Positions 1 to 64,000 of a stretch of DNA of 64,000 nt are shown in pieces (the stretch's first letter is position 1; every line of letters begins with the position of its first letter). Source of the DNA: Neoarius graeffei (lineage: Eukaryota; Chordata; Actinopteri; Siluriformes; Ariidae); NCBI RefSeq assembly GCF_027579695.1, contig NC_083590.1, positions 16,726,656-16,790,655 of the forward strand, read 5' to 3'. The notes below the pieces were generated by a model. It did not search any database, had not been told where the DNA came from, and was given only the letters and a program-made list of their open reading frames with translations. The position numbers and the translations under genes are program-made.

Positions 1-2740
1 GATCTACTTGTAGATGTGAATGCTGCTCTGAAGACAATCTCCACAAGAACCATCACTGAGACCAACAAGCTGATACACAGTACAGCAACAGTAATCATGG
101 AGATGATTACTGGGACATAACAAACAGTATCCACCATGGAAGAGACGATTAGAGGCCAAGATAAAGGCAGCACGGAGAGAAGTTAGCCAGCTAGCTGAAC
201 TACAGAAAGGGAACATGGTGAATGTCCATACCAGAGGCACTCGAAACTGCCAAACAGCGACTAACAGATACACCAAGGAGGGAGAGGCCAGAAGAATAAA
301 CAAGCTGTTCTCTACTGAACCAGCCAAGGTGTACTATCAGTGGCAGGGGAACAACAACTGGTCAGACCCACCAAGAGCTGAGGTGGAAAAATACTGGAAA
401 GACATATGGGAAAGAAAGGCATCACATAACACCGATGGTTAGTGGACCTAAGAGCTGACCACAGCAACCTCCCAGAACAAGAACCAGTAACCATCTCAAT
501 GGCAGACGTCCAAGAAAGAGTGTCAAAGATGAAGAGCTGGACAGCACCAGGCCCCGATATGATCCATACGTACTGGCTGAAGAAGCTAACTGCACTCCAT
601 GAACGCCTAGCAGCACAGATGAACCAGCTGCTGAGGGATGGAACCCACCCAGAATGGCTAACCCAAGGCAGGACAGTCCTAATCATGAAGGACCCCCAGA
701 AGGGACCCAGCCCATCCAACTACCGGCCAATTACCTGTCTCTGCACAACATGGAAGGCCCTGTCAGGAATCATTGCGGCAAAAATGAGTAAGCATGTGGC
801 TCAATACATGAGCGAGGCACAGAAAGGGAATGGCAGTAACACCAGAGGAGCCAAGCACTGGTCGATAGAACAGTCGCCCGAGACTGTAAGAAGAGACAGA
901 CCAACCTGTGCACTGCCTGGATTGACTACAAGAAAGCCTACGACTCAATGCCACACACATGGATACTGGAATGTCTGGAACTGTATAAGATCAACAGGAA
1001 CCTAAGGACCTTCATCCAGAACTCAATGGAAATGTGGAAGACAACCCTAGAGGCCAACTCAAAACCCATTGCCCAAGTCAACATCAAATGCGGCATATAC
1101 CAAGGAGATGCGCTATCACCACTGCTGTTCTGCATAGGCCTGAACCCCCTCAGTCGGATCATCACGAAGAGCGGCTATGGGTACCGATTCCGTAGTGGGG
1201 CAACAATCAGCCACCTGCTCTACATGGATGACATCAAGCTGTATTCCAGGAACGAGCGAGAAATAGACTCGCTGATCCACACCACCCGGATCTACAGCGA
1301 TGACATAGGGATGTCATTCGGATTGGACAAGTGTGGCCGGATGGTCTCAAAGAGAGGCAAGATGATCCGGACTGAGGGGATTGACCTACCAGAGGGCAAC
1401 ATAGACATACCAAGACAGCTACAAGTACCTTGGCATCCCACAGGCTAATGGAAACCATGAAGAAGCCACAAGGAAGTCAACCACAGCCAAATACCTCCAG
1501 AGAGTAAGGCAGGTCCTGAAAAGTCAGCTGAATGGTAACAACACGGTCCGAGCCATCAACATGTACGCACTACCAGTCATCAGATACCCCGCTGGTATCA
1601 TAAACTGGCCAAAGGAGGAGATAGAAGCCACAGATATCAAGACAAGAAAGCTCCTCACCATGCATGGAGGGTTCCACCCCAAGTCCAGCACCCTGAGACT
1701 ATACACTAAGCGGAAAGAGGGAGGCCGAGGGCTAGTGAGCATCAAGACCATGGTCCAGGATGAAACATCGAAAATCCGAGAATACATCAGAAAGATGGCC
1801 CCAAAGGATGAACTGCTAAGTGAATGTCTCAGGCAGCAGAACCCTGATGAGAGTGCAGAGGAGGAGGAGGAACAGACAACCTGGAGAGACAAACCCCTAC
1901 ATGACATGTACCACCGTCAGATAGAGGAAGTGGCTGATATCAAGAAATCCTACCAGTGGCTGGATAATGCAGGACTGACAGACAGCACAGAGGCACTAAT
2001 CATGGCAGCACAAGAACAGGCCATAAGCACAAGAGCCATAGAGGCCAGGATCTACCAGAGTAGATCAGACCCAAGATGCAGACTGTGCAAAGAAGCCCCT
2101 GAAACAGTCCAGCACATAGTAGCAGGATGTAAGATGCTAGCTGGATCAGCGTACATGGAGAGGCACAACCAAGTGGCTGGGATAGTATACAGGAACATCT
2201 GCAACCAGTATGGAATAGAAGTACCCAAGTCCCAATGGGCCATACCACAGAAGGTGGCTGAGAACAACAGGGCCAAGGTTCTGTGGGACTTCAGCTTCCA
2301 GACTGACAAACAGATCCTGGCTAACCAACCGGACATAGTGGTGGTGGACAAAGAGCAGAAGAGGGTGGTGGTGATAGATGTGGCGATCCCAGCTGACACC
2401 AACATCAGGAAGAAGGAACATGAGAAACTTGAGAAGTATCAAGGGTTGAAAGAGCAGCTGGAATGGATGTGGAAGGTCAAGGGTTGCGTGGTCCCCGTGG
2501 TAGTGGGGGCACTTGGGGCAGTAACCCCCAAACTGGGAGAGTGGCTCCAGCAAATCCCAGGAACAACATCTGAAGCCTCAGTCCAGAAGAGCGCAGTCCT
2601 AGGAACATCGAAGATACTGCGCAGAACCCTCAAACTCCCAGGCCTCTGGTAGAGGACCCGAGCTTGAGGATGACATGGATACCACCCCCCCGCCGGGGGT
2701 GAGAAGGAGATTTTTTTTTTTTTGGATGGATGGATAAGAA
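1..2740 (+). mobile_element. R4/Dong-type (Rex6-like) LINE, 5' end outside window
   Basis: A non-LTR retrotransposon of the class that carries a C-terminal restriction-like endonuclease instead of an AP endonuclease. The order seen is reverse transcriptase, a CCHC-type finger and a PD...D endonuclease core, then a short 3' UTR ending in a T-run and GGAT repeats near 2720-2740. The left end lies outside the window. The simple-repeat tail and the domain order fit the R4/Dong clade known in fish as Rex6; I cannot exclude a related clade with the same endonuclease. Confidence 0.75.
215..2652 (+). pseudogene. R4/Dong LINE polyprotein, frameshifted
   Basis: Reverse transcriptase and endonuclease of the LINE, which would nick target DNA and copy the element RNA in place. 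It is read in several frames: 215-442, then 442 to about 890, then 948-1448, then 1561-2652, so at least three frame changes break it. RT motifs are visible: APGPD and YRPIT in the second piece, DYKKAYDSMPH and GIYQGDALSPLLF in the third, and the active site as YMDD (LLYMDDIKLYSR). The last piece (363 aa) holds a finger, CRLCKEAPETVQHIVAGC, followed by PDIVVVDKEQKRVVVIDVAIP, the PD-(D/E)XK-like endonuclease core. The C-terminus near 2652 looks natural. Bases 1-214 continue the N-terminal part in broken frames. Confidence 0.8.
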
Positions 2741-3089
2741 ATCGCAATGCTGTTTGCTTTTTCTTTCAGTACTTTTTTATTACAAAAGCAGACACATTTA
2801 ATAAAATATGACAGTTAAATCAACTGAAACTTGTACAAAAACTTTAAGTTAGCATTTTAAATGCTGACTGCAACATTTGCAAAACTTTTACAAAGGTATT
2901 TCAAATGTCCGACACATGGACTTTTTGTAGTTCTAAATCGACCGTTAGGCCTAGTTTGGATGAAATTACACTATTAAAATGATCACTGAATGATTTGTTT
3001 TTCTGAATCTTTACTATTTTGTTGTTCGCTAGAATACCATTTTGCGATTTCACACTTAAGCAAATGTTTGAAAACTCCGGATCTCCTTC

Positions 3090-3560
3090 CTTCATGGTGG
3101 CTGCCATTTTTTTGTGCCGCACGGCGCATGCGCAGAGCTGATTCAATTCTATATTCTGCGCGGAATGCATGGCTTTCCACAAGCGCCGACTGCCGGACAT
3201 ACAGCCGGCTACTTTAATGACTATTATTTTTGAAGCCTACAGGCTCTAAATATTAATTTTCGATTTTAATAAAATTAAATGTTTATCTAACGGACTGACA
3301 ATAATGTCAAACTGAACCGCACTCATTTAAGTTGTGATTTGCGCTGTTTGTACTGATAATAACCACAAATTCCCCGCCGACTTCGTTGATCAAGGGAGAG
3401 TAACTCATCCGCGGCCCCGACATGCGGTGTGCGCATGCGCACTCGGCGGAGGCAGTAGTGTGTCGGAGGCGACATCGGAGGGAACAGAAGCAGAGATGAT
3501 GCTTATTTTGTCTCCGGTAAACCAGTCTTCTCTCGTTCAATTACGTGCTGGCATCAAAAG
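3090..3560. promoter_or_regulatory. CpG-rich promoter-like block with two NRF1 palindromes
   Basis: Bases 3090-3200 and 3400-3500 are GC/CpG-rich within AT-rich surroundings. The NRF1 consensus palindrome GCGCATGCGC occurs exactly at 3124-3133 and 3431-3440. A YY1-like site (GGCTGCCATTTT, YY1 on the minus strand) lies near 3098-3110. A GTAAAC donor-like sequence near 3519 could end a first exon, but I find no coding sequence that follows. It could be a host promoter or a promoter left by a transposon. Confidence 0.4.
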
Positions 3561-4230
3561 ACACCGTTGGTTGTAAATGAACCCAAACTGAGTGGTTGGA
3601 GTGTATTTTCATACACAAATGGAGAAATGTTCGCTGAGTGTTTAATTGTGTAGCCCCACTGCAGACTGTTGTCGTTGTTAATTCATAGCATGCTCAGTTG
3701 CGTGAATGTGTCATGCACCGAAAATAAGAGATTTACAAGCCAGGAACGCCTCATGATGCAATACGCAAGAAAAGAAAGAAGATTTGCTGCCATTTTACTT
3801 TGTATTTGAGTAAAGTGAATAAATAAATGGTCTGTGGAAAATACATTTAATCCTGGGAACTGCGTGCACAGGAGTTTATTTTGTGTTTAAACCCCCCCCC
3901 CCCCCCCCAGCTGGCTACTTATTTGTCATGGCTGGCTAGTATGAGCCTTAGTGGAAAGCCCTGGGAATGTGTAAATGTCAAGTTCGATTTTAGATTTAGG
4001 AACCTGAAAAAAATGTCGAAAAACTGGCATTAAAAAAAAAATTTCAACCGCACAAACGGCACTCACCCGGCCGGTGGACCGGAAACAGAACATTTTTTAA
4101 TAATGGCCTGAGAATATATACAGGCGAGGGATGCATAAGGACATTTTCTGTATAATGAACAGAGACCTTTTTCCTCCTCTTTCCGAGTGCCATGGTGGGG
4201 GCCCTCAGCCAATAGGTGGGAGAGGCTTTT
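3561..4230. other. Intergenic, no gene seen
   Basis: AT-rich sequence with a C-homopolymer at 3892-3909. I see no ORF with family resemblance and no clear element ends apart from the fold-back unit that starts at 4231. Bases 2741-3089 are likewise AT-rich with no recognisable feature. Confidence 0.5.
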
Positions 4231-4670
4231 ATGGGGCACCGTTTGTAAAGCATGTCCGTGCTGAAAATTTCAGAAACATTTTGTCACATTTAGCTTAAAA
4301 CAGTGCTTTAAAAACGGTGTGAATTTTTCAGACTCCCGTTTTTGCACATTTATAATAGATTTAACATTTAGATTTAGATTTAACATTTAGATTTAACATT
4401 TACTTTTAACATTTAGATTTAATTTTTATATTTATATTTAAATTTAACATATATATTTACATTTAGGTTTAACATTTAACATTTATTTGTAACATTTAAC
4501 ATTTAGATATAACTATTTAAAATATCTCTAAGATGACAAATATTGTCATAAATGTGCAAAAATGGGAGTCTGAAAAATTCACACCGTTTTTAAAGCACTG
4601 TTTTAAGCTAAATGTGACAAAATGTTGCTGAAATTTTCAGCACGGACATGCTTTACAAACGGCGCCCCAT
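4231..4670. repeat. Fold-back element, 122-nt inverted arms around an ATTTAGATTTAAC-like tandem array
   Basis: Bases 4231-4352 and 4549-4670 are reverse complements with few mismatches. Both ends read ATGGGGC/GCCCCAT followed by sequence containing CATGTCCGTGCTGAAA. The 196-nt loop (4353-4548) is a degenerate tandem array of units such as AACATTTAGATTT. This is the geometry of a fold-back DNA transposon. No coding sequence and no clear target-site duplication were seen. Confidence 0.7.
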
Positions 4671-5527
4671 AGGCTTTCCCCCGCAGCTGGACGTTTTATC
4701 TAGCTTAGCTCAGGGTCATCTATTAGAGACCCCAGCCTTGGAATCACATTTTTTTCTTTTTTTTCTTTATCTTTTACTTATGTTCGGTGTTCATGTTTGT
4801 TCAGGGAGTGGATCTGTTCAGTCTCATTTTGTTTATTCTGTTGGTACACTTCGAAGTAAATACACATGGCTAGTGACAAAGTAAAATTAATCTCGTTTAA
4901 TGTCAATGGGCTGTTGAATCCAATTAAACGTAGTAAAATCCTATCTAAAGTGAGGACAGAACAAGCCCATGTAGTTTATTTACAGGAGACCCACTTGATG
5001 GATAAGGAGCATGTAAAATAAAAAAAAATGGGCTTCACTAATCTGTTTTTTTCTTCATACAAATCAGGATATAGGAGAGGAGTTGCTACCCTCATTTCAA
5101 ACAAGCTAAATTTTGAAAAAGTATTCGAAATGGGTGATGATGAGGGCAGATTTATTTTAGTAAGGGGTAAGATAGATGGGAATCCAATTACCCTATTGAA
5201 CGTCTATGCACCCCCAGGGAGTGACATCAGTTTCTTCCAAAAAATCACTAATATTACGGTAACGGAAACAGAAGGCCTTTTGGTCTGTGGAGGGGATTTA
5301 AATATACATCTACAGCCAAAGTTAGACTCGTCTAGTAGAAAAACCCATGATATGAAGTCCCTATATAAGAAGGTAAATATACTTTTTGAGGAGGTGGGCT
5401 TAATTGACATATGGCGAGACTTTTTCCCCTCACAGAAGGGATTACACTCACTATTCTGCCCCTCACTCTCTCTACACAAGAATAGATTATTTCATAACAT
5501 TTGGGAAGGATAAAGATAAAATACATA

Positions 5528-7137
5528 CAGTGGTGCTTGAAAGTTTGTGAACCCTTTAGAATTTTCTATATTTCTGCATAAATATGACCGAAAACATCAT
5601 CAGATTTTCACACAAGTCCTAAAAGTAGAGAAAGAGAACCCAGTTAAACAAATGAGACAGAAATATTATACTTGGTCATTTATTTAGTGAGGAAAATGAT
5701 CCAATATTACATATCTGTGAGTGGCAAAAGTATGTGAACCTTTGCTTTCAGTATCTGGTGTGACCCCCTTGTGCAGCGATAACTGCAACTAAATGTTTGC
5801 GGTAACTGTTGATCAGTCCTGCACACCGGCTTGGAGGAATTTTAGCCCATTCCTCCATACAGAACAGCTTCAACTCTGGGATGTTGGTGGGTTTCCTCAC
5901 ATGAACTACTCACTTCAGGTCCTTCCACAACATTTCCATTGGATTAAAGTCAGGACTTTGACTTGGCCATTCCAAAACATTAACTTTATTCTTCTTTAAC
6001 CATTCTTTGGTAGAACGACTTGTGTGCTTAGGGCGATTGTCTTGCTGCATGGCCCACCTTCTCTTGAGATTCAGTTCATGGACAGATGTCCTGACATTTT
6101 CCTTTAGATTTCGCTGGTATAATTCAGAATTCATTGTTCCATCAATGATGGCAAGCCATCCTGGCCCAGATGCAGCAAAACAGGCCCAAACCATGATACT
6201 ACCACCACCATGTTTCACAGATGGGATAAGGTTCTTATGCTGGAATGCAGTGTTTTCCTTTCTCCAAACATAACGCTTCTCATTTAAACCAAAAAGTTCT
6301 ATTTTGGTCTCATCCGTCCACAAAACATTTGTCCAATAGCCTTCTGGCTTGTCCACATGATCTTTAGCAGACTGTAGACAAGCAGCAATGTTCTTTTTGG
6401 AGAGCAGTGGCTTTCTCCTTGCAGCCCTGCCATGCACACCATTGTTGTTCAGTGTTTTCCTGATGGTGGACTCATGAACATTAACATTAGCCAATGTGAG
6501 AGAGACCTTCAGTTGCTTAGAAGTTACCCTGGGGTCCTTTGTGACCTCGCTGACTATTACACGCCTTGCTCTTGGAGTGATCTTTGTTGGTCGCCCACTC
6601 CTGGGGAGGGTAACAATGGTCTTGAGTTTCCTCCATTTGTACACAGTCTGTCTGACTGTGGATTGGTGGAGTCCAAACTCTTTAGAGATGGTTTTGTAAT
6701 GTTTTCCAGCCTGATGAGCATCAGCAACACTTTTTCTGAGGTCCTCAGAAATCTCCTTTGTTCGTGCCATGATACACTTTCACAAACATGTGTTGTGAAG
6801 ATCAGACTTTGTTAGATCCCTGTTCTTTAAATAAAACAGGGTGCCCACTCACACCTGATTGTCATCCCATTGATTGAAAACACCTGACTCTAATTTCACC
6901 TTCAAATTAACTGCTAATCCTAGAGGTTCACATACTTTTGCCACTCACAGATATGTAATATTGGATCATTTTCCTCAATAAATAAATGACCAAGTATAAT
7001 ATTTTTGTCTCATTTGTTTAACTGGGTTCTCTTTATCTACTTTTAGGACTTGTGTGAAAATCCGATGATGTTTTAGGTCATATTCATGCAGAAATATAGA
7101 AAATTCTAAAGGGTTCACAAACTTTCAAGCACCACTG
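5528..7137 (-). mobile_element. Tc1-like DNA transposon, complete ends, TA target duplication
   Basis: A 1,610-bp unit bounded by CAGTGGTGCTTGAAAGTT and its reverse complement, with TA at 5526-5527 and 7138-7139. The terminal inverted repeats extend for roughly 200 bp, and inner copies of the ends (such as GTTCACATACTTTTGCCACT at the right) suggest the IR/DR arrangement. It sits inside the L1 endonuclease region. Its ends are well matched and its transposase has only one stop, so it is fairly young. Confidence 0.93.
5748..6770 (-). pseudogene. Tc1 transposase, one in-frame stop
   Basis: Cut-and-paste transposase of the Tc1 family. ATG at 6770 gives MARTKEISEDLRKSVADAHQ, a paired-like helix-turn-helix region. 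GRPTK follows near residue 60 as the AT-hook-like linker, and then the DDE domain: WTDETK, QQDNRPKH and FNPMEMLW. The second Asp and the Glu are separated by 34 residues, the DD34E spacing typical of Tc1. The open frame ends in a TGA after 286 codons (5910). The same frame then continues without further break to a natural end, GGHTRY, with stop at 5748-5750. The full product would be about 340 aa, the usual family length. This copy therefore lacks its last ~54 residues. Confidence 0.92.
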
Positions 7138-9981
7138 TACTTGTGGAATCGGGACAATAAATCTAAGTGACCATGCACCAATATACTTATCCATTGATCT
7201 TAACCTGCGGTCAAAAAATAATACATGGAAATTGAACTCAAGCCTGCTGAATGATCCGTCATTTAAGACACAAATTAAATCCGAAATTAGTCTCTTCTTA
7301 GAGTTCAATGATACTGGAGAGGTCTCACCTCCCATGTTATGGGATACTTTGAAGGCTGTTCTCAGAGGGAAAATTATAGCAATATCTTTATTTGAGAAAA
7401 AAAAGGAATAAAAAATTAGAGGACTTAAAAAACAAGCTAAAGGAATTAGAAGGAAAGCATAAATTGGATTTGGCACAGGATACATTAAGAGAAATTAGAA
7501 ATATCAGGAATGAAATTAATAGTCTGGCCACACAAGTAATCAAGAAAAACTTAATGTTAGTGAAACAGAGACACTACGAAAGTGGCTCTAAATCTATGAA
7601 AGTATTGGCATGGAAACTGAAAATACAATTCATAAAACTAGGGATCCAAGAACAAAAGTGATAAAAAATAAACTAAATGAAATTCAGGAAGCTTTTGAAG
7701 TGTTTTATAAAACCCTATATTCTGAAGTCCCTGGTAGGAGTGTAACCCAAATTGACAGCTTCCTGAATCCCCTAGATTTACCCACCCTAGATGAAGAACA
7801 AAATGAACTAATGACTGCGGATATAACTGAAGAAGAATTAAAAGTTGCAATTAGTAGGCTTAAATTAAGCAAGTCACCAGGATCTGATGGTTACACGGCA
7901 GAGTGGTACAAGGAATTTAAAAAAGAACTAATACCTGTTTTACTTCCCGCACTGAATTGGGTTTTTAAAAAAGCACAAACGCCACCCAGCTGGAAGGAGG
8001 CAATAATTTCAGCCATACCAAAAGAAGGCAAGGATAAAATGGAGTGTGGATCTTTTAGGCCAATTTCTGTTCTTAATATAGACTATAAACTATTTACCTC
8101 TATCATGGCCAAACGATTAGAAGAGTTCCTACCAACATTGATACATAATGATCAAACAGGTTTCATATGTCAACGCCAAACACAAGACAATATATGAAAG
8201 ACACTACATATTATAGATCATATACAAAAAAATTAAATTAAAGCCATTGTGATAAGCGTAGATGTTGAAAAGGCCTTCAATTCAGTCAACTGGAACTTTC
8301 TCTACAGAGTCCTACATAGATTCGGCTTCCATGATACAATTATTAAAACCATACAGGCACTATATGGCAATCCTACTGATAGGATTAAAATCAATGGATA
8401 TTTATCAAATACTTTTACCCTAGAAAGGGGCACCAGCCAGGGTTGTGCATGGTCACCATTACTCTTTGCATTATATTTGGAGCCACTAGCTCAGTACATT
8501 AGACAAAATAAAGACATCAAGGGAATCACTATTAAAGGGACGGAATATAAATTGGCCTGCTATGCGGATGACATTTTGATCTACCTTGGGCACCCAGCGT
8601 ACTCGCTACCTAAATTGATGCAATCATTTGAGCAGTACGGTCAATTATCAGGGTACAAAATCAATATAAGTAAAACCCAGTGACTCTCATATAATTATAG
8701 CCCACCAGGAGAAATCAAAAGTAGTTACCCCTTAGCGTGGCAAACAGAGTCTTTTAAATACTTAGGCATCACCCTAGCAAAAGATCTTACAAAATTATCA
8801 GAACACAACCATCTATCTATACATAAAAAAATAAAGGATGACATAGCAAGATGGAACTTAATTCCTTTCTTCAGCCTCAGTTCAAGAATTGACTCTATTA
8901 AAATAAATATATTGCCAAGACTTTTATATTTATTTCAAACCCTGCAAATAGAGATTAATCAAAACCAATTTAACAAGTGGGACAAAATGCTATCTAGATA
9001 TATATGGCAAGGTAAAAGACCAAGGGTCCGTCTCAAAACTTTACAGCTAGCTAAACAAAAGGGAGGATGGGGCTTGCCTTATTTTAGATATTATTATTTG
9101 GCAGTGCAGATGAGAGTAGTGATATGCTGGTGCAACCCGTCATATACTGCTCAATGGAAAAACATTGATGAAAAAACACCCTCCATCCCCATACAGGCAA
9201 TCTTAGCTGATAACAACCTACAAACCCACATAAATAACATTGATAACCCATGGGTGAAATGGACTCTTAAAACATGGAAAACTATCATAAAGGAACATGA
9301 ACTTGAGAGCGGTATTACAACTCTTAAATGGTGTGCTTATGACTCAGAGTTTACACCTAATAAATTTGACTCTAGGTTCAAGGACTGGATAGCTAAGGGT
9401 ATAACAGCCTTGTGTAGTATAATGAAAGATGAAAAATTGCTCGGTTTTGAAACGCTTAAAAGGACACATTTATTAGAAAAACAAGACTTCTATCGATACC
9501 TGCAGCTGCGGCACTACGTTGATACGAAGATGAAAAATGTAATAAAAACAAACACGTTTAACTGAATTGTTTACAAAAGCCTATAATTCAGAAACTATTG
9601 ATAGAACTATTTCATGCTTGTATAAGCGACTGTCGAATTTGAAACCACATTCAACTTTATATATTAAAATAAAATGGGAGAAGGAAGGAGGCATAACTAT
9701 ATCTGAGGAAGAATGGACAACAATATGGAAGTATCAATGGATGTGTACCAGCTCACAGAAGTGGAGGGAATTTGGCTGGAAAAGCCTGATTAGGTACTTC
9801 ATTACGCCTTCTCAGAAGTCTCACTATGATAATAACTCCCCTGTCTGTTGGAGGAACTGCAGAAATCAATTACAAACCATTACCATGTTTTCTGGGACTG
9901 CCTGGTCATGAAGGACAATTGGAGAGAGATACACAATGCCCTACAGGATATCTTCAAATGTGAAATACCCCTTGAGAGTAA

Positions 9982-10790
9982 GGCCGAATCCCATTTCACC
10001 CCTTGGACGTACCCCTTAGCCCTTCCCCTCCATTTTGCGCGTTCACGTGAAGGGGTAGGGGTGTCCCAATCCCAGTTAATGCGGAGGGGTAGGGGAAGGC
10101 GTAGGGCTTCTGTACCCCTCCAAACGGAGATTTTCCTGGAGCTGACTCCGAACGAAGGGGTTTGAGTGATTTCCCACAATGCCATGCGGATTTCAGCGAG
10201 ATTTCATGCGGATTTCAGAAAGATGGCGGTTCCCGCGGCGAAAGATTGTCATAAATGTATTTTCTCCATTATTTACGTGTTTTAAGTTGTTATCCAGAGG
10301 AAACACGCCGCTTGATTCGCTTTCGAGCTGAGAATGAGCAGCGATTTCTGAAATCCAAGCTGCTGCTAAAAAGCTTTGGGAGTGAGTATTGTTTTCGGTT
10401 GCTTTACTGCGTACGTTTTGTTCTGTTATTCTCGCTTTTATTGTTTACATGAGTGTTCTGACACCTCATTCTGTCGGATGTGGTGCACGAAGCGCCAAAG
10501 ATATCCCATTCAGTGGTGTTAGTTAACAAATCACACCCTGCCAGCAGAGATTTCTGCCTCTGGCTCTGACTGTAGCGGCTGGTCGCAGCCAATGACGCGT
10601 CGCGTTTTGCTAACGTAAACGCTGACGGAGGTACGCGATGACGTATGCGATCGTTGAAGGGCTATCCCAATACGTAAGGGTTGAATTTCAAGCCCTATCC
10701 CTTGTAGCTCAGTTTCAAGGGGAAGGGCCAAGGGGAAGGCGGAGGGGAAGGCGGAGGGGTAGGGGTAGAAATTAGAATTGGGATTGGGCC
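9982..10790 (+). mobile_element. PIF/Harbinger-type non-autonomous element with Myb/SANT-like first exon
   Basis: An 809-bp unit with inverted ends GGCC(G/C)AATCCCA and a 3-bp target duplication TAA (9979-9981, 10791-10793), as in PIF/Harbinger. The inner ends are rich in ACCCCT/AGGGGT motifs. Inside, an AAGATGGCGG YY1 motif (about 10221) precedes a short reading frame, PEETRRLIRFRAENEQRFLKS (about 10293-10355), followed by a GTGAGT donor near 10383. That peptide resembles the Myb/SANT-like DNA-binding protein encoded by Harbinger elements. The rest of any gene is missing. Confidence 0.75.
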
Positions 10791-11298
10791 TAAGACTATG
10801 TTTTTCGGACACATACCTGAGGAATGGCCGAAAAGAGAGAAACATTTAATAAATATATTGCTGGTGGCCTGTAAAAAGAGTATTACCAGGAAATGGTTAT
10901 CACAGGAGAGCCCAACTTTAAATATATGGATGGACATTACAATGGACATTTATAAAATGGAGAAGATAGCAGCTTTCGTTAATCACAAATTGGAGAAATT
11001 CGCTTCACACTGGGAAAACTGGGTCAAATATGTCACGCCCCATAGGCCTGATTTTATTTTCACAAACCAGTGACCGTGCTGGATAAAAAGGATCACTCCC
11101 TACTTGTACATACGTTTTTGGGTTTTTTCTTCTTCTTCTTCTTTGTTTGTTTCTCTTTTCATTCTTCAGATACAAAACAAAAATGCTATTTTGGCATTTG
11201 GGGCAGACAACAGATGTAAGATGTATGAACATATGATGTACCGGATGTGAATGTCTGATTCTGAATGTCAATAGAAAATAAATTACAAAAAAAAAAAA

Positions 11299-12140
11299 AA
11301 TGCAGCAATGAAACGTTTCCCAAAGTGTCTATTTTATTCATCAGTCTTGGTGTCGTTCAATATTTTAGTGAATCAGATTGATGGCGTATCTCACTGCAAT
11401 ATCGTGCTGTTTGTTCATTAAACTCACACTGTTTAGTGGTGAACAGTGCAGCCTGTGTGAAAAGCCCCTGACACAGAGCTAACAGACCCCCACTGAAGCC
11501 TCTGCATCTATTAGTGTCTGTTAAGTGTTTGTGTACTCACTGTTTTAATGAGCAGAAAGACGAAAGCTCATTGGACAACAGGATTTAACGCATCATTTTG
11601 AGCCCCGCCCAGACACACGGTTTCATTGGGAGGGAATGGAGTGTGGGCGAGTGTGTTTTACACAGAAGAAAAAAAAACATATCAGCATGAGAGAGAGAGA
11701 ACTGTAATGAAGAATAGACGTTTTCTCTTCTGAAATTAAAATTCTTTCAAATACTTGGAAAAATTTACAAAATGTTTCTTCATAAATAACAGGGGATTTT
11801 AAAAAAATTATTTCACTACTTGTGTTTGTAAAAAAGTTTTTGAAGACTTTGACATTGTCTACGATTCTGACTCGGATGAAGATTAGACAATGTTTTATTA
11901 TTAAAGAAAACCAGGCAAACACATTCTGTCTAAAAAAAAAAAAAAAAAACAGTCTCACTTGTTCTTGTCAGTCCTGAATAAACCATTTAAACATTCACAC
12001 TCTGGGGTTTAAAAAGTGTGTGAACCTCTGAGCGAACGACTTCTCCAAGAGCTCATTAGAAAGCAAAGCAAAAACATCAAAGCAAATCTTATTGATGTTC
12101 ATAAACTGAGGCAGTGAAGTGTGTCATTGTGTCTCTGCAG
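11299..12140. other. Intergenic or NLR intron, no gene seen
   Basis: AT-rich, with a GAGCCCCGCCC box near 11601 and an A-run at 11931-11950. It lies just upstream of the LRR exon, so it is probably intronic to that NLR gene. I see no exon or element ends. Confidence 0.4.
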
Positions 12141-12314
12141 GTTGGAGTGTTGTGGTGTCTCACATGAAGGCTGTGCTGCTCTCGCTTCAGCTCTGAGATC
12201 AAATCCCTCACACCTGAGAGAACTGAATCTGATTGGGAATAAAATAGGAGACTCAGGAAAGAAGCTGCTCTCTGCTCTTAAGGATGATGAACATTACAAA
12301 CTACGGGATCTCTG
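12141..12314 (+). CDS. Leucine-rich repeat exon of a fish NLR-C receptor
   Basis: A single exon preceded by an acceptor (TGTCTCTGCAG, ending 12140) and followed by the donor GTAAAT at 12315. It is exactly 174 nt, the usual size of LRR exons in the expanded fish NLR-C (NLRP12/NLRC3-like) family, with phase 2 at its end. The translation contains GCAALASALRSNPSHLREL and LNLIGNKIGDSGKKLLSAL, the ribonuclease-inhibitor-type LRR pattern. The product would be part of the ligand-sensing C-terminal repeat of a cytosolic innate immune receptor. No NACHT, FISNA or further LRR exon is present nearby. The upstream DNA is filled by a LINE, so the gene is either interrupted by a very long intron or is a remnant. 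Confidence 0.8.
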
Positions 12315-13203
12315 GTAAATAATAACCTTTTTAGGTGAATGTTGGGGGAAAATAATTTAATCTCATTATAATTTTTCTTTAATTTCAGTAAATGTCACAT
12401 GACCAGGCCATGAAATGAAACCAGTTTTAGAAATTTTCACTGTGTTCTATTTAATCAACTTTTTCCTCCCAGTTGTCTTTAATGCTGTTTGTTGTTCAGT
12501 AAAATTGATTTAAAATTCATCTGAAAGCAGAAGATGGAGTCAGTCAGAGTCTCCAAAATGTCCCGTCTGAGTGCATGAGAGTGATTGTAAATGAACACCT
12601 CGTCTCCTTGTGACACCCTGCTGTCTCTGACTTCATCCTGCTGCTTTTGTCTGAATAAGATGATCTTGGCTTTTCCCTGTTTCTGATCAGCAGCACACTT
12701 TCTTCTCAACTCTCCTCAAAACTCAGTAAAATGATCATCTTTAATGCCACACTGCCACAAATATGTGATTTAAGGAGCCACTTTACTCACTCTGACACTC
12801 CTTCCTGCTCTCCACCTCCACACCGTGTCTTCTGTCGTTCCTGTAAAATTCACCTCGGCTTCTTCTTAAAGTCTGCACTTAAATCTACATGTAGAACAAG
12901 AGATCAAACCCACCGCAGTGTTAGTTACTGTTTAAAAAGCTCCAAAGCCTGTGATTGGATAAGAGCAGTGATGTGATGGGAAACGTCTGCTCACTTTCCT
13001 GTGAGATCTTCTGGAAGTTCTCGATTGTTGGAGCTCAATGTTAGAACACAGATATTATATAAGACTGAATAAATGTTGAATTAAATTATGAACAGGAGAT
13101 AATAATGTTTCTCTTGGAGCAGAGATGATTACATGCTGTTGGTCATGAAGTACCACAGTCCAGTGTGTGGGGATTAATCCAGATGTTTTTCTTTTATTTT
13201 CAG

Positions 13204-13213
13204 GTTTGGATGA
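13204..13213 (+). CDS. Possible terminal exon of the NLR fragment
   Basis: A polypyrimidine tract and CAG acceptor end at 13203. Joined to the LRR exon in phase, the next codons read W-F-G then TGA at 13211-13213, which would end the protein without a B30.2 domain. The following AT-rich DNA to about 13650 would be 3' UTR. This rests only on splice-site and phase agreement. Confidence 0.35.
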
Positions 13214-13653
13214 ACATGTGTGTGTGTGAGATGAAGACTCTGGTGTTCCTGCATTTCCATGTTGGGGAACAGACAACACATTCATAAACACGTCAGTCAT
13301 TTAGTTCTAACAAATGAAAGAGACTCGGAGACGTGGTCAGTGTGTGTTCATGGTGCACAGTGAATCAGACTGCACACAATTCTACACTGAATGTGGAACA
13401 ACTTGGGATCTGCATGAAACTGCCTGGACCTCAGTCCCTTAAAAACCCTGAAAGAGCAGGTGTAAAAGCACAGGGACTCGAGCTGAACCCAGTCAGTGGA
13501 AGAGGGAGCTGAAATGGACAGGAACAGTTTCAGGACGTTGGTGAGATTCTCACCTGACAGGATCGGCATTTGGGGAGTTAATCTGAGGAAGCCCCGAGGA
13601 GACTCACTGCAAGGCACATTTATCACTTTGTCCTTTGGTTGGTATTTAATATA

Positions 13654-14049
13654 CACTCACTGAGCACTTTATTAGGAACACCTGGACGGCCCCACCTTGT
13701 TGATGAGAGGGTTCACCGGAGAACGGCCAGACTGGTTTGAGCTGACAGAAAGGCTACAGTAACTCAGATAACCACTCTCTACAATTGTGGTGAGCAGAAA
13801 AGCATCTCAAAATGCACAACACACTGAACACTGAGGTGGATGACCACGTCGGGTTCCACTTCTGTCAGCCAAAAACAGAAAGCTGAGGCTGCAGTGGGCA
13901 CAGGATCACCACAACTGGACAGGTGAAGAGTGAAAAAAACATAGCCTGGTCTGATGAACCTCGATTTCTGCTGAGGCTCACAGATGGTGGCGTCAGAATT
14001 TGGCACCAACAGCATGAATTAGTGTTCCTAATAATGTGCTCTGTGACTG
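13654..14049 (+). mobile_element. Tc1/mariner internal-deletion remnant
   Basis: Ends are CACTCACTGAGCACTTTATT at the left and an imperfect inverse (ATAATGTGCTCTGTGACTG) at the right. TA precedes the left end (13652-13653); the right TA is lost. The interior matches, by recall, part of the transposase gene of a common fish Tc1/mariner family (a region with ACTCAGATAACCACTCT and TGGTCTGATGAACC), in broken frames. About a quarter of a full-length element remains. Confidence 0.75.
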
Positions 14050-14544
14050 TCGATTAGATCTTTTTGTTACAGGATCAGACCAAAGCTGTTCTTTATTTTC
14101 TTTAATATCAGATCCTGATTTTTTTTTTTTCTGGTATCAGCTGATCAAACCCGATATGGGATCAGTGCCATCACTTTTACTTAAATCTAAACTAATTACA
14201 GTTTGTTACGTAATTGTATCAAATACATTTTGAAGAACTAGTGTAATTATTTTGTCATTTAAAAATTGTTTATGGATTTAAAATTTTTATTGAATTTTCA
14301 ACTCAGTTGTTAAAAATTCATGTTTAAAAAGAAAATATATAAGAGCTCATTTGGGTGCTGTGTTATCTGTTGTTTCTTGGTATTTCAGGTGTATTGGTAT
14401 TCTCTCACACGCACGATGAAAGATCTGGAGAAACAACAGTTTTTGCAAAACAAAAGCGTTTTTATTAAATGTCAAAACATTTAGCTCAGTTTTATGTTCA
14501 GTACAGCAAGACAATGTGAGGGCTTTGTGTGAATTAATGTAACT

Positions 14545-14570
14545 GCAGTGTGTGTGTGTGTGTGTGTGTT
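14545..14570. repeat. (TG)n microsatellite
   Basis: Pure TG dinucleotide run between AT-rich stretches. Confidence 0.9.
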
Positions 14571-14651
14571 TTGGCCTCAACTCTTCCCATCTTGCTGAAG
14601 GCCATCACCAGGTTACATACTGGAGCCAATCACAGCAGCTCCAGTTTTGTG

Positions 14652-14880
14652 AATGTATACCACAGCATCTCAAAAAATTACAGTATCGTAAAAAACTATT
14701 TTTTTGTAATTTAATTCTAAAAGGTAAACTTTCATATCTTCTTTATTCATTACACATTGTCATGTTACACATTAACATTTTTTGTTTTAATTTTGATGAT
14801 GGCTTATAGCTCATTAAAAATCAGAAATTCAGTCTCAAAATATCAGAGAATTTCATTTTGAGTTGTAGTAAAACAGTATC
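14652..14880. repeat. Degraded Tc1/mariner-type MITE (tentative)
   Basis: The left side, CAGCATCTCAAAAAATTACA, resembles the end of a widespread vertebrate mariner-type repeat, and the right side has related CTCAAAATATCAG text. Clear inverted ends and target duplication are not visible. The neighbouring 14881-15339 is AT-rich with nothing recognised. Confidence 0.35.
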
Positions 14881-15339
14881 AATATCGTGTATGCATACTA
14901 GTGTATATGTTCACTAATATATAAATATACTATATATTTTTAGTCCCAACATTATCATTATATCTGTCTGTAGGTGCATTTGATAATTATTAAGTGATCA
15001 GTCTCATTAAATCATTTTCATTGAATCAGTCTCATATCATTAAATCACTTGTGGAATCAGCCTAATTAATACCATTAATTTTGGTGCTTAAAAATAAGTT
15101 ACCAAACAGCTAAATTATGGTGTATTCCAAATTATGATCACTTACCATATTACATAAATCATATGCACCTTTAGAATTCTTTGGAGATTGGGCAACTTCA
15201 AGTATATTAAGCACAACAAATAAATACACACAGTTTCAATAATAATGGAATTTATTATAACAAAGATAAAAATGGATAAGAACAGTTGAAATCATTATAT
15301 ACAAATGTGATATGGTGTGTGTGTGTGAGGGGCCCTGTG

Positions 15340-15800
15340 GCCTGAGCAGAAGGCTAGCATGGGATGCTAGCTAGGTATGTTTGTGTGTGTCCTTGTGGTG
15401 TAGGGATCACCACATGGGATTTGAGGAGAACAAAAGTGTTAGCATGGATTGCTAGCTAAGGTGTGTTGGTGTCCATGTGGTGGACAAAGAGTTAGCATGG
15501 ATTGCTATCTAAGGTGTGTTTGTGTGTGTGAGGCCTTGTGGCTAGCTAAGGCCCAAGGATCCTACCTCATGGAGTTAAAACAAAAGAGGTGTATGTGAGT
15601 GTGGGGGGAGGACCGCCACGTGTTGCAGACAAAAGATTAGCTTTGTGTGCTAATTAAGATGTTTGTGTGTGTCCACGTGGTGGAGGCCTAGATTAGCCTT
15701 GTGTTGCTAGCTAAGACAAAGGAATGCTAATTAAGGTATGTTTGTGTAGGCCTAGATTAGCCTCGTGTGGCCAAGCTAAGACAAAGGGAAGCTAGCTCAT
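15340..15800. repeat. Irregular minisatellite built on GCTAGCTAAG and GTGTGTTTGTGTGTG
   Basis: About six imperfect units combine a GCTAGC(T)AAG core, a TG-rich stretch and a (C)CACGTGG or CATGTGG motif. Unit length varies from about 60 to 100 bp. No ORF. The surrounding 15801-16450 has no recognised gene. Within it, a motif around CCCATCTAC(G/A)TCGG followed by TTTTGATTGGCCC occurs twice (about 16257 and 16418). Confidence 0.6.
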
Positions 15801-16980
15801 AACACTACTAAATCCACTGAAATCTTGATGAGGTCAAGATATGTATAATAAAAGGTGTTAGAAAAGATAGAGAAGCATGCACAGCCTATCTATTAAACAA
15901 TTGAGAGAACATACAATTAATTCAATTCGACACGCTGCGTGTCTACAGTGTAAACAAACTGTTCCTGAGTTTAAATTCGCACTACTTCAATTAAAAGCTA
16001 ATTCCTAAGACTAGGTTTGATTATGCCCAAAAATGCCAAGTCTTACTTCCGTATTTCGCTTCTACGCGAGATTATGAGAAGATGTCCTGAGACTTTTGGA
16101 GTTTTCACCGTTGTGGAGCTCTCCGTGAGTCACAGGGCCCCAACAACACGCATGCAGCGGGCCAATGTTGGCCTAAGATCGTATCGGAACACTCTTAAAT
16201 AATTTGATCGTACAATGATCGGCCAGAGAGCGGAGCCAGTTTTTTTCACCCCTGCTCCCATCTACGTCGGCTTTTGATTGGCCCAAAATCGAGAAGTACC
16301 CTACACATTCATCAGGTTAGTGTTGGCCTCAGATCAGCTATAATTAGATCATGACTTCGGCTATGGGGCGAAGATTATACTTTTTTTTTTTTTTTTTTGT
16401 GTGTTCATCCCTTAATCCCATCTACATCGGTTTTTGATTGGCCCCGGGGCCATACCTGTCAACTTTGAGGTTTGAAAAAAAAGGGATATTTCCCAGATTT
16501 TTAACTCAAAATAAGGGAAAATTTCAGAAAGTCATACCCTTCACCAAAAGTGGGTGTGTAGTTGAATGGGGGGCAATTTTCTATCTAGTATTTGTGATTT
16601 CCTGTACTCTGGTGCATGTTGGTGATAGCCAAGACCCAAACTCAATATGCTTATGGTTTATAGAGTGCATTTGTGAATAAACTATACATTTATTTTTATT
16701 TGCTTTCAGTGGTACCAGTTATTTCCCAAATTAAGGGCTAAAATACATATCTTATGTTAAAATAAGAAAGGTCATTATATAACCAGTCAATAAATTCAAT
16801 TCCATTGCAATTTATTATGGTTTTACCATAGTCATGGCCTCGGAACACTAGATAGAGAGATAAAGAGTAATATAAGATATTAAACCAAGAGTGATTTAAA
16901 ATGGGTAAGTTTCAAATAGAAAATAAAAGACAATGAGTGGATAAAACAGTTAATACACCAATTAGTTTACACTAGGCTAT

Positions 16981-17225
16981 TTATGAGGTCTTAGCCAGGA
17001 CATACTTAATGTAAACATGTAGCTTACCTTTGATTATTTGGGAGGCTTTCGTTTTCCCTATGGAAAATTTCTTTGCGATGGAAGAGTCTGGGAACATTCC
17101 AGCCACGCACTTGTTGAAATCATCAAAGAAAGAGAGGCTAATGTTTTTCTTAGCTATTAGCATCGCCATCTTCACCTCAGACCTAATCACTTGTTCAGCC
17201 TCGCCTCCGGACGGAGTTCTGTAAT
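16981..17225 (-). pseudogene. hAT transposase exon remnant
   Basis: The translation contains EVKMAMLIAKKNISLSFFDD and MFPDSSIAKKFSIGKTKAS, which matches the N-terminal region of a fish hAT transposase family. A GTAAGC donor lies at about 17026 after ...SQIIK, so the exon probably ends there and the rest of the open frame is intron. No DDE-like catalytic or dimerisation region remains in this element. A separate hAT at 38007-43357 encodes a related segment (FPDSNIASKF). Confidence 0.7.
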
Positions 17226-17440
17226 TACTGATGCCTGAGAGGGCGGGGACGTGAATTCATGGCTCGACTTCCTGCTGTAAACTCCTGTCAGAGGCGCGTC
17301 ATGAATTCTTCTTCTTCTTCTTCTGATTAATGGCGTTTCACAATATTTAATTGTATATCGCCACCTACTGTATAGGAGTGTGTGAGTTGGTCAGGTCAAG
17401 TCTTCGGCATGATGGGGGGAGAAAAAAAAAGTGTAAGGAA

Positions 17441-18924
17441 CTAAATTCTACCCATTAGTCTAGTGTCTCTCAGATATGTCATAAGGGCTTTAATACTCTT
17501 TCCCTGCATTCCCTCCTTTTTCAGAATGTTATGAATGTCTCCTTCTTTACCTACTTGTTCTAACCATTTTTCCCTATGATCGTTATATTTCTTACAGCAG
17601 AAAAGAATGTGTTCTACATCTTCCTTAACTTGACATTCAGCACAAAGTCCATTAGTTTTCCCTAAAATATGTAGTGTGGCATTGAGGCCAGTGTGTCCTA
17701 GTCTCAGCCTTGTGTATGTAACTTCCACCTTCCTTCCCAGTCCCATTGAAGTGATTCTTTTCCCCCTAATCTGTTGTTGTACATTAAAGTATTGCCTGCC
17801 CTTTGGGTTTGTCTCCCATTCATCTTGCCATCTACTCATAGTTATTGATTTGATAAGAGATTTAGCTTCCCCTTTTCCTAATGGTGTGTGAATTGCAATA
17901 CAGTGATGACCTAAAGCTTCCTTGGCAGTTTTATCTGCAACTTCATTACCCTTGAGGCCTGTATGAGCTGGAACCCAGCAAAATTGAACAGTGAGTTCAA
18001 GATTTCTGAGTTGAGCCAATAGCTGTTTCATTTCAAGAACTAGGTCATCTCATTGCATTTCCAGAGACAAAGCTTTGCAAAACAGAGAGTGAGTCTGTGC
18101 ATATGACTGACCTTAAAGGTTTAACTTCTTCAATCCATCTTAAGGCTGTAATTATAGCAGTTAATTCTACTGAGTATATTGACAAGAGGTTATTCAGTCG
18201 ATATCCATATGTCTTCTTGAGTTCTGATATGCAGATTCCTATGCCACACTGACCATTTTGAGGGTCTTTCGAACCATCTGTGAATATCTGTAGGTAGTCA
18301 TAGAAGGTAGAATTTAAATAATTTTTGCAATGTATTGCAAGGCTTTGTTCGTTGGAGTGGTCTTTCTTTGCTGTAAGTAATACTGTATTAACATCTGGAG
18401 CAGGGAGGATCCATGGTGAGACACTACTCATGGCCAATGCAGAGTTGAACTTAAGATTTTTAAGACCATACTGTCTTGCAGACTCATCAATATTCCTTCC
18501 AAAACCCATAGCTTTTTTGGAGTATTCCCAACAGTTTGTAAGCACTGATATGGCTGGATTGTGAACGCTGCACTGTAATCTGACCCAGTACGTCAATGAC
18601 AGTTTTGTAAATCGTAACTGAAGTGGGGTTTCCTCTGATTCCACTTGTAATGCACTAATGGGAGTTGTCTTAATAGCTCCCAGTGCTATTCTCAGGGCCC
18701 TTGACTGTATTCTTTCTAGTTTCAGGAGGGATGTTTTACAGGCGGAACCATACACTATACAGCCATAATCAATATTTGACCTTATCAATGCTTTATAAAT
18801 ATTAAGTAAGGATTGTCTATCTGCGCCCCGACAGAGACCAGAGACCATTCGCATTAAGTTTAGAACCTTTTTGCACTTTGTTTCGACATATTCAATATGG
18901 TGTTTCCAAGAAAGTTTGTTGTCT
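17441..18924 (-). pseudogene. Nimb LINE RT thumb, RNase H and C-terminal region
   Basis: Two open segments, 18045-18854 and 17441-18031, in different frames with a break near 18040. The first reads IYKALIRSNIDYGCIVYGSA (RT thumb) and then the RNase H start, LQIFTDGSKDPQNGQCGIGI, with CTDSLSVLQ. The second completes RNase H with WVPAHTGLKGNEVADKTAK and ends in a region with CAECQVKEDVEHILFCC, a zinc-finger-like motif common in I-clade LINEs. The natural C-terminus, TRLMGRI, is present. Confidence 0.85.
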
Positions 18925-18926
18925 AA

Positions 18927-19743
18927 TGTAACGGTGTAAATAATAAGTTTTCTTTCCCTTGCTTATTTTTTTTATTTTGAAACTTCACCAATTCCTGATT
19001 TGTCTCTTTAATGTTGTCTAAATGAATACACTGAGAATGTGAACCTGTACTGCCCCTTTAAGGAAATTATTTCCGTTTTCTTGTTCCCATGGTTTTTCCT
19101 CAGTCTGTGATTGCTGTGCTGAGGAAAGGTATGCTTGTTTCGTTGATGAATCATAAAAGTACATATTCTTAGTGTTAAACTCTTACAGATCGTTTATAAG
19201 GTCAAGATTAACATGTAGATAATGATAGTGGACATGCAGCTTAGTATACATACGATGTGAGTTTGTGTTTCTTTTATTTTGTAAGATGGTTTTCAGAAAG
19301 TTTTTCTCTGCTACAGGCTACTCCCGTATGAAGATTGCATGTCAGCCTTTTCTTTTCTTTTGTTTTGCTACGTACAGGTATGTTGAACTCAGTGTATGTT
19401 CATTTTACTTAATGTTTACTTTTGTTGACTATGTTTAGCGTATAGCAGCACTCTTATACTGTATGTTGAGTGAAGTTTCCGTCTGTATTTGCATACAGAC
19501 TTAGCGTGTACAAGCCAGTGAAATATACTGTTGCTCAGTCTGTGATTGCTGTGCTGAGGAAAGGCTACTCCCGTATGAAGATTGCATGTCAGCCTTTTAT
19601 TTTCTTTTGTTTTGCTACGTACAGATATTGCTTTACGCTAAATAAAGCAACCAGTGAGAGAATCAGTGTCCGGCCATTCCCTGCCTAGTTCACAGCACAG
19701 CCACTACCAGACAGAACACAACGCAACGCACAGTCCCGTTGCA
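18927..19743 (+). repeat. 5' LTR of the gypsy element
   Basis: Begins TGTAACGGTG and ends CCCGTTGCA. AATAAA at about 19640 is a plausible poly(A) signal. It contains an internal block present twice, once split by a 188-nt segment (19099-19128 plus 19317-19377) and once continuous (19534-19624). Confidence 0.92.
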
Positions 19744-19744
19744 A

Positions 19745-19757
19745 TGGTGCCGTGACC
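19745..19757 (+). other. Primer-binding site, likely tRNA-His
   Basis: TGGTGCCGTGAC directly after the 5' LTR matches, from memory, the complement of the 3' end of tRNA-His(GTG) over 12 nt. Confidence 0.65.
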
Positions 19758-20165
19758 TTCAGGATCGCCTTCAGATCGACGTCAGTTCGTTCACCGTGGG
19801 AAAGCTGCGCAGGGTTTTCTCCTTGCGTGGCACTGAGGTTTTTTTTTTTTTTTTTGGACAGAGTGACTTTTATCGATCAGTATATTTTTGAGTTTTGTGC
19901 ATCGCCGTGGACTGAGTTTGATGCGTGCACACAGTAAAGACTTTGGTTAATTTTGCTTTGGGTGAAAGAAAAAAAAAGAAAAAACAAACAGTTTAAATGT
20001 TGGACAAGACAGGCTGCATAGCCGATCTGTTAAGGTGTTTGAATATATGCTGAGTTGTATCTTTTGAGATTTCCATTACATATGGTGTTTTGTGCATTTG
20101 ATATCTTTAAGGGTTTTTGCATATAGCATTTTTTTTTTCTCTTCTTTTTTTCTTGTCTGTGTGAC

Positions 20166-21512
20166 TTGATCGCTGGGATAATGGCAGAGGGAGTGACATT
20201 TACTGTTGGGGAAGAGAAAGGCAAAGATGATGACTTTCAGAGCCAGATGGGTGTGGGGAGGGGATATTTTCAATATCCTTTTGAAACCAGTACACCAGGG
20301 CCAGGAAAGAGACCATTAGCTGAACCTGTACTTACCTCCACAAGATATGTAGAACGTCCCATGTCAAGACAAGATCAGAACACAGACATAGGTGCACTCA
20401 TCACAGAGATAGCTGAGAAATTAGGCCAGTCCATCGCAGCACAGCTACAGCCTGATAGGAGCGCACACAGTCTTGAACAGCCCTCAGAAGTGACACTGAC
20501 CAATGTTAAGTTGGTCATGCATTCTGATGCAAGGGAGCCCCCTATCTTTAGGGGCGATGCCTCAGACAAGTTCACAGTTCATGAGTGGGAGACTCTTATG
20601 ACCATGTACTTGAAGAAACGGGCTATCCCAGTTCATGAGCATTCACAAGAAATTCTGGCTAAGCTTATGGGCAAAGCAGGGGATGTGGTGAAGATAAAGT
20701 TGCGCAACGCATCTGTTGATCATACACAGAATCCCACAGTGATCTTTGACATATTGAAACAGCATTTTAGTGTGCACACATACTCGAACATGCCATTAGC
20801 TGATTTTTATAATACCCTTCCAAAACCAGACGAGGACGCCATGGAGTATTGGATCAGGCTTAACAAGACAATGGATATTGCAATCGAGTGTCTGAAAAGG
20901 CAAGGGCGTAGCATTGAAGACCCGAACCATGAGGTCAGCATGATGTTCACTAAGCACTGTCCTGACCAGTCACTTGCAAATGTCTTCAAGTTTAAGTCTG
21001 CAGACAAATGGCTAGCCAGTGAAATTCAGGAACGGCTTGATGAGCATATGCAGGACAAGAAGAGTCGTGCTTCTGTTAAGTCAGCTCAGCCAGATACAGT
21101 GAAGTGCAAGGCCCATTCGCAGTGCCAGGCACCCTTTGTTGACAGTGGGCCTGAGCCAAGACCTCCTACATCTTCAATGCAGTCTTCAGTGTCTTCTGCA
21201 GTTAGTGCCGACAACGACTACATGAAAAGCTTGGTGGGATTGCTGGATAGGTTAGTGATGCAGCAAAGTCAGATACCTGTCAATGTCAGCAACCAGGCTG
21301 CTGCGCCTGTAGCTTTCCGTAGGCCTTGCAGAGTCTGTAGCAAACTCGATCACTCCACAGTGTCACACTGCAGACGGGAGAATAGGTGTCTGAAGTGCCT
21401 TGCACCTGGACATTGGAAGAAAGATTGTACTCAGCGCTTTAGCCAGCAGCGTGCTCCACCTAGTGCGCCTAGTGGCAGGGCAGAGGGGCAGAACCAAAAG
21501 TTAAACTACTGA
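20166..21512 (+). CDS. Gypsy gag-like protein
   Basis: A 448-aa open frame. The middle has a retrotransposon gag-like helical region (DKFTVHEWETLMTMYLKKR, residues near 130-150). The C-terminal part has cysteine-rich zinc-knuckle motifs, including CLKCLAPGHWKKDC near residue 415. The product would form the element's particle and bind its RNA. It is followed by pol in another frame, an arrangement common in this family. Confidence 0.85.
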   Translation: MIAGIMAEGVTFTVGEEKGKDDDFQSQMGVGRGYFQYPFETSTPGPGKRPLAEPVLTSTRYVERPMSRQDQNTDIGALITEIAEKLGQSIAAQLQPDRSAHSLEQPSEVTLTNVKLVMHSDAREPPIFRGDASDKFTVHEWETLMTMYLKKRAIPVHEHSQEILAKLMGKAGDVVKIKLRNASVDHTQNPTVIFDILKQHFSVHTYSNMPLADFYNTLPKPDEDAMEYWIRLNKTMDIAIECLKRQGRSIEDPNHEVSMMFTKHCPDQSLANVFKFKSADKWLASEIQERLDEHMQDKKSRASVKSAQPDTVKCKAHSQCQAPFVDSGPEPRPPTSSMQSSVSSAVSADNDYMKSLVGLLDRLVMQQSQIPVNVSNQAAAPVAFRRPCRVCSKLDHSTVSHCRRENRCLKCLAPGHWKKDCTQRFSQQRAPPSAPSGRAEGQNQKLNY

Positions 21513-21535
21513 GCCCACACCTTGAGGGGGGTGGT

Positions 21536-24500
21536 GTGGGTGAAAAGACTGAATCCCTCAATGAAGATTCTGACTTGATTAGTGTGTTTGAAGAGAGTAT
21601 GGCTAATGCAACTAAGGGGTCAAAGGTCATCATCCAATCTAGCCAGAAGATCCAGGCATTCAGTGAGCTTTTCTATATTCCTGTTGTTATCAACCACCAA
21701 GTCCAACTTGAAGGCATGCTAGACTCAGGCTCCATGGCGTGTACCATCAGTGGACCGGCAGTGGAGAAGCTTAGATGCGCTGGTGTCTTGCCTGAAAAGC
21801 AGCATCCGGAGGAGAACATTGTGCTAATAGGTTGTGGGGGTCGGCAAACTCAACCAGAAGGGCTTTATGAGTTAAAGATCCAGATTTATGGCACATGCTG
21901 CATCGTACCCACTTTAGTTGTCCCATCTCAGCCAGATGACCTCATAATTGGGTCAAATGTCATCAAACACCTGATGCATGATTTAAAAAGTGACAGTAAA
22001 TATTGGGACATTGTGTCCAGTTACAAACATCAGTCTAATCCTGACATTGACCACTTTTTGTCAATGTTTACCAGTGTTGAGCAGTGGAAGGGGCAAGAGA
22101 TTCCTGAGAAGGTTGGAACGGTTAAGCTTACCCAAGCAGTCACTCTCTTGCCCAGACATGAACACCTTGTCTGGGGCAGACTTCCTCCCAATGTGCCGAT
22201 GTCACCAGGTAGCACAGTTATGGTGGAGCCGACTGGATCCAAAGCTCAGCCACGGGGTGTCCTTGTTGGCCGTCTCGTCACACCTCTATGGGGTGACAGG
22301 TGGGTGCCCATGACCGTCGTGAACCCTTCAGAGAAACCTATCACATTGAAAAGAAATTGCAAGATGGCCGACGTGTATCCATGTTTGGCATTAGAGGATT
22401 TTGATGTCTTTCAGGGCTTACATGTCGTCTCAGAGAAACAACAGCCAGACCCTTCTCACAGTTCATGTTCTGGCTCCCAACCTGCAGCTGCGCTGGCAGA
22501 GTTAGGCTTGGCTGACATCAAGATCGACTCCTCTCACATAAGTGAAAGTTGCAAGAATGAGCTTGATCAGTTACTTGCAGAGTTCCAGGACATTTTTTCA
22601 AAACATCCATTGGACTGTGGTGAAGTTAAGGAGTTCACTCACCGCATTCGTCTGACTGATGACCGACCATTTCGCTTACCATACCGGAGAGTGCCTCCCG
22701 CACATTATCAGAAGCTGAGGCAAGTGCTTACAGAAATGGAAGAAAGAGGAATCATTCGGAAGTCCACAAGTGAATATGCATCGCCTCTGGTAATGGTGTG
22801 GAAAAAGGATGGGGGTCTACGAATATGTGTCGATTTCAGATGGTTGAATGCACGAACTCTGAAGGATGCTCACCCGTTGCCACACCAATCAGATTGTCTG
22901 GCTGCTTTGGGTGGCAACTGCTTCTTTAGTACAATGGATCTCACTTCAGGGTTTTATAATATCCCTATGCATGAGGATGACAAAAAATACACGGCATTTA
23001 CAACACCTCTTGGATTACACGAATATAATCGCATGCCACAAGGACTATGTAACAGCCCTGCTTCCTTTATGAGGATGATGATGGGAATCTTTGGGGATCT
23101 GAATTTCTCTAAGCTGCTGTGCTACCTCGATGATCTTTTAGTCTTTGCACCCTCAGAGAGTGAGGCTTTGTCCAGATTGCGCACAGTGTTTGAGAGACTG
23201 AGAGAGAACAACCTAAAATTGGCCCCAAGGAAATGCCATCTATTGCAGAAGGAAGTGAGGTTCTTAGGGCATGTTATTAATGCGGAGGGCGTATCTGTGG
23301 ACCAAGCAAAGGTGGAGGTCATTAGCAACATGCCTGTACAGAGTCTCATGGAGCATGATGGGTGTACACCCTCAGTGCAGAAGATTAAGTCTTTTCTTGG
23401 AATGGTATTTTACTACCAACATTTCATTCCTAACTGTTCTGCAACCGCAAAGCCTTTGTTTGCTCTTACCGCAGGACAGAAAAGGAGAGGACGCTTGACT
23501 AAAGACAAGAAATTCCAGGGGGTGTATCGCAAACTTACTCCAGCAGACTGGACAGAGGAGTGTAATGACGCCTTTAATAAGCTGAAAGCCATGCTGCTCG
23601 ATTGCGTAGTCCTTGCTCACCCAGACTTTGAGCGGCCTTTTATCCTCTCAATTGACGCTTCATTGGATGGACTAGGAGCGGTCCTTTCTCAAGTGTCTGA
23701 GGGAGAATCGAAAGCCAGGCCAATTGCTTTTGCAAGTAAGACCCTTAGTGCATCACAAAGGAAATATCCTGCTTATAGACTGGAGTTTATGGCCCTGAAA
23801 TGGAGTGTGTGTGAGAAGTTCAGCCACTGGTTGAAGGGACATAGCTTCACAGTCTGGACGGACAATAACCCACTTACTTACCTTCTGACAAAGCCCAAAC
23901 TGGACGCCTGTGAGCTTCGGTGGGTGTCCAAACTTGCCTCCTACTCCTTTGACCTCAAACACCTCCCTGGCCAAAGAAATGTGGTAGCCGATGCATTAAG
24001 CAGAGATGTGTTCACCAGGCCAATTAGCCAAAGATTGTTAACGGAGTCCTATGAGTGTCTTAGTCAGGAGGCTAATGAGGTGGGAGAGGAGTCTATACAG
24101 GATGCTTTTAGGGTCAGCTCTCAGCCTCAGATCCTTGAGTCAGTCAACAGTCGTCCGTCCAAGTTTGTGTGTGGTGCTGCTGAAATGAGAGCTCTCTGTC
24201 AGGCCCATTGTGATTCGATTGACGCTGCAGAGTCTCGGGCAATGTGTGTAACTCAACACCTGCAACAGCTGACAAGTTGTCAAGATGCACTGCCCATGAT
24301 CTCTGCTCAAGAGCTTCAGCTGAGCCAGGAGCAAGACCCATACATTTCAAAAGTACTGCCATTTGTCACTGCAAGAAAGTGCCCAAGTAGGCGAGAAAGG
24401 CATGGCGTTCACTCCAAAGTCCTTAGGCTGTTTAAGCAGTTTGACAAACTGGACATCCGAGACAATGTTTTGTACAGGGTGCTAAAAGACTCTGTGTCCA

Positions 24501-26029
24501 AGCAGAAAAGATTTCAATATGTGTTGCCTGAGAGCTTCAAGGATAAGGCATTAAAGGGCCTTCATGATCTTGCTGGACATCAGGGACAGGACCGAACTCT
24601 GTCACTCGCGAGACAGCGCTTCTACTGGCCTAACATGGAGAGCGACATCAGAGAATATGTCCGATGTTGCCAGAGATGTGTTGTCGCGAAGTCGCCAGAT
24701 CCTGCTGCTCGTGCCCCTTTGGAGAGTATCAAGAGCTCGTATCCGATGGAACTTGTATGTATGGATTTTTGGTCAGCAGAGGATTGTAAGCAGTGTTCAG
24801 TGGACGTTCTTGTGGTAACAGATCACTTTACAAAGCTTGCCCATGCCTTTCCCTGCGCCAATCAGACAGCCAAACAAGTGGCCAAGAAACTCTGGGACAA
24901 TGTATTTTGTGTTTATGGGTTCCCCGAGAGAATACATTCTGATCAGGGCACAAATTTTGAGAGCAATCTGATAGCGGAACTCCTCCGTCTGGCTGGTGTT
25001 GCAAAGTCTCACACGACAGCTTATCACCCAATGGGGAACGGTGCTACCGAGCGATTTAACCGTACCCTAGGTAGTATGCTTCGTACTCTGCCCCTTAAAG
25101 CAAAACATCATTGGCCCCAGCAAATTCAGACACTGACATTGGCATATAATGCTACAGTCCATGAAACAACTGGCTACGCCCCTTTCTTTTTGATGTTTGG
25201 GCGGGTTCCTAGACTGCCAGTGGACATCATGTTCAAGCCAGTCATGAATGACCAAGGGGTGGCTGATTATGATACATATGCAAAGTCTCTGCTCACTTGC
25301 TTGAAAAATGCCATGGAGATTGCACAGAAACACTCCACCGCTGAGCAACAGCACCAGACTAGACAGTACAACAAGCGTGTCAAAGGTACTCACTTGGCTG
25401 TGGGAGATCGTGTCCTAGTGGCAAATAAAGGAGAAAGGGGGAAAAGAAAGTTGGCAGACAAATGGGAGGATGGGGTCTACACAGTCATTGAAGCCAATCC
25501 TACTCTTCATGTCTATAAAATAAAGGATGTCACAGGGCATACAAGAACCGTCCACCGGAACTTGTTACTAGAGGTCAATTTTTTGCCTCTCCCTGAGAGT
25601 AATCTGGATGAGAGTGCACAAGATCATGATCAGTCTTTGATCAGCAATGAGTCTGATGAAGATTGTGACAATGATGAGGATATGTCTGCCGTCCAAGTAG
25701 CTCAGGAAAACGACACAAGTGACCTGTTGGCGGAGTCCTCTAGTTCTCCACTTGATGGCTCAGTCGTGCATCATTCACCTAGCTCTGAGACATTGCATGA
25801 GCTTAGTTCAGTAGGCAGTCCAATTAGAGCCAGTGCTGAACACTCACACACATCAGTCGCATCACTTGCAGATACACCACACTCGACACATACTGATGTA
25901 CCTCCTCTTGATCTACCAGATACATGTACGGATCCCAGTAGTAGTGTTAGGACCCGTGCAGGTAGATTAGTGAGATCAGTGAATAGACTAATTGAATCTA
26001 TGGTTCAAAGGCCATTCCTGAAAGTTTAA
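21536..26029 (+). CDS. Gypsy pol polyprotein
   Basis: A 1,497-aa open frame that begins just after gag. Domains in order: an aspartic protease (LDSGSMACTISG, about residue 60-75), reverse transcriptase (FRLPYRRVPP, CVDFRWLN, YLDDLLVF, residues about 380-560), RNase H (SIDASLDGLGAVLS, about 705), a zinc-binding integrase N-terminus (HDLAGHQGQDRT, about 1010) and the integrase core (MDFWSAED, HSDQGTNFE, near 1080-1150), then a C-terminal tail. RT before integrase is the Ty3/gypsy order. No break is seen. Confidence 0.92.
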   Translation: MGEKTESLNEDSDLISVFEESMANATKGSKVIIQSSQKIQAFSELFYIPVVINHQVQLEGMLDSGSMACTISGPAVEKLRCAGVLPEKQHPEENIVLIGCGGRQTQPEGLYELKIQIYGTCCIVPTLVVPSQPDDLIIGSNVIKHLMHDLKSDSKYWDIVSSYKHQSNPDIDHFLSMFTSVEQWKGQEIPEKVGTVKLTQAVTLLPRHEHLVWGRLPPNVPMSPGSTVMVEPTGSKAQPRGVLVGRLVTPLWGDRWVPMTVVNPSEKPITLKRNCKMADVYPCLALEDFDVFQGLHVVSEKQQPDPSHSSCSGSQPAAALAELGLADIKIDSSHISESCKNELDQLLAEFQDIFSKHPLDCGEVKEFTHRIRLTDDRPFRLPYRRVPPAHYQKLRQVLTEMEERGIIRKSTSEYASPLVMVWKKDGGLRICVDFRWLNARTLKDAHPLPHQSDCLAALGGNCFFSTMDLTSGFYNIPMHEDDKKYTAFTTPLGLHEYNRMPQGLCNSPASFMRMMMGIFGDLNFSKLLCYLDDLLVFAPSESEALSRLRTVFERLRENNLKLAPRKCHLLQKEVRFLGHVINAEGVSVDQAKVEVISNMPVQSLMEHDGCTPSVQKIKSFLGMVFYYQHFIPNCSATAKPLFALTAGQKRRGRLTKDKKFQGVYRKLTPADWTEECNDAFNKLKAMLLDCVVLAHPDFERPFILSIDASLDGLGAVLSQVSEGESKARPIAFASKTLSASQRKYPAYRLEFMALKWSVCEKFSHWLKGHSFTVWTDNNPLTYLLTKPKLDACELRWVSKLASYSFDLKHLPGQRNVVADALSRDVFTRPISQRLLTESYECLSQEANEVGEESIQDAFRVSSQPQILESVNSRPSKFVCGAAEMRALCQAHCDSIDAAESRAMCVTQHLQQLTSCQDALPMISAQELQLSQEQDPYISKVLPFVTARKCPSRRERHGVHSKVLRLFKQFDKLDIRDNVLYRVLKDSVSKQKRFQYVLPESFKDKALKGLHDLAGHQGQDRTLSLARQRFYWPNMESDIREYVRCCQRCVVAKSPDPAARAPLESIKSSYPMELVCMDFWSAEDCKQCSVDVLVVTDHFTKLAHAFPCANQTAKQVAKKLWDNVFCVYGFPERIHSDQGTNFESNLIAELLRLAGVAKSHTTAYHPMGNGATERFNRTLGSMLRTLPLKAKHHWPQQIQTLTLAYNATVHETTGYAPFFLMFGRVPRLPVDIMFKPVMNDQGVADYDTYAKSLLTCLKNAMEIAQKHSTAEQQHQTRQYNKRVKGTHLAVGDRVLVANKGERGKRKLADKWEDGVYTVIEANPTLHVYKIKDVTGHTRTVHRNLLLEVNFLPLPESNLDESAQDHDQSLISNESDEDCDNDEDMSAVQVAQENDTSDLLAESSSSPLDGSVVHHSPSSETLHELSSVGSPIRASAEHSHTSVASLADTPHSTHTDVPPLDLPDTCTDPSSSVRTRAGRLVRSVNRLIESMVQRPFLKV

Positions 26030-26339
26030 TGGTTTAGAGATTAACCAAGTTTTTGTTTGATACAGACTTTTACGAAGTACTTTTGGTTTGTTTTTCACAT
26101 GAATAGTAATTAATGGGTATAAGGCCAAGTATTGTATGATGTAACAGGCATCATATTGACAGTATCAAAGGGAATTAAGAGACTTGATCAACCTCTTATT
26201 TTTCTCTTAACCTTGAGTTTGAGGTAACCTTTTGGGGATGATTAGTGGACTAGGTCTAATTTGATCTTGAGCCAGATACCAGTATTAGATACTACCCAGA
26301 TTGTCTATCAGGATATTGGTGAATTTCAGGAGGGGTGTA

Positions 26340-27156
26340 TGTAACGGTGTAAATAATAAGTTTTCTTTCCCTTGCTTATTTTTTTTATTTTGAAACTTCA
26401 CCAATTCCTGATTTGTCTCTTTAATGTTGTCTAAATGAATACACTGAGAATGTGAACCTGTACTGCCCCTTTAAGGAAATTATTTCCGTTTTCTTGTTCC
26501 CATGGTTTTTCCTCAGTCTGTGATTGCTGTGCTGAGGAAAGGTATGCTTGTTTCGTTGATGAATCATAAAAGTACATATTCTTAGTGTTAAACTCTTACA
26601 GATCGTTTATAAGGTCAAGATTAACATGTAGATAATGATAGTGGACATGCAGCTTAGTATACATACGATGTGAGTTTGTGTTTCTTTTATTTTGTAAGAT
26701 GGTTTTCAGAAAGTTTTTCTCTGCTACAGGCTACTCCCGTATGAAGATTGCATGTCAGCCTTTTCTTTTCTTTTGTTTTGCTACGTACAGGTATGTTGAA
26801 CTCAGTGTATGTTCATTTTACTTAATGTTTACTTTTGTTGACTATGTTTAGCGTATAGCAGCACTCTTATACTGTATGTTGAGTGAAGTTTCCGTCTGTA
26901 TTTGCATACAGACTTAGCGTGTACAAGCCAGTGAAATATACTGTTGCTCAGTCTGTGATTGCTGTGCTGAGGAAAGGCTACTCCCGTATGAAGATTGCAT
27001 GTCAGCCTTTTATTTTCTTTTGTTTTGCTACGTACAGATATTGCTTTACGCTAAATAAAGCAACCAGTGAGAGAATCAGTGTCCGGCCATTCCCTGCCTA
27101 GTTCACAGCACAGCCACTACCAGACAGAACACAACGCAACGCACAGTCCCGTTGCA
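26340..27156 (+). repeat. 3' LTR of the gypsy element
   Basis: Same length (817 bp) and, by eye, same sequence as the 5' LTR, with the same split and continuous copies of the internal block (26512-26541 plus 26730-26790, and 26947-27037). A purine-rich AGGAGGGGTG tract precedes it. Confidence 0.92.
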
Positions 27157-27160
27157 CTAA

Positions 27161-27864
27161 CCATAAACCCAAATACTTGAAGCCCTCTCCTCTTTTGAGT
27201 GGATGGTTGTAAAGCAGGACTTTATGTCTCTCTGGAACTTTCTTCCGTGTAAAGTATGTCACTTGCGATTTTTGTACAGAAAACTTAAAACCCCACTCCA
27301 CTCCCCATTGTTCAAGAATATATAAGTCCTTCTGTATTGTTTTAGTAATATATGGAATATTATTGCCCCTTCTCCAAATGACAGCATCATCAGCATACAG
27401 TAGTCCATCATTGATTCTGCTCAAGTTCTCAAAAATGTCATTAATCATAATATTGAATAAAATTGGGCTAATAACACTGCCCTGCGGAATTCCACCTTCC
27501 ACTAAGAACTCTTCTGACTTAGCTTCACCAACTCTAACACTCAAGGTACGTTTTGATATGAAATTTAAAATGTAGTTGTACATCTTCCCTTCAATGCCCA
27601 TTTTCTGTAGTTTAATTAATAGTCCTTCTCTCCACATTGTATCATATGCCTTTTCAATATCCAGAAAGATTGCTACCATAGCTTCTTTCATAGTCAGTGT
27701 CTTCTCTATTTCATTTGTGAGTTTGACCAGTGCATCTGTAGTTGACCTTTGCTTTCTAAAACCTGTTTGATAACCATGGAGTAAGTTATTATATTCCAAG
27801 TAATAGTTAAGCCTAGTTACAACCATCTTCTCCATTAGTTTGCCCAGGTGTGAGGTGAGGGGTA
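27161..27864 (-). pseudogene. Nimb LINE reverse transcriptase, 5' part
   Basis: Open through the RT core: GYQTGFRKQRSTTDALVKL, IFLDIEKAYDTMWREGL, GGIPQGSVISPILFNIMIND and LLYADDAVIWRR (YADD active site), ending at GFKYLGLWL where the gypsy inserted. On the far side of the gypsy the LINE continues with NKLSWKHHIEYV near 18900, so the two pieces were one frame before the insertion. Confidence 0.85.
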
Positions 27865-28454
27865 GCGTCATGAATTCTGGACCTACCGACTTTTTTATAT
27901 TGTGAAAATACGGGATATTTTCGCGAAAATAAAAAAAAAACGGGAAGACAGCGGGAAATAAGTCAAAATAAGGGAGTTTCCCGGGAAAAACGGGAGGGTT
28001 GACAGGTATGCCCGGGGCGGAGTTCCCCAAACACTAAAGTATAATGTCATATTGCATAAAAATTCTTCCCGTTTAACAAAAATGTGCCATCTGATGTTAT
28101 TTTTTACATACCGGCTATCTCAATGGGGCACTTTTATTTCAAATAACTGTGCAGACACCCGCTGTCTTCCGCGGCAAAATAGCTGAACCATTTATTAGTG
28201 CTGTGCATCGCCTGCCCGCTGCTGCCGGCGTCCAAACCAACTCTACACACTTCCGAACGCAATTCACAGAAATATGCGCGCGCGTCTTGGGGACTTTCAC
28301 TATATAACGCAAACATCTCATAACATGTTATTATCTTTGTGTAACCCAGTAGAGAATTGGGTCCAGTTCTATTTTATTTTTCTATAGTTTCCTTACTAAT
28401 TTAATTTCATTTGTTAATCAGCTTGTCAATCAGTTATTTTACACACACACACAA

Positions 28455-28567
28455 TCCTTCTCATCTCATCTCATTATCTCTAGCCGCTTTATCCTTCTAC
28501 AGGGTCGCAGGCAAGCTGGAGCCTATCCCAGCTGACTACGGGCGAAAGGCGGGGTACACCCTGGACA
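28455..28567 (-). repeat. SINE 3' fragment
   Basis: Reverse complement of the tail of the tRNA-headed SINE at 50474-50852: TATCCTTCTACAGGGTCGCA, GCCTATCCCAGCTGACTACG and an ATCTCATCTCATT end. The head is missing. Confidence 0.85.
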
Positions 28568-28658
28568 CACAATCCTTAATTGTCGCATTTCATAGAGTGG
28601 ACAATTATGATTGGTCAAGAGGGAACAAGTCCCGCCCTCTTCACACAGAAGTCAAGTG

Positions 28659-29515
28659 CAGTGTTGCCAGATTGGGCGGTTTTCCGCCCAATTGGGCTAC
28701 TTTTGATTACATCTGGCGGGAAAAAAATGCATTGGGCGGGTATATACAATTTGGGCTGCTTTTGCCAACAACTGGCGGTTTTTTAATATTGTGAAAACTG
28801 CACAACAAACCGTTATTTTATGGTTTAAAAACAATACAAATACAAAATTCAGTATACATCACTCACTCGTATTATGGTCATTGCAGTGAGTTATTCAGTC
28901 GCTATAACAACGTGACGTCACATCAACAAACTAGCGTAGTGCGCCGACGCAGAAGCCTGAGGCAGAAGCCCGCGCTCTCTCAACTCTGTAGACTAACAGC
29001 TGTAGCGCCATGCGTCTTTCAGCACCCTGGTGGAGAGTGACTGTTCATGTAAATATGGTCTCCGTATGTCCATAGTAATCTGTTTACGTGTAAATAGCAG
29101 GTGGTTACTGCTGCTGTGTTAACTTGGGCCTGGCACTGGGATACACGAGGTGTATTTGGCAAGTTCTGTGATTGTTTTATTATGCTCTTTTTGGTTGTGA
29201 TTTGCTATCTGTAACAGTCAAGATATTTCTGCAGTGTCGAGTAAGGCCACAAGAGGGTGGCGCCTACTTTTTTGTATCGTGTATGCACTCTCTTGTTCTC
29301 CCCTGCCACACGGACTTCCATTCTCTTTCTTATGCTTATATTCTCTTGTAAGTGGTGATAGCGTATCAGCATATGCGATCCTACGCATGTATGATTAATA
29401 AACGCAACTACCGTTGAGATCTGGCAACTTAAGCCTTTGGGCGGGATTTTATTGGATTGGGCGGGTTTCAAACTGTGATTGGGCTGGAAACTGTCACTCT
29501 CATCTGGCAACACTG
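28659..29515. mobile_element. Non-autonomous DNA element with CAGTGTTGCCAGA ends
   Basis: Inverted ends CAGTGTTGCCAGAT(T) and the reverse complement at 29502-29515, with inner GGGCGG/CCGCCC repeats. CAAGTG flanks both sides (28653-28658, 29516-29521). No ORF of note. A second member of the family is at 32573-33571. Superfamily not certain; hAT is the best guess. Confidence 0.7.
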
Positions 29516-30329
29516 CAAGTGAGTTGCATGGCGGGTGAAAGCAGCAGTGACCGGAGCGGTGAGAAATACAGAGAGAGTTATAATAGCGGTTATTAACACT
29601 GACTGTCCATTAGAGAATCCTGAGCTGAGGCAGCGGGGGTGTGCGGGCATCGGCGTCGCCAGGGGTATTTTACTGGGGCACGTGCCCCAGTATAGATCTG
29701 TAGTGCCCCAGTAAAAAAAATCCAGTGACGAAACGCTCTGAATTTTAAACTTGGGAATAGCTGCAATTTAATTAATTCATAACGTGGGGTAGGCTAACCG
29801 ATGCGCGAAGAAGACCATCTACAATGCTTTTACATTGGTAGTTTTGGCTGGCCTCGCGCACTCTAAGCAATGTGAAAAAAGTGTGCGCGTGACATGAGTA
29901 ACATCTTGGTTGCTATGGGGACCGCAGACTCCAGCAGCCCTCAGATGCAATGAAATTCAGAGCAGGGGAAACCATCTCTCCGTGTTTTTCAACTGTTTAC
30001 AGGTTAGTAGACAGTAATTCCACTGTCATTTTTGTAACGCTGTAGAATTAATATGTGTTGGGACATTGTTTTCGTGTTGTCTTGATTTTTTGTTTGAAAC
30101 GAAGGGATATTGAAAAGTTTGCATTCATTCCGTCGTCTGCAACGTGGCAAGCCGCGAGCCCTCAGTTTGCGTGTTGCCAGATCGCGTTGATAGTTTTGTG
30201 ATGGACTGTGTGAAGATAGCCACCTAACGTAATGACACACAACTGTTGTTTTGGAGGCTACGTCCAGTTGAGTATTGTAATTGAATTATTGAATCGAATT
30301 TCAATTGCACATGCACGCGCTCTGCGCAC

Positions 30330-30413
30330 ACACACACACGTGCGCGCGCACAGACACACGCGCGCGCGCGCGCGCGCGCACACACACACACGCACACACA
30401 CACACACACAGTA
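30330..30413. repeat. CA/CG mixed microsatellite
   Basis: Alternating purine-pyrimidine run of CA, CG and TG dinucleotides, including an 18-nt CG tract, which favours Z-DNA. Confidence 0.9.
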
Positions 30414-30452
30414 GGCCTAGCGGAGCAGCGTTTTTCTTCTCTCAACAGCAAG

Positions 30453-30905
30453 GTGCTAAAAGGTGTTATGGCTTGTAATCCAGGATCAAAAAACTTCCTC
30501 TGTGAGGAAGACCTCAGAGGTCTGGCAGAGCATTACAATGTTGATGTTAATCATGAGGAAGTGTTAGTGGCTAAAAATTATCTGTCCAGAAAGCAGGAAA
30601 ACCTTCCAATTAAAGACATGCAATGTCTTTTAGGCTTGTTGGATCATGTCATGTTTCCAACATTGACACAGGTCATTCAGATATCCCTGACCATTCCAGT
30701 GTCCAGCTGCTCATGTGAACGAACTTTCAGTGTGCTTAGACGCCTCCACACTTGGCTAAGAAGCACAATGGGGCAAGAAAGACTTCATAATCTAGCCATC
30801 TTGACAGTTGAGAGAGAGGAACTCTCTAAGTTGAACCACTGTCAAGTGATTGACTGCTTTGCCAAAATGAAGCCAAGGCGTTACCGATTACTTCTTAAAA
30901 AATGA
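30453..30905 (+). pseudogene. hAT transposase C-terminal (dimerisation) fragment
   Basis: A 150-aa open frame containing LTIPVSSCSCERTFSVLRRL and TMGQERLHNLAILTVERE, the hAT dimerisation domain with its SSCSCERTFS core. It ends naturally at LLKK. The N-terminal zinc finger and the catalytic core are absent, so it is an inactive remnant unless it is a domesticated exon, for which I see no evidence. Confidence 0.85.
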
Positions 30906-30961
30906 TTGTTTTGCTTGCCAACTGAGGCCCAACTTTATCTGTGTTTTTGTACTACAACTAC

Positions 30962-30964
30962 ACA

Positions 30965-31021
<57 letters not shown>
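30962..31021. repeat. (CA)n microsatellite
   Basis: Nearly pure CA run of about 60 nt downstream of the hAT fragment. A separate AT-rich repeat of ATATAAATAT-type units occupies 31370-31460. Confidence 0.9.
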
Positions 31022-31024
<3 letters not shown>

Positions 31025-31561
31025 GGTGCTTTTAGAGGCTTTTGGATTGTGTTTAGAGATGTTCAATGCTGAAAATGCGTGTGCTTACAAAGATATGTTT
31101 GGTGATTTAAAAGGTATCAAGTGTGAATACTGTTGGCCATTAAGTACTCTTGGTTGAGTTTAAAAACTCGGCGGTGTTGTATTGTATGTTAATATGTTCT
31201 TTTACAATATTACCAACAGTATAAGTATTACATTGCTATTATCACAAATGTTGCAAATATTCATACTGTTATTATTAAATGATTGACCTGGATTCAGTGT
31301 CCTCGTAATCATTTTGAGTTTTACAGCTCTAGTGACTAGTTTTAAGCAGGCCGTTTCTAAATATAAATATCAATATATAAATATATATTACATAAAATAT
31401 AATATATATTACATAAAATGTAATATATATTATATAAAAAATATAAATATAAATATAGTGCAAAATTTTTAGCTCGCGCGCTTCGCGCGCTCGCATACAT
31501 TTCCTGTGCCCCTTTTGTGCCCCAGTATGGTCTTGGGTCTAGTGACGCCCCTGTGTGCGGG

Positions 31562-32249
31562 GATCCGGGAGCGAGGAGGAGGCCCGACTTTTGGCAGCGT
31601 CGTCTTGACGAGTTGCCGAGTGAATGAGCACTCGCGCATGCGCACTGTATTAGCCCCACAGTGAGTTGATAGGAGAGGCGCAGAAAAACGCGGCTTTGCT
31701 CCATGAACACTTGAACTTGGCTTATCATTACTGTTCACTGTTTCTGTTAACTTTAAGAGGTAAAACTGCATATTCTTGCTCTGATAACTTAAAAGAAGTA
31801 AGGTATAATGTTTATTTTGATGCTGTGTGTGGTTATATTGAGAGATGCTGTATGATATATGGGATGATGAAACTGATGAATATGTTCATTTACAACTAAG
31901 TTAAACATAATTCATGGTTGAAGAGCTATAATTCATGATTGATTAAATTTATGTGTAAAAAGGTTGATTAAAATGTGTAAAATACTTACATTGGGAAAAA
32001 ATAACTGTACAGTTAAGAAAGATAATTAATTTAATCATTATTGTGTTACAGTAATGTGTTGATTTATATACTGACTATGGCCATAAGAGAGAAGTTAGTG
32101 ATGTCATATAAATAACAGTCCTGTCTTCATACAGACTGGGTTTTTGAGAATCATTAGAACTGGATCTGGATTTCTCCTGTTGATGGGAGATGGCGAGCCC
32201 CCAGTGAGATCTCTCCTTAATTGGAGGAGTGAGGAACCAAGGCCGAAGA
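31562..32249. other. Intergenic, one NRF1 palindrome
   Basis: GC-rich at the left with GCGCATGCGC at 31634-31643, then AT-rich. No coding exon recognised. The sequence up to 31561 on the other side of the hAT shows what the uninterrupted site looked like. Confidence 0.4.
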
Positions 32250-33775
32250 CAGAGATGCCAACCACTATGAAATGTTCATATTTTATACGATTTTCTGCCA
32301 CTTTTGCACCACTACGACCAGTTAATTCGAAACTACGAATTTCGCAGTGATTGGAAAAAAAATCAGTTCGTTCTGCATTTTTGTTTGGTACGTTGAACTC
32401 CGCCATGATCGAAGAAAATTCAGTCCGTTCCGCATTTTCGGAAGGATGAAATCCGCGGGAATCATTCAAAGCTTTCGTGATACGTCGTCGCTGATTGGTT
32501 GATATTCGCTTCCGGGTTTGAACTCGACCAATCAAAATTCGTGATAGTGCCATCCGACAATGGAGAAGCCGGCAGTGTTGCCAGATTGGACGGTTTCCCG
32601 CCTAATTGGGTGGTTTTGAATTCTACTTCGCGGGCGAAAAATGGCTTGGGCTGGTTAACAAAAATTGGGTGGGTTTGACGTTAGTTCGGCGGGTTTTTAT
32701 CAGATGTTTATAAATATTTCGCACCAACGTTCTGTGTGAGAATGCAGCCAGAGACACTTATATAGCCTTAGAAGGACTTTGATGCAGCACGTTCTATGTA
32801 CTATCTACGTCCACTAGTCTCCATCCAATCCAATCCATATTAAACACTACTGTGACCCAATCAGAGATCGTGGGCATCCGATGTAACTGTAAGACTAATA
32901 TGAATGTGTGTAATGTAGTGCAGAAACTGAACTCATAAACTAGTAAATAAGAATGACGCAATCCATTCTCCATTTTCTTTTCTCATGTTACATTCAGCCA
33001 TGCATTGTAGCCTAACTTTTTTTTTTTTCATTGAAGTATATAAAACAGGTACAATCTAACAAATCCACAAAAATCAGGATAACAGATGATGAAAATACAT
33101 GGATGTAGACAAAAATAAACTAAGCAGAATAACTAGGCCTATAAAATTAATAAAACAAACAGGATAAATAAAAGACAAATAAAAATAAATAACCTCAGCA
33201 ATGCAGATGTTAGATATGCATCGTAGCCTAACATAGCCTACATAATATTCTGCGTGTGCGCCACCTACTGGTGCATGTAGGATTCGGAACACAGCAGATG
33301 ATTGCAAAGTTATAATCTGATTCAACCATACAGAGCCGAGTACCAGACAGCAGATTCTTCACCTCCAGCACTGACGGTCTCATGTTGCCATTTAGAAGTT
33401 GTTTGCATTTGTTGTTCGATTTCCAAATAGTATACTGGTCTTTAGCTGCATATTTTTACTTTACAAGATAGGCATCAAGTACAATTTACGTTTTGGGCAG
33501 TTTTAAGTGCATTTTGGCGGGTTTTGAACATATTTTGGGCTGGAAAACATCAGCAGTATCTGGCAACACTGGAAGCCGAGCAAGAATAACCAGAAATTTA
33601 ATGATAAATATACAGCAACATGGCCGTGTATTGTTCCTTCGCGAAAGGGGATGTATTTCGCACAATGCACGGTTTGCAACTGCGATATTTCTGTCCGGCA
33701 CAGCGGACAATACGAAAACTACAGATTCTTCGGCCCCGGACTACAGATCTGTTTATTGAAAAGTTGGCATCTCTG
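32250..33775 (+). mobile_element. hAT-like element with CAGAGATGCCAAC ends
   Basis: Ends CAGAGATGCCAAC (32250) and GTTGGCATCTCTG (33763-33775) are perfect inverses, flanked by CGAAGA on both sides. A short stretch at 33651-33750 reads CTVCNCDISVRHSGQYENYR, a BED-like zinc-finger start of a transposase. The rest is missing. The element at 32573-33571 is inserted in it. Confidence 0.7.
32573..33571. mobile_element. Second CAGTGTTGCCAGA element, nested
   Basis: Inverted ends as in 28659-29515. Flanks GAAGCCGG (32565-32572) and GAAGCCGA (33572-33579) agree in 7 of 8 bases, an 8-bp target duplication that suggests hAT. No ORF of note. Confidence 0.75.
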
Positions 33776-33837
33776 CGAAGAGGACACCACATCCCTTCTT
33801 CGCTTTCACTTATGCATCAGTGTGGTAGGACCACCGC

Positions 33838-33905
33838 CAGGGGCGCAGATAGGATTTTTGAACTGGGGGGGACTGAGCTGTCAGCAAATGATTCCATTTT
33901 GTGTA
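33838..33905 (+). mobile_element. Possible hAT terminus
   Basis: CAGGGGCGCAGATAGGATTT resembles the end of a fish hAT family by recall. The opposite end was not found; 36172-36590 may be its continuation on the far side of the Tc1 nest, with no gene recognised there. Confidence 0.35.
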
Positions 33906-33927
33906 TATATGTGTGTGTGTGTGTGTG

Positions 33928-33974
<47 letters not shown>
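33906..33974. repeat. (GT)n(AT)n microsatellite
   Basis: GT run passing into an AT run of about 40 nt, directly abutting the Tc1-like element. Confidence 0.9.
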
Positions 33975-33976
<2 letters not shown>

Positions 33977-34205
33977 TACCGTTCAAAGGTTTTGGGTCAC
34001 TTTGAAATTTCCTTATTTTTGAAAGAAAAGCACTGTTCTTTTCAATGAAGATCACTTTAAACTAATCAGAAATCCACTCTATACATTGCTAATGTGGTAA
34101 ATGACTATTCTAGCTGCAAATGTCTGGTTTTTGGTGCAATATCTCCATAGGTGTATAGAGGCCCATTTCCAGCAACTCTCACTCCAGTGTTCTAATGGTA
34201 CAATG

Positions 34206-35063
34206 TAGGGCTGGGCGATATGAGAAAAAATTATATCACGATATATTTTTTCAAAATTTTCGATAACGATATATATCACGATATAAATCAAATCACCATT
34301 TTTGTATTTTCTTTAATTTTCTGCTCAAAATATGAACATTACAAATTAGTAGTTCCTTCCTAATTAACAAAAATAGCTTAACAAGCCTTCAAGTTTCACA
34401 GAACCAAAACAAACTGGATGCACATTCTTTTGTTCAAATGAATAGACTGAAACTGAAAAATAAAAACTATATACCATTGTTAATCATTTGTGCAAATTCT
34501 AGCAGCTTTCAAATAAACATAAAAGACGTATTGACGTGTAAACCTTATGCTGCAAGGAGAAAAAAAGTGCAATCCTGTACGTCAGTGTGTTTAAGGTTTT
34601 GTGTAACACTTTGTTGTATGTCCGATTTTAAATATCCAAAATACCTCCACACAACCGAAGATCTCTGGCCCTTCTTTTCAATGATGTCCTCCAGGGCAGT
34701 GCTCTGACTTTCCTGTTCAGAACTCCGGTCAGTCGGCTTCTCGCTCATTTTTATAATCGCTTTGTTTCACGCTTTGTTGGAGAAATGCCGCGCTCCTGCA
34801 AACTTCACCACAGCCATGCTGTGCGTTGCTGCTACACGTGTGTGTGTGTTTGTGTGTGCACGCAACCTAACTTGACGTGGCTCTCTTCCAACTGATTGGT
34901 TACGTGCGGTACTGTTTAGTTATGATTGGCTATTCGCGTGTCTGTCAAAACTTCGGACGAAGTAATTTTATTGAAGGCGTAGGCATATCGTACGTGGCTA
35001 ATTTCTAATCGTAGAGATTTTATATCGTGAATAACATCGTAATCGTAAAATCGCCCAGCCCTA
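34206..35063 (-). mobile_element. hAT non-autonomous element, BED-finger remnant
   Basis: Ends TAGGGCTGGGCGAT and ATCGCCCAGCCCTA are perfect inverses. The 8-bp target duplication GTACAATG is perfect at 34198-34205 and 35064-35071. The minus strand at 34545-34748 reads SSVVWRYFGYLKSDIQQS, the start of a BED-type zinc finger in ZBED1-like hAT transposases. Everything after it is deleted. Confidence 0.88.
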
Positions 35064-35219
35064 GTACAATGTGTTTGCTCATTGCCTCAGAAGGCTAATG
35101 GATGATTAGAAAACCCTTGTGCAATCATGTTAGCACAGCTGAAAACAGTTTAGCTCTTTAGAGAAGCTATCAAACTGACCTTCCTTTGAGCAGATTGAGT
35201 TTCTGGAGCATCACATTTG

Positions 35220-36019
35220 AGCAATTCCATGGATGTGACATTTGCACTCAAAATGGCAACAACTGACCTAGTTAATTTTTATTCCTTTCCAGTATTTTAA
35301 AATTTGTTGTATATTTTTAAGACCTCTCATATTGGAGAAGTCATGGGAAAAAAGAATTCCCATAGTACATTTAGAACTCTAGAAAATGCCAAAAAAGACA
35401 TGCGTTATGGATGTGACGGAAAAAATACCCATTTCCAGGGTGACTACACATATTCATCAAACTCTGCAAAATTGCAAACATAATATCCAAATGCAGGCAT
35501 GCATTTAATAAAGGAATCTTAGCTGAAAATAAAAAAAGCCTTTGTTTAAAATATTTTCTATTTCAAGCAGAATCTAGGAAGAAAAAATCAGCGTTATGGA
35601 TGTGATGAAATTCCGTTATGGATGTGACGCGTCTGAAATAGACATGGCATATGTTTAGAAAATCAGCAATTTAACCACCATAACCCTTTGAAAAACTCTC
35701 TAAATATCAGCTAAAACTATCAAAGTTCTTAAATAATATTTAGGATGGCTATTGTTTTTGCTGTTTTGTGGATTTTAGCATACATTTGTGGCTTGTGGCA
35801 ATAATATAGAATTGTACATGATCAAAGTTGATTTTAGCTTGGGTTTTACATTATAAGAAAGAAAGACTGACAGTGACATATTAGGTTGGTTACAAATTGG
35901 TTCAACTTATTCACATCTGTAAAATACAGGCCTAGGTGATATCTCTGGGAGTGGTTTTGATGTATTACATGTTGCTTTATTTTTGCATGGTGAGGTTGAC
36001 ATTTACATGGAATTGCCCC
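35220..36019. mobile_element. MITE with GCAATTCCATG ends and ATGGATGTGA motifs
   Basis: Inverted ends GCAATTCCATG and CATGGAATTGC, with TTTG on both sides (35216-35219, 36020-36023). The interior has four copies of ATGGATGTGA near 35229, 35406, 35594 and 35616. No ORF. The superfamily is not clear. Confidence 0.65.
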
Positions 36020-36590
36020 TTTGTGGGTCGATTAAATGCTCAAAATGGCCAGAAAAATGTCTTGCCTATATTTTCTATTCATTTTACAACTTATGGTGGG
36101 AAATAAGTGTGACTTTTCATGGAAAACACAAAATTGTCTGGGTGACCCCAAACTTTTGAACGGTAGTGTGTATACATGTTATTTCACCTCCCTCACTGCC
36201 ATCACCAGGAACTACCTGCAGGCCAGGACAATGATAACATTTTAACATAGCCTATGGAAATCCAAAGTTTACACATTATCATCACGCACAGAAACTGCAA
36301 ACCTAGTTTTAAAACCGCTAAGTTCCAACTGTTAAACATAGCGAGAGGCTGGGCTACGTGTGTGTGTGTAAAGTGTAAACCAGTGCATCCTGACTTTCTA
36401 ACTATGCCTGTGTGTTGCGTGAGCGGCAGTCAGTCAACAACTCTTCGCAAAGTTTCCTTATGAAACAATATGCTCGCTGAAATTATGGCAGGGAACGCCA
36501 GATTAAACATTAAAAACTGCCTTCTGAGCACTGTATCTACAGGCTGCCACCGAAAGAAGGAGGCTACCAGAAAGGCATCTCTACTCCGTA

Positions 36591-36790
36591 NNNNNNNNNN
36601 NNNNNNNNNNNNNNNNNNNNNNNNNNNNNNNNNNNNNNNNNNNNNNNNNNNNNNNNNNNNNNNNNNNNNNNNNNNNNNNNNNNNNNNNNNNNNNNNNNNN
36701 NNNNNNNNNNNNNNNNNNNNNNNNNNNNNNNNNNNNNNNNNNNNNNNNNNNNNNNNNNNNNNNNNNNNNNNNNNNNNNNNNNNNNNNNNN
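36591..36790. other. Assembly gap
   Basis: 200 unknown bases. Reading frames that cross it are artefacts. Confidence 1.
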
Positions 36791-36794
36791 AGAA

Positions 36795-36918
36795 ATGGCA
36801 GAAGATGTCCCTGACATTCCTGTTGATGTTTGTGAATTGGAGGATGGCTTCTCTGACGAGGACGTCTCTATGGAGATAGAGGTTGATTCTGATGGCAGTA
36901 GCTGGGACAGTGGAGACG
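36795..36918 (+). CDS. Acidic first coding exon, adjoining the gap
   Basis: ATG at 36795 gives MAEDVPDIPVDVCELEDGFS and continues with an acidic, serine-rich stretch (DEDVSMEIEVDSDGSSWDSGD). The frame runs into a GT-rich minisatellite, so a donor near 36919 is likely but not unique. It is upstream of, and on the same strand as, the exons at 37288-38006, but I cannot prove they belong to one transcript because the gap removes upstream sequence. The product is unknown; acidic N-termini like this occur in several transposon-derived proteins. Confidence 0.4.
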
Positions 36919-37092
36919 GTGTGTGCGTGTACTGTCTGTGTCAGTGGCCGTTCAAGTTCAAGGCCTGTGTGTGTGTGTGTGTGTGCACTGTATATGTGAA
37001 TGGCCATTTAAGTTAGAGGTCTGTGTGAGTGTGTACACTATGTATGTGTCCATGGCCATTTAGGTTAGAGGATTGTGTGTCTGTGTGTACTG
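36919..37092. repeat. GT-rich minisatellite in an intron
   Basis: About three imperfect units of 50-57 bp, each a GTGTGT run followed by (A/T)CTGT or CTAT, then TGGCC(A/G)TT(T/C)A and AG(G)TTAGAGG. It starts exactly where the acidic exon ends. Confidence 0.7.
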
Positions 37093-37287
37093 TTTGTCAG
37101 TAATTCCATGAAACAGTGTCGCATGAGACGGCCTGCAGTGTAATAACCCTCACAGTAAAAAGAAACAATAGGCAAATATATGCCATCTAAGAATTAGCAA
37201 AGTATGATGCAACGTGTATACACACTAGCGATATGTCCGTGAATGGACTACCACCATTTTACTGTCCTGTTTCCTAGTAGGTGCAGC

Positions 37288-38006
37288 ATGTACTTGATTG
37301 TTGTGTTTGAGGACGACAACCAAACCGGCCCGATGGCCAAGGAATGGTTTTCCGGTGGCCTGGCATGGTGGCCGCCATATAAGGACCAATTTCAGATCCT
37401 AAGAGCAGTTCAGAAGAGGGTCATGCCAGACCCAGCAAAAGGGTGGAGGCAGTTCCGCACTCGTGTACTGGATGAATCAGGTAATAAAGCATCCAAAAGA
37501 CTGTTACATCTCAATGCTAAAACTCAACCACATAAAGTTCAATTTTTATAGATATCCAAATATCTGTAAACAGCACCTCAGTGGAATTGTGTATCCAGTC
37601 ATTGTAAAAAGCCTTTTTGTCAGAGGTGACGCTTGAGAAGATGATGGCAGAGACAGTAATTTTGTTAAATGCTAGGTTTTTTTTTTTTTGCTCTGATATA
37701 GGCTTATAATGATATGTTGTTCACAGACTCCATTCAAACTATCCAGTCCAAGTGGGACAAAGCATGCATCACGTCAGACTTAAATACAGATGTTGAAATG
37801 CAGGAGAATCCAGTTAGAGAACGTAAAAGGTGAGCCCATTTCTTTGATTTAAATTAGATATTGTCTGTATATCAAATACTTGTATGTGAAGAAAGTGCTA
37901 ATTTTTGTAAATGTATAGACCAAGACAGCTCAGAGAGTCATCATCATCACTATCTGAGGAGGAGGATGATCCTGAACACCTAAGAAGACCTCCCCCTTTA
38001 CCTTTG
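37288..38006 (+). CDS. Spliced gene with DUF4806-like N-terminal module, three exons
   Basis: Exons at 37288-37480, 37727-37829 and 37919-38006, each with GT and AG borders (donors at 37481 and 37830, acceptors ending 37726 and 37918). Joining them keeps one frame through both junctions. The first exon starts MYLIVVFEDDNQTGPMAKEW and contains WWPPYKDQFQILRAVQKRV and WRQFRTRVLDES. This W-P-P-Y plus W...Y/F-V-R-V-L pattern resembles the N-terminus of DUF4806-type proteins, a function-unknown family. The second exon has KWDKACITSDLNTDVE, and the third has a basic-acidic linker (SSSSLSEEEDDPEHLRRPPP). The coding sequence runs straight into the hAT left end at 38007, and its normal continuation is not found on the far side. 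It may be a host gene or another element's accessory gene. Confidence 0.6.
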
Positions 38007-38677
38007 CAGGGTTCCTACGCAGTATGGAAAAGTATGGAATTTGATTTTAGTATTTTCCAGGTCTGGAAAAGTATGGAAAATGGAAATTAGGGTATGGAGA
38101 AATATTTGTGTTTCCAGACCTTTGCCGCTACATAGTAAAATGAAGCTCAACATTCTGACATTCAGTTGAATTTTGCCAAAGAAATGTGTTGAAATGCGGA
38201 GGGAGGGAAACGGGTGTTCTGTTGTACTGGCATGCGCTCCGCCACACCCCCTGAACCTGCTTGCTTCTTGCAAGACTTTGGACAAGACGCAGGAAAACCC
38301 CCTGCTACAAAACGCCTCTTGAACACACGTGAACACACATCATAGCTCCAGTCAGTGTGAAATGCTGATGGCTTATTTGGCAGTGTTGCCAGAATTTGCT
38401 AGAAAAATAAGGCACTTGGACCCTGAAAACAAGTGACCCATGACAAAAAAAACTGCCAACAAAAATATGAAGGCTGTGTACGCAAACATACATATAAACA
38501 AGTTACAACTCTGAATCACCATCCCCAAAACCCGCGACTTCTGATTTTTTTTTTTTTAAGCGACAAAAAAGCAAGCCCAAAGCCGCTTATAACAAGAATA
38601 GGCAACCCACGTACGTAGATCAACATAGGCTACGTTAGGCATAGCCTACTACCAGAGAGAGGAATGTAAACTCAGCA

Positions 38678-38973
38678 ATGGGTAAATGCACGTTTTCTGA
38701 TGGATGGCTATCCAAACCAGAATACACAGCTTGGCTGAGAAAAGATCCCAAATGGCAAAGTAAGGCTAAATGCAAGCTTTGTATAAAATCATTTGATATT
38801 TCCAACATGGGGGAGGCGGCGATTTTAAGTCACATGAAGGGGAAGAAGCACCAGCGCTTGGTCACAGCGTCATCGTCGGAAGTTTCAACTTCTTTTTTTA
38901 CTCAGTCAAAAGTGGGGCCAAGAACAACAGAAACGCCAAGCAATGCACTCCTTCAGGCAACAAATGATGAACG
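38678..38973 (+). CDS. hAT transposase exon 1, BED-like zinc finger
   Basis: ATG at 38678 gives MGKCTFSDGWLSKPEYTAWL. A finger follows: CKLCIKSFDISNMGEAAIL then SHMKGKKHQRL, a C-x2-C...H-x5-H arrangement of the BED type that would bind the element ends. A GTGAGA donor at 38974 ends the exon in phase 2. It joins exon 2 at 39791 across an 817-nt intron with the frame kept (CG plus A). Confidence 0.8.
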
Positions 38974-39790
38974 GTGAGAATTTTATCTTCTTATTCTAAC
39001 AGCTGCTACTCTTCAAGTGCGTAGTAAATATTTATTGAACATCTATCAGCAAACTTGAGCTCATTCTGGCTAACATTCCCTGGGAAACTATCCAGTGAAA
39101 ACTGCCCATAAAATAAGTAACACAAGGTTATGTTGTAGATATTATATCGTCATTGCAAGTCGGGATGTGCTCTATCTGCATTGCAGTGGCAACAATGGAG
39201 ACATATCAAATAAAGTCAGTTGATTAACAGTTGCTAGCGTCCTAGCCTAACGCTGTCTAGTGTCGTCTTAGCCTAACTAAATACAATGATCTATCGCCAC
39301 CCACTGGGGTCAGTGCGTAAGTTCACCTTTCTGTTGGTCACAGACTGTATACAATAGACTATGGTTGGTCAGAATGAAATTAAGTGAGATAAATGAAGGT
39401 TTAAGTGTACAGCATTTGCAAAATTAAATTTTGAATTGGTGAAAAAATAAATGTTATTCATGTTATCTATTGGCCTATGTTGCAATTAGGCTATGAGCAC
39501 AGAGTAGTGTTAATATAGGCAAACTCTGAATGTAAAGTTGCAGTGATATTTATATTGTAGCAGTTTATTTAGAAAGGAATTTACAGAAGATATATACGTA
39601 ATTGTGATTGTCAAGTATGAGTATGTGACAACACATCATGTAAAAACACCACATTACATAATAACCTGAAAAAATGTAATACATTTTCACTCATGTAATA
39701 ATATGCACGTTTTGTTGTGTGTGTGTTAAATATTTGTTGAATGTGAAGGGTTGCAATTGATTATTAACTTGTGTTATTGTTGTATTTTAG

Positions 39791-41812
39791 AGCCACAGCT
39801 ACATCCTGTAGCTCAATGAGGACCTTTGCGATTGGATGTGAGGTTCTGTCTGCAGAAGTGTTGTGGGTACTTGATGTTATGGAGAAGCACAGCTCCTTCA
39901 ACAGCTGCTCGGGGAAGAGTGACCTTTTTCGTCTTATGTTTCCAGACAGCAACATTGCCTCAAAATTCAGCTGTGGAGATGACAAAGCAGCTTACTTGAC
40001 AACCTTTGGTATTGCACCACATTTCTCATCTTTACTTTTGTCCAAAGTTAAATCTGCTACTGACTATGTTTTACTTTTTGATGAGAGTTTGAACCGTCCA
40101 CTCCGAGCGAAACAGCTTGATGTGCATGTAAGGTTTTGGGATGGAGACTTTGTCAGGTCAAGATACTTGGACTCTCATTTTCTTGGGCATGCATATGCTG
40201 CAGACCTCCACTCACAACTAAGGGCCAGCTGCAACAGTGTTGGAATACACAGTCTTTTACAGATATCAATGGATGGTCCAAATGGGAAATTGTTTGACAC
40301 GCTGTCTAAGGACTTTGAAGAGGAGACTGGGTCCAAGCTCCTCAACATAGGGAGTTGTATGCAACAACTTGGGACATTGAACACACTCTTACCAGTCTTA
40401 ATTGGCTTTTTAAGGACTCCCCAGCCAGACGTGAGGATTACACCTCAGTAACAGGTTCAGCTGTCTTCCCCCTGAAATACTGTAAACATAGATGGCTAGA
40501 AAATGTTCCAGTCCTTGAAAGAGCCATTATGATATGGCCACAAATTCAGGCGTATGTAGCTGCGGTGAATGCTTCAAAAGTGTCACACCCAAAGAACAAG
40601 TCCTTTGAGTCTGTGATGAAGGCTTGCACCGACCCTTTGTTTCTAGTCAGAGCCAATATCTTTCTTTCAATTGCGCAAGAGTGTCATCCTTTCCTTTTAA
40701 AATATCAAGCCGATAAGCCTGTGCTGCCTTTCCTGGCTGACGATCTTTTCACCACAGTGAAGCATCTTCTCCAGAGGTTTGTCACAGACGACACTCTTGA
40801 GAGTGTGAACAGCCCCATGAAGCTCGTCTCTGAGGACGTTAAAGATGTAGCAAATCACAAGGACACCTCGCGGATCAACAGAGGATTTGTTGCAGACAAA
40901 CAACTGAAAGACATGAAGATTAGAAAAAAAGTTTCTGAGCGAGATGTCTTTTTGGTCAGAAAAGAAACTAAAGACTTCCTCGTCACAGCAATGACGAAGC
41001 TACTGGAGAAGTGCCCTCTAAGGTACACACTGGAAAGAAACCTTGCATGGCTAGATCCACAGAAGATAAGAGAAAAGCCTGATATTTGTGAAAAGCAACT
41101 GAGGCAGTGCCTACATGTAATCTCCAGTGCTGGACACGTCCGAGAGAACCAGTGTGACCAGATCCTTCATCAGTTCAAGGATTTTGTGGTTGTCTGCAAA
41201 ACGAATGATGATGCCATACAGTGGCCCACTGGTGCCTACTCCAGATTGGACACGTTTTTTCATGCACTGCTCTCCAAGGAGCCGGGAATGAAAGATCTGT
41301 GGACTCTTGTTCAGAAAGTTCTCCTCCTCTCCCACGGTCAGGCCTCAGTAGAAAGAGGATTTTCCATAAATAAGAACATTGTTGTCACAAATATGAGGGA
41401 AAGAACAGTGGTGGCTCAGAGGGTCATAGTAGACCACCTCCATTATGTGGGTGGGGTAGGTAATCTGACTATGACAAAGGAACTTCTACATTCTGCATCA
41501 TGTGCAAGGCAACGCTACCATGCATTCCTTAATGATGAAAAGAAGAAGGAGGAGCATGGACAACAAGCACTGAAAAGAAAGGCAGCGCAGGATGAACTGG
41601 ACCAATTGAAGAGAAAAAGAAAGAAGATTCAGACGAACATAAAAGCACTTCTCACATCTGCAGATGAGTTGGCAGTGGAAGCAGAAGCCACTGAGGACAT
41701 GTCCACCCTGAGCAAATCTAATGCCTTCAGACAAGCAGCGAGAGAAAAAGAGAAGGAATTAGAGAAATGTGACAAAGAAATTGAAAAGAAAACCAATGTA
41801 ATAAAGAGCTGA
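39791..41812 (+). pseudogene. hAT transposase exon 2, catalytic and dimerisation regions, one frame break
   Basis: The acceptor ends at 39790. The first segment (to about 40355) includes DLFRLMFPDSNIASKFSCGD and DYVLLFDESLN, the DDE-domain start. The second, in another frame, opens at 40355 and gives a 485-aa frame: SLNWLFKDSPARREDYTSV, FPLKYCKHRWLENVPVLERA and the hAT dimerisation core LLLSHGQASVERGFSINKNI, then a basic coiled-coil-like tail ending EKKTNVIKS. At the junction (about 40355-40380) the expected segment after LLNIGSC is missing and the frame changes, which indicates a small deletion. Otherwise the coding sequence looks fresh. Confidence 0.82.
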
Positions 41813-42339
41813 GTATTTAGTGTGTGATTTAAGTATATTTGTGAGTGCATGTGTGAATGTCTGTTAGCATGTTTTCTTATGAAAGACTATTGTGAGGATT
41901 CTGCTCCATCTCCAGTTCCATCACTCAGTTTTCACTGCAACAGAGATTCATTGTGGGTGACAAATCTGTGAGTGCATTTGTGAATGCATGTGTTACCATG
42001 CTTCCTTATGAAAGATTATTGTGAGGATTCTGCTCCATCTCTAGTTCCTTCACTCAGTTTTCACTGCAACGGAGATTATTTTCCATTGTAAGTGACAGAA
42101 TTTTGACTTTTATGCAAGAAAATTGTGCTCATGATCAGAGGTTGAAAAATAAATGTCAACAAAGTTCCTTTATGTGATCGTCAGAGCTCAGTTTGTGTTT
42201 TATTCAATATTTTCCTGGGATGTATTACAAAAAAGGTGGATAAGTGGCAAACCTGGCTAAGTAAAGCTAGAGGTAGTGGTAAACCTGCAACTAGAGGAGC
42301 CTGAAGTCCTCATTCTGTTAACTGAACAATGCTGTTATT

Positions 42340-42480
42340 ACATTATTATTATAATTACATTACATTTAGTTGTTGCTTTTATCCAAAGCCACTTACAGTT
42401 ATTACAGGGTACAACATGGTTACAACCTGGAGCAATGTGGGGTTAAATGCCTTGCTCAAGGGCACTGCAGCCATTACATA
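42340..42480 (+). repeat. Dispersed fish repeat (SINE-like)
   Basis: Contains TGCTTTTATCCAAAGCCACT and CCTTGCTCAAGGGCACTGCA, words that recur in many teleost dispersed repeats. Boundaries uncertain. Confidence 0.5.
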
Positions 42481-42646
42481 CTGGTTAGGGTGGCCACATC
42501 TGCCATCTCTTGGTATGTGGACAAAATGTGATCTACAGTGGAACTAACACAGGGCCTTCATAAAACACAATAGTAAATACAAAAAATGCCATAATGACTG
42601 TTTTCAAATTAGAAGCTTCAGTAAACTTCTGTGTGCGCACAACATA

Positions 42647-43037
42647 CAGGGTGTCCCGAAAAAATGTATACACACTTTGAATCATTGTGAAGTAGGTGTT
42701 TATTAAAATTCATTTCATTTTCAAGGTGTAATAGAATTTACAGACATCACTTTTTATTGTTTTATCACTGCCTCTAACTGATGTTTATAGTCTACGCTAT
42801 GAGACCTGCAACAGTCACTGAAAGTGAATGTCCAAAAATACCAAGAGGATTGAATGTGATTTGCATTGTCAGCAGTGACTGGACCAGAATGGATGTCCGT
42901 TTGAGAACAGGCGGTGACTAAATAATAAAATGTCTGTAAATTCTATTACTCTTTGAAAATTACATGGATTTTAATAAACACATACAGTACTTTACAGTGA
43001 TTAAAAGTGTGTATACATTTTTTTTCGGGACATCCTG
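42647..43037. mobile_element. Mariner/Tc1-type MITE, TA target duplication
   Basis: 391 bp with inverted ends CAGG(G/A)TGTCCCGAAAAAA followed by ATGTATACACACTTT. TA at 42645-42646 and 43038-43039. No ORF. Inserted into the 3' part of the hAT element. Confidence 0.88.
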
Positions 43038-43357
43038 TATGTGCTTGACATCTTCACACACCTGTGTTTTAATGTCTTGAAGTGTGCATCAGATACGTGT
43101 GCGTCAGAGTGGCATCCTGTATTTTGTGTAATGTGTATATATATTTATGACAAAAACAGGGCACTGATACAAATTTTAGGCCAAGCTAAATATGGTATGC
43201 ATTTTGGTGGTATGTCATAACGTGAGTACCTGTTTGATTTTCAAGTAATTCTTTTTAAATATATGAGTAGTTGTTTGTTCGCTGAAGTCTCCAAACCTGA
43301 GAATTTGAGTATGGAAAAAGTCTGGAATTTTAAATTTGAAAATGTGTAGGAACCCTG

Positions 43358-46300
43358 TAATAAATATCGGCGCTCCGCGAGCACCTCGCTGTGATCAGCT
43401 GTTCGTTTAGCGACAGAATGACGGAACTGTCAGTGCACGCTCAAAGGGAAACCTGCGCATGCGCACACACACGGACTTCCTCTGTCTGCTTGACTGCGCG
43501 ATTTCATGCACATTATTTGCTTTAATCCTCTCAAATTAAATCACTTCCCAGCCACAGAATGGTCTGATATATTGCAGAAATAAACGTATCACAATTTCAG
43601 AGGGAACTAAATTTCACCGGTTTTATGAACTCGAAAGGCCGTCTCGCTTGAAGAGAGAGGAAAGAGAGGCTGGTGAGGGAACGACTGTTTATAGCTGCAG
43701 TAGTGTACAGGATAAGTGTAACATGTTTTGTAGATGTTCAACATTTGAATGTAACTATAAAAAGATTAAATAAAAAAGTGATAGAAAATGGTGCATTTTG
43801 GTGGATTTCTGTAAAGGGAATAAAATACTTGAGGGTTTGCTTTGTCGCAGTAGTAACAGTAACTCTGCTTCATCACACCATCACGTTGCTGATTATTTTC
43901 CAGGAACTGAATGACTCGGCACGATTGATTCCTGCTCTTAATTAATCCCTGCCTCCTGGCTGTGTTGTAGGGAATGGCTCTCCATCAGAAGGTGGCGAGT
44001 GAGCGCTCTGGTGTTCCTGTTCACGCTCAGTCCTTCCTCGCACAGCAGAGGCAGTTCACACAGGCACGGAGAGGCCTGGGCACTCGCCTCCAGCCCAGAT
44101 AACACTAACGCCAGTTTAATCAGCCAGTGTGTGACTCCTGCCTTAAACTCTCCTCTCGCTGCTCTGCTGTGAGACACTTCCTGTTCCTCCGCAAGCTGTG
44201 ACCCGACATGCTGCTGACTGACTGCTGGAGTTCATCTCTCTTTTATTTTTAACCCTTTTGCTGTGTGGAGAACCCAGAGCTCCTTCACCTCATCTTAAAG
44301 ATGGATGTGAGCGAGGAAAGGGGGAATGTTGTCATCTGTCCTTTCCTCTCTCCTTTCATGTAATAAGATAAACAGGGTTCAGTTTAAAAGCGCTTTCATC
44401 TTCCACGGCGATTAAACACGGAGTCGAATCTTTCGATCTGCAAAGTAAATGTTTCTGAAACTGCTCGGCCTCCTGATCAGTTGGGAATCGAAGGGTTTTT
44501 AATGGAAGAGTTTTTGTTGTTGATGCGCTTTACTACTTTTCACTTTCTATTTCTAGATATTAAGCCGAGTAGTGTTGATGATGTTGATGATGAAGGATGT
44601 GGCTGATGATTTTACATTTTCTTGCATGACTTTCGTCTGAGATTTGATTAACATTTTCCTCTAGTTTTTATTTTTTCTCTTTTTAACTAATTGCTATTGT
44701 GATTTTTATTTTTTATGACTAGCACTAATTCCTCTTTTTTTTTTTTTTACCCAATCTCCGTTTATCACCTTCTCAAAGGTGAAACTGTGTATCCGGTGAT
44801 GAAGTGTCTTTACTTGAGTTGAATGTGCTGCTGTTATTGAGAGGGTTTGACCGGGACACTGTGAGAGTGAACACAGCTCGGTGTCTTTGTCTCAGTGACT
44901 GTTCTTCCCTGAGAGAGCTCACTAGTCCACTGATGGACGATGTGTAACTGGGCTTCGGCACATGGATGATAAAATAGCACGGCGACATTCTATCGCTCCA
45001 CGTTTCAATCACGGAACATGCCTAGTTTATAAAAACACACACCGGTGAACTTGTGTTCATGTGACCAGGACTAATGGCTTATTTTTGGAGCATGTAAACA
45101 TCATGATTTATCAGAACACAAATGGAGCACTGGAGCTTCAGAGCAACAATCAAAGAACATAAATGGTGGCGTCGTAGAGCAAGACCTTTCTTCAGCTCTA
45201 ATGCGTAGTTCCTCAACTTAACTAAAACTCACTTTCTGTTCCAGGGCGTGAATTACAAATGGGAAGTGCAGAGGTGGGCGATATGACAGTGTTATTAATA
45301 TCACGATGAACAACATGAGGGTTCTGAGAGTGTTGGTGGTCCGTCTGCGACACACACCATAACACACTGTCGCTGATTGGATGATCCTTCCTCTTGTTCC
45401 GTGTGAAATACTTTTTTATATTTAATTTTGTGTATCGTGTGAAAAGTATTGTGATGTTCTCGTGTTGCTGTATCGCCTGTCCCTGCGCGACTCATCACCT
45501 TTCACGCTGATCAGAGTCCGACGAGCCGAGTGTCAGGAAGCGTGTATCATTTTCCAGCTGTTCAGATTCTATCCGAGTGAAGCTGCTGTGATCCGTGTGG
45601 ACCTCAGAGGGATGAAATGACGTCGCATCCGCCGCTGCTGTGTCACAAAGCCGAAGAGTTTATTCGGTTCAAAGCCTTCTGGAGTTTCTTTTTAACTGAT
45701 GAACCTCCAAAATGTTGATGCGGTGTGTAATCCTTGGGCCGAGATCCGAGAAAACACAAATCTTAAAACACGTGCCGTCACTTTCCAACCGCTGGGGGTG
45801 AGTCAAAAATGTATTTATTTTTTCCTCCTGCAAATATTGAATGATGTCCTATGAACTGAAACGAAACAGTTTTGAGTCAGATACGTGCATTTATAATGAA
45901 CTGAGAAGGAGCTGCTCTGACGTGCTGTTTGGTGAGAAATGTGATGAACACGATGTTCACTAAACTGCAGTGAAGCACCAACTGAGCAAAACTCACTACA
46001 TTTACGGATAACTGGAGATTTTGGTTTTAGGGTGGAGGGTTTTTTCCCCCACAAATATCTCAGCTGAGTGACTCTTTAGCTCAGACAAGCTACGATGGAA
46101 ATTTTGCTATTTTAAGTGATGAGTACCAAAGTGTGCTGCTTTTTCTCCTTTTTCTAAAAGCTGTGAATGAAGGTACATCATATTGACACGATGTTTAGAT
46201 TTAACACTAAATAACTGTTTTCTGGTTCCAAAGTGCTTGAAGGAGAAAATGCAGTGTGGCTCGAGCTGAATGAGTGACCTGTCAGCTTCCGTTCACCAGG

Positions 46301-46857
46301 GGTGTGTGTGTGTGTGTGTGTGTGTTTTAGAGCTGTAAGATCTTTTAATGAAACACTGCTGTACAATGTGTTGTTTGTGGGTGTTTTTACACTGGACACT
46401 TGTTTCATACTGAGGTGTGTTGATTCTATTTGTGTTTTATTATTTTGGTGTGTTATGAATGTACCGGGGAGGGGGTGATGGGTCGACACTCAGATTGTAC
46501 ACCACATTAATATTCAGCGTTTTTGTCCTGCAATAAAAATGTGATGGACAGATGGTTCCAGAAAACAGAACAAAGTTCGTGTGTGTCATTAATGACTCTT
46601 CATTGGATTTCTTCCTGACACTATAAAGTTACATTTATAGAGCATTACATCACAGTGCTGCTGAGTTCTTCACTCTGATGGGTCAGGTGTTGATTCTCCT
46701 TTTTTAACCTGGGCCCTATTTTCCCATCTCTTTGTACCCAAATATTTACTCGGGACAAAAATGATTGAAATTGGTCCAGTACTGAGTTAGAACTCTGTAA
46801 CCGCTAAATGTCTGTACAAGGTAATTCTACAGGGCAAACATGTGATGACTGAGATGT
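43358..46857. other. Low-repeat region, no gene proven
   Basis: The left part (43358-43700) is CpG-rich with the NRF1 palindrome GCGCATGCGC at 43455-43464 and could be a promoter. A (TG)n run lies at 46302-46325. Short frames, for example one starting MDVSEERGNVV near 44301, have no splice or family support. This may be upstream or intronic DNA of the NLR gene that starts at 55827. Confidence 0.4.
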
Positions 46858-47141
46858 AGTGATGGCCAGATGAAGCTTCATGAAACACTGAAGCTTTCCA
46901 GCCAGTTGTGTTGAGAAGTGCTTCATTTCTCGAGGCTTCACTTGCTCACTAGACACACCTGCTGGTCAAATGAATAATCACAATCATCCAGACAATCCAG
47001 AGGCTGGAGCACAGCGGTTCATCAAACCAGGGTTATAGAAAGATACATCTGGACATATATTCTAAATATCTATATTCTGAATATAACTTGGAAATTTAAT
47101 AAAAAAATATATATACAATCATATTTTATTGTATAGAATTA

Positions 47142-47191
<50 letters not shown>

Positions 47192-47202
47192 TATGTCTTA
47201 TA

Positions 47203-48817
<1,615 letters not shown>

Positions 48818-49433
48818 TATAAAGGAATTGAGTAGTGTAATAGATCATAATAATGGTATTACTACAGCTCCAGTTGTGTTTAGTGAGAAGGAGGAAGCAA
48901 TGTGCTTGTGAAACTGGACAGAAGAGCCTGTGGGACTGATGTGTTTGTGGGACTGATAATTCTATGGGACTCACAAATAACATCATGACTTTACTCTGCT
49001 CTAACATTACAAACTCTACAATAGATTTAAATACAGAAATGAGCAACAATCCCTGTGAAAAACGCCCAGAAACAGATTGTGCCACAATAGTTGTGTTTTT
49101 ATACAAAGAAATGAGACCAAAGTGCCGTTTAAATACAGATTTATTATATTTAGTTGATCTTACATCCAGTTTTATAGTTGGAGAATAAAAAAAATGTCGG
49201 AGTGTCAGTTTACACATGAACAAGCCCCGAATCGCGGCGCGTCACTTCCGGATATCTAGAACTCCGCCCCCTGAGGCGAACCAATAGCGTCACTCTTGTT
49301 CCGCGAGGCGGTGTTTGTTAGCGGTCACGTGGTTTTAGGCAACTTGATACACGACTCGATGTGGGGATTCATTTGGCGCGCGCTCTCAGACTCGACACAT
49401 GATTCGAAGACTCAGATTCATCTGACCATCACT

Positions 49434-49876
49434 AAATCAACTAAAAGAGCCGAATCAAAGAGTCGATTCATTCCCTGAACGACACATCACTCGGAGTGAA
49501 TCAGTTCTCCTGAAGTGAAAGTGTTTCTCTTTCAGCTGAGACGCCGTTATGTTGCTGTTGGGAGAAAATAATAATAAAACCTCCAACTCCAGGCGGAAGC
49601 GGTGAGATTAATGAAGCCCAGCATGGAGTGCTGAGTAAAAGTGAGTGATGTGTTGGAGAGAAATGTGGTTGTATTTGACTGAGCTCGTGTAAAAACAGCA
49701 GTAAAACTGCGCAACTGAAATCATCTTCCCTGTAAAGCTGCTGTTTATCGGCTGTGTGTTCTATATTCGAGTTTCTCTCTTCAGTTTCTCATCTATTAAA
49801 CACTCAGAGAGTTTGGGGGAATTTAACTGGAAATCACATTTTTGGGTAGTTTGCACTTTAGCGACTGTAACACCAG
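49434..49876. other. Promoter-like or 5' UTR-like DNA, tentative
   Basis: Contains TCTTTCAGCTGAGACGCCGT and a GCGGTGAG donor-like site near 49610. It is a candidate upstream non-coding exon of the NLR gene, without proof. No other gene is seen. Confidence 0.3.
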
Positions 49877-49940
49877 AATATAATATAATATAATATAATA
49901 TAATATAATATAATATAATATAATATAATATAATATAATA
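49877..49940. repeat. (TATAA)n microsatellite
   Basis: About twelve pentamer units. Confidence 0.95.
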
Positions 49941-50232
49941 CAGGGCTCTCAAGTTCTGAAGTCAGTTCAGAGTGAGATTTTGTCGGGGGGGTGTTGGCAG
50001 ATTTTGAGGCCTTCAGTACGGGGGTAGGGGGCTCGCACTTGAAACACAGCGGTTCCAGGCCTGCCGTTTTAACAGCCATGACTGAGGAGAGAGTTCCGTC
50101 AAGGGCCAAGCTGTTTCTGGTCTTACTGAAGCCAACCATGGAGAAAACCCTCTCTGCATCGGAGAGAGAATGCTCATTTGCTTCTTCCCTGACATCTTTG
50201 AAACAGATAAATGCAATGATTAATGTCTGCAT
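49941..50232 (-). pseudogene. hAT transposase C-terminal fragment
   Basis: The minus strand reads ANEHSLSDAERVFSMVGFSK and LDGTLSSVMAVKTAGLEPLC, a hAT dimerisation domain variant, followed by CFKCEPPTPVLKASKSA. The element end CAGGGCTCTCAAGTTCTG starts at 49941. The other end was not located; 50233-50470 is AT-rich. Confidence 0.7.
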
Positions 50233-50473
50233 GGCCAGGATATAAAATATAAAAATGAAAAATTACAACTAAAAGTAGCCTACTGACTTAAATGGACTAT
50301 GCAATGATGAAACTGTATTTACTACAACTGCACTAAAACTGTTAAACCTAACAACACAAACAGATAATGGAAATATGACTACACTAGTGTAAGGATAAGA
50401 AATGATAACAGAATAAACCACCACCACCACTTCCTATATATTTTTCAAGTTACTTCATTTCATATGTATTGTT

Positions 50474-50852
50474 CTGGCGGCACGGTGGTGTAGTGGTTAG
50501 CGCTGTCGCCTCACAGCAAGAAGGTCCTGGGTTCGAGCCCCGGGGCCGGCGAGGGCCTTTCTGTGTGGAGTTTGCATGTTCTCCCCGTGTCCGCGTGGGT
50601 TTCCTCCGGGTGCTCCGGTTTCCCCCACAGTCCAAAGACATGCAGGTTAGGTTAACTGGTGACTCTAAATTGAGCGTAGGTGTGAATGCGAGTGTGAATG
50701 GTTGTCTGTGTCTATGTGTCAGCCCTGTGATGACCTGGCGACTTGTCCAGGGTGTACCCCGCCTCTCACCCGTAGTCAGCTGGGATAGGCTCCAGCTTGC
50801 CTGCGACCCTGTAGAAGGATAAAGCGGCTAGAGATAATGAGATGAGATATAT
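50474..50852 (+). repeat. tRNA-headed SINE, full length
   Basis: The head carries pol III boxes (TAGTGGTTAGCGC and GGTTCGAGCCC). The body contains CCTTTCTGTGTGGAGTTTGC and CCCCACAGTCCAAAGACATG. The tail contains CCCGTAGTCAGCTGGGATAG and ends ATAATGAGATGAGAT. It is a high-copy repeat in several fish, not a functional tRNA gene. Confidence 0.92.
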
Positions 50853-51475
50853 TGTTCTGTGTAGCAGTGTAGCTCACAAAATAGTCTCTGTGCTCCAGTT
50901 TCTGTGATGAGTAGTACAGAAAGAGAGGTGTAGTTTCTCCTTTTGGCCACAAGGTGGAGTATCCGCTAAAGTGAGCGCTGCTCAGGAGTAAACAAGGCAA
51001 GCACATGGACTGTAGTGCTAAGCGAGAGACCGTGTAAACACAAGCGCCTGACCATCTGCTACTGTATCTGTGTATTTTGCAGTTTGGCAAGTACCCAGTA
51101 AAGGAAGAGAGAAAAACTCACACTGAGTTTATATTCAAGTGTGCAACACGAGGACTAAAAACAGGTGTCAAAAATAGCTGCTGAAATTAGCAAGGATTCA
51201 AGATTGAAGTGGCGAGACAAGCTCACAGACTCTGGGCAAACTGAGAGTTAACATTATTAGCTGGAGACAATATTCCCCAACATCAGCTCTCGTTATTTTT
51301 GTTATGCAAGTACTAATTTCATTCAGGAAATCAGACCCGGCAGCAGAAGCGGTCTAGTAGCCGGGCATTGCACTGGCTGGGGGTGGGCACGCATCGGTGA
51401 ACCCAATTTTACTAGGGGGGTCCGGGGGCATGCTCCCCCGTAAGAAATTTTTGAAAAAAAAAAAAAACATTGTAA
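50853..51475. other. Intergenic, no gene seen
   Basis: Unclassified sequence with a short GGGGGGTCCGGGGGCATGCT motif near 51415 of the kind found inside hAT repeats. No ORF with support. Confidence 0.4.
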
Positions 51476-52354
51476 GGCCCTTTCCACACGGCAGTGGATT
51501 CAGGTGAATCCGATACAATTTTTTATCGTTTCGGCCTGGCGTCCACACGGCACCGGCGTTTTGGGTGCCCCAAAACGCAATCTTTTGAGAACGGGTTCCA
51601 GAGTAGAAAGATCTGGCAACGTTGCCATTGAGAAGTCGTCTGGATGAGTAGAACGGATGTGTTTACGATGACGTTACAACCACATGACTGTGAGTGCTTC
51701 ACGCCGGGTAGAAGTGTAACGAGAGAGAGAGAATAGCCCTTAGGGCAGAGTCAATCCCGCCAGCAAAAATAGGGAAAAAAAGGAGCGATCTCACCTCTTC
51801 AGATGTTGGTTTAAGTCCTACAATACATTCCTCAAAAAGGGCGTAGAAGAACAAATTAATCCATCAACGTGTAGCATTCAATTTATTCTGGACCATTAAA
51901 GACTCCACCTTCCGCGTAGAATCATACGTCATCCTCGCCGCCATATTGGATGGGTCAAAGCGGAGAATAAAGATGCCTCATTCATGTGCTGCGTCTGTAC
52001 CAACAGGTTTACCGTCCAAACGAGATCACATGGGATTACCTTTCATAGGTGAGACTGGAAAAATACTTTTCATTGTATTTGGTCATTATAATGTAATTTT
52101 ACGAACAGATTTTTCTGACTTTGTGGCTAATATGAAGTCTCGCGCATAATAGTTTATGCGCATGCGTCCTTGCTTCTATTGTTCTGGTGTCTCCAAAGGG
52201 ACCATCTTACAGCGCCCCTAGAGGTGTGGCATGTGTATTGCATCGTTTTCAGCAAGCATTGCATTGCCATATGGACCTGATATTTTACTGATCGTTGCCC
52301 ATGTGGATGCGATATTTTTTTTAAATAACATCTCGTTGTCGTGTGGATGTAGCC
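51476..52354 (+). mobile_element. PIF/Harbinger-like MITE carrying a THAP first exon
   Basis: Ends GGCCCTTTCCACACGGCA and (inverse) GGCTACATCCACACGACA. Target duplication TAA at 51473-51475 and 52355-52357. Inside are a CGCCGCCATATTGG YY1-type site (about 51938) and a THAP-like exon. The TSD fits PIF/Harbinger; fish elements pairing a THAP domain with a Harbinger-type transposase are known, but IS4EU-like elements are an alternative. Confidence 0.72.
51973..52048 (+). pseudogene. THAP-domain exon remnant
   Basis: ATG at 51973 gives MPHSCAA. After a small indel the frame continues CTNRFTVQTRSHGITFH, the C-x(2-4)-C and hydrophobic pattern that opens a THAP zinc finger, and then a GTGAGA donor at 52049. 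Later exons are missing. The product would have been the DNA-binding part of a transposase. Confidence 0.65.
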
Positions 52355-53008
52355 TAAAATGGTGTATTTTGAGCTCTTCAGACACCCTGTTCCGCTGCTA
52401 TATATTGTCCGTCACTGAGCGCATTTGCAGGGAATATTCCGTTTCATACGGAATATTGGCAGTATTCCGTTTGCGCACGAGTCATGTTGTAAACTCGTTC
52501 CAAATACCCAACACTGAATGTGCAAACGGATGATTGTGATCAATGTTGACAGCAAATTAAGATTGATATTTACAATTAAGAGTGCGCAACAGAAGATTAC
52601 ATCACACTCATACCCCTGTGCTACACTCATCCTCCCTGCACAAAGCCTAACTGCAGTCACTGAATCCCTTCTAAGTGAAACCATGCGCATTAAAAGTTTT
52701 ATGTCTCAAGTCTAGTTTTGTGAAGCATAACAACATTAATCTTTAATGCAGATGTGTTTTGTAGGTTAACTGAAACGTCAAAACCAGTTTCTTACCTCCA
52801 GTGCTTAGTTTGCAAATCAAACGCCAAGTGCATGACAGCGCAGGGCTGACGAGATGGGCGCAGGCCGAAACGTTAAGAAAACAGTGTGTCATGTATACAC
52901 ATTTTAAATTAAGGACTTTTTCTTTAATATTACGCCCTTTTAAAAAAAGAAAAGCATTTAATTGTAGTAGCCTGCGATTTATTTATTTATTTTAAATATT
53001 GTGTTAAA
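52355..53008. other. AT-rich interval, no gene seen
   Basis: Two or three copies of GGAATATTCCG-like words near 52433-52472, otherwise nothing recognised. Confidence 0.4.
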
Positions 53009-53553
53009 CACTGTAAAAAAAATCCGTTGTTTTTACGGAAAAATACTGGCAGCTGTGGTTGCCAGAATAATCCTGTTAAAAATACAGTGAAATGTAAACA
53101 ACATTACAGAATAACTTGTACATTTCACCGGGATTCAATGTAAAATTAGCAGTTTCAGCATGTAAAATTTACAAGTTATTCTGTAATGTTTACATATGTA
53201 CTGTATTTTTAACAGGATTATTCTGGCAACCACAGCTGCCAGTATTTTTCCGTAAAAACAACGGGATTTTTTATTTTATTTTTTTAACAGGGCAATGATG
53301 TAATTTTAACTATCACATTCTGTTTTAGTATTACAGTTTGTCTGTGTTTAAACTACAACAATTTGTAAATTCTACGAAAAAATATGATCAATTCAACATA
53401 TTCTTACTGTTAAATTAACAGTGGTGTTTGGTTAGGAGTTTTACAGTATATTGATGTAAATTACACACTGCTTCATTGTTTTTGTATTTACAGTTTTTTA
53501 TGTCATGATTTTACATAAATTCACTGTTAATTCTACAGACATTTTTTACAGTG
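53009..53553. mobile_element. Palindromic MITE with CACTGTAAAAAA ends
   Basis: Outer ends CACTGTAAAAAA and TTTTTTACAGTG. An inner palindrome with arms 53021-53128 and 53160-53268 (AATCCGTTGTTTTTACGGAA and inverse) is almost perfect and could fold into a long hairpin. No ORF. Superfamily unassigned. Confidence 0.75.
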
Positions 53554-53656
53554 TAGCCTATGACAGGGCGGGCGGGCCCACACCTAGGGCGGGCCCACTT
53601 GACTAAATGGGCGGGCCCGGCCCCCAAAGGCCCGCCCATTGCGCCGGGCCGGCAGG

Positions 53657-53658
<2 letters not shown>

Positions 53659-53698
<40 letters not shown>
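53659..53698. repeat. (AT)n microsatellite
   Basis: Pure AT run, preceded by a GC-rich GGGCGGGCCC repeat block (53566-53650). Confidence 0.9.
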
Positions 53699-53706
<8 letters not shown>

Positions 53707-53726
53707 ATATATGTGTATATATATGT

Positions 53727-53880
53727 TATTTACCAGCTGGGAGGTCCGTATCGTGAAATACCGTGACCGAGGTCTTGAAAGTACCGAGCGAGGCCCTCTG
53801 GGCCGAGGTCAGTATTCAAGGCCGAGGTCACGGTATTTCACCATATGGACCGAACTTAAGATGGTAAATAATATATTTAT
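53727..53880. repeat. Inverted repeat GGTCCGTATCGTGAAATACC
   Basis: Left and right arms (about 53743-53765 and 53829-53851) pair as GTGAAATACCGTGACC with GGTCACGGTATTTCAC; outer parts include TATTTACCAGC and its partial inverse. It may be one end of a longer unclassified repeat that continues to about 54470. Confidence 0.6.
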
Positions 53881-54761
53881 TTTTTTCTTTACCAAATTCT
53901 AACAGAAAACGAGAGCGCCCGAAAGGGAAAACCGAGCTGAGCCGCCATTTTGAATCCTCATTCACGGCTGTAATGCAAATTGCTTCCTCCTTGGTATACA
54001 AGTGCACTTCCATGGCAGGAAAAAAACTACATTTTGCCGCCTACGTAGTCCCCTGTTTATACAAAATTGAGTCATTCAGGATTCAGCCATGTTTTTGCTC
54101 GGTGTTAGCAACAGTTACATGTTTTTAGCTTTCTCCTGAAATGTTTTCTTTTATTCTTCCTCAGGGTAGTAAAACTCGCTTTCGCTGTGAACACTGTCGT
54201 TATCGCTATCCATGCTGTAAAATTAATGCTATTCTCCTGAGAAATGCTGGCAAAAATGTATAAGATTTTTCATAATCTTATAAATAAATCTGATAAAAAA
54301 AAGATAAATGTTGACAAAAAATGCTACTATGTTTGTTGTTGTTGTGAACGAGCGAGTCGCCAGAGGTCCGTAACCGGGGTCTGTATTGTAGGATACGGAC
54401 CCGCTTGCCAGCCAATCAGAGTGCAGGATTTGATGGAAACCGCACCGCGAAAAAAATTAAAAATCATATGATGAGATGATTTACTCTACTGTAGGCGACT
54501 CATCGAATATGGCGCTCCCACGTCGTCCAGTGTGTGTCGGTCTGCACTTCACTACATCGGCTTCTTTCGAAAGTTATTGGCGGGATCACGTAAATTTTAC
54601 CCGGATACAACAATGCTATTTTTTGATTGGCTGTTGGGTAGCTACATTTCTCAGTTTATTGACTGACGTGAAGCTATTTCTGAACTCTGCGGGAAACCGC
54701 TTGATGCTGCTCTTCGTCCACAGTTAAAAAAATAGCAGTGCACCTTGGTGGGTGGTGTCGG

Positions 54762-55145
54762 CGGCACGGTGGTGTCGTTGTTAGCACAGTCGCCTCACAG
54801 CAAGAAGGTTCTGGGTTCGAACCCAGCGGCCGGCGAGGGCCTTTCTGTGTGGAGTTTGCATGTTCTCCCCATGTCTGTGTGGGTTTCCTCCGGGTGCTCC
54901 GGTTTCCCCCACAGTCCAAAGACATGCAGGTTAGGTTAATATGGGACAGCCTTGGGCTGAAGTGCCCTTGAGCGAGGCACCGAACTCCCAACTGCTCCCC
55001 GGGTGCTGTTAGCATGGCTGCCCACTGCTCTGGGTATGTGTGTGTGCTGCTCATTGCTCACGTGTGTGTTCACTGCTTCAGATGGGTTAAATGCAGAGAG
55101 GAAATTTCACAAGTGTGTGATGAATAAAGTTGTGCTTTCTTTCGA
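54762..55145 (+). repeat. tRNA-headed SINE, second tail type
   Basis: The head and first 190 nt match the SINE at 50474, but the tail is different: CTTGGGCTGAAGTGCCCTTG, CCCACTGCTCTGGGTATGTG and GATGAATAAAGTTGTGCTTT. No pol III terminator is evident inside. Confidence 0.88.
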
Positions 55146-55264
55146 GTAACTTCTGTGTGTGAGAGATACAAGTCTCAGTGCGAGGATCAGCGATATTTAG
55201 AAGTTGTTTAATGGCTGAATGCAGGTGTAATGTCCTGGTATCAGTGTTTTTCTCATAGTGTCTT

Positions 55265-55405
55265 TAGGCTGCTTTCTTCTTCTCCTTCTCACCGTTAGGG
55301 GTCACTACAGTGGATCTGTTCCGCATATTTGATTTGGTGTAGGTTTTACACCAGATGCCCTTCCTGACCCAACCGTCCCCAGTCTATCTGGGCTTGGGAC
55401 CAGCA
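55265..55405 (+). repeat. Dispersed fish repeat
   Basis: Contains CACCAGATGCCCTTCCTGAC and CTGGGCTTGGGACCAGCA, a 3'-end-like repeat common in teleosts, possibly from a LINE. The rest of 55146-55826 holds no recognised gene. Confidence 0.5.
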
Positions 55406-55826
55406 TTAACTCTGTATTGTGCTGCTTTCTTGCCTTTGCAACATAGATTCTCTGTGTTCTTGGCCATGCTGATGGGAAACAAGATGAGGAAATGTAAGGA
55501 GCTGCTGACTCTGGGTTATTATTGGTTTGTTCCTGTGTCTTTCAGGGAGACCGTGAGCTGGACTAGTGAATAGAGTAAAGTATGGCTCAGAAAACAAGAT
55601 GCCACGTCTCAGCATTTTCAGCACAACTGACAAAATATATTTACTATCATGTGATCCTTCAGTAAAAACAGATCATGGATCGTTCACGATGTAAAACAGT
55701 CATTTTTAAATAACTTTAATTAATTTATCTTATCAATTTCGGAATCCTTCACATGTGCAGTTCATTTAGATGTTAATTTTTTTTCTCCAATTTTAACAGA
55801 ATGTTTTGTTTTTTTCTGATTTTTAG

Positions 55827-55968
55827 GAGTGTAATTCATTCAGTCCAAGAGCTCAGCGTCTTCAGGAATCAGCAGTGAGTCCATGAGCTGTGTGTCCATA
55901 CACTAATATTCAAAAATGGAGAGCCGTGATCTGGACACAGATAATGTGACCCCACCCTCAGAAAAGCG
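55827..55968 (+). CDS. First coding exon of an NLR-C receptor gene
   Basis: The acceptor TTTTTAG ends at 55826 and the donor GTAAGC starts at 55969. ATG at 55916 gives MESRDLDTDNVTPPSEK plus two bases (phase 2), which joins the phase-2 exon at 60372 to read R-K-L-Q. Short acidic start peptides of this kind precede repeat exons and the FISNA-NACHT exon in fish NLRP12/NLRC3-like genes. The upstream 89 nt would be 5' UTR. The full gene would run beyond the window. Confidence 0.65.
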
Positions 55969-56333
55969 GTAAGCGACCATGTTCTAATGTTTTGGTCATT
56001 AACTGTTCATATCTGAAATATGGAGTGAGGATATCTGAAAAGATAAACTGAACAAAAATTTATACTGAGAATGAAAAGTTTAGTCGCCACTTGAAAAAAT
56101 GCCAGATTCTGTTCATTGTTAGTAAAATTATGTTCTTATAAAATTAAAAATGCAGTCGTATGAGACAATACACTAAAGCCACGATATGAATCAAATCCCA
56201 ATCCAGGCTTCACAGGACCAGACTGATGAGACGGTGCTGACACAAAACATTACATTTTAAAGTTTAAAACATTTATTTTGATTTGTAAAGGCAGCAAATC
56301 AAACCACTGCAATATCAATACAGTCGGCAGGGG

Positions 56334-57640
56334 TTTTTCTAGAAAAATTTAGTATGAGGGCGCTCACCATGGCGAGAGAGCGAAGCGACCGGGGGGGTGC
56401 CGCCATGCAAAGCCTTTGAAAAATTGAGGCTACAATGGGCCATTCTGAGGCTCTGAGAGGGAAATTGTAACAAATTGTTTGTCAACATTGAAAAAGAAAA
56501 TAAAACTTTGTCGCAAACACTTAATTCAAATTCTAATACCTCATAATTCAAATTAGACATAATACTAATTCCTCATGATTCAAATTGAAATTTATAATTC
56601 AAATTCAAATGAATCAAACTTACAAAGTATTAAACATTCACCAGAGAAACCTGTCGTTTTCTTGTACTAGAATAAGGTAGAGTTAGTTGTTCAAAATGAA
56701 AAAAAAAATTCCAGAGCAAAATTTTCTTTAAATGGAAACTAAAAAAGCAAACGTTCTAAAGTTGGAATCCAACCCAAATCACAAAGTTTGAAACCATGCA
56801 AAACATGTAAGCGTGCTTAAAAAAAAAAAAACATACATGAACTTTTCCTGGAACTCGGCCTTTTTCTCATTTTGCTTTTCCACTGAACACTCGGTGCTTC
56901 ATCAGAGCAAGACATCTGGACTTCATTCATCACGGATTCCGCGACGCCGCTGTCACAGCGCTCGGTTGGCGCGTGCTTCAGTGAGCGCTACAGCTTCAAC
57001 GAGCTTCAATCGGCGGCACGGACCGATCCCTGGATTGTCGCGATCTCGCCATTGGAAACATCTTTATCCGCTTTGTGACAGAAAAAAGAAGTCATCTTCT
57101 TCTGCCCCGGACAGTCTTTGGCTTTCTTCCGTTTCGTGCCGCAGGATGACATCTTTAAATGCCCAAGTGTCAACAAAAACAACTCGCGAACTACTTTTGT
57201 CAAAAGCTCCCGCGCCGGTGGGTGAAAGGTCATTCAGTCTCGAGAAATCTTGCTCTGCAAGTCAGCTGACCTTGTATGTAACCCATGTCAAATCTCGCGA
57301 GAGCAGCCACGACAACTAAACAACTAAACAACATGGTGCCTCGGTCTGGAAAACGCCAATTCGGATCGTTTTTGCACCATCTGACGGTGTATCTACAATG
57401 ATTGGAATATTTTTGGAGTAATTATAGCATATTTGATGATCAGACACATTGTCACGTGGTGTTGCTGGGATGTTTTCACGGAGAAAAGATGGTTTTGAGA
57501 AAGATGGCATGTTGTGCAGTAGCATATAAGTGCATGGCCTAAGTGTGACTTGGGGTTCAATTGGCATTTCGGTAAGAGGGCGCAGCGCCCCTGTTCCCCG
57601 GTTTAGATGAAAGCATGGTTGGGGTGTTAAACTCAGATCC
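56334..57640 (-). mobile_element. Probable hAT remnant, ZMYM-like
   Basis: The left end near 56334 (CAGGGGTTTTTCTAGAAAAA) looks like a hAT end. The right end is not certain. The minus strand at about 57050-57160 reads CGTKRKKAKDCPGQKKMTSF, like the start of ZMYM-type hAT transposases. No other domain is seen. Confidence 0.4.
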
Positions 57641-58241
57641 TGTGTCAAATCCAGGCGTTTATTTTAACCTGCATTTCAGACCGTGGTCAATCTAGCCATG
57701 ATAGAAACTGGAGTGCGTGTATGTATATACAGCGGTTTACTGTAACTACCTTCAGATGGCTCCACTACAGATCTGCTGTGAATTCTGGATAGTGTGAAAA
57801 TGTTAAAGGAGAACTGAAGTCACTTTTTTAACTTTCTTTCTTTCTTAACGTGTTATTCAATTATGTTTTCAGTTTTAGTAACCTTATATCATGACTCGTA
57901 TTGGCAACTAATTGCAATAAAATATTATATTTATCGACCTATTCGGTTTTTAGCCGTGTTGAATTTAGTTTGTTTGGTCCACGACAGGCGTCGCTTATCG
58001 ACATGATCTTCACGAGACTTGTGTGAGACTTCGAAACGTGAAGTGTCAGTCAGGTGTCAGTGCCACCATTTTTAAAACTGCTTTCCAAACAAAGTATTGC
58101 ACAAAAACGAGTTTAAATGACAATTACTGCCTACTTTTTTCAAACTTTCCTGATTGCTATCAAAACAAACAAAACTTCCGGCTTGATTATGTCAGCATTT
58201 GACAGAGGGCGCGCGCATCTCTTGATAACGTTGGCAGATGT

Positions 58242-58367
58242 TGCCCTGTGTCCCAAATCACTCTCTACTCCCTATATAGGGCACTATATAGTGGGGATGC
58301 CATTTTGTAGTCGTAATTCCCTCTATAGGGAGTAGTGAATGAGTGAGCAATTTCAGACATAGGGTTG
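58242..58367. mobile_element. Small MITE with CCTGTGTCCCAAATC ends
   Basis: A 126-bp unit with imperfect inverse ends (CCTGTGTCCCAAATCACTC and GAGTGAGCAATTTCAGACAT). Similar units are common in fish. Confidence 0.55.
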
Positions 58368-58539
58368 GTCACTTTGATTTGCGCTGTATGTTTTACTTCC
58401 ATCCTACAATGTCTCACACAGGTCTCCGTGAATCTCGTTTATGGCCATTGCTTTGACATATGGACTGATATATTACAGAGCATATTTCAAACACTTGTAA
58501 CGTGCTATAGCAGCGACAAAATAGCCATCAGAAATGCAT

Positions 58540-58546
58540 TCCTATA

Positions 58547-58582
<36 letters not shown>

Positions 58583-59535
58583 ACCTTTAGTTTACCAGGG
58601 ATAAAAAATCATGTTGAGATTAAAATCTCTTTTACAAGTGAGCCCTGGCCAAGAAGGCAGCACACAAAAACAGAATTAAGAACAGAATAACAATCATCAC
58701 ACACACTCACAGAACAAAACAATAAAAAAAATTAAGAACAGACAAACAAAGCAGACAGAAAATTTAAAAACAAGAACAGACTGACTGATACACTCGGTTA
58801 AGACAAACTTTGAAATCAACAAGTGAAATAAAAACCTCAAGTTTTAGTTGTCTCTGTAGCTCATTCCATGCTGTTGGAGCACTACAAGCAAAGGCAGTCT
58901 TACCAAACTCAGATTTTGCCTGCACATCATACAAGATATATCTACTTGACCGTAAATTGTACTGAGATGTACTAGGTGTTAAAAGAACAGATATATCAGA
59001 AGGACGTTGGCCAATAATTGCTTTGTACGCAAAAATTCACCAATGTTTATGTCTTCTCATTAAGAGTGAGGACCAACCAACCATTTCATACAAGGCACAA
59101 TGATGGGTGGAGTAACTTGCTTGTGTGATAAATCTTAACACAGAATGATACACAGAGTCTAAGGACTGTAGCAGAGCTTTAGAGGTATGTCTATAAAATA
59201 TGTCCCCATAATCCGAGACTGGCAGAAAAGTAGATTCAACCAATCTTTTCCAGTTGAGGCAGGGAGGATCTCAGCTTATGGGTTCTAGAAAAGAACATGA
59301 ACTTTATTTTCTTATCATTAAGAATTAATTTCAAGGAATTTCGATTGCACTGTACCACAGTAAATGCTTCTTGCAGCTTTAAAATGGTCTCAGCCGGTGA
59401 TGCAGCAGAACGGTAAATTATAGTATCCTCTGCATACAGATGCATATTTACATTCATAAGCTCTTTACTGAGATTGTTAATGTATATTGTGAACAACAAG
59501 GGCCCAAGTACGGAGCCCTGTGGGACACCAGATTT
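58540..59535 (-). mobile_element. L2/CR1-like LINE 3' fragment
   Basis: A minus-strand LINE truncated at its 5' end inside the RT domain near 59535, with 3' UTR and an (ATA)n tail: (ATT)n at 58548-58578 on the + strand. It is 5' truncated, as is usual for the group. Confidence 0.75.
58800..59535 (-). pseudogene. LINE reverse transcriptase fragment (Jockey superfamily)
   Basis: Reads [20 protein letters not shown] (about 59535-59475), then [10 protein letters not shown] at the active site where the family has YADD; Asp-to-Glu there is a substitution that would harm catalysis. Next comes GWSSLLMRRHKHW, and then, in broken frames, AFACSAPTAWNELQRQ near 58900-58860, the conserved C-terminus of L2/CR1-type LINEs. 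Several frame changes are visible. Confidence 0.75.
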
Positions 59536-59847
59536 GACAGTAATATGTAATATGTATTTAATAAAAATGAGAAATAGAATTTTGATGATATATTTGCCTT
59601 CATTTCTCCTTTAAGCAGTGGTGTTCTACAGGCTGTTTCAGTTTTATTGTTTCCACATTCACACGGGCTGAATGAAACGAGGCTGTGGGCCTGGAGTTTG
59701 ACCCCATGTGCCATAACACTTCCTTCTGATTACCTTCACTTTCTGGACTGTTCAGTCAGTGTGCTTTGAGGCAGTTAGGTTTCCACTCTATAACTCTGTG
59801 CTCTGTGGGCTACGACCTCTGTTGCTGCCACCTAGTGTGTAAGAAAA

Positions 59848-60225
59848 GAAGAGGAGAAGTCGTCGTCTTTATTTGTCACATGCACACTTCAAGCACAGTG
59901 AAATTCATCCTCTGCATTTAACCATCTGAAACAGTGAACACGCACACACACCCAGAGCAGTGGGCAGCCATACTACAGCGCCTGGGGAGCAGTCAGGGGT
60001 GAGGTACCTTGCTCAAGGGCATTTCAGCCCAAGGCCACTCCACGTTAACCAAACTGCATGTCTTTGAACTGTGGGGGAAACCGGAGCACCCGGAGGAAAC
60101 CCACACAGACACGGGGAGAACATGCAAACTCCACACAGAAAGGCCCCCACCGGCCACTGGGCTCGAACCCAGAACCTTCTTGCTGCGAGGTGACAGTGCT
60201 AACCACTACATCACCGTGCCGGTGG
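59848..60225 (-). repeat. tRNA-headed SINE, second tail type, minus strand
   Basis: Reverse complement of the 54762 type: tRNA-like head at 60130-60225 with GGGTTCGAGCCCAGTGG, tail at 59850-60050. It lies in the NLR intron between 55968 and 60372. Confidence 0.9.
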
Positions 60226-60371
60226 TGTCAGAGGTAGAGCACAAAAAGCATATTAAACAGAAATATCACAATACATGATATGAGCAGCAGATTCGTCTCT
60301 CGCAGTGTTTTGTATTGTGATATTCGAGACAATGAAATTCTGTCTCATGCCTCCTCTATAATGTTGTACAG

Positions 60372-60488
60372 TAAACTCCAGATGAAGAGATCAGACTCAC
60401 CAGAACCCAGCTGTGTCTCCATGAAGAGTGATCGGTCTATGGATATTCCTTGGCATTTTAAACATGGAAACCCCTCATCTGTCCACAG
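60372..60488 (+). CDS. NLR-C N-terminal repeat exon 1
   Basis: Acceptor GTTGTACAG ends at 60371 and donor GTAACA starts at 60489. The exon is 117 nt, phase 2 on both sides, so it can be repeated or skipped without frame change. It reads SPEPSCVSMKSDRSMDIPWH, the signature of the N-terminal peptide repeats that precede FISNA-NACHT in fish NLR-C proteins. Proline/serine-rich, likely unstructured. Confidence 0.85.
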
Positions 60489-60818
60489 GTAACATCCCAT
60501 AATTCTCATAGTTAAAGTCATTGCAGAGAGAAAGACTGTGTTACACATTCCTTTATCCAGCCCAGATCATCATCAGCATTTTGATATTTATCACTTTGTG
60601 ATACTTTAATTAGGTCCGAATGCTGCTACAATACTTTCACTAAACATTTTAGAGTAATTAATATCAATAACTGCACAGTTCAGTGTTTCACAGCGTCACA
60701 TACAGGATAAGGCAGAAAGTGCATCTGGATGTGACACTAATTCAGAGTAATTGCTAACAACATAATTAAAATAACCAGTAATAATTAATAATAACCAGTG
60801 TAAATGGTGTATATAAAG

Positions 60819-61120
60819 CAGCCTTTCTCAACCGGGGTGCCATCTGGCTTCGTTAGGGGTGCCGTCAAAAAATTATATATTCTAACATTGAAATAAATAA
60901 AATGAATTAAAATTCCAAAAAACGATAGTCACACTAATGCAGATCATCGCCGCCTCATGCATCATCAAAATTTGTCTCACGGCCCCCTTTCCCATGTGAC
61001 AACGTCACTGCCGGGGTCAGCGTATGGTCCGCGTGACTGCGTGTATTTTATATGGGGGTGCCTTGAGAATTTGCAGACTTCTGAAGGGTGCCATGACTGA
61101 AAAAAAGTTGAGAAACGCTG
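60819..61120. mobile_element. hAT non-autonomous element with 8-bp target duplication
   Basis: Ends CAGCCTTTCTCAACC and GTTGAGAAACGCTG are inverted. ATATAAAG is perfect at 60811-60818 and 61121-61128. 302 bp, no ORF. It lies between the two duplicated NLR repeat exons. Confidence 0.9.
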
Positions 61121-61150
61121 ATATAAAGGACTGTCTATAATGTTGTACAG

Positions 61151-61267
61151 TAAACTCCAGCTGAAGAGATCAGACTCACCAGAACCCAGCTGTGTCTCCA
61201 TGAAGAGTGATCGGTCTATGGATATTCCTTGGCATTTTAAACATGGAAACCCTTCATCTGTCCACAG
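61151..61267 (+). CDS. NLR-C N-terminal repeat exon 2
   Basis: A 117-nt exon differing by only a few bases from 60372-60488 (KLQLKRSDS against KLQMKRSDS), with the same acceptor, donor and phase. The intron that follows shares about 185 bp with the intron after exon 1, ending where the gypsy inserts at 61453. It arose by tandem duplication; the next exon is outside the window. Confidence 0.85.
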
Positions 61268-61452
61268 GTAACATCCCATAATTCTCATGGTTAAAGTCAC
61301 TGTAGAGAGAAAGACCATGTTACACATTCCTTTATCCAGCCCAGATCATCATCAGCATTTTGATATTTATCAGTGTGTGATACTTTAATTAGGTCCTAAT
61401 GCTGCTACAATACTTTCACTAAACATTTTAGAGTAATTAATATCAATAACTG

Positions 61453-62364
61453 TGTTGCCTCCCTAACTGACAGGCTAGGGAAGTGCTGATTCTCCCTGTG
61501 GCGAGAATAGACACGACACACACGTTCTTCAGATGTTCACTTCGCAGGAAGAACTTTTATTCTCTTATTTGTATTTGATAACACTTAGTGACTTCATGAA
61601 GCATTTAAACAGGTCATTTACTTCATGGGATTCATTTGAATTGCTCCAAACTCATTTAACCATGTCACTATTACATAGTCACATAGAACTCATTAAGTCT
61701 TCAACACTGAATGTCAACCAAATACATGGAAACCGTCAGTCAGGGTCATACATGTCCCCATTACATTGTCAGAACCATTAGACACTGTTTAGATAAAGTA
61801 CTTTGAACTCAAGCAGCATCTTATTTCACAGACTCATTAACAAGTGAAGCATAAGCTTTCAGTGCATGTAATTGATACAACAGAAAGTTCGTCATAACTC
61901 AGGGTTAGTATAACATTGTATGGCATTACCTATTACAGCCACTGGCTAGCATAACTAGCATACTGTATGCCTCAATTCAGTCACATTGCATCAGCCTCGA
62001 ATACCTCCTCAATAACAAACTCAAAATACAAATTATACACTCAGGCCTGACAGTTACACATTGAACATGCAACAACTCACATAAATTCCCAGATTTAGGC
62101 TTGTTTACTGACCTGTGGCGAGAATAGACACGACACACACGTTCTTCAGATGTTCACTTCACAGGAAGAACTTTTATTCTCCCTCTTCGTGTGTTTAAAT
62201 ACTATTCCCTACCACTCAAGCGCTTTGCACCCCCTTGTGGAGAAGTTACAAATACTATTGTACTGACCCACAAGAATGTTAAACTAACACCATTAAATGT
62301 AAATGAAAGAAAATAAGGGGTGTCTTGTTTTTTGAATTATTATTATTATTTTAGCCCCCCTACA
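61453..62364 (-). repeat. 3' LTR of the second gypsy element
   Basis: Minus strand starts TGTAGGGGGGCTAAAA (62364) and ends AGGGAGGCAACA (61453), 912 bp. It has an internal duplication of a 70-bp block (62112-62181 and 61495-61564) with one difference. TG...CA termini are present. Confidence 0.7.
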
Positions 62365-62406
62365 CTCTCCCCTCCTTAAAAGAATGTCTCCTGACAGTTG
62401 CCTTTT

Positions 62407-63939
62407 TCAATGCACTAAAGTGAAGCAATTTGGGCAATAAAACTGTGGCTGAAAGAAGGGAGAGACGGGGACAATGTTTGGAGTAACTGCAAAAGGGTAA
62501 CTGGGTAAGAGAGAGTTCACAGTAGCACCCCAATGTGCGTATGATGGTTGTCCCAGAGTATCGTAAGTGAGCCTTTCAGTTGGTCGGCCCTGTCGCTGTG
62601 ATCTTCTCAACCCGACTTCATCTTCTATATTTGCATTCTCAGTGTCTCCCACTTGATTAGCCCTCTCCTCAGCCATCTCAGTACATTCTGGTACCTCCAA
62701 CCTATCCTGAATCACCTCAGGTTCTGGCGTGTCAGGTTCAAACTCATGGGCTGATACATTCAACTCCGGCTGCTCTTGAGGATTCAATTGTGGAATGGCA
62801 GGTACTTGGGACTGCGACCCTGCCAGCCTGTAGCAAGGGTTTCTGCTCCGGAGGTCGTAATTGTGGTAAGTGTACTCCTCCTCCTCATCTGAGCTTTCTG
62901 TAACTGGCATGCCAACATCCTTTTCGGGTTGTTTCTTTCTTTTCTGTTTTGTCAGTTCTGTTGTGGGCAGGTCTGCCTCAAGAGGCAGGTCATTTACTGG
63001 CAAGAGCATGTTTCGATGGAGTATGCGTGACGTCTTATTACCCTTCTCTGGCTGTACTTTGTATACTGGTCCATCTCCCATCCGTTCCACAACACGGTGC
63101 ACTACATCCTCCCAGTATGCACGCAATTTACCAGGGCCACCTCTCTCTGAGCAATTTTTCACTAGTACTCTGTCACCAGGTTGAATACACACTCCCCTCA
63201 CTTTTTTTTCATACTGGTTCTTCCCTTTGGTTGAAGACTTCCGACTGTTGTCAGCAGCAATTTGGTAAGCTGCTCGCATCCTGTCCGCCCACTTCTGTGC
63301 GAATGACTGGTGGCTGTGTGTCTCTGTGTCTCGTCTCGGACTAAAGAGTAGGTCAATTGGTAATCTGGGGTTTCTGCCATAGAGTAAGAAAAAAGGAGAG
63401 TATCCAGTGGCATCATGCCTTGTGCAGTTGTAGGCGTGCACAATGTGAGGTAGGTGGTCTTTCCATTCATTCTTCTTCTCTTCCTGCAGGGTGCGCAACA
63501 TTTGGAGCAGAGTGCGATTCAGCCTTTCCACTGGATTGCATTGTGGATGATAAGGAGTCGTGCGAGAATGGGAAATCCCGGCCAGCTGTTGTAGTCTTTC
63601 GAACAGCTTATTTTCAAACTCACGTCCTTGGTCATGATGAAGTTTTTCTGGGTAACCAAAACGAGGAATGAAGTCCTGAAATATCTTTTCAGCTGCTGTC
63701 TTGCCTGATTTGTTCCTCGTTGGGTATGCCTGCGCAAAGCGCGTGAAATGGTCAACCAGCACCAGGATATACTCATATCCTCCTTTACTTGGCTCCAGGT
63801 GTAAATAATCAATGGAGACCAACTCAAATGGTGCACTTGTGGTAATAGACCCCATTGGAGCTCTTTGTGGGACGCTGGGATGTTTTTGTTTAATGCAAGC
63901 ACATCTCTTTGTCACATAGTCCTCAATGTCTTGCTTCAT
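62407..63939 (-). CDS. Gypsy pol, integrase part
   Basis: A 510-aa open frame: integrase core with [25 protein letters not shown] and [15 protein letters not shown], then [15 protein letters not shown] and a serine/acidic tail. The zinc-binding N-terminus of integrase and the RT lie beyond the right edge. The family is Ty3/gypsy. No break is visible in the part seen. Confidence 0.88.
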
Positions 63940-64000
63940 GTGGGGCCAAAAAAATCTTTCACGAGCCAGATGAATTACCTTTTCGGCACCTATATGTCCC

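What the first reader, a model, noticed from the sequence alone, without database searches (positions are those of the whole stretch)
18927..19743. LTR carries one block twice: once split by a GT-AG segment, once intron-less
Seen: 19099-19128 and 19317-19377 are separated by 188 nt that begin GTATG and end TTTTTCTCTGCTACAG. At 19534-19624 the same 30-nt and 61-nt pieces are joined exactly, with one difference in the shared 91 nt. The first copy is also followed by GTATG at 19378, a second donor-like sequence, whereas the second copy is followed by ATATT. This is what would arise if a spliced transcript were copied back into the LTR. The same structure is in the 3' LTR at 26512-27037. I do not recall a described gypsy LTR that contains its own spliced form. 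Inference: the LTR was extended by incorporation of a processed R-region RNA during reverse transcription.
Basis: partly seen in the sequence, partly recalled or inferred. Interest (0 to 1): 0.8.

Follow-up and report, generated by a model that had tools for sequence, protein, structure and literature searches.

The report
Retrotransposon end remade by RNA splicing
A jumping gene in this genome carries the same short block twice in each of its ends, once with an intron and once without, and the two versions stay alike through evolution, as if the intron-less one is copied again and again from spliced RNA; that would be a new twist on how such elements copy themselves.

Summary
The best two donors and best acceptor of the LTR lie on the block borders.

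Searches of the window's own genome gave 24 LTRs (a lower bound) in two subfamilies. Both subfamilies have the arrangement; their introns are roughly 70-82% alike. Yet split and joined copies agree within each subfamily: 19 alignment columns separate the subfamilies in both copies, 0 separate the copies (AU p 1e-7). So this is not a one-off capture; the joined copy seems to be rewritten from spliced RNA.

Best model (inferred): removing intron 1 and a second intron (19378-19624, containing the joined copy) makes the RNA's 5' end identical to the joined copy in the 3' LTR. Strong-stop DNA lands there, keeping the introns upstream and rewriting the joined copy. Compact LTRs lacking both introns (three complete elements) fit occasional intron loss. 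No RNA data were available; recombination between repeats, or separate captures per subfamily, is not excluded.

The parts
18923..18926 (.). target-site duplication CTAA (other copy 27157-27160)
18927..19743 (+). 5' LTR, 817 bp, TGTAAC...TTGCA
   Evidence: identical to 26340-27156
18927..19098 (+). U3 (up to the presumed start site)
   Evidence: directly joined to the intron-less block in compact LTRs
19099..19128 (+). exon 1 of split copy 1; starts CTCAGTC (initiator-like, presumed RNA 5' end)
   Evidence: start site inferred
19129..19316 (+). intron 1, GTATG...CTACAG, 188 nt
   Evidence: best acceptor and second-best donor of the LTR; GT and AG kept in 12 of 12 other LTRs tabulated
19317..19377 (+). 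exon 2 of split copy 1
19378..19624 (+). inferred intron 2: donor CAG|GTATGT at 19378, acceptor TTGCTACGTACAG|ATATT at 19624; contains the joined copy
   Evidence: missing exactly in L032 and, with intron 1, in compact LTRs; recombination between repeats gives the same product
19487..19494 (+). octamer motif ATTTGCAT (recalled), kept in the subfamily-B rows that cover it
19534..19624 (+). copy 2: exon 1 and exon 2 joined, no intron (proposed 3' landing pad for first-strand transfer)
   Evidence: 90/91 to copy-1 exons; concerted evolution
19625..19743 (+). exon 3 (3' part of R) and U5
19628..19650 (+). predicted hairpin TTGCTTTA/TAAAGCAA around poly(A) signal AATAAA (19641-19646)
19745..19756 (+). 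primer-binding site TGGTGCCGTGAC (tRNA-His-like, recalled)
20181..21512 (+). gag ORF with CCHC zinc finger (21.2 bits, below Pfam's 27)
21473..26029 (+). pol ORF, uninterrupted: RT, RNase H, integrase
26328..26335 (+). polypurine tract AGGAGGGG
26340..27156 (+). 3' LTR with the same split and joined copies (26512-26541, 26730-26790, 26947-27037)

Best explanation
This is a Ty3/gypsy-type LTR retrotransposon whose R region contains introns, and whose LTR keeps both the intron-bearing and the intron-less form of R. Steps: (1) transcription starts at exon 1 (19099-19102; inferred). (2) In the 5' LTR part of the RNA, intron 1 (19129-19316) and intron 2 (19378-19624, which includes the joined copy) are removed, so the RNA begins exon1-exon2-exon3-U5-PBS (inferred). 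(3) This 5' end has the sequence that copy 2 plus exon 3 already has in the unspliced 3' LTR, so minus-strand strong-stop DNA made on the spliced 5' end anneals to copy 2 in the 3' LTR (inferred). (4) Synthesis then continues upstream through the intron-bearing copy 1 and U3 of the 3' LTR (inferred). The new element keeps its introns, and its copy 2 is rewritten from the parent's spliced copy-1 exons. Copy 2 thus works as a landing pad that protects the introns from loss by reverse transcription. When both ends are spliced, or the transfer lands on exon 1 of copy 1, a compact intron-less LTR results. Shown: anatomy, conserved splice sites, concerted evolution of the copies, compact insertions. 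Inferred: start site, splicing, the transfer step.
For: Three block borders fall on the LTR's top splice sites. The long arrangement is found in 10 of 16 A LTRs and 5 of 8 B LTRs read. Intron 1 and the segment between the copies are alignable between A and B (82% and 74% pairwise; 75% and 70-72% by BLAST), so the long form looks inherited. Despite that, 19 of 97 columns (5 of them gap columns from two indels) are diagnostic, by majority, of subfamily in both copies, 0 of copy position, 1 is mixed. The tree splits A from B at 100/99, and grouping the split copies is rejected, p-AU 1e-7. In A, 6 of the 9 LTRs compared have identical copies, two have 1 difference and one has 2. L022 has the same 5-nt deletion in both copies. 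GT and AG of intron 1 are kept in 12 of 12 other LTRs tabulated. Stretches most alike between A and B include donor 1, the 3' end of intron 1 and donor 2. Compact LTRs occur as both ends of three complete elements with 4-bp target duplications, so compaction preceded integration. L032 lacks exactly 'intron 2'. Spliced HIV-1 RNAs are reverse transcribed (PMC1868081, passages seen).
Against: No transcript data: neither splicing nor a start site is observed. Compact and split-only LTRs would also arise by homologous recombination or template switching between the repeats. Copies are not always equal: window copy 2 has a private C to A, C9 copy 1 has one or two private changes, and L027, L029, L030 and L031 show differences between their copies. 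The intron-2 acceptor scores lower (7.89) than that of intron 1 (10.09), and U5 holds a better-scoring acceptor-like site at 19695 (9.51). In B donor 2 is lost in L027 and disturbed in L031. The octamer upstream of copy 2 could mean a start site there, which would not need splicing. Subfamily B copies are few and decayed. The 3' LTR holds the same splice sites, so the model needs it often to stay unspliced, and nothing here explains why. Compact elements have also inserted recently (0 of 382 differences on C11), so the introns are not essential.
Confidence: 0.6

Rival explanations
1. Separate captures: a spliced strong-stop DNA was transferred ectopically and inserted a processed copy once in subfamily A and once in subfamily B, with no routine refreshing.
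For: Explains exact intron removal and the likeness of the copies within a subfamily. The left junctions share CTCAG, which could be a recurrent microhomology.
Against: The joined copy sits at the same junction in A and B with alignable flanking sequence. No LTR with the between-copies segment but without copy 2 was seen among the 24 read. L022 shares a deletion in both copies within subfamily A, though slippage in this TTTTC tract also occurs on its own (L018 versus L017).
Confidence: 0.17
2. Recombination between repeats: after one ancient origin, template switching or gene conversion between exon 1 and exon 2 of the two copies homogenises them and also yields compact and split-only LTRs; no splicing is needed today.
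For: Direct repeats of 30 and 61 nt can give exactly the compact (exon 1 x exon 1) and the split-only (exon 2 x exon 2) products seen.
Against: Homogenising both exons while the intron stays in one copy only needs separate exchanges confined to a 30-nt and a 61-nt stretch. It does not explain why splice-site regions are among the best conserved stretches.
Confidence: 0.15
3. Intron gain: a plain 91-nt duplication came first and a 188-nt intron-like piece was inserted into the upstream copy.
For: Would give a GT-AG segment with AG|G repeats at its ends. Compact LTRs could be the older state; which form came first is not shown here.
Against: Does not explain why the right border of the duplication is the strongest donor of the LTR. 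In the window, intron 1 has no match below E 0.04 outside the LTRs; genome-wide its own search did not complete. Intron 1 is shared by A and B while the copies are homogenised.
Confidence: 0.05
4. Chance likeness or assembly artefact.
For: None found.
Against: Seen in 15 LTRs at 11 loci; the six A loci among these have matching 4-bp target duplications; joint chance of the borders about 1e-10.
Confidence: 0.01

Closest known systems
Ty3/gypsy (Metaviridae) LTR retrotransposons
   Same: TG...CA LTRs, 4-bp target duplication, primer-binding site, polypurine tract, gag and pol with RT-RNase H-integrase order
   Different: LTR holds intron-bearing and intron-less forms of one block kept alike; no description of this appeared in the listings (most of them capped lists)
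Foamy viruses (splice donor in R upstream of the poly(A) signal)
   Same: Donor-like sites lie in R upstream of AATAAA; in foamy viruses U1 snRNP at that donor suppresses poly(A) use in the 5' LTR (PMC3694450, abstract and passages seen)
   Different: There the R donor is the virus's major splice donor (use of acceptors further inside is recalled); here the introns lie wholly inside the LTR and a joined copy is kept beside them
HIV-1 poly(A) hairpin
   Same: AATAAA held in a small hairpin; in HIV-1 it represses 5' polyadenylation (PMC2645353, abstract seen)
   Different: Only a predicted fold here; no test
Reverse transcription of spliced retroviral RNA, and intron-loss reporters
   Same: RNA splicing followed by reverse transcription removes introns (spliced HIV-1 RNA is reverse transcribed, PMC1868081, passages; Ty intron assay described in PMC12786077, passages)
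   Different: There the intron is lost; here an LTR design seems to keep it while also storing the spliced form

Membership tests
Ty3/gypsy LTR retrotransposon | identical LTRs with TG...CA ends and short target duplication | tested here: met
Ty3/gypsy LTR retrotransposon | pol order RT-RNase H-integrase | tested here: met
   Pfam RVT_1, RT_RNaseH, Integrase_H2C2, rve in that order
Ty3/gypsy LTR retrotransposon | tRNA primer-binding site after the 5' LTR and polypurine tract before the 3' LTR | tested here: met
   by eye; the tRNA identity (His) is recalled
Ty3/gypsy LTR retrotransposon | placement in the gypsy clade by an RT tree | not tested
   no tree with reference RTs was built; the genome search with the RT piece did not complete
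Spliceosomal intron inside R | GT-AG borders with good context, conserved in relatives | tested here: met
Spliceosomal intron inside R | spliced transcripts | not testable with these tools
   no RNA data held
LINE-made processed copy | poly(A) tail and target duplication around the intron-less copy | tested here: inconclusive
   no poly(A) seen; TTGCT occurs on both sides, and a shared 5-mer is found in 8% of random flank pairs
Foamy-virus-type poly(A) control by R donor | U1 binding at the R donor suppresses the 5' poly(A) site | not testable with these tools
   only the position of donors upstream of AATAAA was seen

The most novel reading that the evidence does not exclude
The terminal repeat (R) that every LTR retrotransposon needs at both RNA ends is, in this family, normally closed by splicing: the 5' R is assembled from exons of a split copy, the 3' R is a stored spliced copy, and each round of replication rewrites the stored copy from spliced RNA while keeping the introns.
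Probability: 0.45. Interest if true: 0.9.

Novelty: new variant of a known kind. Interest (0 to 1): 0.76.

Why it matters
Introns in a retroelement's transcribed repeat should be lost within a few rounds of copying. An LTR that stores its own spliced form beside the split form would show how introns can persist in a reverse-transcribed genome, would link splicing to first-strand transfer, and would be a natural record of RNA splicing written into DNA. It would also explain how LTRs of one family can switch between about 817 and 382 bp in one step, which matters for annotating solo LTRs and for dating insertions.

Tried and rejected
My first model was ectopic strong-stop transfer into intron 2 with loss of its acceptor, and then an intron 2 ending at CTCAG (19538). 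That acceptor scores poorly (-1.96), and L032 together with the compact LTRs points to 19624 instead.

Relatives outside the genome: the 18-base pattern in viral contigs, the RT piece in viral contigs, the integrase piece and the RT piece in genome contigs gave no relatives. Rfam gave 0 hits on the window at gathering scores and 0 on 18900-20200 at E up to 1. ARAGORN found no tRNA in the window. A direct repeat around copy 2 is little better than chance (8% of random pairs).

The genome search with the RT piece (other gypsy families) was asked and never answered. The searches with intron 1, the between-copies segment and exon 3/U5 also did not complete. So wider families were not examined, and 24 LTRs is a lower bound (the tool also scores only its best candidates).

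Splice matrices and the initiator, octamer and tRNA-His motifs are recalled. The species is not known; 'fish' was not tested.

Full report
What is there. The window holds a complete gypsy-type element, 18927-27156, with the 4-bp duplication CTAA; it lies in what looks by eye like a LINE ORF on the other strand (not tested). Its two 817-bp LTRs are identical. gag and pol ORFs are open; pol shows RT, RNase H and integrase domains in that order. Each LTR carries a 30-nt and a 61-nt piece separated by 188 nt (copy 1) and, 156 nt further on, the same 91 nt joined (copy 2), with one difference.

Are the borders splice sites? With donor and acceptor matrices written from recalled vertebrate frequencies, the strongest donor in the LTR is CAG|GTATGT at 19378 (end of copy-1 exon 2), the second is AAG|GTATGC at 19129 (end of exon 1), and the strongest acceptor is 19316. 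The joint chance is about 1e-10 for random borders, allowing the 4 equivalent phasings. Copy 2 begins at CTCAGTC, an initiator-like sequence (weak evidence: BBCABW occurs 11 times in the LTR), and runs into exon 3, where AATAAA lies in a small predicted hairpin.

Other copies in the same genome. The genome search was mostly unreachable but answered four times (2.34 Gb, 38 contigs). From these I read 24 LTRs (lower bound), with structures from BLAST against parts of the window LTR or of L027. Subfamily A: 10 long LTRs (window pair, C18 pair, C14 pair, C9 pair, single LTRs L019 and L022) and 6 compact ones (pairs on C11, C8, C20). Subfamily B: 5 with both copies recognisable (L024, whose copy-1 exon 1 is partly missing, L027, L029, L030, L031), one truncated (L023/L034), one compact (L028/L033) and one split-only (L032). 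In compact LTRs U3 is followed directly by the joined block and exon 3 (in L028/L033 with an insertion inside U3). Both LTRs of each compact A element are compact and are flanked by 4-bp duplications TGAG, TTAG and CAAG. Compaction therefore preceded integration. L032 has flanks TATA/TCTA, 3 of 4.

Ages. 5'/3' LTR mismatches: window 0/817, C14 0/817, C18 1/818, C9 11/812 plus two gaps (long); C11 0/382, C8 1/378 plus one gap, C20 4/381 (compact). Both kinds have inserted recently. U3 and U5 variants place C20 nearer L015, L016, L019 and L022, and C11 and C8 with the window, C14 and C18 copies, so compact LTRs probably arose more than once, or exchanged sequence with long ones.

Concerted evolution. 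Between the window and L027, intron 1 is 82% and the between-copies segment 74% alike (pairwise alignment, insertions in L027 not counted; by BLAST 75% and about 70-72%). If the two copies had evolved on their own since before A and B parted, copy 1 and copy 2 inside one LTR should differ at least as much as A and B do. Instead, of 97 alignment columns, 19 (5 of them gap columns from two indels) distinguish A from B by majority in both copies, none distinguishes copy 1 from copy 2 in both subfamilies, and one is mixed (9 A split and 9 A joined rows, the window's identical 3' LTR counted once; 4 B split and 6 B joined rows; L024's partial copy 1, L032 and the compact LTRs were left out of this count). 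The tree parts A and B at 100/99, and holding the 14 split copies together is rejected (log-likelihood 49 lower, p-AU 1e-7; two sets of identical rows left free; bootstrap not fully settled; the test was made after the alignment had been seen). L022 lacks the same 5 nt in both copies, though that tract also slipped on its own in L018.

Conserved sites. In the junction table, GT and AG of intron 1 are kept in 12 of 12 LTRs listed with it (6 A, 6 B; one B donor is GTTTG) and in the window; L010 and L012 were not listed. Donor 2 is GT in all 6 A rows listed; in B it is GTATGTTG in L024, L025 (same locus as L030) and L029, CC in L027, disturbed, probably by an insertion, in L031, absent in L032, and not read in L023, L026 and L030. 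The AG before exon 3 is present in all 15 rows listed. The 20-nt windows with at least 95% identity between the window and L027 fall in two U3 stretches, donor 1 (19119-19141), the last 61 nt of intron 1 into exon 2 (19256-19348), donor 2 (19379-19409), and copy 2 with its left junction (19529-19551, 19553-19598) (insertions in L027 not counted).

Mechanism. If intron 2 runs from 19378 to 19624, spliced RNA reads exon1-exon2-exon3, which is copy 2 plus exon 3 (one base apart in the window copy). L032 lacks precisely this stretch, and compact LTRs lack it and intron 1. Strong-stop DNA from a spliced 5' end thus has a full-length partner, copy 2, in an unspliced 3' LTR. Transfer there keeps the introns upstream and rewrites copy 2 from copy-1 exons, which is what the concerted evolution requires. 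The window's C to A, present in copy 2 of both its LTRs and in no other row, fits an error made during its last such rewriting (inference). Other outcomes give the compact and split-only forms. Splicing, start site and transfer are inferred. Recombination between the repeats can also produce compact and split-only forms, and two separate captures are not excluded. Why the 3' LTR would stay unspliced is not explained.

Literature. Searches for introns within LTRs or R, spliced R, strong-stop with spliced RNA, and related wordings listed no such case; I saw listings only, 3 to 25 rows each of up to 1,810 papers, and the library lacks most subscription journals. Nearest: foamy viruses with a splice donor in R (PMC3694450, abstract and passages), reverse transcription of spliced HIV-1 RNA (PMC1868081, passages), the HIV-1 poly(A) hairpin (PMC2645353, abstract), plant LTR element introns (PMC12786077, passages). 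PMC5542766 (passages) and PMC9278108 (abstract) were seen and are not parallels.

Noticed in passing
window 19487-19494: Octamer motif ATTTGCAT in the segment between the copies, kept in subfamily-B rows that cover it; it lies about 45 nt upstream of the initiator-like start of copy 2 and may mark a second promoter.
   Followed up: partly
window 19481-19500: Perfect 8-bp hairpin GTCTGTAT/ATACAGAC around the octamer.
   Followed up: no
window 21473-21512: gag and pol ORFs overlap in different frames (pol -1 relative to gag), suggesting a frameshift.
   Followed up: no
window 19861: Strong acceptor-like site (T-run then GGACAG) in the leader, second best of the whole element; a possible partner of the R donors for a spliced gag mRNA.
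   Followed up: no
window 17441-18962 and 27098-28033 (minus strand): The element sits in what looks by eye like a LINE ORF on the other strand; no family search was made.
   Followed up: no
window 5910-6779 (minus strand): Long open Tc1-type transposase ORF, related to Sleeping Beauty (5cr4, E 2e-63).
   Followed up: partly
L029, L030, L031, L033: Several subfamily-B LTRs are interrupted inside the LTR by stretches of up to about 5 kb.
   Followed up: no
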